DNA of 64,000 nt from Nodosilinea sp. FACHB-131. Lineage in GTDB: Bacteria; Cyanobacteriota; Cyanobacteriia; Phormidesmidales; Phormidesmidaceae. How positions within the stretch are numbered: position 1 is the first letter of the stretch; each line of letters begins with the position of its first letter. The notes under the pieces are model-generated. The model saw only the letters and a program-made list of their open reading frames with translations. It ran no database searches and was not told the origin of the DNA. Positions 1 to 64,000 of this stretch are shown piece after piece. A program made the position numbers and the translations under genes. Location of the stretch: the NCBI RefSeq assembly GCF_014695395.1, contig NZ_JACJOF010000007.1, forward strand, positions 124,001 through 188,000, in the 5' to 3' direction.

Positions 1-196
1 CGGCCGCTCTGCCGCGGATTCCACCCATGACGCGGTTCTGCGCGCTACGGCTCTCGGCTTGGGCTGCACTCTTGGTTAGGGCAGAGAAGCCGAGGGTGCC
101 AACTAGACCTGCGATCGTGCCGCCCACCATAACCCGACGACGAGAAACCCCTGCTTTGGGGGAAGCTAGATCGTCAGACATGAAATCATGATTCAT
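1..196 (-). CDS. Tat-exported protein, N-terminal part only
   Basis: Only the first 65 residues lie in the window; the gene runs off the left edge. The N-terminus has a twin-arginine signal: SRRRVMVGG, a hydrophobic stretch (TIAGLVGTLGFSAL) and a probable cleavage region near KSAAQA, so the folded protein is probably exported by the Tat pathway. The ATG at 196 has an AAGGA ribosome site 7 nt upstream; a second ATG five codons in (181) is an alternative. It is divergent from the ECF sigma factor gene, and such exported proteins are often the regulon of the neighbouring ECF/anti-sigma pair (inference). The mature domain cannot be named. Confidence 0.7.
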   Translation of the reverse strand, partial: MNHDFMSDDLASPKAGVSRRRVMVGGTIAGLVGTLGFSALTKSAAQAESRSAQNRVMGGIRGRAA

Positions 197-391
197 TGCA
201 GTATCCTTTGCGCTAATGTCGTGGGCAAGCGTAATTGCTATCAGACCCGCCACAATACGACTAGCCCTGGTCTATGGATGGCAAGTTCTCCCAATTGATG
301 TTTGAGTTCAGCACATCCACTGCGTTCTATATCTGTTTCTCCCCCAGCCATCCACAACGGTGGTCTGAGTCGTATTCCTGATGTGTAGTTA

Positions 392-979
392 ATGCCTCCA
401 TTGCCGCCCCCCGACCCTCGGATGTCTTCCCCAGTTAGCGATCGCGATCTGGTTACCCGTCTGTGGGCCGGTGATACCGCTGCCCTCGCTACCCTCTACG
501 ATCGCTATTCGTCGATGGTTTATACCCTGGCCCTCAAAATGCTGTCTAACCCCGCCGAAGCCGAAGACCTTACCCAGGAGGTGTTCGTCAATTTTTGGCA
601 GCGGCGACAGTACGACGCCGAGCGGGGCAGCGTGGGCAGCTACCTGGCGACCTTCACCCGCTCCCGTGCCCTCGATCGCCTGCGGATCACCAGCGGGCGG
701 GCGGTGATTTTGCAGCGGTTCCAGCGCATTAGTGAAGCCTCGGCGCGATCGCCCAACCCGGTTGACTATGCCACCCAGCACGAGCAGAACCAGCACCTGC
801 GCGCCGCCCTCGATCAGCTCCCCACCACCGAGCGCGAAGTGTTAGAAATCGCCTACTTTCAAGGGCTCACCCAAGCCGAAATCTCAGCCCAACTCGGCAT
901 TCCCCTAGGTACCGTCAAATCCCGCTGCCGCCAAGGCCTCCTACGCCTGCGCACCCTCCTCCAACCTCACAAAGACTAA
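392..979 (+). CDS. ECF-type RNA polymerase sigma factor
   Basis: A 195-residue protein with the two-domain layout of extracytoplasmic-function sigma factors. Region 2 covers about residues 25-95 (LYDRYSSMVYTLALKML, then AEDLTQEVFVNFWQR and SYLATFTRSRALDRLR). Region 4 covers about 130-190, with the helix-turn-helix LTQAEISAQLGIPLGTVKSR. It would direct core RNA polymerase to a small stress regulon. The anti-sigma gene follows 64 nt downstream on the same strand, the usual operon for this family. The ATG at 392 lacks a clear ribosome site; ATG 422 (MSSPVSDRDL) is an equally possible start. The subgroup (SigK/SigG-like) cannot be fixed from sequence alone. Confidence 0.92.
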   Translation: MPPLPPPDPRMSSPVSDRDLVTRLWAGDTAALATLYDRYSSMVYTLALKMLSNPAEAEDLTQEVFVNFWQRRQYDAERGSVGSYLATFTRSRALDRLRITSGRAVILQRFQRISEASARSPNPVDYATQHEQNQHLRAALDQLPTTEREVLEIAYFQGLTQAEISAQLGIPLGTVKSRCRQGLLRLRTLLQPHKD

Positions 980-987
980 ACCCTCCC

Positions 988-1041
988 CACCCACTCTCCC
1001 ACCCATCCACCCTCCCACCCTCCCACCCCTCACCCGCCCAC
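988..1041 (+). repeat. C-rich simple repeat upstream of the anti-sigma gene
   Basis: An almost pure pyrimidine tract made of irregular CCCACCC / CCATCCACCC units lies between the sigma and anti-sigma genes. A matching G-rich tract lies just after the anti-sigma gene, so the two form an imperfect inverted pair around it. The G-rich strand could form G-quadruplex structure (inference). Confidence 0.6.
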
Positions 1042-1043
1042 CG

Positions 1044-1850
1044 ATGACCTCACCTCCCCTTCCTGACAATTGGCGCTCGCTGCTGGCGGGGTATGTGCTC
1101 GACGACCTCACCCCTGAAGAAGCCGCCCAGGTCGAGCAGTGGCTTGATCAATATCCTGAAGTGGCGACTGAACTGGCAGCTCTGCAAGCCACCTGGGGCA
1201 GCCTTGCCCTCGGGCCAACCCCAGTAGCGCCGCCGCCCGATCTGCGCGATCGCACCCTGGCTGCTGCCTTAGCCGCTGCTGTACCCGTCGCCGTGCCCGC
1301 TGCCGCTGGGCCTGAGTCGGCAATTGCCGGAGAGGTACTCGTGCCGAGTCAGCTCCCCAATGCTGCGCCCACCCCCCGCCGATTTCTCTGGGCGCAGCTG
1401 GGGCTGGCCCTGGGCTGGGCCGCTACCGCGCTGGCCCTGGCCTTTGCCCTGCAAGAAAACCAGCGCCTGCGCCTGGCCCTGCGCCAAACCGAGGCTGTGG
1501 TGGCCAGCTTTAGCCAGCCCGCCAACCGCCTTTATACCCTGGCGGGCACCGAGGCTGAACCCCAGGCCAACGCCCGCCTGGTGGTCAACCCCGCCGACCA
1601 AACCGCGCTGATTGTCACCACCGATCTGCCGCCCCTGGCCGACGATCAGGTCTATCGTCTCTGGGCGCTGACTGACAGCGACCCCGTATATTGCGGAGAA
1701 TTTAACCCGGCCGCCGCTGAAGACACGAACGAGTGGGTGCTGCCCGACGCCGTCTGTGGCACTGCCCCCGTGCAGATGTTGATCACGGCCGAGCGGGCGG
1801 ACGATCCACCGGTGCCGGCAGGGGATTTGGTGATGCAGAGTGAGTCGTAG
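1044..1850 (+). CDS. membrane anti-sigma factor, RskA-like
   Basis: A 268-residue protein. The N-terminal 60 residues (YVLDDLTPEEAAQVEQWL...) resemble a non-zinc anti-sigma domain. A low-complexity Ala/Pro linker follows, then one transmembrane helix at about residues 113-133 (FLWAQLGLALGWAATALALA). The C-terminal part (about 155-268) matches the extracytoplasmic anti-sigma-K (RskA) domain, with YRLWALTDSDPV and a final MQSES-type end. It probably holds the adjacent ECF sigma factor at the membrane and releases it on an envelope signal. No HxxxCxxC zinc motif is seen. The start is the ATG at 1044, directly after the C-rich tract. Confidence 0.85.
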   Translation: MTSPPLPDNWRSLLAGYVLDDLTPEEAAQVEQWLDQYPEVATELAALQATWGSLALGPTPVAPPPDLRDRTLAAALAAAVPVAVPAAAGPESAIAGEVLVPSQLPNAAPTPRRFLWAQLGLALGWAATALALAFALQENQRLRLALRQTEAVVASFSQPANRLYTLAGTEAEPQANARLVVNPADQTALIVTTDLPPLADDQVYRLWALTDSDPVYCGEFNPAAAEDTNEWVLPDAVCGTAPVQMLITAERADDPPVPAGDLVMQSES

Positions 1851-1890
1851 GGGAGTAGATGGGTAGGGGGTGGATGGGTGAGGGGTGAGG
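1850..1890 (+). repeat. G-rich simple repeat downstream of the anti-sigma gene
   Basis: A purine-rich tract of GGGTAGGGGGTGGATGGGTG-type units starts at the stop codon of the anti-sigma gene. Its reverse complement resembles the C-rich tract at 988-1041, giving an imperfect inverted repeat around the gene. Confidence 0.6.
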
Positions 1891-1956
1891 ACGATCGCTC
1901 CACCCTCTAGGGCGTCCTGGGTCACAATAGAGTAAGCAACGTTTATCTCTGCACCT

Positions 1957-3399
1957 ATGGCTTCTTTGGCACCGTCGCGATCGCAACCTGCCGCCGCACC
2001 GACTGCGGCTCTGTGGGCGGGGGCGATCGCCCAGCCCGCTACAGAATTCGCCGCCACGACGCTATCCGTATTGGAGGGGCAATTACCTGCGGGACTGCGG
2101 GGCACTCTCTACCGCAACGGCCCCGCTCGGTTCGAGCGCGGCGGCACCCGAGCCGGCCACTGGTTTGATGGCGATGGGGCGGTGCTGCGGGTGAAGTTTG
2201 ATGGCGACAGCGCCTTGGCCACCTACCGCTACGTGCGCTCGGCTGGGTATGTGGAGGAAGAAGAGGCCGAGCAGTGTCTCTATCGAGGCTATGGCACTCT
2301 GCCGCCCGTGTCTATCTGGCAGCGGTGGCAGACTCAAATGAAAAATGCCGCCAATACCTCGGTGCTGGCCCTGCCCGATCGCCTGCTGGCCCTATGGGAA
2401 GGGGGTCTGCCTCACCGCCTCGATCTAGAGACCCTAGAGACGGTTGGCCTAGACAACCTGACAGAACTCCAGTCTGGCGATACCTTTACCGCTCACCCCA
2501 AGCGCCATCCCCGCACCGGGGAAATCTTTAGCTTTGGCACGATTCCGGGGGGCAACGCCACCCTCAAGCTCTACCGCTGTAGTCCTGCCGGGGCCGTCGA
2601 GAAGACCGGCACAATTCCCCTAGCGGGGATTCCGCTGCTGCATGACTTTGTGCTGGCCGATCGCTACCTAGTGTTTTGCGTGTCGCCGGTGCGCCTTAGC
2701 CCCTTGCCGGCGCTGTTTGCTCTGTCTAGCTTCAGCGATGCGTTGCAGTGGCAGCCTCAGCAGGGCACCCAGATTATCGTGGTGGATGCCGACAGTCTGG
2801 AGGCGATCGCCCTCAATGACGCAGACCCCTGGTACCAGTGGCACTTTGGCCACAGCTACCTCGATTTTGACGGCTCCGTTGTGTTCGACGTGGTGCGCTA
2901 CAACGACTTTGCAACCAACCAGTACCTTAAAGAAGTGGCCTCGGGCCAGACCTCTACGCCCGCCGATGCCCAGCTCTGGCAGTACCGTATCGACCCTAAA
3001 ACTGGGAAGATTCTCGACCAGCATTGCTTGCTCGATCGCCACTGCGAGTTTCCGATCGCGTTTGGCCACGACGAGACGGCGGTCACTTATTTGAATGTGC
3101 ATCGCACGGTGCCCACTCCGGCGGATGAGCTGTTTGGGGCGATCGCCCGCCTTGAGCCTAAAGCTGGCCTCACCGTTGCCGATGCCGGAGAGGGCCGCTA
3201 TCCCTCAGAACCGATCGTCGTTGCGAACCCGGCGAATCCCCAGCAGCCCTGGGTGCTGACTGTGGTCTACGATGGTACCCAGCACCGCAGCGAACTGTGG
3301 GTTTATGAGGGGAATGAGCTTGAAAAGGGGCCGATCTGTCGGCTAGGGCTGCCGGAAGTGGTGCCTCACAGTTTTCACGGCACCTGGGTGAGTAAGTAA
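1957..3399 (+). CDS. carotenoid oxygenase (RPE65/CCD family)
   Basis: A 480-residue protein with the beta-propeller iron dioxygenase signature of carotenoid cleavage enzymes. Candidates for the four iron-binding histidines are His180 (TAHPKRHP), His229 (LLHDF), His296 (WHFGHSYLD) and His474 (SFHGTWV). Motifs GTLYRNGPARFE and WFDGDGAVL near the N-terminus are also typical. Cyanobacterial members include apocarotenoid-15,15'-oxygenases that form retinal; the exact substrate cannot be read from sequence. It appears to be a single-gene unit with its ATG after a short gap. A microbial rhodopsin, which needs retinal, lies about 14 kb downstream. Confidence 0.92.
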   Translation: MASLAPSRSQPAAAPTAALWAGAIAQPATEFAATTLSVLEGQLPAGLRGTLYRNGPARFERGGTRAGHWFDGDGAVLRVKFDGDSALATYRYVRSAGYVEEEEAEQCLYRGYGTLPPVSIWQRWQTQMKNAANTSVLALPDRLLALWEGGLPHRLDLETLETVGLDNLTELQSGDTFTAHPKRHPRTGEIFSFGTIPGGNATLKLYRCSPAGAVEKTGTIPLAGIPLLHDFVLADRYLVFCVSPVRLSPLPALFALSSFSDALQWQPQQGTQIIVVDADSLEAIALNDADPWYQWHFGHSYLDFDGSVVFDVVRYNDFATNQYLKEVASGQTSTPADAQLWQYRIDPKTGKILDQHCLLDRHCEFPIAFGHDETAVTYLNVHRTVPTPADELFGAIARLEPKAGLTVADAGEGRYPSEPIVVANPANPQQPWVLTVVYDGTQHRSELWVYEGNELEKGPICRLGLPEVVPHSFHGTWVSK

Positions 3400-3564
3400 A
3401 TATGGTGCTGACCAGTTCGTTTAGGAAGTTGGTAATAAATAACCCATAGCCAAGTTTGGGACAGCGAACGGTGAAGTTGTGGGGCGGCGGATAGCTTTGA
3501 AAACCTACCGATACCCTCTACTTCGTCCGCACCAACAGCTGCCAATTTTGGTAACGGCTACACC

Positions 3565-3825
3565 ATGGAAGCCTATGACGCGCACATTCAGACCATGCAA
3601 GAAGGGCTGATGGCTTACAACCGCATGCTGTCGATGGTGGATGGTGCCTACAACGACATGCTGATGGCCGAGCGCAAGCTCATGGATTTCTCTGACCACA
3701 TGCTCTCCGGCTTCGGCGTCCGCTACGGCAAAGACAGCTCCGAATACGAAATGGCCGGAGGCCGCCGCAAATCTGACCGCCAAAAGCGCACTCGCCGCAC
3801 CGCTAATACTGTGAATGTTGCTTAA
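3565..3825 (+). CDS. small conserved-looking hypothetical protein
   Basis: An 86-residue, Met-rich, mostly helical protein with a basic C-terminus (GGRRKSDRQKRTRRT). No function recognised. Codon use resembles neighbouring genes. The same frame is open for 30 codons upstream (from 3475, after TGA at 3472-3474) with plausible protein-like content, but has no ATG, GTG or TTG there. Either translation starts at ATG 3565 or this is the 3' part of a 5'-damaged gene. Confidence 0.5.
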   Translation: MEAYDAHIQTMQEGLMAYNRMLSMVDGAYNDMLMAERKLMDFSDHMLSGFGVRYGKDSSEYEMAGGRRKSDRQKRTRRTANTVNVA

Positions 3826-3906
3826 GAGTTAAGCGAGTATTCCAAAAGCAATTTGCCGTAGCTTCTAGTCCCCTGCTGATCCCCCTGCCCCTTAAAAAGA
3901 GGGGTT

Positions 3907-3934
3907 AAAAGCTCTCCTCAAAAGGGGGGCTTTT
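3907..3934. terminator. hairpin between convergent genes
   Basis: AAAAGCTCTCC and GGGGGGCTTTT pair (with mismatches) around a TCAAAA loop and are followed by TTTTAC. It sits between the 86-aa gene and the convergent membrane-protein gene and could stop transcription in both directions. Confidence 0.6.
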
Positions 3935-3980
3935 ACTTTGGTTACAAGAAACAAGGCCTATCAAAATCCTGACATAACGC

Positions 3981-4604
3981 TCAAGACCGCCTGTGCGATC
4001 GAGGCTGACGCCGCAGCATTACGCCTGAGGCGACTCCTGCAATGCCGCCAAACAGCATTGCACTGAATGCAGCAGCAGTCAGGCCAAACATGACACCAAA
4101 GAGCCAGCCAACAGCAGGAACCCCATGGGCCGCTCCCATGCCAGCGATGAAGTTGCCATATATATACCCACCAACGGCTCCCCCGATCGCAGCACTAGCT
4201 ATGACCCCAAGCGCGCCAAGCAGCAAGCTCAATACCAGCCCCTGCTTGACGCGGGGTGAAGCTTGGGCAGCGTCGAGATTACGCCTCATCCATTTAGTCA
4301 GGACTAATGATAGGTCTGAACCCCGCGTGTAGGTCATTTCAGGCCCATGGATACTCCCCAAAATCAGGCCATTCATAATCCCGGCATAAAAGAGCACCGC
4401 AACTGCAACACTCCACATAGCCCAGTGCTGTGACGAGCCACAACCCGCAATACCCATACCACAGGCTTCGGTCACGTGAGAGGCTCCGTTTCTTAAAGCG
4501 GCGATCGTGCCACCAAACATGACACCCTCTACTCCAGAGGTCACCGATAGAAAGATGTGAAACAAAGCAAGCTGCCAAACTTGTGGGGGCTCGTGTTGCA
4601 TCAT
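3981..4604 (-). CDS. integral membrane protein of unknown function
   Basis: A 207-residue protein with about four hydrophobic segments: around residues 12-40 (LALFHIFLSVTSGVEGVMFGG), 60-85 (WSVAVAVLFYAGIMNGLILG), 125-150 (LVLSLLLGALGVIASAAIGG) and 165-195 (VGWLFGVMFGLTAAAFSAML). Glycine-rich helices and a basic C-terminus (RRQPRSHRRS) are visible. No family recognised. The tandem ATG at 4604/4601 (MMQHEP) is preferred, because the longer frame to 4667 needs a TTG and adds a hydrophilic tail. A ribosome site AGGGA lies about 10 nt upstream. Confidence 0.6.
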   Translation of the reverse strand: MMQHEPPQVWQLALFHIFLSVTSGVEGVMFGGTIAALRNGASHVTEACGMGIAGCGSSQHWAMWSVAVAVLFYAGIMNGLILGSIHGPEMTYTRGSDLSLVLTKWMRRNLDAAQASPRVKQGLVLSLLLGALGVIASAAIGGAVGGYIYGNFIAGMGAAHGVPAVGWLFGVMFGLTAAAFSAMLFGGIAGVASGVMLRRQPRSHRRS

Positions 4605-4760
4605 GATCAAGGTCCCTAAATCGGTTGCCTTTGCGCCATCGATGGACCGTGATGGCCTCACGTGCAAAAGCCTCCCCCTTATCGTTCCTCAAACCAGGCC
4701 TTTTCAAACGCTGCCGTTAATACTCCAACCTACGCAACATAGACTGGTGCATCCAATATC

Positions 4761-4958
4761 AGGTTGAGTAAATAAGTAATCTGAGTTCGGGATGAGCCCG
4801 GCATTGCAGCGGGAAGCAAGCTACACCCTCAACCCCTCTCCCTCAGGGAGAGGGACTTTGAGCGCTTCCGGCTCCCCTCTCCTACGAGGAGAGGGGCTGG
4901 GGGAGAGGGCTGCCGGGGAACATCGCTAACTATGCCTAACCCGAACTAAGGTTGAGTA
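4761..4958. repeat. MITE-like repeat element with two hairpins
   Basis: A 10-bp direct repeat (AGGTTGAGTA, 4761-4770 and 4949-4958) brackets the region. Just inside it is a short inverted repeat, AGTTCGGG (4784-4791) and CCCGAACT (4940-4947). The core holds two strong hairpins: CCCTCTCCC/GGGAGAGGG (4834-4842/4846-4854) and CCCCTCTCC/GGAGAGGGG (4874-4882/4888-4896). Tracts of this type are dispersed intergenic repeats in cyanobacteria. No ORF is inside. The remainder of the 4605-4970 gap shows nothing else. Confidence 0.5.
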
Positions 4959-4970
4959 GGTAGTAGGCGG

Positions 4971-6254
4971 CTAACGCGGCGGCACCCAAGTCCGCAGGAC
5001 GCGACCGGGGATCTCTTTCCCCAACCAGGGAGTATTGGCAGATAAAGAGCACAGGGTTGAGGGCGCAACCGTCCAGGTCGTGCTGGGATCAAACAAAATC
5101 ATTTCGGCAGACTGCTGGGGTTGAATAGTCGGCGGCATCTGGCCCCAGCACGCTGCCGGATTGGTGCTCAGCGCCTGCACCAGCGTCAGCGGCGACCAGT
5201 CGCCCTGGGCAACAAAGGTATCCCACAAAATCCCCAGCGCCAGCTCCAGGCCGATCGCACCAGGAGGCGCAGAGGGAAAGCCCACGGTTTTGTCTTCGTA
5301 GGTGTGGGGGGTATGGTCGATCGCGATCGCATCCACAACCCCCGCCTTCACTCCCTCAATCAGCGCTGCCTGGTCTTCGGGGTTTCCCAACGGCGGCGAC
5401 AGGCGCAGGTTGGGGTCGTAGCCGCCCAGATCCTTTGCGCTAAACAGCAGGTGCATCCAGGTGGTGCTGGCGGTGACGGGCAATCCCCGCTCTTTGGCCT
5501 GGCGCACCAGTTCCATTCCGCGCCCGGTAGAAATTCGCATCAGGTGAACGGGAGTACCGACCTCGGCCACACATTCCAACAGCGCGGCTAGGGCAGCGGT
5601 CTCAGAGCTAGCCGGGTCGCCCACCAGGCCGTAGATCAGCGAAAAAGGCCCCTCGCGGGCCACACCAGTGTCTCGCAGGGTGCGATCGCAGCTCCACAGC
5701 GCCACCGGCTTGCCCAAGGGCCGCAGGTACTGCAACAGTCGCTGCACCAGCAGTGGGTTTTGAATCGCTCGACCATCGGCAAAGCCTGCGATCGGAGCCT
5801 CAGACAACTCCACCAGCTCCACCATCTGCTGGCCCTGGGCACCCTGGGTTAGCGCACCCCAGAGATGGAGCTGAGGCAAAGAGGGATTGGTTTGGGCGAT
5901 CGCCTGTCGCCGAGCCAGCAGCTTTTCCACCATCGCCGGATGGTCGATCGCCGGTTCCGTATTCGGCAAAATGCCTAGCCGGGTAAAGCCGCCCGCCTGC
6001 CCAGCCGCCAGCAGCGATGCCAGGGTTTCCCTCGGTTCGTGGCCCGGCTCCCCCGAGTGGCTGTAGAGATCGACCAGGCCCGGCAGCAAGACCTTCCCCT
6101 GGCCCTGAATCATCTCAGCACTGGCGGGAATGACGGTAAGGGATGGGGCGATTTCTGTCACCACACCGTCCTGCACCAGCACATCGGCGACCTGATCCGT
6201 CTGGGTCACCGCATCCAGCACCCGCACCTGCTGAATTAGCTGAATCTCCGTCAC
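4971..6254 (-). CDS. pyrC: dihydroorotase-like protein (PyrC family), probably non-catalytic
   Basis: A 427-residue amidohydrolase-fold protein clearly homologous to type I dihydroorotase. It retains PGLVD, GALTQGAQG, AIDHTPHT and APPGAIGLE. Key metal ligands are altered: the usual DxHxH is D62-L-Y64-S-H66, the HAED-type histidine is Trp (VALWSCD) and the HxS-type histidine is Arg (LMRIST). Loss of several ligands suggests a structural or regulatory partner of aspartate transcarbamoylase, as known for pseudo-dihydroorotases (inference). It starts with GTG overlapping the upstream phosphatase stop by 4 nt (GTGA), so the two are translationally coupled. Confidence 0.8.
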   Translation of the reverse strand: MTEIQLIQQVRVLDAVTQTDQVADVLVQDGVVTEIAPSLTVIPASAEMIQGQGKVLLPGLVDLYSHSGEPGHEPRETLASLLAAGQAGGFTRLGILPNTEPAIDHPAMVEKLLARRQAIAQTNPSLPQLHLWGALTQGAQGQQMVELVELSEAPIAGFADGRAIQNPLLVQRLLQYLRPLGKPVALWSCDRTLRDTGVAREGPFSLIYGLVGDPASSETAALAALLECVAEVGTPVHLMRISTGRGMELVRQAKERGLPVTASTTWMHLLFSAKDLGGYDPNLRLSPPLGNPEDQAALIEGVKAGVVDAIAIDHTPHTYEDKTVGFPSAPPGAIGLELALGILWDTFVAQGDWSPLTLVQALSTNPAACWGQMPPTIQPQQSAEMILFDPSTTWTVAPSTLCSLSANTPWLGKEIPGRVLRTWVPPR

Positions 6255-7609
6255 AGGGCCCCCGCTGCGGTTTTGTCGAGCACGCTGCCCGAGAGGTGAA
6301 TGGTGACGTTGGCCGTGGTCAGCACCGGGGCACTGTCGATGCCGTCGGGGTAGTCGATCACGCTCACCGCGCCATTGCCCTGCTTAAACCGCCAAAAAAA
6401 CTCCGGCCCCATGCCCAGCACGTGGCAGAGCAGCGCCTTGTTCACCGCATCGTGGGCGACGACGAGAATGGTCTGTACGGTGTCACCGCCGCTGTGGGCC
6501 GCGACGATTTGCTTCCAGGCGGCGATCGATCGCAGCCACACCTGCTCCAGGTTTTCGCCCCCCGGCATTTGAACGGTTTCAGGGGCGCTCTGCCACTGAT
6601 CCAGCATCCCTGGATAGTTGGTCTCGATCTCAGCTTCGTAGAGCCCTTCCCATTCCCCGTGGCTAATCTCGCGCAGCTCGTTCACCGAGTGCAGCGTCAG
6701 CCCTGGATGGTGCTGGAGAATGATTTCCGCCGTTTCCTTCGGTCGCGCCATAAAGCTGGTGTAGGCGGCATCGATCGCCACGGGTTTGAGAAAGTCTGCC
6801 GCCTTAGCGCCCTGGGCGCGGCCGTTGTCGTTGAGGGGCACATCGATCTGGCCTTGAAAGCGGCCCTGGCGGTTCCACTCGGTTTCGCCGTGGCGCACCA
6901 GCAGCATGCGGGGGCCTTTGTGGCCGCGACGCATCTCGGGCAGCGGTGCCCCCATGTGGCTGGTCAGGTTCATGGCCTCGACCTGCACTGGGCTGCCCCA
7001 GCCAGCGGCAAAGTTCAGCACGCTAATGCTGCAATTGGCCTGGTGCAGGTTGTTGAAATACTCTGGCCCCAGCCCAATGGCGGTGCTAATCAGCGCCCGG
7101 TTGATGGCGCTGTGGGCCACCACCAGCAGGGTTTTGCCCTGGTGCTCAGCTAACACCCCCTGCCAAAACCGCGCCGCCTGCTGATACAGCTCGCGAATAG
7201 GGTAAAAATCGACCGTTGTGCCGTCGGCCTGGGGCACCGCCATCACCAGGTTGGCTGGGTCGGTGCGCCACTGGTGAAAGGTTTCGGGGTGCTGAGCCTC
7301 AGCTTCGCTGAAGGCCACGCCTTCCCACAAGGGCAGGCAAATTTCTTTGAGGTCGTCGGTAAAGGCGGGAGTTAAGCCCGCAATTTCCGTGCGCAGCTCG
7401 GCGGCAATAATCTCAGCGGTTTTGCGCGCGCGCTTGAGAGGGCTGGCCCACACCCCATCAAAGGGAATGCCCAACAACGCCTGCCCCACCTGGAGCGCCT
7501 GGGCCTCGCCCTCGGGAGTCAGCTCCGACTCGTCGCAGTGACCTTGAATGAGTTTGAGCTGGTTGTAGGTGCTCTGCCCGTGACGAACGATAATAACGCG
7601 GGTTTTCAG
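6251..7609 (-). CDS. two-domain histidine phosphatase (phosphoglycerate mutase family)
   Basis: A 452-residue protein with two tandem histidine-phosphatase domains. Domain 1 begins KTRVIIVRHGQSTYN (His10 is the phosphorylated residue). Domain 2, after a linker near residue 225, begins MLLVRHGETEWNRQG. Both carry later VVAH motifs (VVAHSAINRAL and VVAHDAVNKAL). Such cyanobacterial enzymes include phosphoserine and sugar-phosphate phosphatases; the substrate is unknown here. The first ATG/GTG downstream would remove the RHG motif. The real start is therefore probably CTG at 7609, preceded by GAGAGGA 8 nt upstream and by an in-frame TGA. It is first in an operon with the pyrC-like gene. Confidence 0.8.
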   Translation of the reverse strand: MKTRVIIVRHGQSTYNQLKLIQGHCDESELTPEGEAQALQVGQALLGIPFDGVWASPLKRARKTAEIIAAELRTEIAGLTPAFTDDLKEICLPLWEGVAFSEAEAQHPETFHQWRTDPANLVMAVPQADGTTVDFYPIRELYQQAARFWQGVLAEHQGKTLLVVAHSAINRALISTAIGLGPEYFNNLHQANCSISVLNFAAGWGSPVQVEAMNLTSHMGAPLPEMRRGHKGPRMLLVRHGETEWNRQGRFQGQIDVPLNDNGRAQGAKAADFLKPVAIDAAYTSFMARPKETAEIILQHHPGLTLHSVNELREISHGEWEGLYEAEIETNYPGMLDQWQSAPETVQMPGGENLEQVWLRSIAAWKQIVAAHSGGDTVQTILVVAHDAVNKALLCHVLGMGPEFFWRFKQGNGAVSVIDYPDGIDSAPVLTTANVTIHLSGSVLDKTAAGAL

Positions 7610-8079
7610 GGGTCTGTCCTCTCAAGTTGCGCGACCAACGTCAGATTTTACCCTGTTGGGGAACCGCGTCGCAGCTTTGCAAAGTACTTGGGCGGGAGTG
7701 CGTTTGAGCTTTGCTGTGCCTACAGAGACAGAAATCCACCGTAGAAGCGGCGGCATAGTGGTAGGCAGTTTTGTGTAGGTGCGATCGCACCCCTGTCCAC
7801 CGCTAGATACAGGTATGAATCAAAGCTGCAAAGTCTCTTGTAAGGGCAAACGACCATTTGCGCCCACCCAAATTCATGCTTCAACTCAGCAACACCAAGC
7901 TTTGTCCGCTGTTCAAGGGCTGTTTGCTCAGCAATTCCCTCATTCGCAGCCAGCGAAGCCTCTTGAGCGCTTAACTACCGCGTTTGGTAGATGTTGAATA
8001 GCCGCGCTCTTGCAAAACTGTTGGGCATAGATCCCAGGTTATACCGGCCCGACAAAACCCAGCGCAGAGCTATAAATCC
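7610..8079. other. intergenic region, no confident gene
   Basis: About 470 nt between divergently placed genes. A short plus-strand frame (7815-7997, beginning MNQSCKVSCKGKRPF) is open but has no ribosome site or recognised family. Upstream elements for the CTG-started phosphatase and for the flavin oxidoreductase presumably lie here; no clear promoter was found. Confidence 0.5.
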
Positions 8080-9039
8080 ATGGTGAAATTTGCTTATCAC
8101 TCCTCCCATGAGCAGTTTGCCCCCAGCGCGCTGCTGGGCTGGGCACAGCAGGCCGAACAGGCTGGCTTTACCGCCGTCACCTCCTCCGACCACTTTCATC
8201 CCTGGAGCGAGCGCCAGGGAGAATGCGGCTTTGCTTGGTCTTGGCTAGGGGCCGCCATGCAAGCAACCTCACTGCCCTTTGGCGTCGTCTGTGCCCCCGG
8301 TCAGCGCTACCACCCCGCTATCATTGCCCAGGCCGCAGCCACCCTAGGGGAGATGTTTCACGATCGCTTTTGGGTTGCCCTGGGCAGCGGCCAGGCGATG
8401 AACGAAGCTATCACCGGCCAGCCTTGGCCCATCAAAGCCGAGCGCAATGCGCGGCTCAAAGAATGCGTAGACGTGATCCGCGCTCTTTGGGCTGGCGAAA
8501 CCGTTACCCACCACGGTCTAGTGCAGGTAGAAGAGGCCAAGCTCTACTCTCGCCCCGCCAATCCACCCCGCATTATGGGGGCGGCCATTACCCCTAAAAC
8601 TGCCGAGTGGGTAGGGAGTTGGGCCGACGGCTTGATTACCATTTCCCACCCCCACGACAAACTGCGGGAGGTGGTCGAGGCCTTTCGGCGCGGCGGCGGT
8701 GAGCACAAACCTATGTACTTAAAGGTGCAGCTCTCCTACGCCCCAGATCAAGAAACCGCTTTGCTAGGAGCCCACGACCAGTGGCGCACCAATATTTTTG
8801 AGAGCCAAGTATTATCTGATTTTAGGGTGCCTAGCCAGTTTGATGCTGCTGCCACCTTTGTCAAACCAGACGACATGTACCAGTATGTGCGCGTCTCGGC
8901 TGACCCCCAGCAGCATATCGAGTGGTTGCAAAAGGATATGGAGCTGGGCTTTGAGACCATTTCTTTGCACAACGTCAATCGAGAGCAGCAGCAGTTTATT
9001 GAGGTCTTTGGCGAAAAGGTATTGCCGTTTCTGAAATAG
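8080..9039 (+). CDS. LLM-class flavin-dependent oxidoreductase, non-F420 type
   Basis: A 319-residue luciferase-like TIM-barrel protein. Motifs include FAYHSSHEQF at the N-terminus, TSSDHFHPW, VALGSGQAMNE and KAERNARLKECVDVIRALW. It most resembles the family described as probable non-F420 flavinoid oxidoreductases (TIGR03885), which use FMN in organisms lacking F420. The substrate is unknown. It precedes the trehalose synthase-like gene by 153 nt on the same strand, with a hairpin between them, so cotranscription is uncertain. Confidence 0.8.
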   Translation: MVKFAYHSSHEQFAPSALLGWAQQAEQAGFTAVTSSDHFHPWSERQGECGFAWSWLGAAMQATSLPFGVVCAPGQRYHPAIIAQAAATLGEMFHDRFWVALGSGQAMNEAITGQPWPIKAERNARLKECVDVIRALWAGETVTHHGLVQVEEAKLYSRPANPPRIMGAAITPKTAEWVGSWADGLITISHPHDKLREVVEAFRRGGGEHKPMYLKVQLSYAPDQETALLGAHDQWRTNIFESQVLSDFRVPSQFDAAATFVKPDDMYQYVRVSADPQQHIEWLQKDMELGFETISLHNVNREQQQFIEVFGEKVLPFLK

Positions 9040-9046
9040 TTAAAAT

Positions 9047-9063
9047 GGTGGGCGGTGCCCACC
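9047..9063. terminator. short hairpin after the flavin oxidoreductase gene
   Basis: Perfect 7-bp stem GGTGGGC/GCCCACC with GGT loop, 8 nt after the stop codon. There is no T-run. It resembles a common short cyanobacterial intergenic repeat of this sequence and may attenuate transcription into the next gene. Confidence 0.4.
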
Positions 9064-9192
9064 CTACAGCAGTTGCAGTCGCCAAATTCAAGCTGGCACC
9101 CCTTTCCCCAGAAATCCTCTAGGCCTGTCAGGAATTTTTATTTTCTCTTCTATTTTCGCTCTTTCCTTATACGCTGATTCGCTGGGTTTTTC

Positions 9193-10839
9193 ATGTTAGA
9201 TCTTTGGTACAAAAATGCGGTTCTCTACTGTCTTGATGTAGAAACCTACATGGATAGCAACGGCGATGGGATAGGCGATTTTGTGGGGCTAACCCAGCGT
9301 CTAGACTATATCGCTGGCCTCGGAATTACCTGCGTTTGGCTGATGCCCTTTTACCCATCGCCCAACAAAGACAACGGCTACGACGTGATGGACTATTACA
9401 CCGTCGATGCTCGACTAGGTACGTTGGGCGATTTTGTTGAATTCACCCGCCAAGCCCGCGAGCGAGGCATTCGCATCCTGATCGATTTGGTGGTCAACCA
9501 TACCTCTGATCAGCATCCCTGGTTTCAATCGGCGATTAAAGACAAAAACTCGAAATATTTAGACTACTACTTTTGGTCCAAGAAAAAGCCCGAAGATATT
9601 GATGAAGGCATTGTTTTTCCGGGTTTGCAGAAGTCAACCTGGACCTACCAGCCTGAGGTGGGCGCCTACTACGCCCATAGATTTTATAGTCACCAGGCAG
9701 ACCTGAACATAACCAACCCTGAAGTCAGGGACGAAATCAAAAAGACAATGGGCTTTTGGCTGGAATTAGGGGTGTCTGGGTTCCGCATTGATGCTGCCCC
9801 TTTCTTGATTGAGCTAACGCAGGCCGACAACGTATTTGAACAGGTCGAAGATCCCTTTATCTATATCAACGAACTGCGCGAGTTCCTATCGTGGCGCCGG
9901 GGAGATGCCATTTTGCTGGCCGAGGCCAACGAGTCTCTAGAAGAATTGCCTAAATACTTTGGCAATGGCGATCGCATGCAGATGTTGTTTAACTTCTGGG
10001 GCAACCAATATCTGATATTAGCTCTCGCTCGCCAATCAGCCGCGCCCCTGGCCCAGGCGTTTAAGGAGTTGCCCCCGTCACCGCCGGTTGGGCAGTGGGC
10101 CAACTTTGTGCGCAACCACGACGAACTGAGTTTAGATAAACTCTCCCCCGACGAGCAGGACGAAATTGCGGCGGCCTTTGCCCCCGATCGCGAGACCATG
10201 TGGATCTTCGATCGCGGCATTCGCCGCCGGTTTGCGCCGCTGCTCGACGGCAATCTGCAACGGCTCAAGCTCACCTACAGTCTGCTCTTCACCCTGCCCG
10301 GCACGCCCGTGGTCAACTACGGCGAAGAACTGGGCATGGGCGACGACCTATCGCTAGACGAACGCAATCCTGCCCGCACCCCCATGCAGTGGTCAAAGGC
10401 TTCGAATGGCGGGTTTTCTACAGCGCCCGCTGACCAGGTGGTGTTGCCGGTGGTTTCTACTGGCGACTACAGTTACAAGCAGCTAAACGTCAATACCCAG
10501 CAGCGCACCCCTAACTCGCTGCTGAACTGGATGGAGCGGGCGATTCGCCTACGCAAAGAATGCCCGGAGTTTGGCTGGGGCCAATCGCAACTGTTAGACA
10601 CTGGCCACGACAGCGTTTTTGCCCACCGCTGCGAGTGGCAGGGCAAGGCGGTGATCGCGGTGCACAATTTCAGCCAATCTGACTGCAAGGCGACACTCAT
10701 GCTGAAGGATGACGTGGGCAAATGCCTGATCGATCTATTTGAAGACCAGCCAGAGGATGTGATCTCAGATGCTGCTTACGACATTCACCTGCCTGGGTAT
10801 GGCTACCGCTGGTTTCATGTGGGGCACCCGACTGATTAA
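9193..10839 (+). CDS. GH13 alpha-amylase family enzyme, trehalose synthase-like
   Basis: A 548-residue glycoside hydrolase family 13 protein. It opens WYKNAVLYCLDVETYMDSNG, then GIGDFVGLTQRLDYIAGLG and DLVVNHTSDQHPWF. The catalytic triad is visible: nucleophile Asp200 (GFRIDAAPF), acid/base Glu244 (LLAEANE) and Asp310 (FVRNHDE). The layout fits maltose alpha-D-glucosyltransferase (trehalose synthase), which interconverts maltose and trehalose; other GH13_16-like activities remain possible. There is no fused maltokinase domain. The role would be compatible-solute or glycogen-derived sugar metabolism. Confidence 0.82.
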   Translation: MLDLWYKNAVLYCLDVETYMDSNGDGIGDFVGLTQRLDYIAGLGITCVWLMPFYPSPNKDNGYDVMDYYTVDARLGTLGDFVEFTRQARERGIRILIDLVVNHTSDQHPWFQSAIKDKNSKYLDYYFWSKKKPEDIDEGIVFPGLQKSTWTYQPEVGAYYAHRFYSHQADLNITNPEVRDEIKKTMGFWLELGVSGFRIDAAPFLIELTQADNVFEQVEDPFIYINELREFLSWRRGDAILLAEANESLEELPKYFGNGDRMQMLFNFWGNQYLILALARQSAAPLAQAFKELPPSPPVGQWANFVRNHDELSLDKLSPDEQDEIAAAFAPDRETMWIFDRGIRRRFAPLLDGNLQRLKLTYSLLFTLPGTPVVNYGEELGMGDDLSLDERNPARTPMQWSKASNGGFSTAPADQVVLPVVSTGDYSYKQLNVNTQQRTPNSLLNWMERAIRLRKECPEFGWGQSQLLDTGHDSVFAHRCEWQGKAVIAVHNFSQSDCKATLMLKDDVGKCLIDLFEDQPEDVISDAAYDIHLPGYGYRWFHVGHPTD

Positions 10840-10884
10840 ACAGCGCGTTTGAAGGCTGGGCTAGGGATCGTTCAGCCTGTAGCG

Positions 10885-10912
10885 CCCTACCCGATCGCCC
10901 CTACCCGATCGC
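10885..10912. repeat. tandem 14-bp duplication containing GATCGC
   Basis: CCCTACCCGATCGC occurs twice head to tail in the short gap between convergent genes. It probably arose by slippage around a partial HIP1 sequence; no function is evident. Confidence 0.6.
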
Positions 10913-10926
10913 ACGAATCCGAGAAA

Positions 10927-13900
10927 CTACAACTGCACCAGCTGGGCGACGGCCCGCGCGATCGCATCGGGCTCGATGGGCTTAGACAAGTGCTGTTGGA
11001 AGCCGCTATCTAGCGCTTTTTGGGAGTCTTCTTCGCGCACGTAGGCGGTGAGGGCGATCGCCGGTACCTGCCCCCCTTGTTCGGGCGGCAGGGCGCGAAT
11101 TTTCCGCAGCAGCTCATAGCCATCCATGCCGGGCATGCCAATGTCGCTGACCAAGACATGGGGTTGAAAACTGGCCAGGGTGTCGAGCACCTCGGCGGCA
11201 GACTCGAGACCTATCACCTCTGCCCCATACTCGCCTAGCAGTAAGGTCAGCAAGGCTAGGCCATCGGGGTTGTCATCTACAGCGAGCACGCGTATGCCGG
11301 TCAGATCGATCTGACTCGGCAAAACGGGCATGGCTCGTTGGCTGGGGCGGTGACTGAGCAGCGGCAAGCTCACGGTAAACGTGGCCCCTTTGCCCTCGCC
11401 GGGGCTGTCGGCGCTGATGGTGCCGCCGTGGGCCTCTGCTAGGTAGCGCACGATCGCCAGACCCAAGCCCAGGCCACCAAATTGACGGGTAATCGAGGCG
11501 TCTGCCTGGCGAAAGGATTCAAAAATATGGGGCAAAAATTCCGGCCGAATCCCCTGGCCGGTGTCGGTAACCTTGAGCTGGGCCCAGCGGTCTACCCGGG
11601 CTAGCTGAATCGTAATCTGGCCCTGTTCGGGGGTAAATTTAATGGCGTTAGTTAGCAGGTTCCAGACAATCTGCTGAATGCGCGCTCCATCGCCCTGAAT
11701 TGGCCCAATGTCGGGCAGATCGGTCTGAATGCGAATGGCTTTAGCATCCGCTGCGGCCTGAACGGTTTCGATCGCCGCCTCAATCACAAACACCGGATCA
11801 ACTGAGGCGGGTTCGATCTTGAGCTTGCCGCGCAAAATCTTGGCGATGTCTAAGAGGTCGTCGATCAGCTGGGTCTGCAACTTGGCATTGCGCTCGATCG
11901 TTTCGAGGGCGCGGGCGGTTTTCTCGACATTGAGTTTTTTGGTTTGCAGCAGTTTGGCCCAGCCCAAAATCGGGTTGAGGGGCGACCTCAGCTCGTGGGA
12001 CAAAATCGCCAAAAACTCATCTTTAATGCGGTTGGCCCGCTCGGCGGCCTCACGGGCGGCCTGCTCTTGGCTCAGCAGCTGTTCGCGGGCGGCTTCGGCC
12101 TGTTTTTTCTGGGTAATTTCGAGAATAGTGCCGGTAAAGCGCAGGGGGTTGCCGTCGCCATCAAAATAGGTCTGCCCCTTAGCCCGCACCCAGCGTTCGA
12201 CTCGATCTTCTAGGCCGATCACCCGGTATTCCACGTCGTAGTTGCCGCCACTCTTCTGGGTGAGTGATTCGGCTATAACCTGTTTCAGTCGATCGCGATC
12301 GTCGGGATGCAGCCCTTCGTAGAACCGCTCAGGGCTGCTGTCGGCCTCAGGGGGCAGGCCAAATATGGCTTTGCAACCTGCGTCCCAGACCAGTTGGTTG
12401 GTGATTAAGTTCCAGTCCCAAATGCCCATGTTGGCCGACTCGATCGCCATGCGCAGACAGTCTTCGCTTTCTTGCAGGGCAATTGTGGCCTGCTGACGTT
12501 CGATGGCAATCTGGATTCTTTCACTGATGTCAACGGCGGCGCAGGTGACGCCAACAATAGTGTTTTGGTCATCGTAAATCGGGTCGATGGTCAGGTCGTA
12601 GTAGGAGGTTTGCCCGTTGGCAGTCACCTCAACCTCCTCGCGCAGGCCGACCCCAGTAACGATTACCTGGCGCTTGAGGTAAGTGAGCCGAGCTGCGGTC
12701 TCGGGTGAGGCCAAATCTTCGTCGCGCTGGCCAATCACCTGGTCTTTAGCCAGGTCGTGGGTGGGGTTATAAATCCAGGTGTAGCGCAGGTCAAGGTCGT
12801 GGTTAAACAGGCTAATCGGCGCACTCTTGAGGGCAACATTCAGCCGTTCGGTGGTCTGTTGCAGGGTCAGTTGGGCCTGTTTGCGATCGGTGATGTCAAT
12901 ATCGATGCCCGTCATGGTGAGTGGAATGCCCGTATCGCTATAGAAAACCCGTCCCAAACTCAAGATCCAGCACACCGTACCATCGGGCCTGATCACCCGC
13001 AGCTCGATGTTGTACTCGGCTTGCTTGTAGACCGCATCGTGCAGCGCGCGCTCAACCCGAGGTAGATCGTCGGGATGAACCATGGCCATGACAGTTTCGT
13101 AGGAGTCGTCGCGATCGGGATCGAGGCCAAACAGGCGTTTTACGTTGTCAGAAAACTGCACCACATCAAGCTGAATATCCCAGTCCCAGCTGCCCATGCG
13201 GGCTGCCGCCAACGCTAGATTCAGGTGTTCCTGGTGGCGTTGGAGAGCAATTTCTGTCTGTTTCAACTCAGTGATGTCTCGCCAGGCGATAATGCCGCCA
13301 GTGATCGTGCCCTCCTGGTTGTAAATTGGGCCAGCGTTGCACAACAGCACCAGTCTTTGCCCAGCTGCGGTTTGCAGCAGCCATTCCTCATTGGTGACGA
13401 CCTCACCCTGTTGAACCGCGCGGGTGAGGGGCAAAGCTTCGGGGGTGGCGAGGCTGCCATCGGCAGCAAAAATCTTCCAGGCTTGCGGATGATCGGTGGC
13501 AGGCAGGTCCTCAAGTTCCTCGGGGGGGCGCCCGGTTAGCTCTTGCCCGTAGCGGCTGACCTGGCGAATACGCACGTCGGGCGCATCGGCAATGGTGATG
13601 CCTTCGGGAATATAGGCCATCAAGGCATCGAGGGTGCGCTGACTGGCTTCGGCCTCCTGAATTTTTTGCTCCAGGGCAATTTCGATGCGTTTGCGATCGC
13701 TGATGTCGGCCAGCGCACCGGGAAAGATCACGGCATTGCCCTCGCTGTCGTATTCGGCCTGCCCGCGCGCAATGACCCAGCGCTCCTCACCCTGGGGATT
13801 GCAGATGCGAAACTCGGCGGTGCAGCTGTCTCTAGTGGCGATCGCCTGGTCAATAGCTGCCGCCACCCGCGCCCGGTCGTCGGGGTGAATGATGTTGATA

Positions 13901-15309
13901 AATTTCTCCAGGCGGACCCCGGCGGCGACTTTTTCGGGGTCAAGGCCAAACAGCTGGGCAAAACTGCGGTTGGCCACCACCCGATTTTTGCGAATACTCC
14001 AGCACCAGGTGTAGACCGATCCGGCAGAGAGAGCCGCTTCAAGCTGAATTAGGGCCTTTCGCAGCTTCAGTTCGGCCCGGTTGCGATCGCGCAGAGCCGC
14101 CTGCTGCTGGCTGATGTCGACCGTGGAACCCACCACGCGAGTCACCTGCCCCTGTTCGTCGCGCACCAGGCAGCCCCGTTCCCAAACATCGACCCAGCGA
14201 CCATCCTCGTGGCGAATCCGATAGTCTGACTCGTAGCGCTGGCTAGAGCTGGCGAAGAGCTCCTCCATGCGGTGGCGCAGTCGCGCCCGATCGTCGGGAT
14301 GAATGCGATCCTCCCACCACCGCGATGTGGGTGGGGCCTCGGTAGCGGACACCCCAATTAAATCAAACAGTTGCTCAGAGCGGTAAACGCGATCGTCCCC
14401 GTCCAGGCTCACCTTACTGACGTCAAACACCAGCCCGTTCACCGCCTGCACAATCAGCTGAAAGCGCTCTTCTAAGTGCTTTTGGGCATCAATGTCGACC
14501 AGGGTACCCACCCAGCCGGTGACCTGTCCGTCAGGGTCACGCATCGGCACGCCCCGATTCATAAACCAGCGGTAAACGCCATCGTAGCGGCGCAGGCGGT
14601 GCTCGAGGGCAAAGGGCTTACCGGCGGCGATTGCTTCGCTCCATGTGTCCAGGGTGAGGTCATGCTCGTGGGGGTGCATGCAGCTGGCCCCAGCCCACCC
14701 CATCGACTCGGCTGCGCTGAGGCCGGTGTACTCATACCAGCGCTGATTCCAATGGGTGATCGCTCCGGTGCGATCGGCTGTCCACACAATTTGCGGCAGG
14801 GCTGCGGCCAGCTCTGGGTAGGGCAGTTGGGGGGTAGCAACTGCGGCTTCGAGCGCGGTGGTGATGGGCCGATCGGTTAAGCCTGCCGGGACGATTTGCG
14901 CAGCATTCGGGAGCTGACTTGGAACGAACGCTCCTTCGGGAATCGCCGCTCGCAGTGCTAAACCTAGCGCCTCTGGGGTGAGCTGATCTCTCACCAAATA
15001 GTCAGCGACTCCAGCTTTGAGGGTTGCCACCGCCGTCTTAATGTCGTTCTCGCCTACAACGACTATGGGGGCAGCTTTTCCCCACGATTGTTGCAGCTGC
15101 TTGAGCTGGTCGACGCCGTCCCCATCCAAAGGGTAAAGATCGAGCAAAATGCCATCAACCTGTAGGGGCTGGTCTTGGCTTACCTGTCCACCGGGGGCCT
15201 CAACCACCCGGTAGGAGATAGCCGCTTGGTGCTGCAACATCTGCCGCAAGCGATCGGCCTGCCCAGGCGAGCTACTGACCAATAAAACTGTCCGCTCTGG
15301 GGGTGTCAT
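10927..15309 (-). CDS. multi-PAS hybrid sensor histidine kinase with N- and C-terminal receiver domains
   Basis: About 1460 residues from the ATG at 15309; a TTG at 15441 would add 44 residues. The N-terminal receiver-like domain (about 8-125) keeps a candidate phospho-Asp (ILLDLYP) but lacks the acidic pair (LLVSSSPGQ) and the invariant Lys (YLVRDQLT), so it looks degenerate. About seven PAS/PAC units follow, then HisKA with the phospho-His in AILSHELRSPLNP. The HATPase has NLLTNAIKFTPEQG and LGLGLAIVRYL. The C-terminal receiver is intact (VLAVDDNPDG, VSDIGMPGMDG, LSKPIEP). It is predicted to be soluble. No ribosome site is evident. The signal is unknown. Confidence 0.9.
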   Translation of the reverse strand: MTPPERTVLLVSSSPGQADRLRQMLQHQAAISYRVVEAPGGQVSQDQPLQVDGILLDLYPLDGDGVDQLKQLQQSWGKAAPIVVVGENDIKTAVATLKAGVADYLVRDQLTPEALGLALRAAIPEGAFVPSQLPNAAQIVPAGLTDRPITTALEAAVATPQLPYPELAAALPQIVWTADRTGAITHWNQRWYEYTGLSAAESMGWAGASCMHPHEHDLTLDTWSEAIAAGKPFALEHRLRRYDGVYRWFMNRGVPMRDPDGQVTGWVGTLVDIDAQKHLEERFQLIVQAVNGLVFDVSKVSLDGDDRVYRSEQLFDLIGVSATEAPPTSRWWEDRIHPDDRARLRHRMEELFASSSQRYESDYRIRHEDGRWVDVWERGCLVRDEQGQVTRVVGSTVDISQQQAALRDRNRAELKLRKALIQLEAALSAGSVYTWCWSIRKNRVVANRSFAQLFGLDPEKVAAGVRLEKFINIIHPDDRARVAAAIDQAIATRDSCTAEFRICNPQGEERWVIARGQAEYDSEGNAVIFPGALADISDRKRIEIALEQKIQEAEASQRTLDALMAYIPEGITIADAPDVRIRQVSRYGQELTGRPPEELEDLPATDHPQAWKIFAADGSLATPEALPLTRAVQQGEVVTNEEWLLQTAAGQRLVLLCNAGPIYNQEGTITGGIIAWRDITELKQTEIALQRHQEHLNLALAAARMGSWDWDIQLDVVQFSDNVKRLFGLDPDRDDSYETVMAMVHPDDLPRVERALHDAVYKQAEYNIELRVIRPDGTVCWILSLGRVFYSDTGIPLTMTGIDIDITDRKQAQLTLQQTTERLNVALKSAPISLFNHDLDLRYTWIYNPTHDLAKDQVIGQRDEDLASPETAARLTYLKRQVIVTGVGLREEVEVTANGQTSYYDLTIDPIYDDQNTIVGVTCAAVDISERIQIAIERQQATIALQESEDCLRMAIESANMGIWDWNLITNQLVWDAGCKAIFGLPPEADSSPERFYEGLHPDDRDRLKQVIAESLTQKSGGNYDVEYRVIGLEDRVERWVRAKGQTYFDGDGNPLRFTGTILEITQKKQAEAAREQLLSQEQAAREAAERANRIKDEFLAILSHELRSPLNPILGWAKLLQTKKLNVEKTARALETIERNAKLQTQLIDDLLDIAKILRGKLKIEPASVDPVFVIEAAIETVQAAADAKAIRIQTDLPDIGPIQGDGARIQQIVWNLLTNAIKFTPEQGQITIQLARVDRWAQLKVTDTGQGIRPEFLPHIFESFRQADASITRQFGGLGLGLAIVRYLAEAHGGTISADSPGEGKGATFTVSLPLLSHRPSQRAMPVLPSQIDLTGIRVLAVDDNPDGLALLTLLLGEYGAEVIGLESAAEVLDTLASFQPHVLVSDIGMPGMDGYELLRKIRALPPEQGGQVPAIALTAYVREEDSQKALDSGFQQHLSKPIEPDAIARAVAQLVQL

Positions 15310-15589
15310 GGCAAGACTGATGGTGCAAACCTTGAATTGGCCCCGCTGCAACGGGCGATCGTCTATACAACCGCTGACTATTGGGCGAAGCACAGCTCTA
15401 ATAAAGCTGTAAACCTCGAAAGCAGGGCGAATGAGTGCCAATTGTTGAAAAAATTTTATATTGTCTACTCTGACAACAGGAATATGTCTAAGGGAAGAAC
15501 TACTTAGGGCAGTGCTACGACAGCTCTACTGGACCCAGCTATAGGCCACGCCCAGCGGCGGTAGGCCGCAGGCTAGCTCGTTTGCCGCC

Positions 15590-16174
15590 TCAATTGCCTG
15601 TAGGGGCGATTTCGTTAGTGGCAATCTCCCCACCCGAAATCGCGATCACGAGTACGTCGTCATACTGCACCCCCGACCACACTAGGCTGTTGGGTAGCAA
15701 TGAGCTCAACTCGATTGCTTTACACTCGCTGACGCTAGAGTGCACCTGGTAGCCTAGGCTCTCAAGCCAATCCCTTAAGGTCTGTATCAACGATGGATCG
15801 TTTAAGGTTGATTGGCTTTGCCAAATTGTTGCGTATTTTGCCTTTCCAGTTTGGTCTTTGGCAAAGGAAGGGTTGGTCTCTAGGCCGCAATAATGGCGCA
15901 TCACGGCGCCACGAATACGTTTCTTGCTGACTTTTTCGCCTAGGGCGATCGACAGCTTTTTCCAAAGCTTATAGCCTACGGATTTCTCAACATACTCAGG
16001 GTTGAGGGGATGAATCTCCTCATAGGTTTTTCCTTCCCAAGAGCCGAGAAATATGCGGCTTTCTAAATCGTTGAGGCGTCGTCCTTCAGCGTTGTAAAGA
16101 GCATCGTCGACGAATAGGAGTGCAGCTTGAGGTGTAATTTCTTCTAGATCGAGTGCTTTTGATTTACTTGGCAT
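15590..16174 (-). CDS. stand-alone VMAP-type N-terminal HTH domain protein
   Basis: A 194-residue protein. Residues 15-95 (ALLFVDDALYNAEGRRLNDL, then GSWEGKTYEEI, VGYKLWKKLSIALGEKVSKK) match the N-terminal domain usually fused to NB-ARC/WD40 or NACHT proteins in cyanobacteria (vWA-MoxR-associated protein N-terminal HTH). Here no ATPase or repeat domain follows. Instead there are about 95 residues of unrecognised alpha/beta sequence ending EIAPTGN. It could be an adaptor that docks on a larger conflict or signalling complex (inference). It lies 148 nt beyond the long-frame start of the hybrid kinase. A CRP-type site sits about 110 nt upstream. Confidence 0.65.
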   Translation of the reverse strand: MPSKSKALDLEEITPQAALLFVDDALYNAEGRRLNDLESRIFLGSWEGKTYEEIHPLNPEYVEKSVGYKLWKKLSIALGEKVSKKRIRGAVMRHYCGLETNPSFAKDQTGKAKYATIWQSQSTLNDPSLIQTLRDWLESLGYQVHSSVSECKAIELSSLLPNSLVWSGVQYDDVLVIAISGGEIATNEIAPTGN

Positions 16175-16627
16175 TACGAATACCCCTTGGACTGCATGAA
16201 AAGGAATTTGCTCCTTTTTGGCTGGTAGAAAAGCGGTCAGAGCTAGATTTACGCATTATCTTAGGTCTGACAAGCAGGGCCAAAGCTGATCTAGATCACA
16301 ACCAAGGGTGATAATACGGGTTTATAACATCATAAAAATCACACTCAGGCTCTATGTATTTGGCTAAGCTTTATCCAGCTTTGAAAAAGCCCTCAGCCTG
16401 CTGCTGGGAAATTAGGGGAAACTCTGAGTTTTTAAGAGGTCTGTGGCAAATATTCGTTTTTTGTGGAAGCCTTTGAGGCGAATCTATTGCTGAAAATCCC
16501 CGCTTTGCTAATGAGCTTTTATGGTTGATAAAATTGCTCAAATCAGGAACATTATGGTTATGTTCTCTCCCCCTTAGGGTGCTAATTTGACTCGGTTAAC
16601 TATGCATTGAACGAATGGAGGGAAACC
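16175..16627. other. intergenic region with the CRP-like site
   Basis: About 450 nt between divergent genes, A+T-richer than its surroundings. Apart from the CRP-like site, an AT-rich TAATAC stretch follows at about 16313 and GGAGGG lies at 16617-16622 just before the HD gene. No ORF is supported. Confidence 0.5.
16285..16300. promoter_or_regulatory. candidate CRP-family operator
   Basis: GCTGATCTAGATCACA matches the cAMP-receptor-protein consensus TGTGA-N6-TCACA, with a perfect right half and two mismatches in the left half. It lies in the intergenic region between the VMAP-domain gene (start 16174, minus) and the HD-domain gene (start 16628, plus). It could serve either. Cyanobacterial SyCRP1 sites have this form. 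Confidence 0.5.
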
Positions 16628-17548
16628 ATGTCACAAAATCTCTTTAAGTCTATAGAAGGCCGGCTTTGGGAGAGCTATAACACCATGTTTGGCTATACCG
16701 CGCTGAGCTATTGGCAGTCGTTCGCAACCCTAGCCCACGAGATTATCCCCTACCTGCAAGGCACTGATGCTCCCTACCACAACGCCGATCACACCCTGCA
16801 AGTGATGCTGGTGGGGCAAACGATTTTAGAAGGGCGCTATTTACAACACCATGACCTAACTCCCCAAGACTGGCTCAATGCTATGGTGGCCCTGCTGTGC
16901 CATGACATTGGCTATGTAAAAGGTATTTGCCCTGGCGACGATGGTGCTATCAACCAGTTTGTTACCGGGCAGGGAGACGACTGGGTAGCGCTGTCATCCC
17001 GCTCAACGGATGCCAGTTTGACCCCCTACCACGTGAGCCGAGGGCAGAGATTTGTCCGCCATCGTCTGGCAGTACAGCCCCTAGTCGATGTTGACGTTGT
17101 TGTAGATTGCATTGAGCACACCCGGTTTCCTGTACCACCTGAGTCTAAATATCAAACCACCAACGATTTGCCAGGGCTGTGCCGAGCCGCCGATCTGCTA
17201 GGACAACTGAGCGACTCAGACTACTTAAAGAAGCTCTCTTCTCTATTCTGCGAGTTTGCAGAAACGGGAACTAATGCTGCGCTGGGATATGAGTCTGTGG
17301 CCGATTTGCGGGCTAACTATCCCCACTTTTATTGGTACGTGGTGTATCCGTTTATTCAGGCGGCGCTGAGGTATTTAGCTGTGACGGTTCAGGGGCGCGA
17401 GGTCATTGCTCGCCTCTTTACCAACGTGTATCTGGTGGAGCTAGAGCAGTCGTTGTCTGAGACGGCCTCAGCGGGTTTCAAACAGCAGGCCGCCGCCCAA
17501 AAGGTTTTGCCCTTTTGCCTCACCGACAATCTCGGCTATAGCTTGTAG
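16628..17548 (+). CDS. HD-domain phosphohydrolase, cyclic-nucleotide PDE-like
   Basis: A 306-residue protein. The metal-binding motif is Y50-HNADH55-T with H92-D93 (LLCHDIGYVKG), followed by TDASLTPYHVSRGQRF and IEHTRFP. The HNxxH...HD order resembles class I 3',5'-cyclic nucleotide phosphodiesterases, but assignment of substrate is inference. The start is ATG 16628, with GGAGGG just upstream. A paralogue lies at 26021. The rhodopsin gene follows 242 nt downstream on the same strand, and a CRP-like site lies about 330 nt upstream. Confidence 0.8.
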   Translation: MSQNLFKSIEGRLWESYNTMFGYTALSYWQSFATLAHEIIPYLQGTDAPYHNADHTLQVMLVGQTILEGRYLQHHDLTPQDWLNAMVALLCHDIGYVKGICPGDDGAINQFVTGQGDDWVALSSRSTDASLTPYHVSRGQRFVRHRLAVQPLVDVDVVVDCIEHTRFPVPPESKYQTTNDLPGLCRAADLLGQLSDSDYLKKLSSLFCEFAETGTNAALGYESVADLRANYPHFYWYVVYPFIQAALRYLAVTVQGREVIARLFTNVYLVELEQSLSETASAGFKQQAAAQKVLPFCLTDNLGYSL

Positions 17549-17790
17549 TCCTAAGATTATTTTCCGTTCGCCTCCGCAATTGCCTAAGGCGAACCTGCGC
17601 TAGTGACATTAGCCCGGCAAGAAAACACGCATTTGTGCCGAATTTGAATGTAGCGCTTTGCTACCTGTTATCTACCTCAAACACATTACAACTATGCCTT
17701 GAGCAGAGCAAAATCTATCCATAGAACCATACCGCTCGGACGGTTGTTTTGAGACAGTATTAGCGACTTGATCGGGGCGATCGCAACTAC

Positions 17791-18498
17791 ATGGCTCAAA
17801 TATGGCTTTGGATTGGAGTAGGTTCCATGGCGCTGGGCGCTGCTTTTTTTGGCTTTGGTGCCCACAGCGCTAAAACCGAAGGCTGGAGAAAGCTATATAC
17901 CCTCAGCTTTTTCATCTGTTTGATTGCCAGTGCTTTATATCTAGCCATGGCGTTGGGCCAGGGGCAGAGCGTGGTCAACGATCGTCCCACGGTTTGGGTC
18001 CGCTACATTACCTGGTCACTGTCTACACCGCTGCTGCTGCTGATCTTTGCCTTTTTGGGCCACACCAGCCTAACGCTGACCGGCAGTTTGCTGGGGGTCA
18101 ACGCCTTTATGATTGCGACAGGGCTGGCGGGAGCTCTCTCCCCAGATCCCATCAACTACATTTGGTATGTTGTCAGCTGTGCGGCGTATTTAGCGGCCGT
18201 CTACCTCCTGCTGGTACCCTTTAGACACGAAGCCGAGCGCAACCGCCCCCGCACCAAGAAGGCCTTTGGCCAGCTAGTTGCTATTCATCTAATTCTTTGG
18301 ACGGCCTACCCAATTGTTTGGATTCTAGCCCCTACTGGTATTGATGCCATTAGCCAAGATTTTGAAACCATGTTCTACACGATCTTAGACATATCATCTA
18401 AGGTTGGCTTTGGCCTGCTCTCGCTTAGCACCTACAGCAAGATTGAGCATATTGGTGCGGCTACGAGCGATTTAGAGCCCACGCCTTCGCTGCGGTAA
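17791..18498 (+). CDS. microbial (type I) rhodopsin, halorhodopsin-like motif
   Basis: A 235-residue seven-helix protein. Helix G carries the retinal Schiff-base lysine, Lys204, in ILDISSKVGFG with Asp200. Helix F has LWTAYPIVW. Helix C reads RYITWSLSTPLLLLI; aligned with bacteriorhodopsin, positions 85/89/96 are Thr74, Ser78 and Ile85, with Arg71 conserved. The T-S pair is the signature of chloride-pumping halorhodopsins; cyanobacterial chloride pumps described so far have T-S-D, so the Ile is unusual. Glu192 aligns with bacteriorhodopsin Glu204. It is probably a light-driven anion pump, though a sensory role cannot be excluded. The ATG at 17791 has no strong ribosome site. Confidence 0.93.
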   Translation: MAQIWLWIGVGSMALGAAFFGFGAHSAKTEGWRKLYTLSFFICLIASALYLAMALGQGQSVVNDRPTVWVRYITWSLSTPLLLLIFAFLGHTSLTLTGSLLGVNAFMIATGLAGALSPDPINYIWYVVSCAAYLAAVYLLLVPFRHEAERNRPRTKKAFGQLVAIHLILWTAYPIVWILAPTGIDAISQDFETMFYTILDISSKVGFGLLSLSTYSKIEHIGAATSDLEPTPSLR

Positions 18499-18657
18499 CG
18501 GACGAAATTTCAATCAACGGCGCAGGCGAATCCTTGGGATAGGCCTTGCCTAAAACCAAGCTGACGGGTTTTAGAAAATACTGCTTCAAAGTAATAGCTA
18601 CCTATTTAGGCCCACTGTGCTTTTTGCGGGGTGTAATTTTTAGCGATGAGCGCGATC

Positions 18658-18706
18658 GCAGATCACAATCTTGCTAAAGGATGACGTTGGCCAGATTGTG
18701 ATCTGC
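18658..18706. repeat. 14-bp perfect inverted repeat with CRP-like half sites
   Basis: GCAGATCACAATCT (18658-18671) and AGATTGTGATCTGC (18693-18706) are perfect inverted copies around a 21-nt spacer. Each arm contains a GATCACA/TGTGATC half site, arranged facing outward. It could be an RNA hairpin after the rhodopsin gene or a looped protein-binding site. The rest of the 18499-18843 gap contains nothing else recognised. Confidence 0.6.
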
Positions 18707-18843
18707 TCCTAATGACAGTCCTGGGCTTTATGACAGCCACGTTAACATCTCTTTAGAAATGTCGCAGTTGTTTAGATCGAGCGATCGCAGCTAATCATGA
18801 CAGGTCTTTGCCCTGCGACGGCTGTAATCATCACTTAAATATT

Positions 18844-19134
18844 ATGACTGACAAAAATACCCGTCCCGACCAAGTCGGCAATCCCAAAGAAGCCGAACCA
18901 GGCCGTGGGGCTCCTGGCAATCAGTGGGCTGTGCAAACGGCTCAGTCAACCAACGTTAACCCCGCTGATGAAAAAATTCCGTCTAATGTCGATGTGGAAA
19001 AAAATCGGCAGCAAATAGCAGATTACGCTGCCCAAGAAGAAGGGACTCTACCCACTTCCCATGGCTTTGTAATTGATGAGTCTGGCAGGATTGATAACTT
19101 CCCTGTTGAGCCCCCCATGTACGTCGAAGAATAG
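18844..19134 (+). CDS. small hydrophilic hypothetical protein
   Basis: A 96-residue protein from the ATG at 18844 (MTDKNTRPDQVGNPKEAEPG). It is rich in Asn, Asp, Pro and Glu and is probably disordered at the N-terminus. The C-terminal half has LPTSHGFVIDESGRIDNFPV and an acidic end. No function recognised; proteins of this make-up are seen in filamentous cyanobacteria. It is followed 71 nt later by the DUF2267 gene on the same strand, suggesting a shared transcript. Confidence 0.6.
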   Translation: MTDKNTRPDQVGNPKEAEPGRGAPGNQWAVQTAQSTNVNPADEKIPSNVDVEKNRQQIADYAAQEEGTLPTSHGFVIDESGRIDNFPVEPPMYVEE

Positions 19135-19205
19135 CACTCAGTCTGTATAGGTAGCCGTGCTACCCAATAGACTTTTACGTTCACTAAAGGCACTAAGGAG
19201 GCATT

Positions 19206-20081
19206 ATGCCAATTTCTATTCGAGACGATGTGGTGTTTATCATCCTCGACAAAATCAACCAGTTCAATCAAGAAAATCAGCAGGGAGACATTGATTTTTC
19301 TTCCACTGATTTCACCGGTCTAGGATTGACCGAGTCTGATCTATTAGGTCATCTGGACTATCTAAACCAGAGGCAATACATCCAAGCCGAATTTAGCGGC
19401 AATGCCTATGGCAATCAGGAAGACGTGCCTAGCGTCGTAGACTCAGACGAGGTAGGCTTTCGCGTAGCCAACACCTATGGCGCTGCAGACGGTCCTCTAC
19501 CTCACCTGATTGAGTTTAAGCGAGCTACGCTGACTGAGAAGGGCCAGCGCATGCTCGAAGATATGGAGCAAAACCCACCCAAAGACATGGATAAAGGGCC
19601 AGCGGTGCCGTTGCTCAATGAGCACACGCCCTTCTTAGAGAAGGTCAAAGTTAAGGGTGGTCTGCCTGATATCTACGACGCTCGCGACATTACCGAGACG
19701 GTCTTTCGGGTAATGCGGGACGTAATGACTACCGCCGAGGCCGATCGCATTGCGGATGAGCTGCACAACGATGCGCTGCCCACTGACGAAAAAGCCTTGC
19801 AAATGGAAGTGGCTGAGCTTTGGAAGGACAGAAACCCCATCGTCGGTTTTTTGAGCCGCATTCGTCCGCCGCTCAAGGGGCCAGCACCTATCGGCATCGA
19901 CTCCAAGCTGTTTTTGACGCGGGTGGATAACGAAGCGGGCGTACCGAAGACGGTGAATGCGGAAATCGTTGTCTCCGCCGTCTTTTCAGCCACCAAAGAT
20001 GAGCTATCCCAGGAGCGCATTGAGGCAGTTGCCGAGTGGTTACCAGAAGGTAAAGTGCGCGAAATCTGGCAAGCCGCCTAG
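19206..20081 (+). CDS. DUF2267 family protein
   Basis: A 291-residue protein. The N-terminal 70 residues look like a winged-helix-type fold (VVFIILDKINQFNQ and LGLTESDLLGHLDYLNQR). The region from about 155 to 291 fits DUF2267 (YDARDITETVFRVMRDVMTT, ADRIADELHND, then a second half-repeat VSAVFSATKDELSQERIEAV and AEWLPEGKVREIW). The molecular role of DUF2267 is unknown. A strong ribosome site AAGGAGG lies 5 nt before the ATG. An intrinsic terminator follows at 20218. Confidence 0.7.
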   Translation: MPISIRDDVVFIILDKINQFNQENQQGDIDFSSTDFTGLGLTESDLLGHLDYLNQRQYIQAEFSGNAYGNQEDVPSVVDSDEVGFRVANTYGAADGPLPHLIEFKRATLTEKGQRMLEDMEQNPPKDMDKGPAVPLLNEHTPFLEKVKVKGGLPDIYDARDITETVFRVMRDVMTTAEADRIADELHNDALPTDEKALQMEVAELWKDRNPIVGFLSRIRPPLKGPAPIGIDSKLFLTRVDNEAGVPKTVNAEIVVSAVFSATKDELSQERIEAVAEWLPEGKVREIWQAA

Positions 20082-20217
20082 CACCGTGGTTGTAAGTGGT
20101 GCGCGATCGCTCAACGTGACGCACTGCTTACGATCAAAAGCCCTCCTCAGTAGGGCAGTGCGCTGAGGCTAAGAATGACTGGCCATAGTCAACTGTCTAA
20201 AAGCTGTCAGCGCCCAC

Positions 20218-20244
20218 GCCCCTCTCCTAAGGGGCATTTTTTTT
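20218..20244 (+). terminator. intrinsic terminator
   Basis: GCCCC/GGGGC stem with an 8-nt loop (TCTCCTAA) followed by ATTTTTTTT. It ends the DUF2267 transcription unit. The rest of the gap to about 20480 shows no supported gene. Confidence 0.8.
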
Positions 20245-20488
20245 GCCTATAGCAGGTGAAGCCTAGGACGGCCCAAAACGCCAACAACTCAAGCCCATTG
20301 AGTATTTTTCACTTTTCACTCTTCTCTTTTTATTTTTTGCTATAAGCTGCTGCTCAAGCACCACCCCTGCCGTGGCCTTCCGTCCCCCAACTCGTTTTCG
20401 CTCATCCTGTAACCGATTTTGTAACCACGCTTCGCAGCTCTAAATGGCTGGCTATGGTAATGGAGCAAAGCAAAACAGTGTTGAGACT

Positions 20489-21373
20489 ATGGCTCCCTTA
20501 CCTCTTCAAACTAAAACCCTATTTGCGCTGCTGGCCATGGGTACGATCGCAATCCAAGGCATGGCAGTGGCCTGTATTGACCCTAGCTCAGGGGTCAGTG
20601 GGCTTCCAGGGCAGAGTGAACCCCGCCCCGCCCGACCAGAGCCCCGCCCCGCCCTAGAGCCAGAGCCTCGCCCAGGAAACTGGGAAGTAGCGACGGTTGA
20701 GGACCTGGTTACCCGAGCGGTAAGCCGCCGCATCCTGCGAACCGTCGCCGCCGAGGTCGATCGCCCCGCTTCTGAGCTGCGCATCGCCGCCGCCGAAGCC
20801 GCTACCTGGGACGGCTGCATGGGCATTTATGAACCCGACCAGTTCTGCACCATGATTGCTATTTCGGGTCTGCGCCTCGTCGTTACCGATGGCGATCAAA
20901 GCTGGGTCTACCACGCCCGCCAAGATGGCCGAGAAATGGTGCAAAACCCCACGGCCATCAGCCGCAACGGTCTCATTCCCGACTTTATTCCCCCGGTGAT
21001 GGCAGAGCCGACAGAACCCGAAGCGCACATCTTTCGCTCAGTCGAATCGGGGAGCTTGGTCGGCACCCAATTTGAGACCGTGTTGCTAACCGACGGCCGA
21101 CTTTTGCGGAAAGAGAACGGCAAGGTTGTGTCAGAACGGCAACTCCCGGCAGAGCAAGTAGCCGCCTTTGAACAGGTTTTAGAAGACCAGCGCTTCCCTA
21201 ACCTCAATCGCCTGCGGTACATCACCGATGCTGCTTTTGCCGATTACCCTACGGTGCAGCTGTCGGCCATGCAGTACGAAACCACCTATATTGACCTAGC
21301 CATCGACGATGCCCCACCCGCACTCCAAGCTGTAGTGCAGGCTTGGAGCGAGCTGACGGCCGAGGCCCAATAA
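20489..21373 (+). CDS. exported hypothetical protein (possible lipoprotein)
   Basis: A 294-residue protein from ATG 20489; ATG 20444 in the same frame would add 15 residues. It has a signal peptide (KTLFALLAMGTIAIQ) with a possible lipobox at GMAVAC. A Pro/Arg repeat linker (EPRPARPEPRPALEPEPRP) follows, then a globular domain containing SELRIAAAEAATWDGCMGI and a C-terminal region with VLLTDGRLLRKENGKVV. No named family is assigned. It probably acts in the periplasm or at the outer membrane. Confidence 0.65.
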   Translation: MAPLPLQTKTLFALLAMGTIAIQGMAVACIDPSSGVSGLPGQSEPRPARPEPRPALEPEPRPGNWEVATVEDLVTRAVSRRILRTVAAEVDRPASELRIAAAEAATWDGCMGIYEPDQFCTMIAISGLRLVVTDGDQSWVYHARQDGREMVQNPTAISRNGLIPDFIPPVMAEPTEPEAHIFRSVESGSLVGTQFETVLLTDGRLLRKENGKVVSERQLPAEQVAAFEQVLEDQRFPNLNRLRYITDAAFADYPTVQLSAMQYETTYIDLAIDDAPPALQAVVQAWSELTAEAQ

Positions 21374-21597
21374 CCTGCTGAGTCGAGAACGGCGGCAGAT
21401 CGTCTGGTTGCGAAGACTCTTGAGGGCGTAGCGTGCTGCGTCCTCAAGAGTTTCCTATTTGACCCCGCAGTCGGGAGCCGGCATTGATGCGATCGCTCTA
21501 CTCCCCAACGCGGTGGTATTCGAGTGGAAGCAACTACCCCAAGCATTCGTTTTATGATCGGGTGAGTTGGTCATGTAATGGCTGCCTAGAGGGTGAA

Positions 21598-22005
21598 ATG
21601 GGAACGTGGTCAGTGGACGCCTTTGGCAACGATGACGCCGCCGATTGGGCTTTTGAGCTAGCAGAATCCAACGATCTGTCGCTGGTTGAAGCGGCCATCG
21701 ACGGGGCGTTAGCGGAGAGCGATTATCTAGAGGCGCCGGATGCGGCGATCGCATTAGCAGCCATTGAGGTGATTGCACGGCTCAACGGTAACTGGGGCGA
21801 TCGCAACGCCTACAGCGAACCAGCTGACGCTTGGATCGCGCAGGTTAATGTGCAGCTAAATCCTGAACTACTGGTGCGGGCACGGGCAGCCATTAATCGC
21901 ATTTTGAGCGAAGACTCGGAGATGTTAGAACTGTGGCAAGATAGCGGCGATCACGAGGCCTGGTTAGGGTCGGTAGAAAATCTGCGATCGCGCCTCGGTG
22001 CATAA
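21598..22005 (+). CDS. DUF4259 domain protein
   Basis: A 135-residue protein starting MGTWSVDAFGNDDAADWAFE, the characteristic opening of DUF4259, followed by the helical repeat-like region AIDGALAESDYLEAPDAAIA. The function is unknown. ATG 21598 is preferred over the longer frame because it starts the domain and has AGAGGGTGA just upstream. Confidence 0.8.
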   Translation: MGTWSVDAFGNDDAADWAFELAESNDLSLVEAAIDGALAESDYLEAPDAAIALAAIEVIARLNGNWGDRNAYSEPADAWIAQVNVQLNPELLVRARAAINRILSEDSEMLELWQDSGDHEAWLGSVENLRSRLGA

Positions 22006-22058
22006 GTAATTGATTCGGCTGTCGGAATTGTCCAACAATATAGGCACTAGCACTGATT

Positions 22059-22508
22059 ATGGAGATATGGGTCGATGCCGACGCCTGCCCCAATGTGATT
22101 AAAGAAATCCTGTTTCGGGCTGCCAAACGGGTCGAGATTAAGACTACCCTAGTCGCCAATCAAGAACTACAAATTCCAGGTTCTCCCTACATTGATGCCG
22201 TACTGGTGCGATCGGGTTTAGATGTGGCCGATAGCTACATTGTGCAGCACTTACAATCTGGCGATTTGGTGATCACAGCCGATATTCCCCTAGCGGCTGA
22301 AGCTATCGAGAAAGGCGCCTATGCCCTCAACCCCCGAGGCGAATTTTACGATCGCGGCAATATTCGAGAGCGCCTGTCCATGCGAAATTTCTTGAACGAG
22401 CTTCGCAGCGGTGGGGTAGAAACCGGCGGACCTCCTCCATTTAGCCAACGAGATACGGCAGCTTTTGCCAACCAGCTCGATCGCTTTTTAACCAAGCACA
22501 GAAAGTAA
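22059..22508 (+). CDS. YaiI/YqxD (DUF188) family protein
   Basis: A 149-residue protein matching the YaiI/YqxD family: [18 protein letters not shown] at the N-terminus, [13 protein letters not shown] in the middle, then [19 protein letters not shown] and the [13 protein letters not shown] motif. It has a PIN/NYN-like fold with conserved Asp residues (DADAC, TADIPLA), so a nuclease-like role is possible but unproven. Length is typical of the family. Confidence 0.88.
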
Positions 22509-23408
22509 ACATTAACTGCCCGATCGCTGTCGGCCTTTGTGAACTTCATCTTCTCTAAAGAAGGAAAGACTATGGGGTGAACCATGGGTGAGCCCAACTC
22601 GCGCGGGGTACGTAATTCCTATCCTAGGATTGAACAGGTGTTTGACTTCAGCACCGCTCAGCAGCAAGCTGGCCATGTCTTAATCGGCGAAATTGCAAGC
22701 CAGGCAGTGCAGGTGATCTTGCTGTACCCAACCGTAATAGCAGCTGCCCATTGGTCAGCAACCAAAACTGTTCTTAATAGCTTGACCTTTAGCCTAGCCT
22801 GCTGCCTATAGAAGCCTCGCTAGAGGGCAACGCCCAATCAGAGGGTGCGTTTCACGACGAAGACTCCGCCACTATGTGCAATTCCCAAAAACAATCATGC
22901 TAGTAAATAACCGTAAATTCAATGCGATGATCGCCTGAGTAAAACTGGCTAAAGAGCCATTAAATCTCGCTCCAACCCGCCATATAGCGGTTCCTTTAGG
23001 TATAAAAATGTGCTAAATCACCCATATATCACATTAAAGGTCCATTCACCAACACTAGGATCTTGACAAACTCGCAATTGTCCTATGACTACTTTGGGAG
23101 GGCCTGTGATGTTCCAGTTTCCTATCGTTCTAGCCAACAAAACGGCTGGATTTGAGCGTTCTGAGCTGACTATTTTCCCTACAATCATTAACTTGTCTAC
23201 AAGACTTAACCACAGGACACAGAACTTTACTTGGTCAATAGAGATGCTATAAGAGTCTGAGGGGCAGAATTACGTATGAGGAGTAATGTAAGGTGCAATA
23301 CGTTACCTCTTATAGAGCTGCTCCCAATAGTGCAAGCAGTCTCTCGGGCTACTAACAACACAAGCCATCATCTAGCTATAACTCTGGTAAGTCCTGATCT
23401 TTGACACT
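22509..23408. other. 900-nt intergenic region
   Basis: A+T-richer than the flanking genes. A plus-strand frame at 22584-22811 is open but looks non-coding (no ribosome site, no family). The promoter of the GAF-GGDEF gene presumably lies near its right end; a TATAGAG/TATAAG-type -10 is seen around 23248-23314. Nothing else is supported. Confidence 0.4.
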
Positions 23409-25205
23409 ATGTTCCACAGCAAGTTTTGGGCTCTCTTAAATCGGTTGGCAAAATTAATTGCTAATTTGGCTTGCCGAGTTGGTCATATCCCAACTATTGA
23501 TCAGCTAGAGGCTCAGCTACAGGATAAGTGCTATCAACTCGAAACTATTGATGCTCAGGAAAAAGCGCTTTACCGAGTAATCAGCAAAATCCGAGCATCC
23601 TTGGATGTGGACATGATTTTCCGCACTACTACCCAAGAAACCTGTAAGTTACTGCGAATTGAACGCATGGCCGTTTATCGTTTTTTCGACGACTGGGGGG
23701 GAGAATTTGTTGAAGACTTTGAATTTGCTGAACCAGGCTGGAATTTTGGCAAACTAGGGCAGAATACTGTTTGGAATGATTCGTATCTGCAAGAGCATCA
23801 GGGAGGTCGATATCGCTCCAATGAGTGCTTAGTAGTTGCTGATATTTACACCGAAGATCTGTCGCAATGTCACATAGACGTTTTAGAACAGTTTCACATT
23901 CGGGCCTATGCCACAGCGCCTATTTTTATCGGGCAAAAATTGTGGGGGGTACTAGCTGCTTATCAACATTCGCAACCCTATCAATGGCAACATCAAGAAA
24001 TTCAGTTTTTGTCGCAAGTTGCGAATCAACTCGGATTCGCGGTGAAACAAGCTGAATTAATGGCGAAAACCGAGCGCGAGGCTGAGGATCTGCGACTGCT
24101 CAATCAGCAACAAGAGATTTTATTTAAACTGATTGCTGATATTCGTGAGTCGCTTGACCTAAACACGTTGTTTAAAACGACAGCCCGCGAGGTTCGCAAA
24201 GCTTTACTCACCGATCGAGTTGCTATTTTTCAGTTCGATGTCGATTCTCAGTACAATTCTGGAGAGTTTGTTGCTGAGAATGTATTGCCAGAATATGACT
24301 CGGCGATCGCGATTAAAGTGAGCGATCACTGTTTTGGCAGTCAATATGCGGCCCGATATCGACAGGGGCAGATGCAGGTCATTTCAGATCTCTCCGAGGC
24401 TGGACTAAATCAATGTCATGTAGAACTGCTGGAAAGCTTTCAGGTCAAGGCACAAGTTGTTGTGCCCGTCATGAAAGGCGGTGACCTGTGGGGATTGCTT
24501 TGCGTTCATCAGTGCGATCGCCCCCGCGTTTGGAACTCCGCTGAGATTACCTTTATTAAACAATTGGCGGCTCAATTTAGCGTTGCCTTACGCCATGCCG
24601 ATCTGCTCGCCCAAGCTGACTCTAAAGCTGAACAACTAGACCAGGCACTTCAAGCCCTGAAGCAGGCCAACGAAAAGCTAGAAGAGTTAAGTAATCTCGA
24701 TTCATTAACGCAAATTTCGAACCGCCGCTTTTTTGATAAGTCTCTAAGAAGCGAATGGAAGCGATTGCTGCGAACTGAGAAGTACTTATCTCTAATTTTA
24801 TTTGATATTGACTATTTCAAAATCTATAACGATTGCTATGGGCATCTAGCAGGTGACCAATGCCTGATCGACATTACGCGAGCGGCTCAGCTTGTCCTCA
24901 AGCGTTCCTCAGACGTTCTAGCTCGCTATGGTGGAGAAGAGTTTGCTGTAGTTTTGCCAGACACAGATCGAGTGGGGGCTGTCAAAATTGCCGAAGAAAT
25001 TCGAGAAACCGTCAAAAGTTTGCAGATTCCTAATAAGTGTATGCAAACCGATCATCCCTACGTCACGATTAGCCTGGGCATTGCTAGTCAGGTCCCAAAG
25101 GCTGGTCAATCAGTTCGAGATATTATTCGTCAAGCTGATCAAGCGTTGTACCAAGCAAAGGCAAAAGGGCGCGATACGGTGGTCTGTGCAACTCTCGCTC
25201 AATGA
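23409..25205 (+). CDS. GAF-GAF-GGDEF protein, probable cyanobacteriochrome diguanylate cyclase
   Basis: A 598-residue protein: coiled-coil-like N-terminus, GAF1 (about 60-215), GAF2 (about 240-398), GGDEF (about 425-598). Both GAF domains have the bilin-lyase-type Cys-His pair of cyanobacteriochromes (SQCHIDVLEQF, Cys154-His155; NQCHVELLESF, Cys336-His337). GAF2 also has a DXCF motif (D306-H-C308-F) typical of dual-cysteine blue/green photoreceptors. The GGDEF active site is intact (GGEEF 508-512), as are DIDYFKIYND and an inhibitory RxxD site (499-502). It is predicted to make cyclic di-GMP under light control. Bilin binding is inferred from motifs only. Confidence 0.85.
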   Translation: MFHSKFWALLNRLAKLIANLACRVGHIPTIDQLEAQLQDKCYQLETIDAQEKALYRVISKIRASLDVDMIFRTTTQETCKLLRIERMAVYRFFDDWGGEFVEDFEFAEPGWNFGKLGQNTVWNDSYLQEHQGGRYRSNECLVVADIYTEDLSQCHIDVLEQFHIRAYATAPIFIGQKLWGVLAAYQHSQPYQWQHQEIQFLSQVANQLGFAVKQAELMAKTEREAEDLRLLNQQQEILFKLIADIRESLDLNTLFKTTAREVRKALLTDRVAIFQFDVDSQYNSGEFVAENVLPEYDSAIAIKVSDHCFGSQYAARYRQGQMQVISDLSEAGLNQCHVELLESFQVKAQVVVPVMKGGDLWGLLCVHQCDRPRVWNSAEITFIKQLAAQFSVALRHADLLAQADSKAEQLDQALQALKQANEKLEELSNLDSLTQISNRRFFDKSLRSEWKRLLRTEKYLSLILFDIDYFKIYNDCYGHLAGDQCLIDITRAAQLVLKRSSDVLARYGGEEFAVVLPDTDRVGAVKIAEEIRETVKSLQIPNKCMQTDHPYVTISLGIASQVPKAGQSVRDIIRQADQALYQAKAKGRDTVVCATLAQ

Positions 25206-25256
25206 TCGCGATCGCTATTGTCCGGATACCAATTATTGTTATCAAAAACCTCAAGA

Positions 25257-25328
25257 AGCGGGTGATCGGACTCGAACCGACGACATTCAGCTTGGGAAGC
25301 TGACGTTCTACCACTGAACTACACCCGC
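25257..25328 (-). tRNA. tRNA-Gly(CCC)
   Basis: The reverse strand folds as a cloverleaf: acceptor GCGGGTG/CACCCGC, D-arm GTTCAGTGGTAGAAC, anticodon stem TCAGC/GCTGA with loop TTCCCAA (anticodon CCC), and T-arm GTCGG-TTCGAGT-CCGAT. The discriminator is T and no CCA is encoded. Confidence 0.95.
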
Positions 25329-26020
25329 AAGGATGCCGCTGAGCAAGCAATCTGGCTAGCAGAATCTCATTATACGATTATTTGCTCAAGGTACATTCCT
25401 TTGTCGAAGTTTCTGGTCCATTGACCGACCGCCAATAGAAGGGTTAACCGCTGAAACGGCTCAAGAATTTCGCGATCGCCCTATCCCTCCAAGCAATGTA
25501 TGTTAGACAGCCCTAGCACCACCAGGGTCAATAGGGTTAGGCTAGGTAAAGCCACCTAGCACTGCGATCGCCGTGTAGATGCGAGTGTCTCTCATGGCTC
25601 CTAGGTCCTGGGCAATTGCCACCATCCCGGCGGTAGAAGCAATCGAGGTTACTTAGAATGAGGCGCGATCGCTTCACCTCGCTCGACCAATGAACCAGCC
25701 GTAGTCTCCAGAGAGGCAGAGGAATGGAGATTTTGCACAATCACGCTCTTGGATAGTGGCTGTATAGGTTACGAAATATTGATTTTCCCATTGTGGCTTT
25801 AAGCCTCATGGCCTTGGGATCGCTTGATTTATCAAGGAAATTGTCTCCTCAACCAGTTTCAAGGGGCCAAGCTCATGATTTTTACTGATTCGAATCACAC
25901 ACCCGAATGGGGAAGGTTTGGTCTAATAGCATAGATATGTACTGCGTGAGCTTTGTTCACCCCCGTCGTCACTGCTCTCTCACGCCAACGGCTCGACTCT
26001 TAAAAAGGCAGGTCTTGGGA
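25329..26020. other. intergenic region with a possible gene fragment
   Basis: No complete gene. At 25542-25652 on the minus strand a 36-codon protein-like stretch (VTSIASTAGMVAIAQDLGAM...) ends in TAG and looks like the 3' relic of a lost gene; its upstream continuation is broken. The plus frame of the HD gene is open from 25907, but the part before 26021 does not resemble the paralogue. Confidence 0.35.
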
Positions 26021-26869
26021 ATGTTTAACGCCACCGAAATCCTCATCAGTGACTTTGTCGACAAGCTGCGGGTGGGTTACCACCGCACCTACGGCGGCCA
26101 AAATCCCGATTACGAAGATATTATTGCCTGGGCGGGCAGCATGGCGCTTGAAAACATCGCCAACAGTGACGCGCTCTACCACAACGTTGAGCACACCGTT
26201 TTAGTCGCCCTAGTCGGTCAAGAGATTCTGCGGGGCAAGCACATTCGCGAAGGCGGTGTCACCTGCAAGGACTGGATGCATTTCATCATTTCCCTTGTCT
26301 GCCATGACATTGGCTATGTGAAAGGAGTTTGCCGCAGCGACCAAGACCGCAATCACCTCTACGCCACAGGCCAGGGCGACGAAATGGTCATGCTCCAGCC
26401 CGGGGCCTCCGATGCCTCCCTCACCCCTTACCATGTCGATCGGGGCAAGCGGTTCATTGAAGAACGCTTTGGCGGCAACCCGGTGATTGAAGCCGACGCT
26501 ATCAAGCGCAACATCGAGCTGACCCGTTTTCCGGTACCCAAAGAAGAAGACCACCAAGATACCCAACACTTTCCTGGCCTGGTGCGGGCGGCCGACCTAA
26601 TTGGCCAGCTCAGCGACCCCCGCTATCTGAAGAAGATTGGGGCGCTGTACTACGAGTTTGAGGAAACGGGTCAGAACAAGTACCTGAGCTACGATCATCC
26701 CGGCGACCTGCGGGCCAACTACCCCAAGTTTTACTGGAATGTGGTGCATCCCTACATCCAAGATGGGCTGCGTTATCTGTCGCTCACCCAAGAAGGTAAG
26801 CAAATAATTGCTAACCTCTATTCAAATGTGTTTATGGTGGAGAACGAGCAAACCGTAATCCACACCTAG
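26021..26869 (+). CDS. HD-domain phosphohydrolase, paralogue of the 16.6-kb gene
   Basis: A 282-residue protein sharing the layout of the protein encoded at 16628: YHNVEHT (His54, His58), VCHDIGYVKGVC (His95-Asp96), TGQGDEMV, DASLTPYHVDRGKRF, LTRFPVP and the tail LRANYPKFYWNVVHPYIQ. The metal motif is that of HD/class I phosphodiesterase-like hydrolases; the substrate is unknown. ATG 26021 (MFNATEIL) fits the paralogue, and upstream in-frame starts add unrelated sequence. The stop is 8 nt before the permease gene, so they may be cotranscribed. Confidence 0.8.
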   Translation: MFNATEILISDFVDKLRVGYHRTYGGQNPDYEDIIAWAGSMALENIANSDALYHNVEHTVLVALVGQEILRGKHIREGGVTCKDWMHFIISLVCHDIGYVKGVCRSDQDRNHLYATGQGDEMVMLQPGASDASLTPYHVDRGKRFIEERFGGNPVIEADAIKRNIELTRFPVPKEEDHQDTQHFPGLVRAADLIGQLSDPRYLKKIGALYYEFEETGQNKYLSYDHPGDLRANYPKFYWNVVHPYIQDGLRYLSLTQEGKQIIANLYSNVFMVENEQTVIHT

Positions 26870-26877
26870 TACCGTCT

Positions 26878-27921
26878 ATGACCTGGTGGCGCAAGCTTAG
26901 AACGAATCGTCTGGCCCAGCTCGGGGCGATCTTGCTGATCGCCCTGTATGCCGTGGCCTTGGGGGCCGACTTTTTTGCTCCCTACAGCCCTTATGAGTCT
27001 CAGCTCAATGGGTCGCTGCTGCCACCCACTCACGTGTACTGGCGCGATGCCGCAACGGGGCGGTTCTTTCCCCACGTTTATCCCACCACCCAGGGGCCGG
27101 TAGACATCAACACTGGGGAACGCAAAATCGTTGTCGATCGCACCCAGCCCTCTGCCCTGCGCATCTTCCACCGCGATGATAAAGGGCGGCTGACCCTGTT
27201 TGATACCGCTGGTCCCGCCCGCATCAACCTGCTGGGTACTGATGAGCAGGCCCGTGACCAGTTCAGTCGGCTGATCCACGGCAGCCGAGTTAGCCTCAGC
27301 GTGGGGCTAATTGGTATCGCTATTTCTTTCCCGCTGGGCATGCTGGTGGGCGGTATGGCCGGGTACTTTGGCGGCGCGGTCGATGCCGTGCTGATGCGCC
27401 TGGTGGAAGTGTTAATGACCATCCCCAGCATTTATTTGCTGGTGGCCCTGGCGGCGGTGTTGCCGGCGGGCATCTCCAGCACTCAGCGGTTTTTGCTGAT
27501 CGTGCTGATCACGTCGCTGGTGGGCTGGGCTGGGTTGGCGCGGGTGATTCGCGGCCAGGTGCTGTCGATAAAAGAGCAGGAGTTTGTGCAGGCCAGCCGG
27601 GTCATGGGGGGGCGATCGCTCTACATCATCACCCGACACATTCTGCCCCAAACCGCTACCTACGGTATTATTGCCGCCACCCTGGCGATTCCTGGCTTCA
27701 TTTTGGCAGAGGCGGTATTGAGCTTCATTGGGTTGGGTATTCAGCAGCCCGACGCCTCTTGGGGTAACATGCTCACCCTGGCTACCAACGCGTCCATCCT
27801 CGTTCTCCAGCCCTGGTTGGTGTGGCCCCCAGCCATCCTAATTGTAGTGACGTCTTTAGCATTCAACCTGCTCGGTGATGGCCTCCGCGATGCTCTAGAT
27901 CCGCGAACGTTGAAGCAGTAG
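26878..27921 (+). CDS. ABC transporter permease, OppC/DppC type
   Basis: A 347-residue inner-membrane permease. TM1 lies at residues 12-32 (LAQLGAILLIALYAVALGAD), then a long periplasmic loop (about 35-130), then five helices. The EAA loop is visible (EQEFVQASRVMGGRSLYIITR), and the C-terminal WGNMLTLATN and LGDGLRDALDPRTL are hallmarks of dipeptide/oligopeptide permease subunit C. No partner ATPase, OppB or binding protein is adjacent, so the rest of the transporter must be encoded elsewhere. The long loop is larger than in enteric OppC. Confidence 0.9.
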   Translation: MTWWRKLRTNRLAQLGAILLIALYAVALGADFFAPYSPYESQLNGSLLPPTHVYWRDAATGRFFPHVYPTTQGPVDINTGERKIVVDRTQPSALRIFHRDDKGRLTLFDTAGPARINLLGTDEQARDQFSRLIHGSRVSLSVGLIGIAISFPLGMLVGGMAGYFGGAVDAVLMRLVEVLMTIPSIYLLVALAAVLPAGISSTQRFLLIVLITSLVGWAGLARVIRGQVLSIKEQEFVQASRVMGGRSLYIITRHILPQTATYGIIAATLAIPGFILAEAVLSFIGLGIQQPDASWGNMLTLATNASILVLQPWLVWPPAILIVVTSLAFNLLGDGLRDALDPRTLKQ

Positions 27922-28045
27922 TTAGGCTAAGGCGCAAGGTCGCTAGCGTCTTTGCCACAAGATTTTATAGCAGCTATGTCTTGTGCTAGGTGCCGCTTGG
28001 CTAGCTCACAACTATGCTGCTGATTGTTGAGGCTGGAGGTGGCTT

Positions 28046-28336
28046 GTGGGACTAATTGAGCTGCTGGTCTTATTAATTGTTGCGGCTATCTGTGGTGGCA
28101 TTGGCCAATCGTTGGCAGGCTATACGGCGGGAGGATGCCTAACCTCGATTGTGGTGGGTTTTATTGGGTCGTACTTGGGCGTGTTGATCGCTCGCAATCT
28201 AGGCTTGCCGGAGCTATTTGCTCTGCAGATTGGTGGGCAGTCTTTTCCAATCATCTGGTCGATCATCGGGGCCACCATTTTCACCCTCATTCTGGCGCTG
28301 CTGAATCGGCTTTTGGTGGGACGTCCTAGAATCTAG
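28046..28336 (+). CDS. GlsB/YeaQ/YmgE-like small membrane protein
   Basis: A 96-residue protein with three hydrophobic helices (IELLVLLIVAAICGGIGQSL, CLTSIVVGFIGSYLGVLI, FPIIWSIIGATIFTLILAL) and the Gly pattern of transglycosylase-associated (YeaQ/YmgE) proteins. It starts with GTG, with GGAGGT upstream. The function is unknown; family members are stress-induced in other bacteria. Confidence 0.7.
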   Translation: MGLIELLVLLIVAAICGGIGQSLAGYTAGGCLTSIVVGFIGSYLGVLIARNLGLPELFALQIGGQSFPIIWSIIGATIFTLILALLNRLLVGRPRI

Positions 28337-28371
28337 GGGCAAAGACAACACAGTGAACGGTTAGCCTCTGC

Positions 28372-29610
28372 ATGGTAGTTCTGTGGCAACTGGTCGATTG
28401 GACGATCGCAGCGCTGGCGGCGATCGCCCTGTTTCTAAGTCTCTGGATTGTCATTCCCGCACCAACCTTTTTTCTCTTGCCCTTGGGCGTGGGGGCTCCA
28501 GAAGTCAGCTCATTTTTGCTGCTGGGCCAGGGGATGGTGCTGGCGTTCGCGGTGGTGCGACGAGGGGCGAAGGTAGAAAAACGGGGGCGATCGCGCAGTT
28601 TTGTGTGGTTCCTAACTCTAGGATTCAGCGCTACCGGTCTGGTGCTGAGCAGCCTGCCCCTGCTGCAACTTCCTGCCACAGTGCGGCGGGCCGAAGCCCA
28701 GATGCAAAGGGCCTTGGGCGCAAACTACAGCAGCCAAATTCCGGCTCAGGTGCGGCCTTTGCTGCGATCGCGCCCCTTTATCCTAGGGGACTTGATTTGG
28801 GGTCTACCAGAGCCTGCGACCGCGCCACAGCGCCAGACTGTCTTAACCCCAGACGGTGCCACGCTGGCTTTGGATATCTACCAGCCACCCAAATCTCCCA
28901 CCCAGCAGACCCCGCACCCTGCCATCGTCACCATCTACGGCGGTGCTTGGCAACGTGGAGAACCTGCCGCAACGACCCGGTTTAGCGCTTATATGGCGGC
29001 CCAGGGCTATACGGTCGTGGCCATCGACTATCGCCATGCGCCTGCGTACCGCTTCCCGACCCAGCTTGAGGACGTGCAGACGGCTCTGAAATGGGTGGGC
29101 GATCGTGCCCCAGACTACAGCATTGACCTCAACCGCATAGCCCTAGTGGGATGGTCTGCCGGAGCCCATCTGGCCATGCTGGCCGCCTATGAACCTAGGG
29201 GATTGCCTGTACAAGCGGTGGTCAACTACTACGGCCCGATCAATCTGTCGGCCGGCTACTACGACCCACCCGTACCCGACCCCATTGATACCCGTGCTGT
29301 ATTAGAAACCTTGTTGGGCGGTAGCCCCGAGCAGTTGCCCGAGCTTTATCAGCAGGCCTCACCGATTTTCTCGGTGAGGTCGGGGTTGCCGCCAACGCTA
29401 TTGATCTACGGGCAACGCGACCATGTCGTGAAACCCAGCTACGGACAGCAGCTGTACGAACAACTCCAGGCTAGCGGTAATGTGGCAGCGTGGATTGCCC
29501 TGCCCTGGGCTGAACATGCCTTCGATGCTGTGTTTCGTGGCCCCAGCAATCAAATTGCCCTGTATTATACCGAGCGGTTTTTGGCTTGGGCGCTGCGTCC
29601 CAACCCCTAG
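28372..29610 (+). CDS. membrane-anchored alpha/beta hydrolase (esterase/lipase)
   Basis: A 412-residue protein. The N-terminal 110 residues hold about three transmembrane helices. The catalytic domain (about 150-408) has an oxyanion-type IYGGAWQRG, the nucleophile elbow GWSAGAH and the C-terminal EHAFDAVF carrying the likely catalytic His; an Asp is probably in YGQRDHVV. It resembles the HSL/BD-FAE esterase group. The substrate is unknown. It may be cotranscribed with the small YeaQ-like gene 35 nt upstream. Confidence 0.85.
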   Translation: MVVLWQLVDWTIAALAAIALFLSLWIVIPAPTFFLLPLGVGAPEVSSFLLLGQGMVLAFAVVRRGAKVEKRGRSRSFVWFLTLGFSATGLVLSSLPLLQLPATVRRAEAQMQRALGANYSSQIPAQVRPLLRSRPFILGDLIWGLPEPATAPQRQTVLTPDGATLALDIYQPPKSPTQQTPHPAIVTIYGGAWQRGEPAATTRFSAYMAAQGYTVVAIDYRHAPAYRFPTQLEDVQTALKWVGDRAPDYSIDLNRIALVGWSAGAHLAMLAAYEPRGLPVQAVVNYYGPINLSAGYYDPPVPDPIDTRAVLETLLGGSPEQLPELYQQASPIFSVRSGLPPTLLIYGQRDHVVKPSYGQQLYEQLQASGNVAAWIALPWAEHAFDAVFRGPSNQIALYYTERFLAWALRPNP

Positions 29611-29688
29611 CCTTTCATCCCCAACCCATTTCTTCCGGGCACGTAAGGCAGTAGCCTGAAGATAACGGCTTTAAAGGAGGGATGCTCG

Positions 29689-30156
29689 ATGGGGATAACG
29701 GCATCGATGCGGTCAATCCGGTGGGTTTTAATGGGTATGCTTTGCCTATCGCTGCTAGGGTGCGGGCTAATCAATCCCAGGCCGCCTAGGGCAGTAGTTG
29801 AGGGGGCGATCGCCCAAAAACTTGCTCAGACCCAAACCGTTCTCTATCGGCAGTTTTCCTCTGCTCCCACCGACCGAGCTGCGGTGGGTCGTATCCGGAT
29901 TACCGATCACCACTGGTCTGAGATTGCTAGGCAGCCCACCGTAGAAGTAGCTGGTACCTATCATCTCAAAGGGGGCAACTTAACCAACGCCCAGCGCAGC
30001 CAGACCCGAGATTTTGATATCTATCTGCAGCGGGGCGCGACCAAAGATCAGTGGCTGCTGCTAGAGCCGATTAGCGCCCAAAGCGAAGATGCCCTACAGT
30101 GGCAAGCAACTCCGCTCTTGATAGCAGGCGAGGATAAGCCAGAAAACCCAGGCTAG
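29689..30156 (+). CDS. lipoprotein of unknown function
   Basis: A 155-residue protein with a signal peptide (RWVLMGMLCLSLLGCG) and lipobox LLGC, then a small domain (VLYRQFSSAPTDRAAVGRI and DFDIYLQRGATKDQWLL). No family recognised. AAAGGAGGG lies 8 nt before the ATG and supports this start. Confidence 0.72.
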   Translation: MGITASMRSIRWVLMGMLCLSLLGCGLINPRPPRAVVEGAIAQKLAQTQTVLYRQFSSAPTDRAAVGRIRITDHHWSEIARQPTVEVAGTYHLKGGNLTNAQRSQTRDFDIYLQRGATKDQWLLLEPISAQSEDALQWQATPLLIAGEDKPENPG

Positions 30157-30159
30157 CCT

Positions 30160-31407
30160 TTAGACAACGGCATTAGTGTCGGCATTAACCGACGCGTCTG
30201 CCCGCCTATAGGCTTCTCCAGTAAAGAGTTGGTAGAGTTTCTCAACCTCTGTCAGAGCGTTAAACTCTTGCTCGACCTTGGTTGTAGCCGCAGCGCCCAA
30301 ACGATTGCGGGTGTCAGCATCCTTCATCAGAAAACTAATGCAATCTGACAGGGCTTGGCGATCGCCCGGCGGCACCACGTAGCCGTTCACCCCTGAATGC
30401 ACCAGTTCACTCACTCCCGCAACCTGGGTGGCAACAACCGCAACGCCCGCCGCCATCGCTTCCATTAGCACGACGGGGATGCCCTCAGCAAAGCTGGGCA
30501 GGACAAATATGTCAGTATTTTTGAGATGTTCTCTCACCGCCGACTGAGATTGGTAGCCCAAAAAGCGCACGTGGTTTTGTAACCCCAAGTCGCTCACCTG
30601 CTGCTCCAATAGCGCCCGGTCGGCGCCGTCACCAACGACAGTTAAAATTACGTCAGGTTCGATGCTGATCAGCTCTGTCAACCCTTCTAACAAAACCGGC
30701 AACCCTTTCTCAGCCGCTAATCTACCCACATAGAGCAGACGCTTGCCCACCCCCTGATGGGTCACCGTCTCAAACAAACTGGGGTCAACCCCGCAATGCA
30801 CAATTTGTAGTTTGTTCCACTGGTCAGGCCGCGAAAAAATCATGCCTTGACTACGGCAGAAGTGACTAATACAGGCTACAAACTTAGCGTGCTTAATCTT
30901 TTCATCTACCCGCCATCGGTAGGGCTCAAAAAAGATGTGAGGACCATGCATCGTAAAGCTAAAGGTAAACCCACCCAATTCGGCCGCTAACATCGCTACC
31001 GTACAGCTGGAGCTGGCGATATGGTTGTGCAGATGGGTAATATTCTGGCTGGTAATGAGGTGGGCTAGAATGCCCGCCTCTAAAAAGTAAATTAGCTGGT
31101 ATAGGAAGCCTTTTAGCCCAGGCTGGCTCGTGGTCCAAGCCAGCTTAGCGCTGTTAAAGTATCGGCTCGGATGACCCAACAGCAATGTCAGATGGGCCTT
31201 AACGAGCAGCCCCAGATTGAAAGGCAGCAGGTAGTTGGTTTGCGATCGCTCCGCAGCCTGCTCAGGGCCTACAATATTTTCATCCCCAGGGCGGCGTACT
31301 GCAAACGTGAAGACCTCTAACCCCAGGTCTCTAAGACCCACAACCTCGCGCTGAATAAACGTGTCTGTGGCTCTAGGATAGGTGCCGGTAAAGTAGGCAA
31401 TGCGCAT
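30160..31407 (-). CDS. glycosyltransferase family 4
   Basis: A 415-residue GT-B glycosyltransferase. N-terminal domain: MRIAYFTGTYPRATDTF. C-terminal domain: LLYVGRLAAEKGLPVLLEGL, LTVVGDGADRALLE and the nucleotide-sugar motif EGIPVVLMEAMAAGVAVVAT with SELV. It transfers a sugar from an activated donor; acceptor and donor are unknown. ATG 31407 is preferred over ATG 31422 because family members begin MRIAYF. It is paired with the GT2 gene 69 nt upstream, probably an operon for envelope or exopolysaccharide glycans. Confidence 0.88.
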   Translation of the reverse strand: MRIAYFTGTYPRATDTFIQREVVGLRDLGLEVFTFAVRRPGDENIVGPEQAAERSQTNYLLPFNLGLLVKAHLTLLLGHPSRYFNSAKLAWTTSQPGLKGFLYQLIYFLEAGILAHLITSQNITHLHNHIASSSCTVAMLAAELGGFTFSFTMHGPHIFFEPYRWRVDEKIKHAKFVACISHFCRSQGMIFSRPDQWNKLQIVHCGVDPSLFETVTHQGVGKRLLYVGRLAAEKGLPVLLEGLTELISIEPDVILTVVGDGADRALLEQQVSDLGLQNHVRFLGYQSQSAVREHLKNTDIFVLPSFAEGIPVVLMEAMAAGVAVVATQVAGVSELVHSGVNGYVVPPGDRQALSDCISFLMKDADTRNRLGAAATTKVEQEFNALTEVEKLYQLFTGEAYRRADASVNADTNAVV

Positions 31408-31476
31408 AGGGCTTCTCGCCATTACTAATGATAAAACTGAAAGAAAACCGAAGAAATAACGGCTTTAAGGCTCTTT

Positions 31477-32496
31477 CTAGGATCCTGACCCTGTCATGGG
31501 AACAGGCTTATACTCAATCAGCGTAGCTGGCTTGTTGCGCCAGCGATTAATCCAGTATCGACCTTGCCCAAGCACTTGAGGAAGTTTTGAGACTGTACAG
31601 AAAAACGCATACAACTGAGCGTTTCTAGCCTCGTCGCCCTGACTGTGGCGATATTTGTAAATCTTCCATCCTAAAACTGGGTAGCCTAGCAGCAGCAAGA
31701 GACTTAGCCCGTGGGTAGGCCAGGCCAGGCCAACGGCTAGAGCCGGAACTGTTGCCCCCCACAGCCAGCCGCTTTTGTCTTCCTTAACCATGTATGACTC
31801 AGGTGGTTGGCCATACATTGCTTTTCCTTCTGCAACGGCCCAACCCCCTCGAATCGAGCGCTTCCACCACTGACCAAAGCGAGTCATAGCTGCATCGTGC
31901 AGGGTCATATCGGCGTCAATCCGCTCTATTCTCCAGCCTTTCTGCCTGAGGCGAATACACATCTCCGGCTCTTCCCCGCAGATCATCTTAGGGTTGTAGC
32001 CGTCCACCGCTTTGATTGCCTCTGCGCGAGCCAGCATGTCGCCGCCACAGGCTCGGGTTTCACCCACGGGTGTGTTCCACTCCATGTCAGCCAAGCGGTT
32101 GTAGGGAGAGGCGTCAGGAAATCGCTCGCGTCGTCGCCCACAGACAATGGCGAGGGTAGTGTTGCTCTCTAGAGCCCTCACAGCCGCGTCTATCCATCCC
32201 GGCAGGATCTCGCAGTCTCCATCGATAAACTGCACGTAGGTAAGCTGGGGGAAATTCTCGATTAAGTACTGAAAGCCCGTGTTGCGGCCCCGCGCCATAG
32301 TAAACGGCACAGACATATCAAGCTCAACAACGTGAATACCCATGTCGCGGGCTTTAGCAACGCTGCCGTCAGTAGAGCCTGAGTCTACATAGACAATGGG
32401 ACTGCCCAAGGGCACGTTGTCCTGCAGAGACCTGAGACAGCGAACTAGACGCTCACCTTCATTGCGGCCAATGGTCACGACGCCAATCTGATGCAT
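31477..32496 (-). CDS. glycosyltransferase family 2
   Basis: A 339-residue GT-A glycosyltransferase. It opens IGVVTIGRNEGERLVRCLRS, then VYVDSGSTDGS, the metal-binding QFIDGDCEI, and ACGGDMLARAEA with CGEEPEMCIRLRQKGW. Two hydrophobic helices near residues 240-275 (GATVPALAVGLAW, LSLLLLLGYPVLGW) suggest membrane association. It is probably upstream partner of the GT4 gene in an operon for a polysaccharide or glycolipid. Confidence 0.88.
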   Translation of the reverse strand: MHQIGVVTIGRNEGERLVRCLRSLQDNVPLGSPIVYVDSGSTDGSVAKARDMGIHVVELDMSVPFTMARGRNTGFQYLIENFPQLTYVQFIDGDCEILPGWIDAAVRALESNTTLAIVCGRRRERFPDASPYNRLADMEWNTPVGETRACGGDMLARAEAIKAVDGYNPKMICGEEPEMCIRLRQKGWRIERIDADMTLHDAAMTRFGQWWKRSIRGGWAVAEGKAMYGQPPESYMVKEDKSGWLWGATVPALAVGLAWPTHGLSLLLLLGYPVLGWKIYKYRHSQGDEARNAQLYAFFCTVSKLPQVLGQGRYWINRWRNKPATLIEYKPVPMTGSGS

Positions 32497-33097
32497 GTCT
32501 AACGAGAGAATTAACGACTAAAGCTCAAATTAAAAAATACAGGTTTATATATAAAATGCCGAGATCAATACTGGAAAATTTACTAAGACTTCATTAAGAC
32601 TGCTAATTAAAGCTAAAGCTTCAACTTGCTTTAGAAGCAGATTATTTGACGCTTTGAAATAGAAATTTACGACGAAAGAAGAGAAATAAAAAATCGTGCG
32701 TTTTAGTTGGAGCGCACTGCCGGAATTAAATACTGCTTGGAAAAGCAAAATATTGCTTTTGTATAGTATCTTTTAGGGCTCCTTTACCTTGCGCCTATCT
32801 TCTCAATTCCAAATGGTAAAACTGAAGGCCTATTATTATCTAGCAGTAAAAAATTTAAATGACTAATTAAAGAGTTCACAAGGAACTCATTCATAGCAAA
32901 ACTTCAGTAAACTCTCGGCAGAATTTAGGCTCTCCTAAAATGTTCAAACCAATAGTCACTAAACTCTATTATTAAAACTAGGGCTTTCCTAGGTGTAGTT
33001 TTCCCAAAAAGCCCTAACCATGTATGCACCGACGTGTTTTCCCAGCCATACATGATTAGGGGTGAGTTAACTCAAGGATGAGCCGCTTGGTATAGTT
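32497..33097. other. A+T-rich intergenic region
   Basis: About 600 nt of clearly A+T-rich DNA between the glycosyltransferase operon and msrA. It contains hairpins (33019-33026/33047-33054, CATGTATG/CATACATG, and the terminator below). No supported ORF. The promoter for the glycosyltransferases is expected near its left end. Confidence 0.5.
32979..33016 (-). terminator. probable terminator after msrA
   Basis: TAGGGCTTT (32979-32987) and AAAGCCCTA (33008-33016) form a 9-bp stem; on the minus strand it is followed by AGTTTTAATAAT. It lies about 80 nt after the msrA stop codon. Confidence 0.55.
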
Positions 33098-33763
33098 CTA
33101 GTTTTCTACTGCTACGCCTACTGGGCAAGCCACACTGGTGCCCCCCAAACCGCAATAGCCACCCGGGTTTTTAGCCAGATACTGCTGGTGGTAGTCCTCG
33201 GCGTAGTAATACTCTGGAGCCTCCAAAATCTCGGTAGTAATGGGTCCATAGCCAGCGGCCTTAAGCGCGACTTGATACGCTTGTTTAGAGGTTTCTGCTA
33301 GCTGGCGCTGGGCCTCAGAGTACACATAGATGCCTGAGCGATACTGAGTGCCTGCATCGTTACCCTGGCGCATGCCCTGGGTGGGGTTGTGACTTTCCCA
33401 AAAGGTCTTAAGAAGTTGCTCGTAGCTGACTACCTTTGGGTCAAATACGACCTGCACCACCTCGTTGTGGCCAGTTAGCCCAGAGCACACCTCTTGGTAG
33501 GTGGGGTTAGGGGTGTAGCCAGCGGCATAACCCACTGATGTAGAGTAAACACCTTCGAGCTGCCAAAACTTGCGCTCAGCTCCCCAAAAGCAGCCCATGC
33601 CAAAAAGAGCCAGCTCCATACCTGCCGGAAAAGGAGGGGCTAGGCGGTTGCCGTTGACGTAGTGCTTTTCCGGCACGGGCATGACTGTGGCCCGACCCGG
33701 CAGCGCCTCGTTAGGAGCGGGCATTTCTGACTTTTTGCCTTTGCCTAAACCAAAGAAAACCAT
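33098..33763 (-). CDS. msrA: peptide methionine sulfoxide reductase A
   Basis: A 221-residue protein. The catalytic motif [13 protein letters not shown] places the active Cys at position 58. [19 protein letters not shown] and [15 protein letters not shown] are conserved MsrA blocks. It reduces methionine-S-sulfoxide in oxidised proteins. The roughly 50-residue N-terminal extension ([19 protein letters not shown]) is typical of cyanobacterial members. It is monocistronic. Confidence 0.95.
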
Positions 33764-33989
33764 AGGAATTATTGCAGTTTGTGTAGAAGAACTAACTCAA
33801 CTATAGCGTCAACACCTTGGTGTTTCCTGAGAGAGGCTGTGCCTCTGGCCCAGAGGAAGCGGGGTTAGATGAGCGATCGCAATCCAATCCAAAAAGCCTA
33901 GAACCGAAAGGGCCAGGCACTAATAATTTTTGCTGATTAGACAAACCGCTAGTCTTAAAAATTTGGCTTCACCAAACGTCTCTTGGGAC

Positions 33990-35228
33990 TTAGCGATAGT
34001 GGCGATCCAGCCGCAGCACCGTTTCTAACAGCACATTAGCTCCGTTGATGCACTCTTCGGGGGTGGTGTACTCCACCTCGGAGTGGCTGAAACCACCTGC
34101 GCTGGGCACAAAAATCATCCCCATGTCGGTAAAGCGACCCATTTCGAGGGCATCGTGTCCGGCACGGCTGGGCATCGGCATATGGCTCAAGCCTAGGTTG
34201 TTGCTTACCTCAGCAATAACAGCTTGAATATGCTCGGCCGCTGGGCTGGGGGCCACATTGAGCTGGGGCACAATCTCGATTTGAGTGCCGGTATTTTGGG
34301 CAATCAGCCGCAATTCTTCTTTCAGATCGTCAATCAGATCATTGATGACGTACTGATTTAGGTCGCGCACGTCGATACTGCACTGTACCTGTCCTGGCAC
34401 GATGTTGTCAGCGTTGGGCCACACTTGCAGCGCCCCAACCGTCGCTACCTGCTGCTTCGGGGGGCGATTGCCCAAACGATTTACCACTAGCACGATCTGT
34501 GCAGCGGCTACCAAAGCATCCTGGCGCTGATCCATTGGGGTGGTGCCAGCGTGGTTGGGCCGCCCAGTGACGTGGATTTGGTAGCGCTGCATACCTACTA
34601 TGCCCTGCACCACGCCAATCTGTTTTTGAGCTGTTTCTAATACCCCGCCCTGTTCAACATGGAGTTCGACAAAGGCACAGATATCATTACGAGTGCGCTT
34701 AGAGAGAGAGAGTTGGTCCCAATTGCCTCCGGCTGCGTTGACGCACTCGTCAATGGGGCGACCATCCTTGCGGTGGTAGTCGGCAGCATCGAGCGAGGCG
34801 GTGCCGGCCATGGCACGCCCTCCAACCATGGTGTCTTCTTCGTCAGCAAATACAATCACCTCGAAGGGGTGGTTGAGGGTGATGTTGTTTTCCTGAAGGG
34901 TGCGGGCCACTTCAATTCCTGCTAGCACACCCAGGTTGCCGTCAAATCTGCCGCCACAAGGCACTGTGTCGATGTGAGACCCGGTGGCGATCGCCGGAGC
35001 ATTAGCGTAACCACTGCGGCGACCAATCAGGTTGCCAGCGGTATCAATACAGGTACTCAAACCCGCTTCTACCATCCATCGTCGCACCAGTTCACGTCCC
35101 TGAAAATCTTCTTGGCTGAAGGCCAGCCGACAAATGCCACCGTTGGTGAGCTGCCCAATTTGAGCCAGGTCGTCGATACTTTGATTCAGTCGTTTGCCGT
35201 TAATGCTAAGGGTTTGTAGACGAGTCAT
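33990..35228 (-). CDS. Zn-dependent amidohydrolase (hydantoinase/carbamoylase, M20 family)
   Basis: A 412-residue dinuclear metallopeptidase-fold enzyme. Metal-binding motifs: GSHIDTVPCGGRFDGNLG, FADEEDTMVGG and ELHVEQGGVLE; substrate loop QRYQIHVTGRPNHAGTTPMD; C-terminal SRAGHDALEMG. This family contains allantoate amidohydrolase, N-carbamoyl-amino-acid hydrolase and ureidoglycolate-type enzymes; the exact substrate is open. It probably works in nitrogen salvage. Tandem TGTATACAG palindromes about 90 nt upstream may be an operator. Confidence 0.85.
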   Translation of the reverse strand: MTRLQTLSINGKRLNQSIDDLAQIGQLTNGGICRLAFSQEDFQGRELVRRWMVEAGLSTCIDTAGNLIGRRSGYANAPAIATGSHIDTVPCGGRFDGNLGVLAGIEVARTLQENNITLNHPFEVIVFADEEDTMVGGRAMAGTASLDAADYHRKDGRPIDECVNAAGGNWDQLSLSKRTRNDICAFVELHVEQGGVLETAQKQIGVVQGIVGMQRYQIHVTGRPNHAGTTPMDQRQDALVAAAQIVLVVNRLGNRPPKQQVATVGALQVWPNADNIVPGQVQCSIDVRDLNQYVINDLIDDLKEELRLIAQNTGTQIEIVPQLNVAPSPAAEHIQAVIAEVSNNLGLSHMPMPSRAGHDALEMGRFTDMGMIFVPSAGGFSHSEVEYTTPEECINGANVLLETVLRLDRHYR

Positions 35229-35314
35229 AGGTATTCAGTTAAGAGGAGTTTAGTGAAGAGATGAAACGTTTAACTCCAGAAAACGTTACAGACCATCATA
35301 AACCGTGACGTTTC

Positions 35315-35337
35315 TGTATACAGTCCATTGTATACAG
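35315..35337. promoter_or_regulatory. tandem TGTATACAG operator-like repeats
   Basis: Two copies of TGTATACAG (35315-35323 and 35329-35337), each with the palindrome TGTATACA, are repeated 14 bp apart. They lie 87-109 nt upstream of the amidohydrolase start. The form resembles operators of GntR-type repressors. The surrounding 35229-35563 gap also holds an imperfect inverted repeat (AAGGCAGTC near 35465 and GACTGCCCTT near 35530). Confidence 0.45.
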
Positions 35338-35563
35338 AGTTTTAGCAGGGTTCTGTTTGGAGAGAACTTTCTGCAAAGCGATCGCAAAAGGGTGCGGAGC
35401 CGCGACAGCGGTGCGGAGTTTTAGCTCACCGCTCTATCGCGTCAGAACGCGTGAGCCGCTATTAAGGCAGTCAAATCTCTAAGCCGAAGGCACTTCAGCT
35501 GTTTAAGAATTTGACTTAGCTAACCTTAGACTGCCCTTAAACAACGCTAGGGTTAGCAGCCAT

Positions 35564-36565
35564 CTAGAACTGCCGTAAAAACCGCAGGTCGCTGGTGTAA
35601 AGCCGGCGAATGTCATCAATTTGATGCTGAACCATGGCTAGGCGCTCTACCCCTAGGCCTGCTGCGAAGCCACTGTAAACTTCAGGATCGTAACCGACAG
35701 ATTTCAGCACGTTAGGGTCGATTATGCCGCAGCCTAGCACCTCTAGCCACTTGCCTTGCCACTCTACATCTACCTCGGCGGAGGGCTCAGTGAACGGGAA
35801 GAAGCTGGGCCGAAACCGTACAGGAATCTCGCCGTAGAGTGCTTCTAGAAACACCTTGATGGTGCCTCGCAGGTCGGTGAAGGTAATGTCAGTATCCACC
35901 GCGAAGAACTCAATCTGGTGAAACACGGCGGCGTGAGTGGCATCTACCGTGTCGCGGCGATAGCAGCGACCAATAGCAACGGCCCGCAGAGGCGGCTCAT
36001 TGGCCTGCATATAGCGAATTTGGGTGTTGGAGGTGTGGGTGCGCATGAGATGACCGTTGGGCAGGTACAGCGTGTCCTGCATATCGCGGGCCGGGTGGTC
36101 GGGCAGAAAATTGAGGGCTTCGAAGTTATAGTAGTCAGTCTCAATTTCGGGGCCGTCGGCGACGGTATAGCCCAAGCCCACAAAAATATCGACGATGCGA
36201 TCGATGATGCTGTTGATAGGGTGAATGCGGCCTTGGGGTTGAAAGATGCCTGGCATGGTGACATCCAGGGTTTCGGTGGCTAGCTGGGCTTCAATGCGAG
36301 CGGCTTCTAGAGCACTCTTCCCCTGATCGAGCCGGGTTTGAATGAGTTCTTTGACTTCGTTAGCCAACGCACCAATGCGGGGACGCTCTTCAGCGGAGAG
36401 CTTGCCCATGCCTCCCAGCACCTTGGAGAGCTGGCCCTTTTTCCCCAGATAGCCAATGCGCAGCTGCTCTAGTTCGTCTAGGGTGGCGGCGGCGGCGATC
36501 GCGCTCTGGGCGGCCTCCTTCATGGCCATTAGGTCGGTTTCGAGCGAGGTGGGTGGGGCGGTCAT
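35564..36565 (-). CDS. pheS: phenylalanine-tRNA ligase alpha subunit
   Basis: A 333-residue class II aminoacyl-tRNA synthetase subunit. N-terminal coiled-coil ([20 protein letters not shown]); motif 2 region [37 protein letters not shown] and motif 3 [18 protein letters not shown]. It charges tRNA-Phe with the beta subunit, which is not adjacent. ATG 36565 (MTAPPTSLE) is preferred; an upstream TTG would add eight residues. It is divergent from surE. Confidence 0.96.
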
Positions 36566-36683
36566 TCTGCGTGTATGGTGCAACAACAATATTAGGGAGG
36601 CTAGCCCGGCCAGCTTTGGGCGATACCTTGGCGCTCTAGGCTAGCTTGGGCTTTGATTATTTTAGTGTGGCAGGGGAACAGTC

Positions 36684-37520
36684 ATGAATATTCTCATTAG
36701 CAACGACGACGGCATTTTTGCCCTAGGTATGCGCACCCTAGCCTCTACCCTGGCGGCGGCGGGTCACCGGGTTACCGTGGTGTGCCCCGATCGCGAGCGT
36801 TCTGCTACGGGCCATGGGCTCACGATGCACAAGCCAATTCGTGCTGAGATGATCGAGTCGGTGTTTAAGGATGACGTCGAGGCCTGGAGCTGCTCTGGCA
36901 CCCCCGCCGACTGCGTCAAGCTGGCCCTGGGGGCGCTGATGGCAACGCCCCCAGAGGTTGTAGTCTCGGGCATCAACCACGGCGCCAACCTAGGCACTGA
37001 CGTGGTCTATTCGGGCACGGTGTCGGCGGCGATGGAGGGGGTCATGGAGGGCATTCCGGCGATCGCCGTTAGTCTGACCAGCTTCACCCAAGGTAGCTTT
37101 GTCCCCGCTGCCGATTTCATCTGTAGCCTGCTGGCCGATCGCGATCGCTTCCCCCTAGGGCGCCCCATGCTGCTCAACGTCAACGTGCCAGCGGTACCAG
37201 CAACGGAGATCAAAGGTGCCCAGATTACTCGCCAAGGCATTCGCCGCTATTTTGACCAGTTTGAAAAACGCCTCGACCCTCGGGGTAAAACCTACTACTG
37301 GCTAGCGGGGGAAGCCGTCGAAGATATCGAGGATCCCTTACCTAATCAAGGCTGGCCTCCTGACTTGACTCAGGCTATGGTAGCTATTCCGACCGATGTG
37401 CAAGCTATTCGCGATCGATACATCTCGGTTACACCGCTGCAATATAACCTGACTGCCGTAGGCGATCTGTTAGATTTAGCCCAGGGTCAGCGGCCGCTGT
37501 TGCCGGAGCAAGTAGAGTAA
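36684..37520 (+). CDS. surE: 5'/3'-nucleotidase SurE
   Basis: A 278-residue protein with all SurE signatures: [16 protein letters not shown] (metal-binding Asp pair), [30 protein letters not shown] and [19 protein letters not shown]. It removes phosphate from nucleoside monophosphates and short polyphosphate. It is divergent from pheS with 118 nt between them. Confidence 0.96.
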
Positions 37521-37734
37521 AATTATGATCTACGGCGCAATTTCATGGCGCTTCCGGGCAAACTAAGGCAAGGCATCTAACAGCACTCTGAGGTCTTCTC
37601 GGTAAGGGGCCCTCTACCCTAATCATTTTGATTAGATTTCATTACTATTAAAGAAATCTCAGGTTGTGCTCTACCTTAAGGCGCATTTGTATTTTTAGCC
37701 TGATATTCCATGCTTTCCCATCTCCGAGAGATTC

Positions 37735-38643
37735 ATGGCTGAGCTTACTGAGCAGTTTTTAGTGCGGTTTTGGGGTGTGCGTGGAAGCATTGCTTGCCCA
37801 GGGCCGTCTACGGTGCGCTACGGCGGTAACACGTCCTGCGTCGAGATGTTGGTAGGGGGACATCGCCTAATTTTTGACGGGGGTACTGGTTTACGCGAGC
37901 TGGGTCTGTCATTGCTGGCCGAAATGCCCGTCGAGGCCAACATGTTTTTTACCCACTCCCACTGGGATCACATCCAGGGCTTTCCTTTCTTTGTGCCGGC
38001 CTTTGTGCGGGGCAATCGGTTTAATATCTACGGTGCGATCGCTCCCAACGGCTCCACCATTGAGCAGCGCCTCAACGACCAGATGTTGCACCCTAACTTT
38101 CCGGTGCCTCTCCAGGTGATGGGGGCTGACTTGAAATTTTGCGATATCGAAGTGGGGGAAACCCTCCACATGGGCGACATCACCATCGAAAATGCCCTGC
38201 TCAACCACCCTGGCGAAGCGGTAGGTTACCGGGTGACCTGGCAAAATCAGGTGGCTGCCTACATTACCGATACCGAGCACTACCCCGACCGTCTGGATGA
38301 CAATGCTGTGTGGCTGGCCCGCGATGCCGACGTCATGATCTACGACGCCACCTATACCGACGACGAGTACCACGACCCCAAATCGAGCAAGGTCAGCTGG
38401 GGCCACTCCACTTGGCAGGAGGCGGTGAAGGTCGCCAAAGCAGCTGGGGTCAAGACCCTAGTCATCTTCCACCATGACCCTGCCCACGACGACGACTTTA
38501 TGGATCAGATAGCGGTTCAAACCAAAGCAGTGTTCCCTGGCGCAGTGGTGGCCAAAGAAGGCATGGTGATTGATCTGACTGCCGCCCGCGCTACTCTGAC
38601 GTCGAAAGCCATTGGCACCAAGGCCTTAGGGAATTACCCCTGA
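37735..38643 (+). CDS. MBL-fold metallohydrolase
   Basis: A 302-residue metallo-beta-lactamase-fold protein. RFWGVRGSIACPGPSTVRYG and CVEMLVGGHRLIFDGGTGLR start the fold. The zinc motif is HSHWDHIQG, later His in NHPGEAV, Asp/His in TDTEHYPD and SWGHSTWQEAV. The subgroup includes cyclic-nucleotide phosphodiesterase-like and other hydrolases; the substrate cannot be assigned. Confidence 0.85.
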   Translation: MAELTEQFLVRFWGVRGSIACPGPSTVRYGGNTSCVEMLVGGHRLIFDGGTGLRELGLSLLAEMPVEANMFFTHSHWDHIQGFPFFVPAFVRGNRFNIYGAIAPNGSTIEQRLNDQMLHPNFPVPLQVMGADLKFCDIEVGETLHMGDITIENALLNHPGEAVGYRVTWQNQVAAYITDTEHYPDRLDDNAVWLARDADVMIYDATYTDDEYHDPKSSKVSWGHSTWQEAVKVAKAAGVKTLVIFHHDPAHDDDFMDQIAVQTKAVFPGAVVAKEGMVIDLTAARATLTSKAIGTKALGNYP

Positions 38644-38732
38644 TCCTTGAACCTGACATATTTCAAACCTTGCATCCGCTGAATTACTTCTCAGCCAGGT
38701 TGAGCCCAACAGACTGTGTAAAAATGTAAAGC

Positions 38733-39773
38733 GTGTGGATCACGTCTTCGCTTACAACGGCTATTACTCCAACGGCGATCGCCTTGGGGAACTTTGATGG
38801 TGTCCATTTAGGGCATCAGGCCGTCATTCGCTCAGTGGTGCCCCCAGGGACTCAGGGGCAAGGCGTGCCCCATGCCAATCTACCGCAGCTGCCTGAAGTG
38901 TCACTGCGAGGGTTGAGCCATCGCCAGAGAACTCACATCGGTTTGCCAACCTCAAGCTCTCAGCCGGCAGCGACCCCTATTCCTACCGTGATGACGTTTT
39001 TTCCGCATCCGCAGGAGTTCTTCTCGGGGCAAGCTCGTTCGCTGCTGACGCCTCTACCTGAAAAAGCTGCTCAGATTAGCCGTTTGGGCATTGGTCAACT
39101 GGTGCTATTGCCCTTTGATCAATCCTTGGCTAACCTGTCGCCTGAAGACTTTGTGGAAACGTTGCTAGTCAAGTATTTGCGGGTACAGCATATCAGTGTG
39201 GGCAAAGACTTTTGCTTTGGCAAGAAACGTCAGGGCACTGTAGACGACCTGAAAGCGTTAGCTGCCCGCTACGGTGTTCAGGTGCACATTGCTCCCGTTG
39301 TTGATTTAGGTGCCGATCGCATTAGCAGCTCTCGCATTCGCCAGGCCTTGGAAAAAACCGACCTCGATACGGTCAAGGCACTGCTGGGTCGGCCCTACAG
39401 TTTGGTTGGTCGAGTGGTAAAAGGGCAGCAGCTGGGGCGAACCATTGGGTTTCCTACCGCGAATCTACACCTGCCCGCCGAGAAATTTTTGCCTCAAACG
39501 GGGGTTTATAGCGTTTGGGTGCATGGGGCAACCCAAACTCCTTATCCCCTCGTACCGGGGGTAATGAACCTGGGCACCCGCCCCACGGTGAAGGGAGCTG
39601 CGCTCACCATCGAAGTACACCTGCTCAACTGGGAGGGCAACCTCTACGACAAAACTTTGGAGGTTTCTCTACATAGTTTTCTACGGCCCGAGCAAAAATT
39701 TGCCAGTCTTGATGATCTCAAGACCCAAATTCAGCGCGACTGCCAACAGGCGCTGAGAGAACTAGCGCGATAG
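38733..39773 (+). CDS. ribF: bifunctional riboflavin kinase/FAD synthetase
   Basis: A 346-residue protein. The N-terminal adenylyltransferase domain has IALGNFDGVHLGHQAVI and ISSSRIRQALE. The C-terminal flavokinase domain has GQQLGRTIGFPTANLHLP and TIEVHLLNWEGNLYD. It converts riboflavin to FMN and FAD. An insertion of about 45 residues (roughly 30-75, Pro/Gln/Ser-rich) separates GHQAVI from TVMTFFPHPQEF and is longer than in most RibF. It starts with GTG. Confidence 0.93.
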   Translation: MWITSSLTTAITPTAIALGNFDGVHLGHQAVIRSVVPPGTQGQGVPHANLPQLPEVSLRGLSHRQRTHIGLPTSSSQPAATPIPTVMTFFPHPQEFFSGQARSLLTPLPEKAAQISRLGIGQLVLLPFDQSLANLSPEDFVETLLVKYLRVQHISVGKDFCFGKKRQGTVDDLKALAARYGVQVHIAPVVDLGADRISSSRIRQALEKTDLDTVKALLGRPYSLVGRVVKGQQLGRTIGFPTANLHLPAEKFLPQTGVYSVWVHGATQTPYPLVPGVMNLGTRPTVKGAALTIEVHLLNWEGNLYDKTLEVSLHSFLRPEQKFASLDDLKTQIQRDCQQALRELAR

Positions 39774-39904
39774 CTGGTAGGCAGTTGAGGGGCGATCGGG
39801 GCATCATAGGCCTAAACACATTTAAGTCACGTCCAGGGGTAAAGGTTTTCCTTCGGGTAAACCGCAGTTGCCAAGCTGGACTTGGTATAGCAGGGGTCAC
39901 CAGC

Positions 39905-40813
39905 ATGCGTGAGCGGATCGAAACGCTAGTTCAAAATTTAGACAAAACCATCGTCGGTAAATCAGACTCCATTCGACTGGTGCTAGTGGCGTTGTTCTCA
40001 GGAGGGCATGCTCTGCTTGAGGATGTGCCAGGGGTCGGCAAGACTCTGCTGGCCAAATCGCTGGCCCGTTGTATCGATGGTCGATTTCAGCGCATTCAGT
40101 GCACTCCCGACCTCTTACCTACCGACGTGACTGGCACCAACATCTGGAATCCTAACAGCGGTGAGTTTCAGTTCATGCCGGGGCCGGTGTTTGCCAACAT
40201 TTTGCTGGCTGACGAAATCAACCGAGCGACCCCCCGCACCCAGTCAGCACTACTGGAGGTGATGGAAGAGCACCAGGTGACTCTAGACGGCCTGTCGCGT
40301 CCAGTGCCGGCCCCATTCTTTGTGATCGCAACCCAAAACCCAGTGGAATATCAGGGCACTTTTCCTCTCCCCGAAGCCCAGATGGATCGGTTTGCTCTCT
40401 CCTTTAGCCTTGGCTATCCCACCGAGAGTGAAGAGCTGAGCATGCTCCAGCGCCTCGGGGGTGGGGTCTCTCCCCACGATATTCAACCCTGCATCTCGCT
40501 AGATGAGGTCATGGCTCTGCGGGCAGAATGTGCCCGGGTGACGGTGGAAGAGTCGCTGCAGCACTACATCCTCGACCTTGTACGGGCCACCCGCACCCAC
40601 AGCGACATTACCCTTGGGGTCAGTCCTCGGGGCTCGGTGGCGTTCTATAAGGCGGTTCAGGCCTTGGCTTACTTAGAAGGACGCAGCTATGCTATCCCTG
40701 ATGATGCTAAGCAGTTAGCTCCTCACGTTTTGGCCCATCGCCTGATCCCTGCCGGTCACCATCGGTCTCAGCGGCTAGTAGCTGACCTGCTCGAAACTAC
40801 GCCAATTCCTTAA
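39905..40813 (+). CDS. MoxR-family AAA+ ATPase
   Basis: A 302-residue AAA+ ATPase. Walker A LLEDVPGVGKTLLAKSL, Walker B NILLADEINRATPRTQSALL, sensor 1 FFVIATQNPVEYQGTFPLPE and the C-terminal lid ISPRGSVAFYKAVQA-type region (LGVSPRGSVAF). MoxR proteins act as chaperones for vWA-domain partners; none is adjacent. ATG 39905 starts the domain, and an upstream TTG frame adds unrelated residues. Confidence 0.92.
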   Translation: MRERIETLVQNLDKTIVGKSDSIRLVLVALFSGGHALLEDVPGVGKTLLAKSLARCIDGRFQRIQCTPDLLPTDVTGTNIWNPNSGEFQFMPGPVFANILLADEINRATPRTQSALLEVMEEHQVTLDGLSRPVPAPFFVIATQNPVEYQGTFPLPEAQMDRFALSFSLGYPTESEELSMLQRLGGGVSPHDIQPCISLDEVMALRAECARVTVEESLQHYILDLVRATRTHSDITLGVSPRGSVAFYKAVQALAYLEGRSYAIPDDAKQLAPHVLAHRLIPAGHHRSQRLVADLLETTPIP

Positions 40814-40945
40814 AACGGTGCTCACTTAGAGCGACGTGCAGCTTTTGCATTGACAGGGCAAACAAAATTCCCCTGGAGAGAATGGTAGTTTTTATGGCCA
40901 AACAGCCCATAATAGGGGCGGTGAACTGAAGGATCGCAATTTCCT

Positions 40946-41200
40946 ATGCCAAGAACGCCCAGTGAGTACATCATTCACATGCTGTTGGATGGCGGCCACC
41001 ACGAAGAGGTACGCTTCTCTTCCATTCAAGATTTTCAAAAGTGGTATAGCGGCGAATTGATGCCCAAGGCCACCTCCGATGAGTTCATCACAGTGCCCCT
41101 ACCTAAAGTCAATCCTGGCGAATATATGGTCATTCGCCCATCCCGCGTCAGTGCGATTCGGGTGGAGCCGGTGTTTAGCTCTAGCGTTGAGCGGTATTAA
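40946..41200 (+). CDS. small conserved cyanobacterial protein
   Basis: An 84-residue protein (SEYIIHMLLDGGHHEEVRF, FQKWYSGELMPKA, YMVIRPSRVSAIRVEPVFSS). The pattern is recognised as widespread in cyanobacteria but has no known function. Its stop codon overlaps the first base of the mltA-like gene (TAATG), so translation of the two is coupled. Confidence 0.75.
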   Translation: MPRTPSEYIIHMLLDGGHHEEVRFSSIQDFQKWYSGELMPKATSDEFITVPLPKVNPGEYMVIRPSRVSAIRVEPVFSSSVERY

Positions 41201-42441
41201 TGGTTGGTTGGGTGAGAGCAAGCACAAAGACTCAGTTGCTGACAGTAGGTGTGGCAACGGTAGCCTGTCTAGCTGGGCAAAGCGGCGGACTGTTCGCGCT
41301 GGCTGCTGAGAGGAGTGAAGCTCAGGGTCTTGTCGTTTCAGATCTTCCCGCTGACGCTCAGCCCTCAGCCGCCCTGCCCCTGACGCCATTGATGAGGGAT
41401 AGGGAAAGCTCTCTATGGGCCGAACTTGTGCTGCCCGATGACCGCCAAGCGTTGATTCAGGCAATTAATCATAGTCTTACCTACCTGGCTACACCTAAGG
41501 CGGCAGCAGATTATCAAGCTTATGTGGTACCGGGCATTACGCGCGATCGCGTCTGGCGGAGTCTGCAACGACTGCGGCAGCTAGTTGCTACTAGCCCCAG
41601 CAATCAGGCTTTTCAAGCTGCTTTAAGGCAAGAATTTGTCGTTTATGAATCGGTTGGAGCTGACGGTAGGGGCACCGTCGCCTACACGGGCTACTTTGAG
41701 CCGCAGTATCGAGCCAGCGCGGTTCCCAATGCCGAGTATCGCTATCCTCTTTATCGTCGCCCCCCTACCCTAGATGCTTGGCCTCAGCCCCACCCCACCC
41801 GCCTAGAGCTGGAGGGTGCGGATGGCTTAGCGGGTGGGCAAGGTGCCCTCGCGGGTTTAGAACTGGTGTGGTTAGCCAATCGCCTGGAGGCGTTTTTAGT
41901 ACAGGTGCAGGGGTCGGCCAAACTGCAACTCACTGGTGGTCAAGTTATGTCAGTGGGCTATGCGGGTCGTACTGAATATCCCTACACCAGCATTGGCCGT
42001 GCCCTGGTCGACGATGGCAAAATCGACCCAAACGAGCTGTCACTGCCAAATCTGCTGGCCTATTTTGAAGAGCATCCCGAAGATCTGAATCACTATTTGC
42101 CTCAAAATGAGCGGTTTATCTTCTTTCGTGAAGGCAGCGATGGGCCACCTTCGGGTAGCCTGAGTGTGCCGGTGACAGCTGGCTACTCGATCGCTACCGA
42201 TAAGTCATTAATGCCACCGGGGGCGATCGCGGCTATTCAGCTGTCATTACCTCGGCAAACACCTCAGGGCGACTGGGTTAGCCAACCCACTACCCGCCTA
42301 GTACTCGATCAAGATACAGGCGGTGCCATTCAAGGTCCTGGGCGAGTCGATTTGTATGTCGGCTCGGGCAGCCAAGCCGGCGAGCTAGCTGGACGCATCA
42401 ACACGTCAGGGCACTTATATTACCTGCTGCTCCGTCCCTGA
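41200..42441 (+). CDS. mltA: MltA-type membrane-bound lytic murein transglycosylase
   Basis: A 413-residue protein. The N-terminus has a signal-like hydrophobic stretch (LLTVGVATVACLAGQSGGLF) with a Cys. The MltA domain covers about 120-310 (YTGYFEPQYRASAVPN, VQVQGSAKLQLTGGQVMSVG, YPYTSIGRALVDDGKI). The 3D domain at the C-terminus includes VLDQDTGGAIQGPGRVDLYV with the catalytic Asp region. It cleaves peptidoglycan glycan strands to 1,6-anhydromuropeptides in the periplasm. Coupled to the 84-aa gene by a one-base overlap. Confidence 0.92.
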   Translation: MVGWVRASTKTQLLTVGVATVACLAGQSGGLFALAAERSEAQGLVVSDLPADAQPSAALPLTPLMRDRESSLWAELVLPDDRQALIQAINHSLTYLATPKAAADYQAYVVPGITRDRVWRSLQRLRQLVATSPSNQAFQAALRQEFVVYESVGADGRGTVAYTGYFEPQYRASAVPNAEYRYPLYRRPPTLDAWPQPHPTRLELEGADGLAGGQGALAGLELVWLANRLEAFLVQVQGSAKLQLTGGQVMSVGYAGRTEYPYTSIGRALVDDGKIDPNELSLPNLLAYFEEHPEDLNHYLPQNERFIFFREGSDGPPSGSLSVPVTAGYSIATDKSLMPPGAIAAIQLSLPRQTPQGDWVSQPTTRLVLDQDTGGAIQGPGRVDLYVGSGSQAGELAGRINTSGHLYYLLLRP

Positions 42442-42506
42442 GAGGGCAGTGCTTCTAGCGCTGTTTCCTCGAGTTAGCCACAGTCGGGGTGTTACCCTAT
42501 AGGCCT

Positions 42507-44450
42507 ATGGATACTTCCTTTGCCCTCACCCTACAGATTGTACTCACGGTGCTGGCCGGAGTGACTGCGCAGGTCATTGGAGAGATCGCTAGGGTTCCTA
42601 GCATTATTTTTTTGCTGCTGTTTGGTATTGGCTTGGGTCCGGATGGCATTGGGCTCCTCCATCCTCAAGACTTAGGAATTGGGCTAGAGGTAATCGTGGC
42701 CCTCAGCGTGGCGCTGATTCTCTTCGAGGGAGGCTTAAGCCTAGAGCTCAGTGAACTAGGTCAGGTGTCGAATAGTCTGCGCAACTTGGTTACTATCGGT
42801 ATCTTCGTCACTCTAATTGGCGGCGGTATGGCAGCTCACTGGCTGGGGGAGTTTCCCTGGTCGCTGGCATTTCTTTACGCTTCGCTAATAGTGGTGACTG
42901 GCCCTACCGTAATCGGTCCTCTGCTGCGCCAGGTGGCGGTCGATCGTAAGGTGGCAACCCTGTTGGAGGGTGAAGGAGTACTCATTGACCCCATTGGGGC
43001 CATCCTAGCGGTGGTAGTGCTCGATATTATTCTCAATGGGGATGCCGACCCTACTACGGTTGTTGGCGGCTTGATTTTACGGCTGAGCATTGGCACGCTG
43101 ATTGGCGTAGTAGGCGGTGGCCTGATGGGTCTTTTGCTGAAGCAGGCCAGCTTTTTGGGGGAAGATCTGCGCAACTTGATTGTGCTGGCAGGGCTGTGGG
43201 GGCTGTTTGGGCTGGCCCAGAGCATTCGTAGCGAAGCGGGCCTGATGACCACCGTCGTAGCGGGCATGATGGTGCGCTGGCTGTCGGTGCCTGATGAACG
43301 GCTGCTACGTCGATTTAAGGGACAGCTAACCGTGCTGGCGGTGTCGGTACTGTTTATTTTACTGGCGGCAGACCTGTCAATTGCTAGTGTGTTTGCCCTG
43401 GGCCCAGGAGCGGTTTTGACGGTGCTAGTGCTGATGGTGGTGGTGCGTCCAGTAAACATCTGGCTATGTACCCAATCCAGCGATTTGAACTGGCGCCAAA
43501 AACTGTTTCTAGGCTGGGTTGCTCCCCGCGGCATCGTGTCGGCCTCGGTAGCCTCTCTGTTTGCTATTTTGCTGACCGAGCGGGGTATTAGCGGGGGAGA
43601 GGCGATCAAGGCCCTTGTGTTTCTCACCATTATCATGACGGTCATGGTGCAGGGGCTTACCGCTCGGTTTGTAGCCGGCTGGCTAGGTATTACCAAAGCT
43701 GCGGCGGTGGGAGCCGTAATTGTTGGATGCAGCCCTCTCAGTTTGTTAGTGGCCCGCTTAATCAAGGAATACGGCGACCCAGTGGTCATCATTGACACTA
43801 ACGATTCCGCCTGCGAGGCTGCTGAAAAGGAAGGCATTGAGCTTTTGATTAGCAGCGCTCTTGATCGCGATGTCTTAGAACGGGCGGGTTTAGATAAAGC
43901 GGGTACCTTTTTGGCCATGACAAAAAATGGCGAAGTTAATGCTGTCGTAGCGCAGCGGGCGCTGGAAGAGTTTCAGCCAGCACGGGTAGTAGCGGTAGTG
44001 CCTCAGGAGAAAAGCTTAGGCGAGTTGCCCAATCAAGGACAGCTGAAGGGGGCACAGACGCCTCGCCTCGCCCTTAGACAGTGGAATACTTACCTCAGCG
44101 ACGGGGAGGTGCGCTTGGGTGAGACTTTGCTGCGGCAGGAGAACAGCGAGCTTCAACAGGCTCACCTGGCTACGCTGGTGCGCAGCGGCGCCATAGTGCC
44201 CCTGTTGGTGGAGCGCGATGATGCGCTCAAAGTTAGCCTAGGGCAAGACCGATGGGAAGTGGGCGATCGCATGATTTATCTCTGGCATGACTCCAAACCC
44301 AAACTACTCAAACAGCTTGCCGGCGGTATCCAGCCCACTCGGCTCACCCTAGAAACATTGCCTGTGGTCGAGGCAGTACCCCTAGCGCCAAAGGATCCTA
44401 TAGCAGAAACCGCCATAGCAACACTTGTTTCTGAGGGGCCAAGCTCTTAG
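42507..44450 (+). CDS. CPA1-type sodium/proton antiporter with TrkA-N domain
   Basis: A 647-residue protein. Residues 1-400 hold about 12 transmembrane helices of the CPA1 family (PSIIFLLLFGIGLGPDGIGL, LILFEGGLSLEL, VVTGPTVIGPLLRQV, EGVLIDPIGAILAVVVLDI with the transport Asp). From about 400, a cytoplasmic Rossmann-like TrkA-N domain (VIVGCSPLSLLVARLIKEYG) and a C-terminal regulatory tail follow. It probably exchanges Na+ or K+ for H+. ATG 42507 is preferred to an upstream GTG. Confidence 0.88.
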   Translation: MDTSFALTLQIVLTVLAGVTAQVIGEIARVPSIIFLLLFGIGLGPDGIGLLHPQDLGIGLEVIVALSVALILFEGGLSLELSELGQVSNSLRNLVTIGIFVTLIGGGMAAHWLGEFPWSLAFLYASLIVVTGPTVIGPLLRQVAVDRKVATLLEGEGVLIDPIGAILAVVVLDIILNGDADPTTVVGGLILRLSIGTLIGVVGGGLMGLLLKQASFLGEDLRNLIVLAGLWGLFGLAQSIRSEAGLMTTVVAGMMVRWLSVPDERLLRRFKGQLTVLAVSVLFILLAADLSIASVFALGPGAVLTVLVLMVVVRPVNIWLCTQSSDLNWRQKLFLGWVAPRGIVSASVASLFAILLTERGISGGEAIKALVFLTIIMTVMVQGLTARFVAGWLGITKAAAVGAVIVGCSPLSLLVARLIKEYGDPVVIIDTNDSACEAAEKEGIELLISSALDRDVLERAGLDKAGTFLAMTKNGEVNAVVAQRALEEFQPARVVAVVPQEKSLGELPNQGQLKGAQTPRLALRQWNTYLSDGEVRLGETLLRQENSELQQAHLATLVRSGAIVPLLVERDDALKVSLGQDRWEVGDRMIYLWHDSKPKLLKQLAGGIQPTRLTLETLPVVEAVPLAPKDPIAETAIATLVSEGPSS

Positions 44451-44550
44451 GCCAAGCGAAGGTTACTGTCACCGTTGGGAGATGTCCGTTTCTAGATAAG
44501 CTGAATTTTCCTGACGAGATGGCGCTTCAGCTTTCACCTGCATCAACTTT

Positions 44551-45294
44551 ATGGCTTCTAACCTACTTCACGTTTCAGCACTGGGTACGCTCACTGGCAT
44601 AGGTGTTGGCCCCGGAGACCCCGACTTAATTACGCTCAAAGCGCTCAAGTATCTTCAGTCAGCTGATGTTGTAGCCTTCCCCCAGGGGCGAAACGGTCGA
44701 CCCGGTTTGGCCCAAACAATCATTGCACCACACCTAAGTCAGCAACAGCTACTGCCGCTGGATTTTCCCTACATTTTCGACCCGGACCAACTCACCAGCG
44801 CTTGGCAGCAGGCAGGCGATCGCGTTTGGCAGTGCCTCAGCCAAGGACAGAACGTAGTGTTTGCCTGTGAAGGCGATCTCAGCTTTTACGGCACCTTCAA
44901 CTACCTGGCTTTGAGTCTTGAGCGTCGGTACCCAACCGCACAAATCAATCGCATTCCTGGCATTTGCTCACCGATGGCAGCGGTCAGCGTCCTTGGATTA
45001 CCGCTGACGGTGCAGTCAGACAAGTTGGTGGTACTGCCTGCTCTTTATACTGTGGATGAGCTTGACGCTATTTTGGCCTGGGCTGATGTCGTAGTGCTGC
45101 TCAAGGTAGGGTCGGTGTACAACCAGATTTGGCAGTTGCTACATCAGCGGCTTCTCCTGGAGCACAGTTGGGTCATAGTGAACGCCACTCAGCCGACTCA
45201 GGTGATCTATCGTCCTCTGACGAATTACCCTTCTCTAGAGCTGCCGTACTTTTCACTTATGGTCATAAGGTCGGGGGCAAATCCGCTACCCTAG
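44551..45294 (+). CDS. cobI: precorrin-2 C20-methyltransferase
   Basis: A 247-residue tetrapyrrole methylase: TGIGVGPGDPDLITLKALKY (SAM-binding), AFPQGRNGRPG, CEGDLSFYGTFNYLAL, IPGICSPMAAVSVLGLPL and VVLLKVGSVYNQI. It transfers a methyl group from S-adenosylmethionine in cobalamin synthesis. No adjacent cobalamin gene; no cobalamin riboswitch is visible in the 100-nt upstream gap. Confidence 0.94.
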   Translation: MASNLLHVSALGTLTGIGVGPGDPDLITLKALKYLQSADVVAFPQGRNGRPGLAQTIIAPHLSQQQLLPLDFPYIFDPDQLTSAWQQAGDRVWQCLSQGQNVVFACEGDLSFYGTFNYLALSLERRYPTAQINRIPGICSPMAAVSVLGLPLTVQSDKLVVLPALYTVDELDAILAWADVVVLLKVGSVYNQIWQLLHQRLLLEHSWVIVNATQPTQVIYRPLTNYPSLELPYFSLMVIRSGANPLP

Positions 45295-45365
45295 AGATGA
45301 CTAGGAACCCAGGTTTATAGGGTGAAGTCAATACATCGTAGCGATCGCAAACAGCATAGTACGGC

Positions 45366-46517
45366 ATGAATTCACCTAACTCGCCCAGGTTCAACCAGCT
45401 GCTCGAAACCGCCCGTCAACCCCAGTCGATAGCAGCGCTGTTGTCCTTGGGGTTTCACGTAGTGTTGTTTGCTGCTGGTCCCTCCTTTTCTAGCTTAAGT
45501 GCCACCGCTATGGGAGAAGGGGATTCAAGTTCAGAAGAGCGGCGGGTCCCGTTGATTGAGCTCACCCCCGAGGAGCAAAATCGTCTACCCGACTTTTCGA
45601 CCCCCGCCTATTCTCTGGACGGTGGAGACGATTTACTGAGTTTGTTTCCTCCCTCAAGCAACAGCCTACCCCTTGAGCCTGGTTCAGACTTTGGTGCGTC
45701 CTTGGCGATCCCTGCCCCTAGGTTGCCCTCTAATCCTTTTCCTTCAGGTATCTCACCCTATACCTCCCCTGGTCGTTCCTCTATAACGCTGTCTCCCCGC
45801 CGTACCCCTTTCCCTGCTTCACCCAACAGGAGCGTGATCCGTCGCCCTGTTAGGCCTCCTGCTGGAGATGCACCCCAAGGCGCTTCGACGCCAACCACTA
45901 CTTCTCCAGAAAATACCAGCGAAAATGGGGCTGCTGATTTAGAACCAAATCAGGCTAATGGACAAGGCACCGATGCCACCAGTGCTCCGCTAGACCCCAC
46001 GAATCCTGCCGTTCCATCAGCAGGACAAGAGACCGAGCAAGCTAGTGAACTACTAGCCAGGGTGGAGTTTGACGATGCTCAAACCAGCGCCAATGAGGTT
46101 GAAATTGCTAAGGCAGCCTGGCTGCAATCCGTGCAAGAAAAATTAGGAGATGCGGTCACTGAGGCCTCTGAGCCTATTGTTCTTAAAGTTCCCTACAGTG
46201 GCCGGCTCTGCCTATCTCCTGAACCTGCCGATGGGCTACTGGGAGTAGTTGGCTTACCCGGTGAAACTAGCGACAGCCTTGAATTGCAGACTACAGTGCT
46301 CAAAAGCACCGGTTACCCGTTCTTAAACCAAGCTGCTGAACAGGCCCTTCAAGACCTTCAGCAACAAAACACGGATGACAGCACCTTGGCAGCGAATACT
46401 TTGTATCAGGTCAATGTAGAAATAGAGTATGACGACCAAAACTGTATCAGTCGTGAGGCTCTTCTACAATCGCGCACCGCTGCATCAGAAGAACCCAGTA
46501 ACTCAACAGCTGAGTGA
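45366..46517 (+). CDS. TonB-like periplasmic protein
   Basis: A 383-residue protein with one N-terminal transmembrane helix (SIAALLSLGFHVVLFAAGP), a long Pro/Ser/Thr-rich linker (about 70-235) and a C-terminal domain (about 245-370) with KVPYSGRLCLSPEP and STGYPFLNQAAEQAL, resembling a TonB/TolA C-terminal fold. It could transduce energy to outer-membrane receptors. No exbB or exbD is nearby, so assignment is moderate. Confidence 0.6.
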   Translation: MNSPNSPRFNQLLETARQPQSIAALLSLGFHVVLFAAGPSFSSLSATAMGEGDSSSEERRVPLIELTPEEQNRLPDFSTPAYSLDGGDDLLSLFPPSSNSLPLEPGSDFGASLAIPAPRLPSNPFPSGISPYTSPGRSSITLSPRRTPFPASPNRSVIRRPVRPPAGDAPQGASTPTTTSPENTSENGAADLEPNQANGQGTDATSAPLDPTNPAVPSAGQETEQASELLARVEFDDAQTSANEVEIAKAAWLQSVQEKLGDAVTEASEPIVLKVPYSGRLCLSPEPADGLLGVVGLPGETSDSLELQTTVLKSTGYPFLNQAAEQALQDLQQQNTDDSTLAANTLYQVNVEIEYDDQNCISREALLQSRTAASEEPSNSTAE

Positions 46518-46572
46518 AAGCCTCTCAGAGGACTTCGACTGATTTTACAAAGCGATAAATGGTTAACTAGCT

Positions 46573-46624
46573 ATTGATGGCCTTTCACCCCAGCGACTGA
46601 GCGCTGGGGTGAAAGGCCATCAAT
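46573..46624. terminator. 23-bp perfect hairpin between convergent genes
   Basis: A perfect 23-bp inverted repeat (46573-46595 and 46602-46624) around a 6-nt loop (ACTGAG); arms begin ATTGATGGCCTTTCACCCC. It lies between the convergent tonB-like and ABC exporter genes and probably ends transcription in both directions. It lacks a long T-run. Confidence 0.65.
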
Positions 46625-46665
46625 AAGCATCTGTTCAATCTCACCGATGGCCGACAGGCATGCAC

Positions 46666-48465
46666 CTATTTTTGAGGTGCGAGTACAACATCAGCATAGG
46701 TTCCGGATCGGGCTACTGTACCTTTGTCGAGAACGTAGATGCGATCGCAGTGCTCAATCGTTGATAACCGGTGGGCAATGATAATTAGAGTTTTAGAGCC
46801 AGCTAAAGCCCTAATCGATTCACTAATTAGCCGTTCCGTTTCGTTATCTAAAGCAGAAGTTGCTTCGTCTAACACGAGAATTTCTCTTTGGTGGTAAAGT
46901 GCGCGGGCAATACCAATGCGCTGGCGTTGCCCGCCTGAGAGACGCACTCCACGCTCACCTACTGCAGTGTCAATACCGTTTGGCAAGTCTTGAACCAATT
47001 CCTCAAGCTGTGCTGCTTTGATTGCGTACCATAAACGCTCGTTGTCAATCTCAGCTTTTGGAACCCCGAAAGCAATATTCTTCTCAATAGTGTCGTCGGT
47101 CAAGAAGATAGACTGAGGTATATAGCCAACTAGCTTTCTCCAGTTCGGCAAATCACCATAAATTGATTTTCCGTCGAGAAAAATATCGCCACTCTGAGGA
47201 ATCAGGAGGCTTAACATCACATCCACTAGAGTTGTTTTCCCTGCCCCAGATTGACCTATGAGCCCAATAGACTCTCCCCGCTTGATCTCCATTGAAACAC
47301 CCACCAGAGAAGGTTTTGGAGAGCTAGGGTACTGATAAAAGATATCGGAAATCTTCAGGCTCTCAGAAAAGTTGGAAGGATGTTTATAGTCAGGAGTATA
47401 GGAAGAGCTTGCTAGCAATGAGGGATTTTCGTACTTGCTGAACTCATTGTTATCAATTTCCTTCAAATCTAGGTACATCATGTCTAGACTATGGGCTGAG
47501 TTCCGCAGCTTACCAATGCACTCTGCCAAGTTGCTAGCAGCTGGAATTAACCTCAAAGAAGCAACAGCAAATACACCCATACTAGCAATTGCGGCCTGAA
47601 AATCCTGCCCTATAAGGAGCTGGGAGACACAGACAAAACCAACAATAGCTGTTATTAAAAGAGTCTCAATCATTGTTCGCGGTACAAATTGAGCACTCTG
47701 AAAGAGAATTTCTACTCGAGCTTCCTCGTGTACATGCTCTTCTAATTCCTTACGGAAATAATTTTCGCAACCAAAGACTCGAGTTTCCTTGATACCTCCC
47801 AATCCATGATTGACAGCCTTGATGGTTTCTTCCCGGGCAATGGTCGATAGTTTGCCCCACTGTTTTAATCGCTTCACCAAGAAAGAGAAGACTACAAAAG
47901 CGGGAAAAAGCGCAGCTAGTGAAACAATTAACAATAAACTGTTAGTCTTCGCCATCAACACCAAAAGCGTAGCAATTACAATAGCATGGGAGACCGATTC
48001 CACCATAGGCAAAGAAACCATGAAGCAGAATCGATGCGTTTCGTTAGTTATTTTATTAATATAGTCCGCAGTATTTCTTGTTAAATGAAAATCGTAAGGA
48101 GCAAGCAAATAGGTATTAAAAAGACGTTCTTGAACAGCGGCCCTCTGATCAAAGAGAACTTTGTATGAGTAGCGCTTGCTCAAGAAGTAAATAGCTCCTT
48201 TTAGCAAAAAGATAACGATAATAAAAATTCCGAACCAAAGAACGAGCCTTTCAAAGCTGGTGAATCCAAAAACTTGATAGATCCAACTAAAGGTATCGCT
48301 TTGCTGAACAACTTTTTCTGCGTCACCTGCCAAATTCAGAAATGGGCCAATTAAGCCTATCCCAAAAGCCTCTAAAAGGGATGTGAGCAGAAAAATGCCA
48401 ATTAGCCAAATTAATTGCCGCTGGTGCCCAGAAAAAACATAAAGGAATTTTTGAAAATAACTCAC
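46666..48465 (-). CDS. ABC exporter, fused permease and ATPase
   Basis: A 599-residue half-transporter. Residues 1-320 form a six-helix transmembrane domain (LIWLIGIFLLTSLLEAFGIG at the start). The ATPase has Walker A GLIGQSGAGKTTLVDVML, signature GVRLSGGQRQRIGIARAL, Walker B ILVLDEATSALD and the switch His in IIAHRLSTIEH. It resembles MsbA-type exporters of lipid-linked sugars, consistent with the neighbouring polysaccharide genes. The substrate is inferred. Confidence 0.88.
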   Translation of the reverse strand: MSYFQKFLYVFSGHQRQLIWLIGIFLLTSLLEAFGIGLIGPFLNLAGDAEKVVQQSDTFSWIYQVFGFTSFERLVLWFGIFIIVIFLLKGAIYFLSKRYSYKVLFDQRAAVQERLFNTYLLAPYDFHLTRNTADYINKITNETHRFCFMVSLPMVESVSHAIVIATLLVLMAKTNSLLLIVSLAALFPAFVVFSFLVKRLKQWGKLSTIAREETIKAVNHGLGGIKETRVFGCENYFRKELEEHVHEEARVEILFQSAQFVPRTMIETLLITAIVGFVCVSQLLIGQDFQAAIASMGVFAVASLRLIPAASNLAECIGKLRNSAHSLDMMYLDLKEIDNNEFSKYENPSLLASSSYTPDYKHPSNFSESLKISDIFYQYPSSPKPSLVGVSMEIKRGESIGLIGQSGAGKTTLVDVMLSLLIPQSGDIFLDGKSIYGDLPNWRKLVGYIPQSIFLTDDTIEKNIAFGVPKAEIDNERLWYAIKAAQLEELVQDLPNGIDTAVGERGVRLSGGQRQRIGIARALYHQREILVLDEATSALDNETERLISESIRALAGSKTLIIIAHRLSTIEHCDRIYVLDKGTVARSGTYADVVLAPQK

Positions 48466-49117
48466 TACTTCTCCCTCAAAATAACTGCTAAATGCCCTAA
48501 CTGAATTAGCCGAGCAAAAGTACTTGACAAACCCTCTGTACTAAGGACGTAGCAGAACAAACGATCTATCGTTTAGATGCCTATGATGTTTGACCCAACA
48601 ATTATGCAATTGATTGTGACCTAAGCTATGGGCGGAAAAAACCTGCTAGATATCCCACTATCATAGTACCCAAATCTCGGTAAAGATAGATTGAGTAAGG
48701 CAAATTATTCATGCTGCTAGGAAAACACTTTAAAGAAGCTTCACAGCATCTTCCTGTTTATCCAGATCTATCCTCAGAAAGTTTCTCTTGCACTGATCTT
48801 CTGCCGGGAAGGGAAAGTTCATTATGCTAGCTTCTCATCGTACTTACAAAATGAGCTTTATGAATGAAAGCAATTGGTAAAGGAAGAACCTTGCCATAAA
48901 ATCGTGTAATCTAGGCTCTTGTCAAGCCTTTCAACTATAAAATTTCATCAGATATTTATACTACACCTCGCCGTATAGGATATACCCAATAAAAGGCTAA
49001 TGCTCATCCATATCTAATATAATTGTTTCTAAATAGATTTCAGAAAACGTTGTAGTGGAATAGCTACGTAAAACACCAAAATTTGTTCCCATATTGTTTG
49101 TTAAAGCACTTGACGCC
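48466..49117. other. A+T-rich intergenic region
   Basis: About 650 nt between divergent genes of the polysaccharide block. It is markedly A+T-rich, has no supported ORF and no clear repeat. Promoters for both the exporter and the O-antigen polymerase gene should lie here. Confidence 0.45.
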
Positions 49118-50386
49118 ATGCAAGCTCAAAAACTTACCCTTAACGGTAATACCGTAGTATCCGGAAAACAAATTGATTTTGCGGAGACATGCTTTGCAAT
49201 TTTCTATCTTCTATTTTTTGCAGGCGCTTTTGGCTTTGGAGCAGATCTTGCCGCAGCTCCGGTTATTCCAACACCGATTATTACTTTAATTCGATACGCT
49301 GCCTATGCAGTTGTTTTGCTGCTATTGTCACTGCGCCCTATTGAAACACTGAAGACGGCTCTTAGTAACAAATGGGCATTGGGGCTGATTTTCATCACTT
49401 CCATCTCCTTTCTATGGTCCTATAATCCCTCAGTCACGATAGATTCTATCTGGAAAGAATTTGTTCCAATGTTTTTGTTGAGTCTTTATATTGCCTCTAG
49501 ATTTACGCTAGAGCAGCAATTTAAGATAATTCTATGGGTTTTGGTCATAGTATTTCTGGAGAGCGTGGCTCTAGCGGTTGCTATGCCAGGAGTAGGCCGT
49601 CATATTGAAGGTCCTTTTATCGGCAGCTGGAAAGGAGTGTTTGCGCAGAAGAATCAGTTTGGTGCGCACTCAGCAATGACTTTAATAGCTCTCTTTATGC
49701 TAGCCAACTATGCCAAAGAGAAGCAGAGATGGGCGCTAATACTCCTTGGAGGATGTTTTGCGGCGTTACTTGTTAGTAGTTCTGTCACAGCATTAACTCT
49801 TTCTTTTGTAGGGCTGATGCTAACAGTTTTTTATCGTCGCTTTGCTTGGCTAGGCAAACGCTCAGTTCTACTAGGTGTTTTGTTTGTGCTAGTTTCAGTG
49901 AGTTTCTTTTATGTTTTGTTCTCTAATTGGGTAGATATTCTTGATTACTTTGATCGAGATCCTACACTATCCACACGAACGCTCATTTGGCATCTTGTTA
50001 TTAGTGCAAAGATCCCAGGTAGCCCATACCTCGGATATGGAAGAGGCGTATTTTGGGATTCAGTCGGTTTAACAACTGGCTTCGAATCTTTCGCTTATCA
50101 CGTTCCACCTCATGCGCACAACGGCTTTTTAGATCTTATTCTAGATGTTGGTTTTATTGGATTCTCGTTCTTTTGTGTTACATGGTTTATGACCTATGTT
50201 AGGGCAGCAAAGCTTGCCTATGACCGAAAAGAAGCAGCTTATCTATGGCCTCTTTTATTTCTGTCAATGCTTGTTTTGTTCAATACCTTTGAAAGCTATC
50301 TGGCTCGTCTAACCACCTTGTATTGGATCCTTTTTATTATCCTGGCTTTCTCTCTAACCCCAAAGGTTTTCGCATCAAAGGATTAG
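49118..50386 (+). CDS. O-antigen ligase/polymerase family membrane protein
   Basis: A 422-residue protein with about 11-12 transmembrane helices. The periplasmic loop has STRTLIWHLVISAKIPGSPY, LGYGRGVFWDS and HAHNGFLDLILDVGFIG, the hallmark of Wzy_C/WaaL-type proteins. It would polymerise or ligate polysaccharide repeat units. ATG 49118 (MQAQKL) is preferred to an upstream TTG. Confidence 0.85.
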   Translation: MQAQKLTLNGNTVVSGKQIDFAETCFAIFYLLFFAGAFGFGADLAAAPVIPTPIITLIRYAAYAVVLLLLSLRPIETLKTALSNKWALGLIFITSISFLWSYNPSVTIDSIWKEFVPMFLLSLYIASRFTLEQQFKIILWVLVIVFLESVALAVAMPGVGRHIEGPFIGSWKGVFAQKNQFGAHSAMTLIALFMLANYAKEKQRWALILLGGCFAALLVSSSVTALTLSFVGLMLTVFYRRFAWLGKRSVLLGVLFVLVSVSFFYVLFSNWVDILDYFDRDPTLSTRTLIWHLVISAKIPGSPYLGYGRGVFWDSVGLTTGFESFAYHVPPHAHNGFLDLILDVGFIGFSFFCVTWFMTYVRAAKLAYDRKEAAYLWPLLFLSMLVLFNTFESYLARLTTLYWILFIILAFSLTPKVFASKD

Positions 50387-50407
50387 AGCATTTTTATATC
50401 GCTTTAA

Positions 50408-50433
50408 ATTGATACTCTTTTGAGAGTATCAAT
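50408..50433 (+). terminator. hairpin after the O-antigen polymerase gene
   Basis: ATTGATACTCT/AGAGTATCAAT, 11-bp stem with TTTG loop, 21 nt after the stop codon, followed by GCTTAATTTG. There is no strong T-run. The rest of the 50434-50665 gap shows no gene. Confidence 0.55.
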
Positions 50434-50665
50434 GCTTAATTTGTCTCCTTTCCTTTGGATAGCCGATGGAAGAAATGCTCCAAAGGTTCTATGCGAACAT
50501 CGAAACTGATGAAGTGTTATAGCGCTGACCGCTGTGCTTAGAACACAGATCATTGTTGCTGGCAAAAAGACGGCGCACTAGTGTAAAGCTATCGCGACCC
50601 AGAGCAACACAGAATGTCTTGGCTGGGCTGGCGGCTATATCAGATATACTCCAATATCGGACGTC

Positions 50666-50696
50666 AAAAAAGAACTCCTTGGTTAACCAAGGAGTT
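50666..50696 (-). terminator. intrinsic terminator of the OPX/Wzc operon
   Basis: AACTCCTTGG/CCAAGGAGTT, 10-bp perfect stem with TTAA loop (50673-50696). On the minus strand it is followed by CTTTTTTG. It lies about 120 nt after the OPX gene stop. Confidence 0.75.
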
Positions 50697-50817
50697 TAGT
50701 GTAGTAGAGTGATTTCTATTAGCTCACCAGTATTGATCCAGTAAAATCCTTGAATTTTAGGTAGGCCAATTACATAGAGTTAGCTCTCTTCAAGGTAACC
50801 TTGCTTTAACGCAGTTA

Positions 50818-51969
50818 TTAGTCATCATTAAAGATGTTAAAGACATCTAGAATGTTAAAGATGCCACCTAAAGGAGCCAAAATTGGAGTTAGGGCTCGGT
50901 TTATGGTGTCAATACCGACTAGGTAACCTTTCTTAGGTACTAAAATCACATCTCCGTCCTGAACTTGATAGTTGTCTACCAAGCTGGAAAGGTCTACTCT
51001 TTGTTCTTCGACTTGTCCCGTTTCTGAAAGTCGAACAAGGCGGACTTCTCCTAAGGCTGCATCAGAATTAGGGCCACCAGCAGCAGCGATCGCGCCAGCT
51101 ACCGAACTGTTTGGTTGTATCTGAACTTCCCCTGGTTGGACTACGCCATCGCCAATGACGCGCACTCGAACATTGTCTGGTGCAATGCTTGAACTCGCTA
51201 CTAAAGATGGATCAATCTCAGCTCCGGGCTGTGCCTTAGGTACAAAGATAGAATCTCCGTCTCTGAGCACCAGGTTGTTGCCTTGACCACCACTGGAGAT
51301 TGCATCCCATAGGTTCACAGAAAGATCCTGCGACTGACCATTTGATAGCTGTCGTCGGACAATAACTGATCGGATATCTGCTGTGCGACGTATTCCACCA
51401 GCAGCTACTAGGGCCGAAGATAGGGTTGGTGTTGTTGTCGCTGCTGTAATCCGGGCGTTTACGTCTAGCTGTGTTTCAGCTGAGGTTAAGCTACTCAGTT
51501 GTACAGGTCCAGGGCGATAAACCTCACCGGCTACATCTACAACTACTGGGCGCAGAGCCGTCAAGCTGACATTGACGACTGGGTTTACCAGATAGGCATT
51601 GAGCCCTTGAGTAATTTCTTGGGATAAGTTGTCGACAGTTTTTCCTGCTGCTTGAATAGATCCCAAAAATGGAAAAGGCATCGTGCCATCAGGTAAAACT
51701 ACCCGCGAACCCGTGAACTCCTCGTACCCAAAGACTTCAATAGCAATCTGGTCACCTGCTCCTAAAATATAGTTTCCAGGAGCAGGTGAAGCTGGCAGCT
51801 CAATAGTTGGAGAATTAAACTCTGTTGATTGTTGAGCATTTACTGCCTCAATTGGAGAATCAAACTCTACCGATTGTTGAGCATTTGCTGCCTCTAAGCC
51901 CCACATGCAACTGTGAGCTAATGCTGCTGAGAGCGAAATTAGCGCAATAGAAAGTTTATCTAGTTTCAT
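50818..51969 (-). CDS. polysaccharide export outer-membrane protein (OPX/Wza-like)
   Basis: A 383-residue exported protein. Signal peptide near residues 6-25 (LSIALISLSAALAHS). The export domain has YILGAGDQIAIEVFGYEEF and VVLPDGTMPFPFLGSIQAAG, then two SLBB-type segments (VAGEVYRPGPVQL and GDGVVQPGEVQIQPN). It would form the outer-membrane channel for capsule or slime export with the adjacent Wzc. A 45-bp in-frame tandem duplication (51807-51896) gives repeated NAQQSxEFxSP units just after the signal peptide. ATG 51969 is preferred to a TTG four codons upstream. Confidence 0.9.
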   Translation of the reverse strand: MKLDKLSIALISLSAALAHSCMWGLEAANAQQSVEFDSPIEAVNAQQSTEFNSPTIELPASPAPGNYILGAGDQIAIEVFGYEEFTGSRVVLPDGTMPFPFLGSIQAAGKTVDNLSQEITQGLNAYLVNPVVNVSLTALRPVVVDVAGEVYRPGPVQLSSLTSAETQLDVNARITAATTTPTLSSALVAAGGIRRTADIRSVIVRRQLSNGQSQDLSVNLWDAISSGGQGNNLVLRDGDSIFVPKAQPGAEIDPSLVASSSIAPDNVRVRVIGDGVVQPGEVQIQPNSSVAGAIAAAGGPNSDAALGEVRLVRLSETGQVEEQRVDLSSLVDNYQVQDGDVILVPKKGYLVGIDTINRALTPILAPLGGIFNILDVFNIFNDD

Positions 51970-51986
51970 AATCTTAAGCAATAAAT

Positions 51987-54185
51987 CTAACGAACCGTTG
52001 TTTGCATTTCTGATAGCGTTGTCTTTCCATACTCGCCAGCTTTAATGCGAGAGACATAATCGCCGTGCTCGTTATTGATATCTACTCCATTGGCAACTAC
52101 GCCTAGGACGTTTGCCTGTGACCGTTCTAGGAAAGACTTGGCTGCTAAGGCATTTGCGGAGTCTACTTTGCGAGGTCTCAGCACTAGCAGAACGCCGTCA
52201 GACATACGCCCTAGCACAGCTGCATCTGCCGCCCCTAGGAGCGGTGGTGTATCAATTAGAATGTAGTCGTACTGCCGCTTCATCTGCTGGAGCAAATCTG
52301 CCATTCGCTCAGAATCCAGGATGGCTATAGGGTTAGGTGGAAGAGCACCAGCCGTCATGAGAGTTAAGTTCTCAGAAATTTGGTGGATAACGTCTTGCTG
52401 GGTTTCTTCTCTAATTAGTACTTGACTTAAACCAGCTCGGTTAATAACATCCCAAATGTGGTGCTGAGATGGAGAACGAAGGTCAGCATCAATCAGTAAT
52501 ACCTGTTTACCTGACTGAGCCAAAGTGGCAGCTAGATTGGCTGAAACTTCAGATTTACCCTCTTCAGCAACTGAACTGGTAATTGCGATGACGCGATGAG
52601 GGGTATCAGAGCTAGTAAATTTCAGATTTGCCTGAAGCATCTGAAAAGCTGCCGAGACCATGGGTTGATTCCTATCGAGGGCAGGAACGTAGGCGGCTCG
52701 GTCAAGTCTGCCAGCAAGGTAAGCTGTAGAGCCTTCGCTTTCAGATTTTGTACGAAACTTAGGAATTAACCCAAGTAGAGTGTAACCCAGCAACATCTCG
52801 CCATCCTTGGCAGTTTTAACTGATTTGTCGACCAAATCTAGGAAAAAGGCGCAAGCAATGCCGAGCAAACTACCCAGAAAGGTTCCGACGACAAGGGCTG
52901 GAACAAGTAGGCTACCAGCGTCTTCTGCAGGTTCGGCCCTTTCCAAAATTTCGGCGCTGCCGACAGTCTGGTTTTCAGCTAGCTGAGTTTGTTGAAAGGC
53001 TGCTAAAAGATTTTCATAGTTTAGCTGAGCTGACTGAAGGCGCTGAGTCAATTCCAACTGGCGCTTCTCAAGGGCTGGAAATGCCTGAATTCTCTCGGCA
53101 TAACGATTTCGAGATTCAACTAAACTTTGCAGCTGACTAGCCAAGCTAGAACGGTTTACAACTGCTGTAGCTAACTCTGTTGTGAGCTGTTGATCTAGAG
53201 GGCTCATCTGTAGATTGCCGAGACCCGCAAGCTCAGTTGTTCCTACGATGTCTTCAACTCGTTCACTGAGCAGGCTTTGCAGTGATTCTACTCGGCGCTC
53301 TAAGTTGATAACCGTGGGGTGAGTCTCTCGATAGAGACTACGCTGACTTGCCAACTCTGCTTGGGCTAGCTGTAAATCTGCTAGTGCTTGCTGAACAGCC
53401 GTAGACTGGCTTAAGGTTTCGATCTGTTTAGCTTGCTCTAATGGGATTGCTAATTGTTCTTGTAACTTGCTTGCCTGAGTGTTAGCACTGGCAAGAGTAG
53501 AAGATACATCGCGAATTTGGGTGTCTAACTCAGCGATCGCAGTAACGGCTACAACGGCTTCGTCTTCAAGAACAACAATGCCGTTAGCATCCTTAAACTG
53601 CTGCAGTGCTGCGGCTGAACGGTCTAGGTCTGCTTCAGCAATAGGCAGTTGCCGCTCAATGAACTCTCTGGCTGTAGCCGCCTTTAAGCGGTTGCTGAGA
53701 ATGTCTCGTTCCAGGTAGGCATCCATTACTGCGTTGACAACGGTAGCAGCCTCATTAGGATCGTCGGAGCTGTAGGAAATTTGTAAGATGTCTGCCTGTT
53801 CTGTAGACTCTACTTTGAGTTTGGCACTTAGATCCGCTGGCTTTAGAGGCAAGCCGTCATCGTCTGTAAGACCCAGATTGTCAATAACGGATTCCATAAC
53901 TGCAGTTGAAAGCACAACAGAACTTTGGTTCTGCAGGTTGTTTACTGAGAGAGGGAGTTCTCTAATATCTGTCCCTACTCCAGTCAATGTTGGCGTAAGG
54001 TCCGGCCTAACCAGTATGCTGCCATCCGCGCTGTAAGACGGATCCCGTGTCAGGGCAAAGAGCACTGAACCTGCCATACAGGTGCCTAGCACAAGAGTCG
54101 CTGGCAACCAGCGCCGTTTCAACACTAGCCAGTAGCGTTGTAGGTCAATTTCTTCAACGTAATCTTGGTAGGTCTTGTTAGTCAT
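51987..54185 (-). CDS. Wzz/BY-kinase polysaccharide co-polymerase
   Basis: A 732-residue protein. It has an N-terminal Wzz domain with TM1 (LPATLVLGTCMAGSVLFALT), a long coiled-coil region (about 170-410), TM2 (LLVPALVVGTFLGSLLGIAC) and a C-terminal bacterial tyrosine-kinase domain: Walker A EEGKSEVSANLA, Walker A' LLIDADLRSPSQ, Walker B YILIDTPPLLG. The C-terminus has only a few Tyr (DYVSRIKAGEYG), fewer than the usual Tyr cluster. It controls chain length in Wzy-type export and lies 17 nt upstream of the OPX gene, forming an operon. ATG 54185 is preferred (MTNKTYQDY). Confidence 0.92.
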   Translation of the reverse strand: MTNKTYQDYVEEIDLQRYWLVLKRRWLPATLVLGTCMAGSVLFALTRDPSYSADGSILVRPDLTPTLTGVGTDIRELPLSVNNLQNQSSVVLSTAVMESVIDNLGLTDDDGLPLKPADLSAKLKVESTEQADILQISYSSDDPNEAATVVNAVMDAYLERDILSNRLKAATAREFIERQLPIAEADLDRSAAALQQFKDANGIVVLEDEAVVAVTAIAELDTQIRDVSSTLASANTQASKLQEQLAIPLEQAKQIETLSQSTAVQQALADLQLAQAELASQRSLYRETHPTVINLERRVESLQSLLSERVEDIVGTTELAGLGNLQMSPLDQQLTTELATAVVNRSSLASQLQSLVESRNRYAERIQAFPALEKRQLELTQRLQSAQLNYENLLAAFQQTQLAENQTVGSAEILERAEPAEDAGSLLVPALVVGTFLGSLLGIACAFFLDLVDKSVKTAKDGEMLLGYTLLGLIPKFRTKSESEGSTAYLAGRLDRAAYVPALDRNQPMVSAAFQMLQANLKFTSSDTPHRVIAITSSVAEEGKSEVSANLAATLAQSGKQVLLIDADLRSPSQHHIWDVINRAGLSQVLIREETQQDVIHQISENLTLMTAGALPPNPIAILDSERMADLLQQMKRQYDYILIDTPPLLGAADAAVLGRMSDGVLLVLRPRKVDSANALAAKSFLERSQANVLGVVANGVDINNEHGDYVSRIKAGEYGKTTLSEMQTTVR

Positions 54186-54851
54186 AGACGAATAGAAGTG
54201 AGATACGCCTGAAAACAATCTGGTTACTTACGCAAGGCGGTAAGCTACTGCCCCATTCCACCTAGACAACTCGATTGCTTAGACTACAGGTTTTGACTTG
54301 CAGTCGACCACATTAAGTGGATATGTCTAAGTCGCCTTAGAGGTGAACGCTGGTAGGTTTGAATAATGAGTCAAAGACTCGTATAACTACCTATCTAATT
54401 TAAATAGATGCTTAAACCCTTTACGCAAGCATATCCTATGGAAGCAGTTGCGGGGGAAGGGGCATTGAGCTGTCTAGCACTGTCTTAACAATGATGACGA
54501 TTCTATGATGCCCAAGGCTCATCAGGAACTTGATTCAGGAATTCTGCTCACTCAAGTACTGAGTTAGGCTGCTTATTTACTTAACACTCTCGTAGTCCTG
54601 CAAGGCCCAAGCAAATTCGGTGAACAAGACCCATCTACAGAAAATAGCCTGATGACTAAGACATCAGGCTATTTCTTAAGACCTAAGAGCTGCGCCTATA
54701 GGAGACTAGTAACTTGCTCAATAACACCGCCTACAGAGATGTTGCTTAGCCTGGCTCCCAGGCATAGCTGAAAGTTGTGCAAGAGGTTTACGGATTGGTA
54801 GTGACAGCTTTCTTGTAATCGCTTCACAGAAGCAAACCTTATGCTAGACCC
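54186..54851. other. intergenic region between the Wzc operon and ndhJ
   Basis: About 670 nt without a supported ORF. It contains the ndh terminator hairpin and must contain the Wzc promoter. Otherwise nothing is recognised. Confidence 0.45.
54642..54674 (-). terminator. probable terminator of the ndhCKJ operon
   Basis: AAATAGCCTGATG/CATCAGGCTATTT, 13-bp perfect stem with a 7-nt loop. On the minus strand it continues TATTTTCTG. It lies about 180 nt after ndhJ. Confidence 0.65.
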
Positions 54852-55403
54852 TCAATAGGCATCCTGAAGCTCATAGAAGTCAGGAGAAATATAGTCTTTA
54901 CGAAGTGGCCAGCCAACCCAGTCCTCAGGCATGAGTAGCCGTTTTAGGTTGGGATGACCTTCGTAAAGGATGCCATACATATCATAGCTTTCTCGCTCTT
55001 GCCAATCGGCTGCCTTCCAAATCCAATACACCGAAGGTACTCGAGGATTGCCACGAGGCAAAAATACCTTAACTCTGACTTCTTCGGGATTGTCGATGTT
55101 GTCGTCCAGTTTTACCAAATGGTAAAAACTCACCAATTCCTTGCCCGGACCATCATCGTAGGCTCCTTGGCACTGGAGATAATTAAAACCATAGGCATAT
55201 AGAGCAGTACAAATTGGAATGAGAAACTGCGGTTCTACCGTAATTATCTCTATTCCTAGATGATCGCGGGGCATTAACCTATGGTCAAACCCGTTTTCGG
55301 TTAGCCAACTGGATACAGCACCCGCCTCTACTAGAGGTGCTGCCGATGCTTCACCAGTGGGCTCCGGCTGCGGAGATGATGCTTGGGAGTCTTCTTCAGC
55401 CAT
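54852..55403 (-). CDS. ndhJ: NAD(P)H-quinone oxidoreductase subunit J
   Basis: A 183-residue subunit of the photosynthetic complex I (NDH-1), in the peripheral arm. Conserved [40 protein letters not shown] and the typical [19 protein letters not shown] with [16 protein letters not shown]. The first 40 residues are an acidic, Ala/Pro-rich extension. The start ATG abuts the ndhK stop (TAAATG), with AAGGAGAT upstream. Confidence 0.96.
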
Positions 55404-56141
55404 TTAAATCTCCTTATCCTCGGGAGTCAGCTCCGCCACAGTCTCAGCCATGGGCATCCCCATAGCTTCCATGAGCTCCTTGGGCGGCACGGTATGGGCA
55501 CCTGTCTGTAAGTACTGACCGGTTAAGATTGCAGGCACTGCTTTAAGCTGATGGCTGCGCTCGTAAAAACGATGGGTTTGCAGGGTATAAGCACGGTCCT
55601 GCATAGATTCCGTAGCTACTTTCTTCCTGAGTTTAATGATGGCATCGATAATTGCCTCAGGTCTGGGAGGGCAGCCAGGGATATAAACATCGACAGGAAT
55701 TAGCTTGTCAACCCCACGCACCGCCGAGGTAGAGTCGCTGCTGAACATGCCGCCAGTGATAGTACAGGCTCCCATAGCAATAACGTACTTGGGATCGGGC
55801 ATTTGCTCGTAGAGCCGTACAAGGGCAGGGGCCATCTTCATGTTGATGGTGCCAGCGGTAATAATCAGGTCGGCTTGACGGGGACTAGCTCTAGGCAACA
55901 ACCCAAAGCGATCAAAGTCAAAGCGAGAGCCAATCAGCGCTGCAAACTCAATGAAGCAGCAGGCTGTGCCATAGAGCAAGGGAAACAGGCTGGATAGCCG
56001 ACACCAGTTGTAAAGATCATCAACTGTAGTCAAAATGACGTTTTCAGACAGCCCATGGGTTACCGCAGGCGGTGCTGAAGGATTGGCAAGCCTTTCCCCT
56101 GGGGCCAGAGAAAGTGGATCGGCGGCTGAGGGGGGGGTCAT
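55404..56141 (-). CDS. ndhK: NAD(P)H-quinone oxidoreductase subunit K
   Basis: A 245-residue Fe-S subunit. The N2-cluster cysteines lie in [26 protein letters not shown] and [12 protein letters not shown]. It passes electrons to plastoquinone in NDH-1. ATG 56141 overlaps the ndhC stop (ATGA); an in-frame ATG at 56147 is an alternative. Confidence 0.97.
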
Positions 56142-56500
56142 GACCATTCCAAGGCTCCTTTACGCCAAGCGTACACAAGACCAACGACCAAAATAGCAAT
56201 AAAGATCAGTGCTTCTACGAATGCTAACAAGCCCAGCTGGTTAAACGCTACCGCCCATGGATACAAAAAGACGGTTTCTACGTCGAAGATAACAAAGACC
56301 AGCGCAAACATATAGTAGCGAATGTTGAACTGAATCCACGCGCCACCAATAGGCTCCATACCCGACTCGTAGGTGGTTCTGCGGGCAGGACCTCGGCTGA
56401 CAGGGCGCAACAGCTTGGAGGCTGTCAAGGCTGCCACTGGCACCAGACAAGATATGAGTAAGAAGACTAGGAAATATTCGTAACCAGATAAGACGAACAC
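56138..56500 (-). CDS. ndhC: NAD(P)H-quinone oxidoreductase subunit 3
   Basis: A 120-residue, three-helix membrane subunit of NDH-1 ([58 protein letters not shown]), matching the family in length. It is first in the ndhC-ndhK-ndhJ operon, the same order as in plastids. Confidence 0.97.
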
Positions 56501-56823
56501 AGGTTCACCACCCTAGAAGGCTATTACACACAGTGCGGTCTGAGGACTTAGCAGTCCATGCGCTTCAGGTGTATTCTAAGGCATTTAGCTGAAAAACTAG
56601 GGTCAGAGTTGATTTGGCGATGGGAGATTGGCTGTGCGATCGCAAACTTAGCCTAGTGGTTAGCCAAAAATTTGGATGGCCCAATTGTGTCATAATTGTT
56701 TACAACGAGCATTTTTGCCCTGCACGTTGTCTGGCGAGCTTTTTCTGGTCACAAGGGACGGACCATGGAGGATTCTCGACCGCCTTGGTAACTCTTGATT
56801 GAATTTTAAGGTGCCTTAGTCCT
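56501..56823. other. divergent promoter region, ndhC / rubA
   Basis: About 320 nt between divergent operons. Both promoters should lie here. No supported ORF; a TCATAATTGT stretch at about 56689 is a possible -10 region for rubA. Confidence 0.4.
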
Positions 56824-57252
56824 ATGAGTGTTGAGTCTGATCCTTCGGCTAATTCATCTGAATCTGTAGATCTGGCTGCTACTTCTGAAGGGGCTGACGG
56901 CCTTGAAGACAGCCCGGCTGAGGTGGTCGTCCTTTCTCCTGAGGAAATGGATTGCTATGAATGTCGGTCCTGCGGCTACTCCTATGAGCCAGTGAAGGGT
57001 GACAGTCGGGCTAAAATCCCTCAAGGCACTGCCTTTGAGGATTTACCCGTGAACTGGCGCTGTCCGGTGTGTAGTGCCCCGAAGAAGCGATTTGCCAACA
57101 TTGGCCCAGTTAACTCTCCCTCTGGCTTTAAGGAAAATCTGAGCTACGGCTTGGGCGTGAATCGGTTGACTCCTGGCCAGAAAAATATTTTAATTTTTGG
57201 CGCTTTGGCCGTAGGGTTTCTATTTTTTATCAGTCTCTACGGTTTGAGGTAG
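56824..57252 (+). CDS. rubA: membrane-anchored rubredoxin, photosystem assembly factor
   Basis: A 142-residue protein: acidic N-terminal tail (1-40), rubredoxin domain with iron-binding Cys47, Cys50, Cys80 and Cys83 (CRSCGYSYEP and CPVCSAPKKRF), and a C-terminal helix at 122-139 (ILIFGALAVGFLFFISLYG). Cyanobacterial RubA is needed for photosystem assembly. It lies 98 nt upstream of ycf48 and the psbEFLJ genes, the conserved arrangement. Confidence 0.95.
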   Translation: MSVESDPSANSSESVDLAATSEGADGLEDSPAEVVVLSPEEMDCYECRSCGYSYEPVKGDSRAKIPQGTAFEDLPVNWRCPVCSAPKKRFANIGPVNSPSGFKENLSYGLGVNRLTPGQKNILIFGALAVGFLFFISLYGLR

Positions 57253-57350
57253 TGCCGTAAGCGCTTCTTTGGAAGTGTCTCAAGGGTAAAGAGCTTGCTC
57301 TACGCTGATTTGACTTGAGTGTTGTTTAGGAAGTACGGGTTCAATTATCT

Positions 57351-58355
57351 ATGCACGCTGCGTTCGACTGGTTAAAGCGAGGCCTAGTGATGCTGGTGGC
57401 GGTGTTGGTAGCAACCGGCTGCTCTAGTTATTTTTTGGCGGACGCAGATGTGCATCCTTGGGAAGTGATCCAGGTGCCGGTGAAGTCTACTCTGTCTGAC
57501 ATTGCGTTCACTCAAGATGCCGACCACGGCTGGATTGTGGGCAGCCGGAATACCTTGCTAGAAACCCAGGATGGCGGTAGCACCTGGCAAGTCCGTGAGT
57601 TGGCCTTGGAAGATCAGGCCTATACGTTTACCTCCATTGATTTTGCCGGTAATGAGGGATGGGTAGCGGGCCTCCCGTCGGTCCTCTTGCACACCGGTGA
57701 CGGGGGGAAGACCTGGGAAAGCGTGCCTTTGAGCAAAGAACTGCCGGGTTCACCCTTTCTAGTCACGGCTATTGGCAACAAGTCGGCTGAGATGGCTACC
57801 GACATTGGTGCGATCTACCGCACAGAGGACGGCGGCCGTACCTGGAAGGCTTTGGTGCAGGGGGCTGTTGGGGTGGTGCGGAACATGGTCCGTTCTGACG
57901 ACGGTCGGTATGTGGCGGTGTCGTCCCGAGGAAATTTTTACTCTACTTGGGCGCCGGGACAGGAGCAGTGGATTCCCCACAATCGCCAGAACTCAAGGCG
58001 TTTGCAAAACATGGGGTTTGACAGTGATGGCAAACTCTGGATTATTGCCCGCGGTGGCCAGGTGAGGTTTTCGAACTCTCGCTCCTCAGACGACTTCACC
58101 GAGGCGCTAAGCCCTGAGGCTGGAACGAGTTGGGGTCTGCTAGACATGGCTTTTCGCAACGCCAATGAGGTTTGGGTGACTGGTGGTGGTGGTAATCTGC
58201 TCTGTAGCTTTGACGGTGGCGAGACTTGGCTGAAAGACAAATCTGTTGGGGATGTGCCATCTAACTTTTATAGAGTGAAGTTCTTGGGACCGGAGAAGGG
58301 CTTCATCTTGGGTCAGGATGGGACCATTCTCAAATATCGGCCTGAGGTTGTCTAA
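57351..58355 (+). CDS. ycf48: photosystem II assembly protein Ycf48/HCF136
   Basis: A 334-residue beta-propeller protein in the thylakoid lumen. A lipoprotein signal (LVAVLVATGCSS) precedes repeats of the type DGGSTWQVRELAL, GDGGKTWESVPL, EDGGRTWKALV and FDGGETWLKD. It stabilises early D1 assembly intermediates. Placed between rubA and psbE. Confidence 0.96.
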   Translation: MHAAFDWLKRGLVMLVAVLVATGCSSYFLADADVHPWEVIQVPVKSTLSDIAFTQDADHGWIVGSRNTLLETQDGGSTWQVRELALEDQAYTFTSIDFAGNEGWVAGLPSVLLHTGDGGKTWESVPLSKELPGSPFLVTAIGNKSAEMATDIGAIYRTEDGGRTWKALVQGAVGVVRNMVRSDDGRYVAVSSRGNFYSTWAPGQEQWIPHNRQNSRRLQNMGFDSDGKLWIIARGGQVRFSNSRSSDDFTEALSPEAGTSWGLLDMAFRNANEVWVTGGGGNLLCSFDGGETWLKDKSVGDVPSNFYRVKFLGPEKGFILGQDGTILKYRPEVV

Positions 58356-58452
58356 GGAAAGTTGGGAGAACTTCGCTGAAATAGCTTGTTAGGGTTTCCG
58401 GGGTTCTCTATGATTAGGTTAGATTCTTCGTGTTCAGAGAGGAGACGTTGAT

Positions 58453-58701
58453 ATGGCAGGTTCTACAGGCGAGCGCCCCTTTGGCGACATCGTAACGAGT
58501 ATTCGCTACTGGATTATCCATAGCATCACCATTCCCATGTTGTTTATTGCGGGCTGGCTCTTTGTGAGCACGGGTTTGGCGTACGATGCCTTTGGCACGC
58601 CTCGCCCCAACTCCTACTATCCCGACAACCAAATGCAGCTGCCGATTGTGAGCGATCGCTTTGATGCGAAAGATCAGATCGACATGTTCTCAAATCGATA
58701 A
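58453..58701 (+). CDS. psbE: cytochrome b559 alpha subunit
   Basis: An 82-residue photosystem II protein. Haem ligand His23 lies in [17 protein letters not shown], the single membrane helix, followed by the lumenal [10 protein letters not shown]. It pairs with PsbF to bind haem. First gene of psbEFLJ. Confidence 0.98.
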
Positions 58702-58732
58702 CGTTTTAGTATTCCAACGTTTGATTGAACCT

Positions 58733-58867
58733 ATGCAAAGCAATACTCCGAACGAGCCCATTTCTTACCCGATCTTCACCGTGCGCTGGCTAGCTGTGCA
58801 TACCTTAGGGGTACCCAGCGTGTTTTTCCTAGGGGCGATCGCGGCAATGCAGTTTATTCAACGATAA
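58733..58867 (+). CDS. psbF: cytochrome b559 beta subunit
   Basis: A 44-residue protein ([19 protein letters not shown]...). The haem ligand is His23 in [20 protein letters not shown] 58733 gives the family length; the longer upstream frame overlaps psbE and is not coding. It is 31 nt after psbE. Confidence 0.98.
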
Positions 58868-58876
58868 GAGAAAACC

Positions 58877-58996
58877 ATGGATCGTAGTCCAAACCCGAAT
58901 AAGCAACCGGTAGAACTTAACCGCACATCCCTATATTTGGGGCTGCTGCTGGTTTTTGTGCTGGGTCTGTTGTTCTCTAGCTACTTCTTCAACTAG
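58877..58996 (+). CDS. psbL: photosystem II protein L
   Basis: A 39-residue protein ([20 protein letters not shown], then a hydrophobic helix ending SSYFFN). Required for PSII quinone function and dimerisation. It starts 9 nt after psbF. Confidence 0.97.
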
Positions 58997-59080
58997 ACCC
59001 GCAAACTTGCCTCAGATAGGCATGGCTGTGGTGCTCAGACTGTGTTGAGTTTCTGACCCGATTAGTAGGAGGTGGATATT

Positions 59081-59200
59081 ATGCTTCAGAGTGGACGAAT
59101 TCCGTTGTGGATCGTGGCGACTGTTGCCGGTACTGGTGTGCTGGTGGTGGTGGGTCTGTTTTTCTATGGTGCCTACGCTGGCGTAGGGTCTGCCATGTAG
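59081..59200 (+). CDS. psbJ: photosystem II protein J
   Basis: A 39-residue, one-helix protein ([19 protein letters not shown], ending [10 protein letters not shown]). A strong ribosome site (AGGAGG) precedes the ATG. Last gene of psbEFLJ, followed by a terminator. Confidence 0.97.
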
Positions 59201-59222
59201 CTGCTTTGAGCAGGTTGAGATT

Positions 59223-59267
59223 AAAGGCTGGGACAAGTTGAGCTAGACTCGCTTGTCCCAGCCTTTT
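59223..59267. terminator. terminator between psbJ and nanE
   Basis: AAAGGCTGGGACAAG/CTTGTCCCAGCCTTT, 15-bp perfect stem with a 14-nt loop. It lies between convergent psbJ and nanE and may act in both directions. Confidence 0.8.
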
Positions 59268-59286
59268 AAGTAGGTCTAGGGGAGAT

Positions 59287-59967
59287 CTAAGGGCGATCGA
59301 GGGCGCTGACGTAGCGCTGCACGAGGTAATCAATGCCCGTAATCGCCGTGCCTACGACAACGGCATAGGCACCCAAATCAAGGGCTTGCTTGGCCTGGGC
59401 TGGGGAGGCAATGCCGCCTTCACAGATGACCGGCACAGGGCATTGCTTTACCAAGGCTTTGAGTAGGTCAAACCCAGGCGGGGTATCGGTTTGGGTCTCT
59501 GCGGTATAGCCAAACAGGGTAGTGCCGACGCAATCGGCTCCGGCATCGATAGCCTTTAGCGCGTTGTCGAGGGTATCAACATCGGCCATGACCGCGTAAC
59601 CCAAACGCTGGTGAATTTGCTGAATCAGCTGATCTAAGGTCTCGCCGCCGGGGCGGCGGCGTTGAGTGGCATCAACGGCAATGATATCGCTGCCAGCCTG
59701 GGCTACGGCCTCGGCGTGGTGAAACTGAGGGGTGATGTAGACCTCTGAGGGCGGCATCACCTGCTTCCACAGGCCAATGATGGGGGAATTGCAGCGGGCC
59801 CGTACGGTTTGGATGTGGTTGGGGGTGTCGATGCGGACCCCGACGGCTCCACGGTTGAGGGCGGCTTCGGCCATAGCTGCGATCGCCGTCGCATTGTGTA
59901 GGGGCGAGTCAACAGGTGCCTGGCACGATACGATTAGCCCGCCCCGCAACGATTCCAAAATGTTCAA
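59287..59967 (-). CDS. nanE: N-acetylmannosamine-6-phosphate 2-epimerase
   Basis: A 226-residue TIM-barrel enzyme: LRGGLIVSCQAPVDSPLHN, GAVGVRIDTPNHI, DIIAVDATQRRRPGG, VMADVDTLDNALKA and VICEGGIASPAQAKQAL. It converts ManNAc-6-P to GlcNAc-6-P. No sialic-acid genes are nearby, so it probably serves amino-sugar salvage. It starts with TTG (TTGAACATT), with GGAG about 11 nt upstream. Confidence 0.93.
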   Translation of the reverse strand: MNILESLRGGLIVSCQAPVDSPLHNATAIAAMAEAALNRGAVGVRIDTPNHIQTVRARCNSPIIGLWKQVMPPSEVYITPQFHHAEAVAQAGSDIIAVDATQRRRPGGETLDQLIQQIHQRLGYAVMADVDTLDNALKAIDAGADCVGTTLFGYTAETQTDTPPGFDLLKALVKQCPVPVICEGGIASPAQAKQALDLGAYAVVVGTAITGIDYLVQRYVSALDRP

Positions 59968-60007
59968 GGTAGGACGTACTCCACAACAGCGCTATCTAGT
60001 TTGATCT

Positions 60008-60505
60008 ATGGCAACTCGGATTTCAAAAACCCTGCTGGTAGCCTCCATTGGTCTGCTGGTCTTGGTGATCGTGCTCAATAACCTGACGGACTACAACGCC
60101 AACTTTAGGTACATTCAGCACGTGCTGAGCATGGATACTGTGTTTGAAGATAGTCAGTTAACCTGGCGAGCTGTGACCTCATCCAGCCTGCAGAAAGTTG
60201 CCTATGGGGTGATTATAGGGATTGAGTCGGCGATCGCCGCTCTCTGTCTAGGCGGAGCCGTGCGCCTGTTGAAAGTTGTGAATTGCGATGGCATCACCTT
60301 TAACCGGGCTAAGGCTACGGCCACCTGCGGGCTGACCTTGGCGTTTCTATTTTGGTTTGTGGGCTTCATGGTAGTGGCTGGGGAGTGGTTCACCATGTGG
60401 CAGTCACTGGAGTGGAATGGACAACAGCCCGCCTTTCGCTTTATCGGCTGTGTGGGTTTTGTGCTGATCTATCTCAGCCTGACTGACGGTGATCTGCCTG
60501 AGTAG
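60008..60505 (+). CDS. DUF2165 family membrane protein
   Basis: A 165-residue protein with four transmembrane helices (LLVASIGLLVLVIVLNNLTD; KVAYGVIIGIESAIAALCLG; CGLTLAFLFWFVGFMVVAGE; FIGCVGFVLIYLSLTDG). The NLTDYNANFRYIQHVLSMD and GEWFTMWQS blocks fit DUF2165. The function is unknown. Confidence 0.82.
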   Translation: MATRISKTLLVASIGLLVLVIVLNNLTDYNANFRYIQHVLSMDTVFEDSQLTWRAVTSSSLQKVAYGVIIGIESAIAALCLGGAVRLLKVVNCDGITFNRAKATATCGLTLAFLFWFVGFMVVAGEWFTMWQSLEWNGQQPAFRFIGCVGFVLIYLSLTDGDLPE

Positions 60506-60573
60506 GTTGGGCTGGAATGGAGGACGGGCGATCGCATCTCCAACCGCACTTTGTACGCCTAGGCGAAGCCCCA

Positions 60574-61173
60574 TTACACCTTAGCCAGCGTCACCTGTTC
60601 CGCTTGGTCTTGATACTTGCCGCGACGGGTTTCGTAACTGACCTGGCAGGGCTCACCTTCAAAGAAAATCAGCTGCACCACTCCCTCGCTGGCGTAGATG
60701 CGACAGTCGGCACTAGAAGAATTGGAAAACTCTAGGGTCAGGTGACCACGCCACCCGGCTTCAGCTGGGGTTAAGTTAGCAATGATGCCACAGCGAGCGT
60801 AGGTCGACTTGCCAATACAGATCACGCTGATGTTATTCGGGACAGAAATTTTCTCCAGGGCTACTCCCAACCCGTAGGAGTGGGCCGGCAAAATGAAGTA
60901 GCTACCGCTCTCATCAGTTTTAAGGGCAGTGGGTTCTAAATTGGCAGGGCTAAAATTCTTGGGATCAACTACCGTACCCGGAACATGGCGAAAGATCCTA
61001 AATTCGGCAGGAGATAGCCGAATGTCGTATCCGTAGGACGACAGCCCATAGCTAATAACCGGCTGCCCTAAGGGATTGTCAGCGTTCTCCAGCTGCCGCA
61101 CCAGGGAAGGCTGAAACGGCTGAATCATGCCATCCTTGGCCATTTTGTCGATCCAGGCGTCGTTTTTAATCAT
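60574..61173 (-). CDS. dcd: dCTP deaminase
   Basis: A 199-residue protein with the dUTPase/Dcd fold: GLSSYGYDIRLSPAEFRIF, GKSTYARCGIIANLTP, GWRGHLTLEFSNSS and YASEGVVQLIFFEGE (catalytic Glu). It deaminates dCTP to dUTP for dTTP synthesis. It lies 15 nt from the CobA-like gene, likely an operon. Confidence 0.95.
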   Translation of the reverse strand: MIKNDAWIDKMAKDGMIQPFQPSLVRQLENADNPLGQPVISYGLSSYGYDIRLSPAEFRIFRHVPGTVVDPKNFSPANLEPTALKTDESGSYFILPAHSYGLGVALEKISVPNNISVICIGKSTYARCGIIANLTPAEAGWRGHLTLEFSNSSSADCRIYASEGVVQLIFFEGEPCQVSYETRRGKYQDQAEQVTLAKV

Positions 61174-61188
61174 GGGAAAAAGTTACGG

Positions 61189-61743
61189 CTAGGGCAAGAA
61201 GTTACGGCGAAATTCGGTCACCTGGTCGGCTACCGTGAGTAGCGGATCTGGCATGTCGGGGCCGGTGAGGATGACATCGACTTGAGGAGGGCGCTGCTTG
61301 AGAAAGTCTACAACGTCCTGGGTAGGAATCAGACCGTAGTTCACGGCTAGGCTAAGTTCATCAAGCACGATAAGCCCATAGCGACCTCGGGCGACCACCG
61401 CTTTGGTGTGAGACCACAGGTCTTGAATAGCCTGCTGCTCGCTGGAGCTCACCACTGGGTCGTGAATACAGCGCGGCATATCGGCGCGAATCCAGTCTAG
61501 ATTTTGGCCAAACTGCATGGATTGATCAGGCCCCTGATGAATGCCTCCCTTAAGAAACTGCACGATCAGCACAGCCTTGCCCTGGTCAGCGATGCGCAGA
61601 GCCTGCACCATAACATTGGTAAAAAAGTTGCGGTGTACGGCGGTGAAGACCTGTACGGTGCCCTCTACCGTCTGTAAAAGCGGATGGCGAACGAGCGAGG
61701 TAGGGGACGGCGCTAGGGAAAGAGGTTTGATCTGAGAGACCAT
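61189..61743 (-). CDS. CobA/BtuR-like protein lacking the P-loop
   Basis: A 184-residue protein homologous to cob(I)alamin adenosyltransferase of the CobA type: VLIVQFLKGGIHQGP, NLDWIRADMPRCIHD, GLIVLDELSLAVNYGLI and LKQRPPQVDVILTGPDMPD. The Walker A motif (normally GNGKGKTT) is replaced by TAVHRNFFTN, so ATP binding in the usual way seems impossible. Comparable altered members exist in other cyanobacteria. Its role is unknown. It precedes dcd. Confidence 0.78.
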   Translation of the reverse strand: MVSQIKPLSLAPSPTSLVRHPLLQTVEGTVQVFTAVHRNFFTNVMVQALRIADQGKAVLIVQFLKGGIHQGPDQSMQFGQNLDWIRADMPRCIHDPVVSSSEQQAIQDLWSHTKAVVARGRYGLIVLDELSLAVNYGLIPTQDVVDFLKQRPPQVDVILTGPDMPDPLLTVADQVTEFRRNFLP

Positions 61744-62038
61744 GGGCTAGTCCAGCGGGGGCAAGAAATGGCAGTTGTCCATTAACCACACCAGCAGCAA
61801 CGTAGGTTACGTTCCTGAGCTGGGTTAGTTGGATAGTAGGGCTAAATATAGCGTGATTCCCCCAATGTGAATAGACAAATTACTCTATATGCATCCATAA
61901 AGTGCGTATGTACTGTGGTTTGGCCGTGATGGCTCAGCCCGATGATTATCCTCTGGAACCTGCGCTTGAGGAGGTGAAAAACCCGCTTACTCTAGGGGAG
62001 TCTGCTGTATTCTAGGGAGGGCATTGGGGGCACCTTGT

Positions 62039-62755
62039 ATGGCTTGGCAACGTCCAGATGGTCGGCAACCTCACGAGCTGAGGCCAGTGAGTTTTGAACG
62101 CCAATTTACGAAATTTTCAGCGGGCTCTGTACTCACCCGCTGTGGCCACACCCAGGTGCTCTGCACCGTGTCTGTGGAAGAAGGGGTGCCGCGGTTTTTG
62201 CAGGGATCAGGTCGGGGCTGGCTGTCGGCTGAGTACCGCATGTTGCCAGGGGCTACCCCCCAGCGGCAGGCTCGCGAGCTCATGAAGCTGTCGGGCCGCA
62301 CCCAGGAGATTCAGCGTCTGATTGGGCGTAGCCTGCGATCGGCTCTTGATTTTGAGCTGCTGGGGGAACGCACTCTTCTGGTAGACGCCGACGTGCTTCA
62401 GGCCGATGCAGGAACCCGTACGGCGTCGATTACCGGAGGGTATGTGGCCCTAGCCGATGCAGTGCAGGGCCTAGTCGCGCAGGGATTGCTGGCGCGATCG
62501 CCCCTAGTGCACGGCGTTGCAGCTGTCTCTGTTGGCTTGATTGAAGACAACGTCTTGCTCGATTTGCAGTACGACGAAGACGTGGCGGCAGCCGTAGACT
62601 TCAATCTGGTGCTCAACGAGGATCTCAACATCGTTGAGGTTCAGGGTACGGCCGAAGAGGGTAGTTTTAGCCGTCAGCAGATGAACCAGATTCTAGAGGT
62701 GGGTGAGCTGGGTATTAAGCAGCTCTTGGCGGCTCAGCAGGCAGCATTGCTGTAG
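62039..62755 (+). CDS. rph: ribonuclease PH
   Basis: A 238-residue phosphorolytic 3'-exoribonuclease that trims tRNA ends. Conserved [60 protein letters not shown] and [16 protein letters not shown] 62039 (MAWQRPDGR) fits the family better than an upstream TTG at 62024. Confidence 0.95.
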
Positions 62756-62981
62756 GTACCCCACTTGAGTCAATAGCGGTTTTATCTAGTGCTGCCCTGC
62801 TGAAACTGGGCGGTGCTCAGAGTTGCGATCGCCAAGGGGCATTTCCTTCCTAGAGCGAGAGAGTAAAACGAGTTCCTATCGTTAAGAAACGCATCAAGAC
62901 TATCGGCTGAATTTTGCCCTTGGGCAGTCTGTAGTTAGGCCACAGTCTGGAATCGTTTTTTCTCGTGCAGGAAGGTTTGCC

Positions 62982-63749
62982 ATGACATCTATAGATGCGT
63001 TTTCGATTAAAGAAATCACGGTGAGTCGGCAATCTCCGGGAGAAGAGCGCCAGGCAGCCCTACACCAAATCTATGCACAGGTGCTCGAACGCCAGCCCTA
63101 CGGATTTGAGCGCAAACAGCTCGCCAAAATTGAGGCAGAGTTCTTGCGAAATAAGATTGGCGTCAAGCGATTTCTGCGTGAGCTAGGCCATTCTGAGGTG
63201 TATCTCAATGAGTTTTACTACAATTCTTCTAACCTAAAATTTATTGAGCTGTGCTTCAAGCACTTTATTGGTCGTGCCCCTAGTGGACAGGTAGAAATGC
63301 ATCGCTACTGCGACACTTTGATGCGTCAGGGTGTCAAGGCGATGATCACTGCTCTGCTCGACTCGGAAGATTACAGTAAGCATTTCGGCTGCTTTACCGT
63401 GCCCCATGCCTGGGCTGAGGACAGCTATCCGTCTCCTAGAACGTTTTGGGAAACCGAAGTGCTGCTGCATGAGCTGCACGGTCGGCGCGGCTGGATTGTG
63501 CCTACCATGACCTGGCACAACCTTCAGCTCAACTGCGACGGCGGCAGCTGTAGTTTGCCGGGGACATCAACCCATTCAGGCCAGACTCTGCGGTCAACCG
63601 CGGGGGCTACAAGGGCCGTGTCAGGAGCAGAGGCGCTGCACCAGGTGCTAAGCACGATGGGTCCTCAAGATTTGGAAGCCTTTGCCGCCACCCTCTCTGC
63701 CACTGAGCGCGACAAGCTGCGCCACCTGCTGATGCAGACTACTCGCTAG
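62982..63749 (+). CDS. phycobilisome linker-domain protein
   Basis: A 255-residue protein. Residues about 20-150 match the phycobilisome linker fold: ALHQIYAQVLERQPYGFER, VKRFLRELGHSEVYLNEFY, FIELCFKHFIGRAP and VKAMITALLDSEDYSKHFG. It resembles rod-core (CpcG-type) or ApcE repeat linkers, but the C-terminal 100 residues (PRTFWETEVLLHELHGRRG, a Cys-containing CDGGSC, then a Thr/Ser-rich tail) are not the usual ones. It probably links antenna proteins; the exact place is unknown. Confidence 0.75.
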   Translation: MTSIDAFSIKEITVSRQSPGEERQAALHQIYAQVLERQPYGFERKQLAKIEAEFLRNKIGVKRFLRELGHSEVYLNEFYYNSSNLKFIELCFKHFIGRAPSGQVEMHRYCDTLMRQGVKAMITALLDSEDYSKHFGCFTVPHAWAEDSYPSPRTFWETEVLLHELHGRRGWIVPTMTWHNLQLNCDGGSCSLPGTSTHSGQTLRSTAGATRAVSGAEALHQVLSTMGPQDLEAFAATLSATERDKLRHLLMQTTR

Positions 63750-63784
63750 GTAGACGCGGTGCCCCGATCGCTGGGCTGCATGTC

Positions 63785-63816
63785 GCCATACTGGTGGTTC
63801 GAAGCTCCAGTATGGC
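63785..63816 (+). terminator. hairpin after the linker gene
   Basis: GCCATACTGG/CCAGTATGGC, 10-bp perfect stem with a 12-nt loop, 36 nt after the stop codon. No T-run. The remaining sequence to the window end shows no gene. Confidence 0.5.
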
Positions 63817-64000
63817 ACTAGTGCTCTAGCCTGCGAATCCTTTCTAAATTCGCGCGGGTGTTTTACTTAAACTGGCGTTGGGTGCTGCCAGACGACGCAG
63901 GATGCGGCAGCCTGATAAGGTCCAAGGGAACATCCTCCAGCTTGCCACCGCCGCCTAGCAGCGCTGTCTTTCATTAGTTGCTAACCAGCGTGGCGGTAGC

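Follow-up and report, generated by a model that had tools for sequence, protein, structure and literature searches.

A type-1 rhodopsin gene of Nodosilinea sp. FACHB-131 raises the question of whether a cyanobacterial protein with Thr, Ser and Ile (TSI) at the helix C positions equivalent to bacteriorhodopsin (BR) 85, 89 and 96 is a distinct anion pump, a sensor, or a mostly ordinary member of a known family. The gene lies in the 64,000-nucleotide stretch of DNA that was analysed as a whole (hereafter the window), of which a preliminary description had considered Ile at the third site unusual, on the grounds that the known cyanobacterial pumps have Asp there. That description was right about the open reading frame at 17791-18498, about Lys204 and about helix C, RYITWSLSTPLLLLI, and alignment with two halorhodopsins of known structure (MrHR and SyHR, see below) gives the motif as T74/S78/I85. 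The parts of the gene on which the argument depends are the following (positions in the window):

17791..18498, plus strand: coding sequence of a type-1 rhodopsin of the cyanobacterial halorhodopsin (CyHR) clade; open reading frame with an ATG start, 235 amino acids, Pfam PF01036
17905..17907, plus strand: codon of Ser39, a site with Asn in 36/36 CyHR sequences outside the TSI group
17998..18060, plus strand: helix C, residues 70-90, containing RYITWSLSTPLLLLI (helix predicted, limits from the alignment)
18010..18012, plus strand: codon of Thr74 at the BR 85 position, the putative anion-binding Thr (by alignment, with its role in SyHR from PMC9617919)
18022..18024, plus strand: codon of Ser78 at the BR 89 position, the putative anion-binding Ser (by alignment, with its role in SyHR from PMC9617919)
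18043..18045, plus strand: codon of Ile85 at the BR 96 position, a site with Asp in 30/43 CyHR sequences
18286..18288, plus strand: codon of His166 in helix F, near the proposed anion release path (43/43 CyHR sequences; PMC9617919)
18400..18402, plus strand: codon of Lys204, the retinal Schiff-base lysine, invariant in 43/43 CyHR sequences

The 235-residue product matches the Pfam family Bac_rhodopsin (PF01036) at 9e-52 and is the only PF01036 match of its genome; an NCBIfam search at 1e-3 returned no family. Its best matches in the PDB are MrHR (the Mastigocladopsis repens halorhodopsin, PDB 6xl3 and 6k6i; E 3e-95) and SyHR (the Synechocystis PCC 7509 halorhodopsin, PDB 7zou and 7zoy; E 1e-91), followed by the cyanobacterial rhodopsins 6lm0 (6e-45) and 6lm1 (2e-41), the latter of which, named merely "Rhodopsin" in the PDB, we take to be a cyanorhodopsin (CyR), and then by cyanorhodopsin-II and bacteriorhodopsins at about 1e-37 to 1e-35. 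Seven helices are seen in an AlphaFold2 model (mean pLDDT 89.4), for which an alignment of 26 rows was the input. When the chains ranked highest by Foldseek were aligned to this model with VIA-align, MrHR and SyHR came out on top (Z 34.4-35.1, rmsd 0.7-0.9 Å), with cyanorhodopsin-II (Z 32.4) and then bacteriorhodopsin (Z 30.6) next.

Relatives of the protein were gathered from overlapping sets of genomes, in which many of the matches are other rhodopsins: six loci from named species genomes, a sample of the phylum (match at 1e-5 in 14/386 genomes), the genus (14/26 genomes), the order (24/63), the family of genome G125 (46/217 at 1e-15) and a sample of the order of genome G308 (25/291 at 1e-15). 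Counts given for the clade refer to 43 CyHR sequences, from which the broken or fragmentary copies L070, L071, L073, L086, L087 and L090 are excluded; L001, the gene of the window itself, is not counted besides L008, MrHR and SyHR were entered as the stretches matched in the PDB, and five pairs are identical over residues 2-219, which leaves 38 distinct sequences. One of the 43 (L067, N-terminus not recovered) is absent from both trees discussed here.

The first tree (63 sequences) combines CyHR proteins with cyanorhodopsins, archaeal bacteriorhodopsins, NpHR, HsHR and other cyanobacterial rhodopsins. Its 42 CyHR sequences, including the window protein, MrHR and SyHR, form one side of a branch (support 99/95) that recurs in every one of 200 bootstrap trees. 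Within it, the seven TSI sequences have a branch of their own (100/98) and are joined with the TSV protein L039 at 99/99. The relatives of the window protein in this group come from Nodosilinea sp. WJT8-NPBG4 (97% identity), from two genomes of the same genus (95%), from a Leptolyngbya sp. ULC186bin1 record and a second genome with an identical protein (92%), and from Nodosilinea sp. LEGE 06152 (88%). As far as its sequence goes, the rhodopsin is thus a member of the known CyHR clade, and mostly an ordinary one. The distinctness proposed in the preliminary description is largely refuted by this placement, since the protein falls inside a described clade for which TSI has already been printed (PMC9617919).

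Two other affiliations were considered and rejected. An origin by transfer from an archaeal halorhodopsin is contradicted by the position of NpHR and HsHR outside the CyHR branch, as well as by the motif, which is TSI and not TSA; the archaeal halorhodopsin itself joins the CyR sequences only weakly (81/50). Membership of CyR, a proton pump, is at odds with Thr74, in the place of Asp, at BR 85, and the CyR sequences occupy a separate branch. The solved CyR-II sequence was left out of the tree, and ranks behind MrHR and SyHR both by sequence and by fold. Two sequences of the first tree, L104 and L017, sit on very long branches and are of unsure placement.

The two closest relatives of known structure, both members of the same clade, compare with the window protein as follows. 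MrHR (about 65% identity) shares with it T74, S78, H166, E192, D200, K204, N63 and P118, but has D85, N39 and E182 where the window protein has I85, S39 and T182. SyHR (62% identity) shares T182, Q57 and the anion-site residues, but has D85, N39, A63, A118 and a Thr at 136 in the place of I85, S39, N63, P118 and Ala136. The archaeal NpHR (3a7k) and HsHR (1e12) resemble the window protein in having Thr and Ser at the first two sites and a non-acidic third residue, but the latter is Ala, and both are described as having no counterpart of His166 in PMC9617919, where the helix F histidine is given as characteristic of the CyHR clade only. Across the 43 CyHR sequences, R71, H166, E192, D200 and K204 are invariant; both the retinal-binding Lys (K204, within LDISSKVGFG) and the helix G Asp counterion (D200) are kept. 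In SyHR, the K205A mutant lost colour and transport (PMC11995866).

The third site of the motif is far more variable. The 43 sequences comprise 30 TSD, 7 TSI, 2 SSI, 2 TSV, 1 TSL and 1 TTV, so that Asp85 is absent in 13 of them, while Thr and Ser at BR 85 and 89 (T74 and S78 in the window protein) are typical of the clade, with three departures. The statement that the described cyanobacterial pumps end in Asp was wrong: their motif is given as TSD, TSV or TSL in PMC5877348, and the clade was characterised in 2022 as predominantly TSD "with TSV/TSL/TSI variations" (PMC9617919). Because TSI members of a described clade were already in print, and because nearly a third of the sequences have no Asp, little is left of the unusualness attributed to Ile at this site. 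In a second tree (35 CyHR and 6 outgroup sequences, with columns 39 and 85 removed and seven near-copies left out), site 85 underwent at least three changes between Asp and non-Asp among the CyHR sequences, with either direction possible at the base; lack of Asp is therefore a recurrent state. Two further CyHR proteins (L082:1498-2202 and L083:1498-2202, 57% and 56% identity to the window protein) carry Ile85 together with Ser for Thr74 (SSI), a motif also seen in the broken copy L090.

What sets the TSI sequences apart is rather site 39, where Ser occurs in 7/7 of them and Asn in 36/36 of the others, including the six more that are without Asp85; the tree accounts for the replacement of Asn39 by Ser39 with a single change. 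Asn39 is the hydrogen-bond partner of Asp85 in SyHR (PMC9617919). Since L039, from a genome of the same family (70% identity), combines Val85 with a retained Asn39, the TSI lineage probably lost Asp85 first and Asn39 later. As there is one lineage and one event, no statistical coupling between the two sites can be claimed. The pairing of Ser39 with Ile85 in all TSI sequences may be a small new point, the motif itself being already in print. Other differences lie nearby: residue 76 is Ser in the TSI sequences (shared with L039) and Phe in 34/36 of the other CyHR sequences, residue 86 is Phe as opposed to Leu in 36/36, residue 87 is Ala, and at position 136, beside the release cavity, the TSI protein has Ala versus Ile, Thr, Val or Leu in its relatives. 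In addition, Thr182 is found in 7/7 TSI sequences.

With both polar contacts (D85 and N39) gone from the TSI protein, one might suspect a decaying rhodopsin no longer capable of transport, all the more as other cyanobacteria have broken CyHR copies. Within the set of seven TSI genes, however, omega is 0.030-0.068 over a dS of 0.13 to 1.9 (leaving out one identical pair), values by which the TSI rhodopsins are under strong purifying selection, and I85 and S39 are kept throughout the group, which makes decay barely conceivable. Nor is I85 a sequencing slip, given that it is carried by seven sequences (six distinct) with such omega values and is encoded by ATC in six and by ATT in one. Elsewhere in the Cyanobacteria, the broken or split CyHR copies (L070, L071, L073, L087 and L090) suggest repeated loss of the pump.

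Altogether, we consider it very probable that this CyHR protein pumps anions (Cl-) inward, driven by light. The transport direction, the substrate and the photocycle would be those of MrHR and SyHR, to which we reason by analogy and which PMC9617919 names as the only experimentally characterised members of the clade as of 2022; our search of open-licence papers found neither a characterised TSI member nor transport, spectrum or expression results for one. The preliminary description had offered the choice between an anion pump and a sensor, and it is the former that agrees with the clade and with the kept anion-site and retinal residues. In the proposed mechanism, green light would isomerise the retinal on Lys204, and the Cl- bound by the Schiff base at Thr74/Ser78 would be released near His166, both by homology to SyHR and MrHR (PMC9617919), after which a new anion would come in from outside; Arg71 would be part of the anion-binding region. 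Ile85 would then stand for an Asp that is off the proposed anion path, and the Asp85-Asn39 hydrogen bond of the relatives would be gone (I85/S39), with a hydrophobic residue at the site that is Ala in the archaeal pumps.

The role of this Asp in CyHR proteins is described as unclear, and the residue as not conserved in the family, in PMC9617919, which also mentions a hypothesis according to which it prevents Cl- backflow. It is not required for pumping, because RmHR pumps Cl- inward with a TSA motif (PMC5877348). For NpHR, it has been argued that fast Cl- transfer benefits from hydrophobic residues on the cytoplasmic path (PMC12538430), an argument with which a hydrophobic residue 85 would be compatible by analogy. 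Pump kinetics could nonetheless differ, since the TSI sequences are different at S76, F86, A87 and Ala136. While the family, fold and basic function of the TSI rhodopsin are already known, the TSI proteins are natural, selected versions without Asp85 and its Asn partner, and those of the Nodosilinea type can directly test whether the Asp-Asn pair matters for speed or for chloride retention. A stronger reading of I85/S39, which strikes us as rather unlikely, is that the lineage has changed in function, with a control of anion release or backflow unlike that of MrHR and SyHR, and with consequences for the substrate range (e.g., sulphate), a partial passive conductance, or signalling, besides pumping, via an unlinked homologue of the Anabaena sensory rhodopsin transducer (ASRT).

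As for the substrate, a pump dedicated to sulphate or some other large anion in place of chloride would find an argument in Thr182, a residue shared with SyHR, which pumps sulphate, and in the small Ala136 beside the release cavity, which might enlarge that cavity; N63 and P118 are MrHR-like, however, and we hold such a specialisation to be improbable. Some (weak) sulphate transport in addition to that of chloride is a fair guess and seems possible from the sequence, since the window protein shares the Thr182 of SyHR where MrHR has Glu: when Glu182 of MrHR was replaced by Thr, sulphate pumping in relative terms went up about 11-fold, from 0.008 to 0.092 (PMC9525653). The guess is weakened by N63 and P118, which are as in MrHR and not as in SyHR, although MrHR did not become a sulphate pump when sites 63 and 118 alone were changed (PMC9525653).

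The sensor half of the preliminary proposal can be judged from the surroundings of the gene, where four further elements of the window and its genome come into play:

17711..17790, plus strand: stretch upstream of the rhodopsin, conserved with L004 despite differing neighbours (blastn, DNA alignment); perhaps a promoter or leader
16607-17548: phosphodiesterase-like open reading frame upstream of the rhodopsin, below the PF00233 cut-off
10927-15441, minus strand: large hybrid histidine kinase with several PAS and receiver domains, upstream of the rhodopsin
L108:1495-1869, minus strand, on contig C13 of the window's genome: ASRT homologue (PF07100, 4.7e-53)

Under this proposal, the loss of the cytoplasmic Asp would have turned pumping into signalling via a partner, for example the unlinked ASRT homologue. 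The genome has a single such homologue, on another contig, and the TSI protein is its sole PF01036 rhodopsin, a result that tells against reading the protein simply as a pump and nothing else; moreover, the phosphodiesterase-like frame and the multi-PAS hybrid histidine kinase are located upstream of the gene. In the genus, ASRT is found in 7/26 genomes: in three of the four with a TSI rhodopsin (G000, G397 and G398, but not G391) and in 4/22 of those without, a weak co-occurrence (one-sided hypergeometric about 0.047) between genomes that are related and not independent. G391 has the TSI rhodopsin and no ASRT was found in it (a draft, 92% complete), whereas ASRT occurs without rhodopsin in the control Thermotoga maritima (no PF01036 match) and in G410, where the PF01036 match is only below the cut-off. 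The 26 genomes hold 18 rhodopsin matches over the cut-off, four of them TSI proteins and 14 others; G397 has another rhodopsin besides its TSI protein, which is the only one over the cut-off in G000 and G398.

In the neighbourhood of the gene, locus L002 matches all of window positions 14001-24000 but 22534-23038, at 88-89%, while L003 has no match to 15512-17703 and is devoid of the phosphodiesterase-like gene. With L004, the whole window has in common only 17711-18506 (L004 5921-6716, 80% identity by blastn). The neighbours scanned in L004, L005, L007 and L039 are unrelated and include no conserved gene, no cognate transducer gene stands beside the rhodopsin in the neighbourhoods scanned, and three small open reading frames close to the rhodopsin, of which two are in the window and one is in L007, have no Pfam match at E<=1 beyond one at chance level. 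As no neighbour is conserved across L003, L004, L005, L007 and L039, and as the pump residues are intact, a photosensor appears very improbable. The gene, being without conserved neighbours, thus looks like a unit of its own, as would suit a pump that works alone. In L004 (5921-6716), the rhodopsin gene and about 80 bases of leader are found in another neighbourhood, as if moved as a unit.

Such a pump needs retinal, and three RPE65-family oxygenases are encoded in the genome. One of them is closely homologous to the apocarotenoid-15,15'-oxygenase in PDB 2biw (607 bits), owing to which a supply of retinal is likely, this homologue presumably making it in the host. Another related gene lies in the window itself:

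1957-3399, plus strand: carotenoid oxygenase of the RPE65 family, related to apocarotenoid-15,15'-oxygenase (224 bits)

A rhodopsin-specific link of this last gene was considered and discarded, since all 26 genomes of the genus have a match to it at 1e-30 and only four have the TSI rhodopsin; in 24 of the 26, the best match reaches at least 64% identity.

Finally, plasmid records contain eight matches to the rhodopsin at 1e-5, all with at most 41% identity, the best being a rhodopsin of Deinococcus aetherius (NZ_AP026562.1, 144234-144914, 41% identity). Among the other rhodopsins gathered, L089:1501-2214 (plus strand) is cyanorhodopsin-like, with the motif Asp-Ala-Asn and hence without the proton-donor acid, and is found on a long branch.
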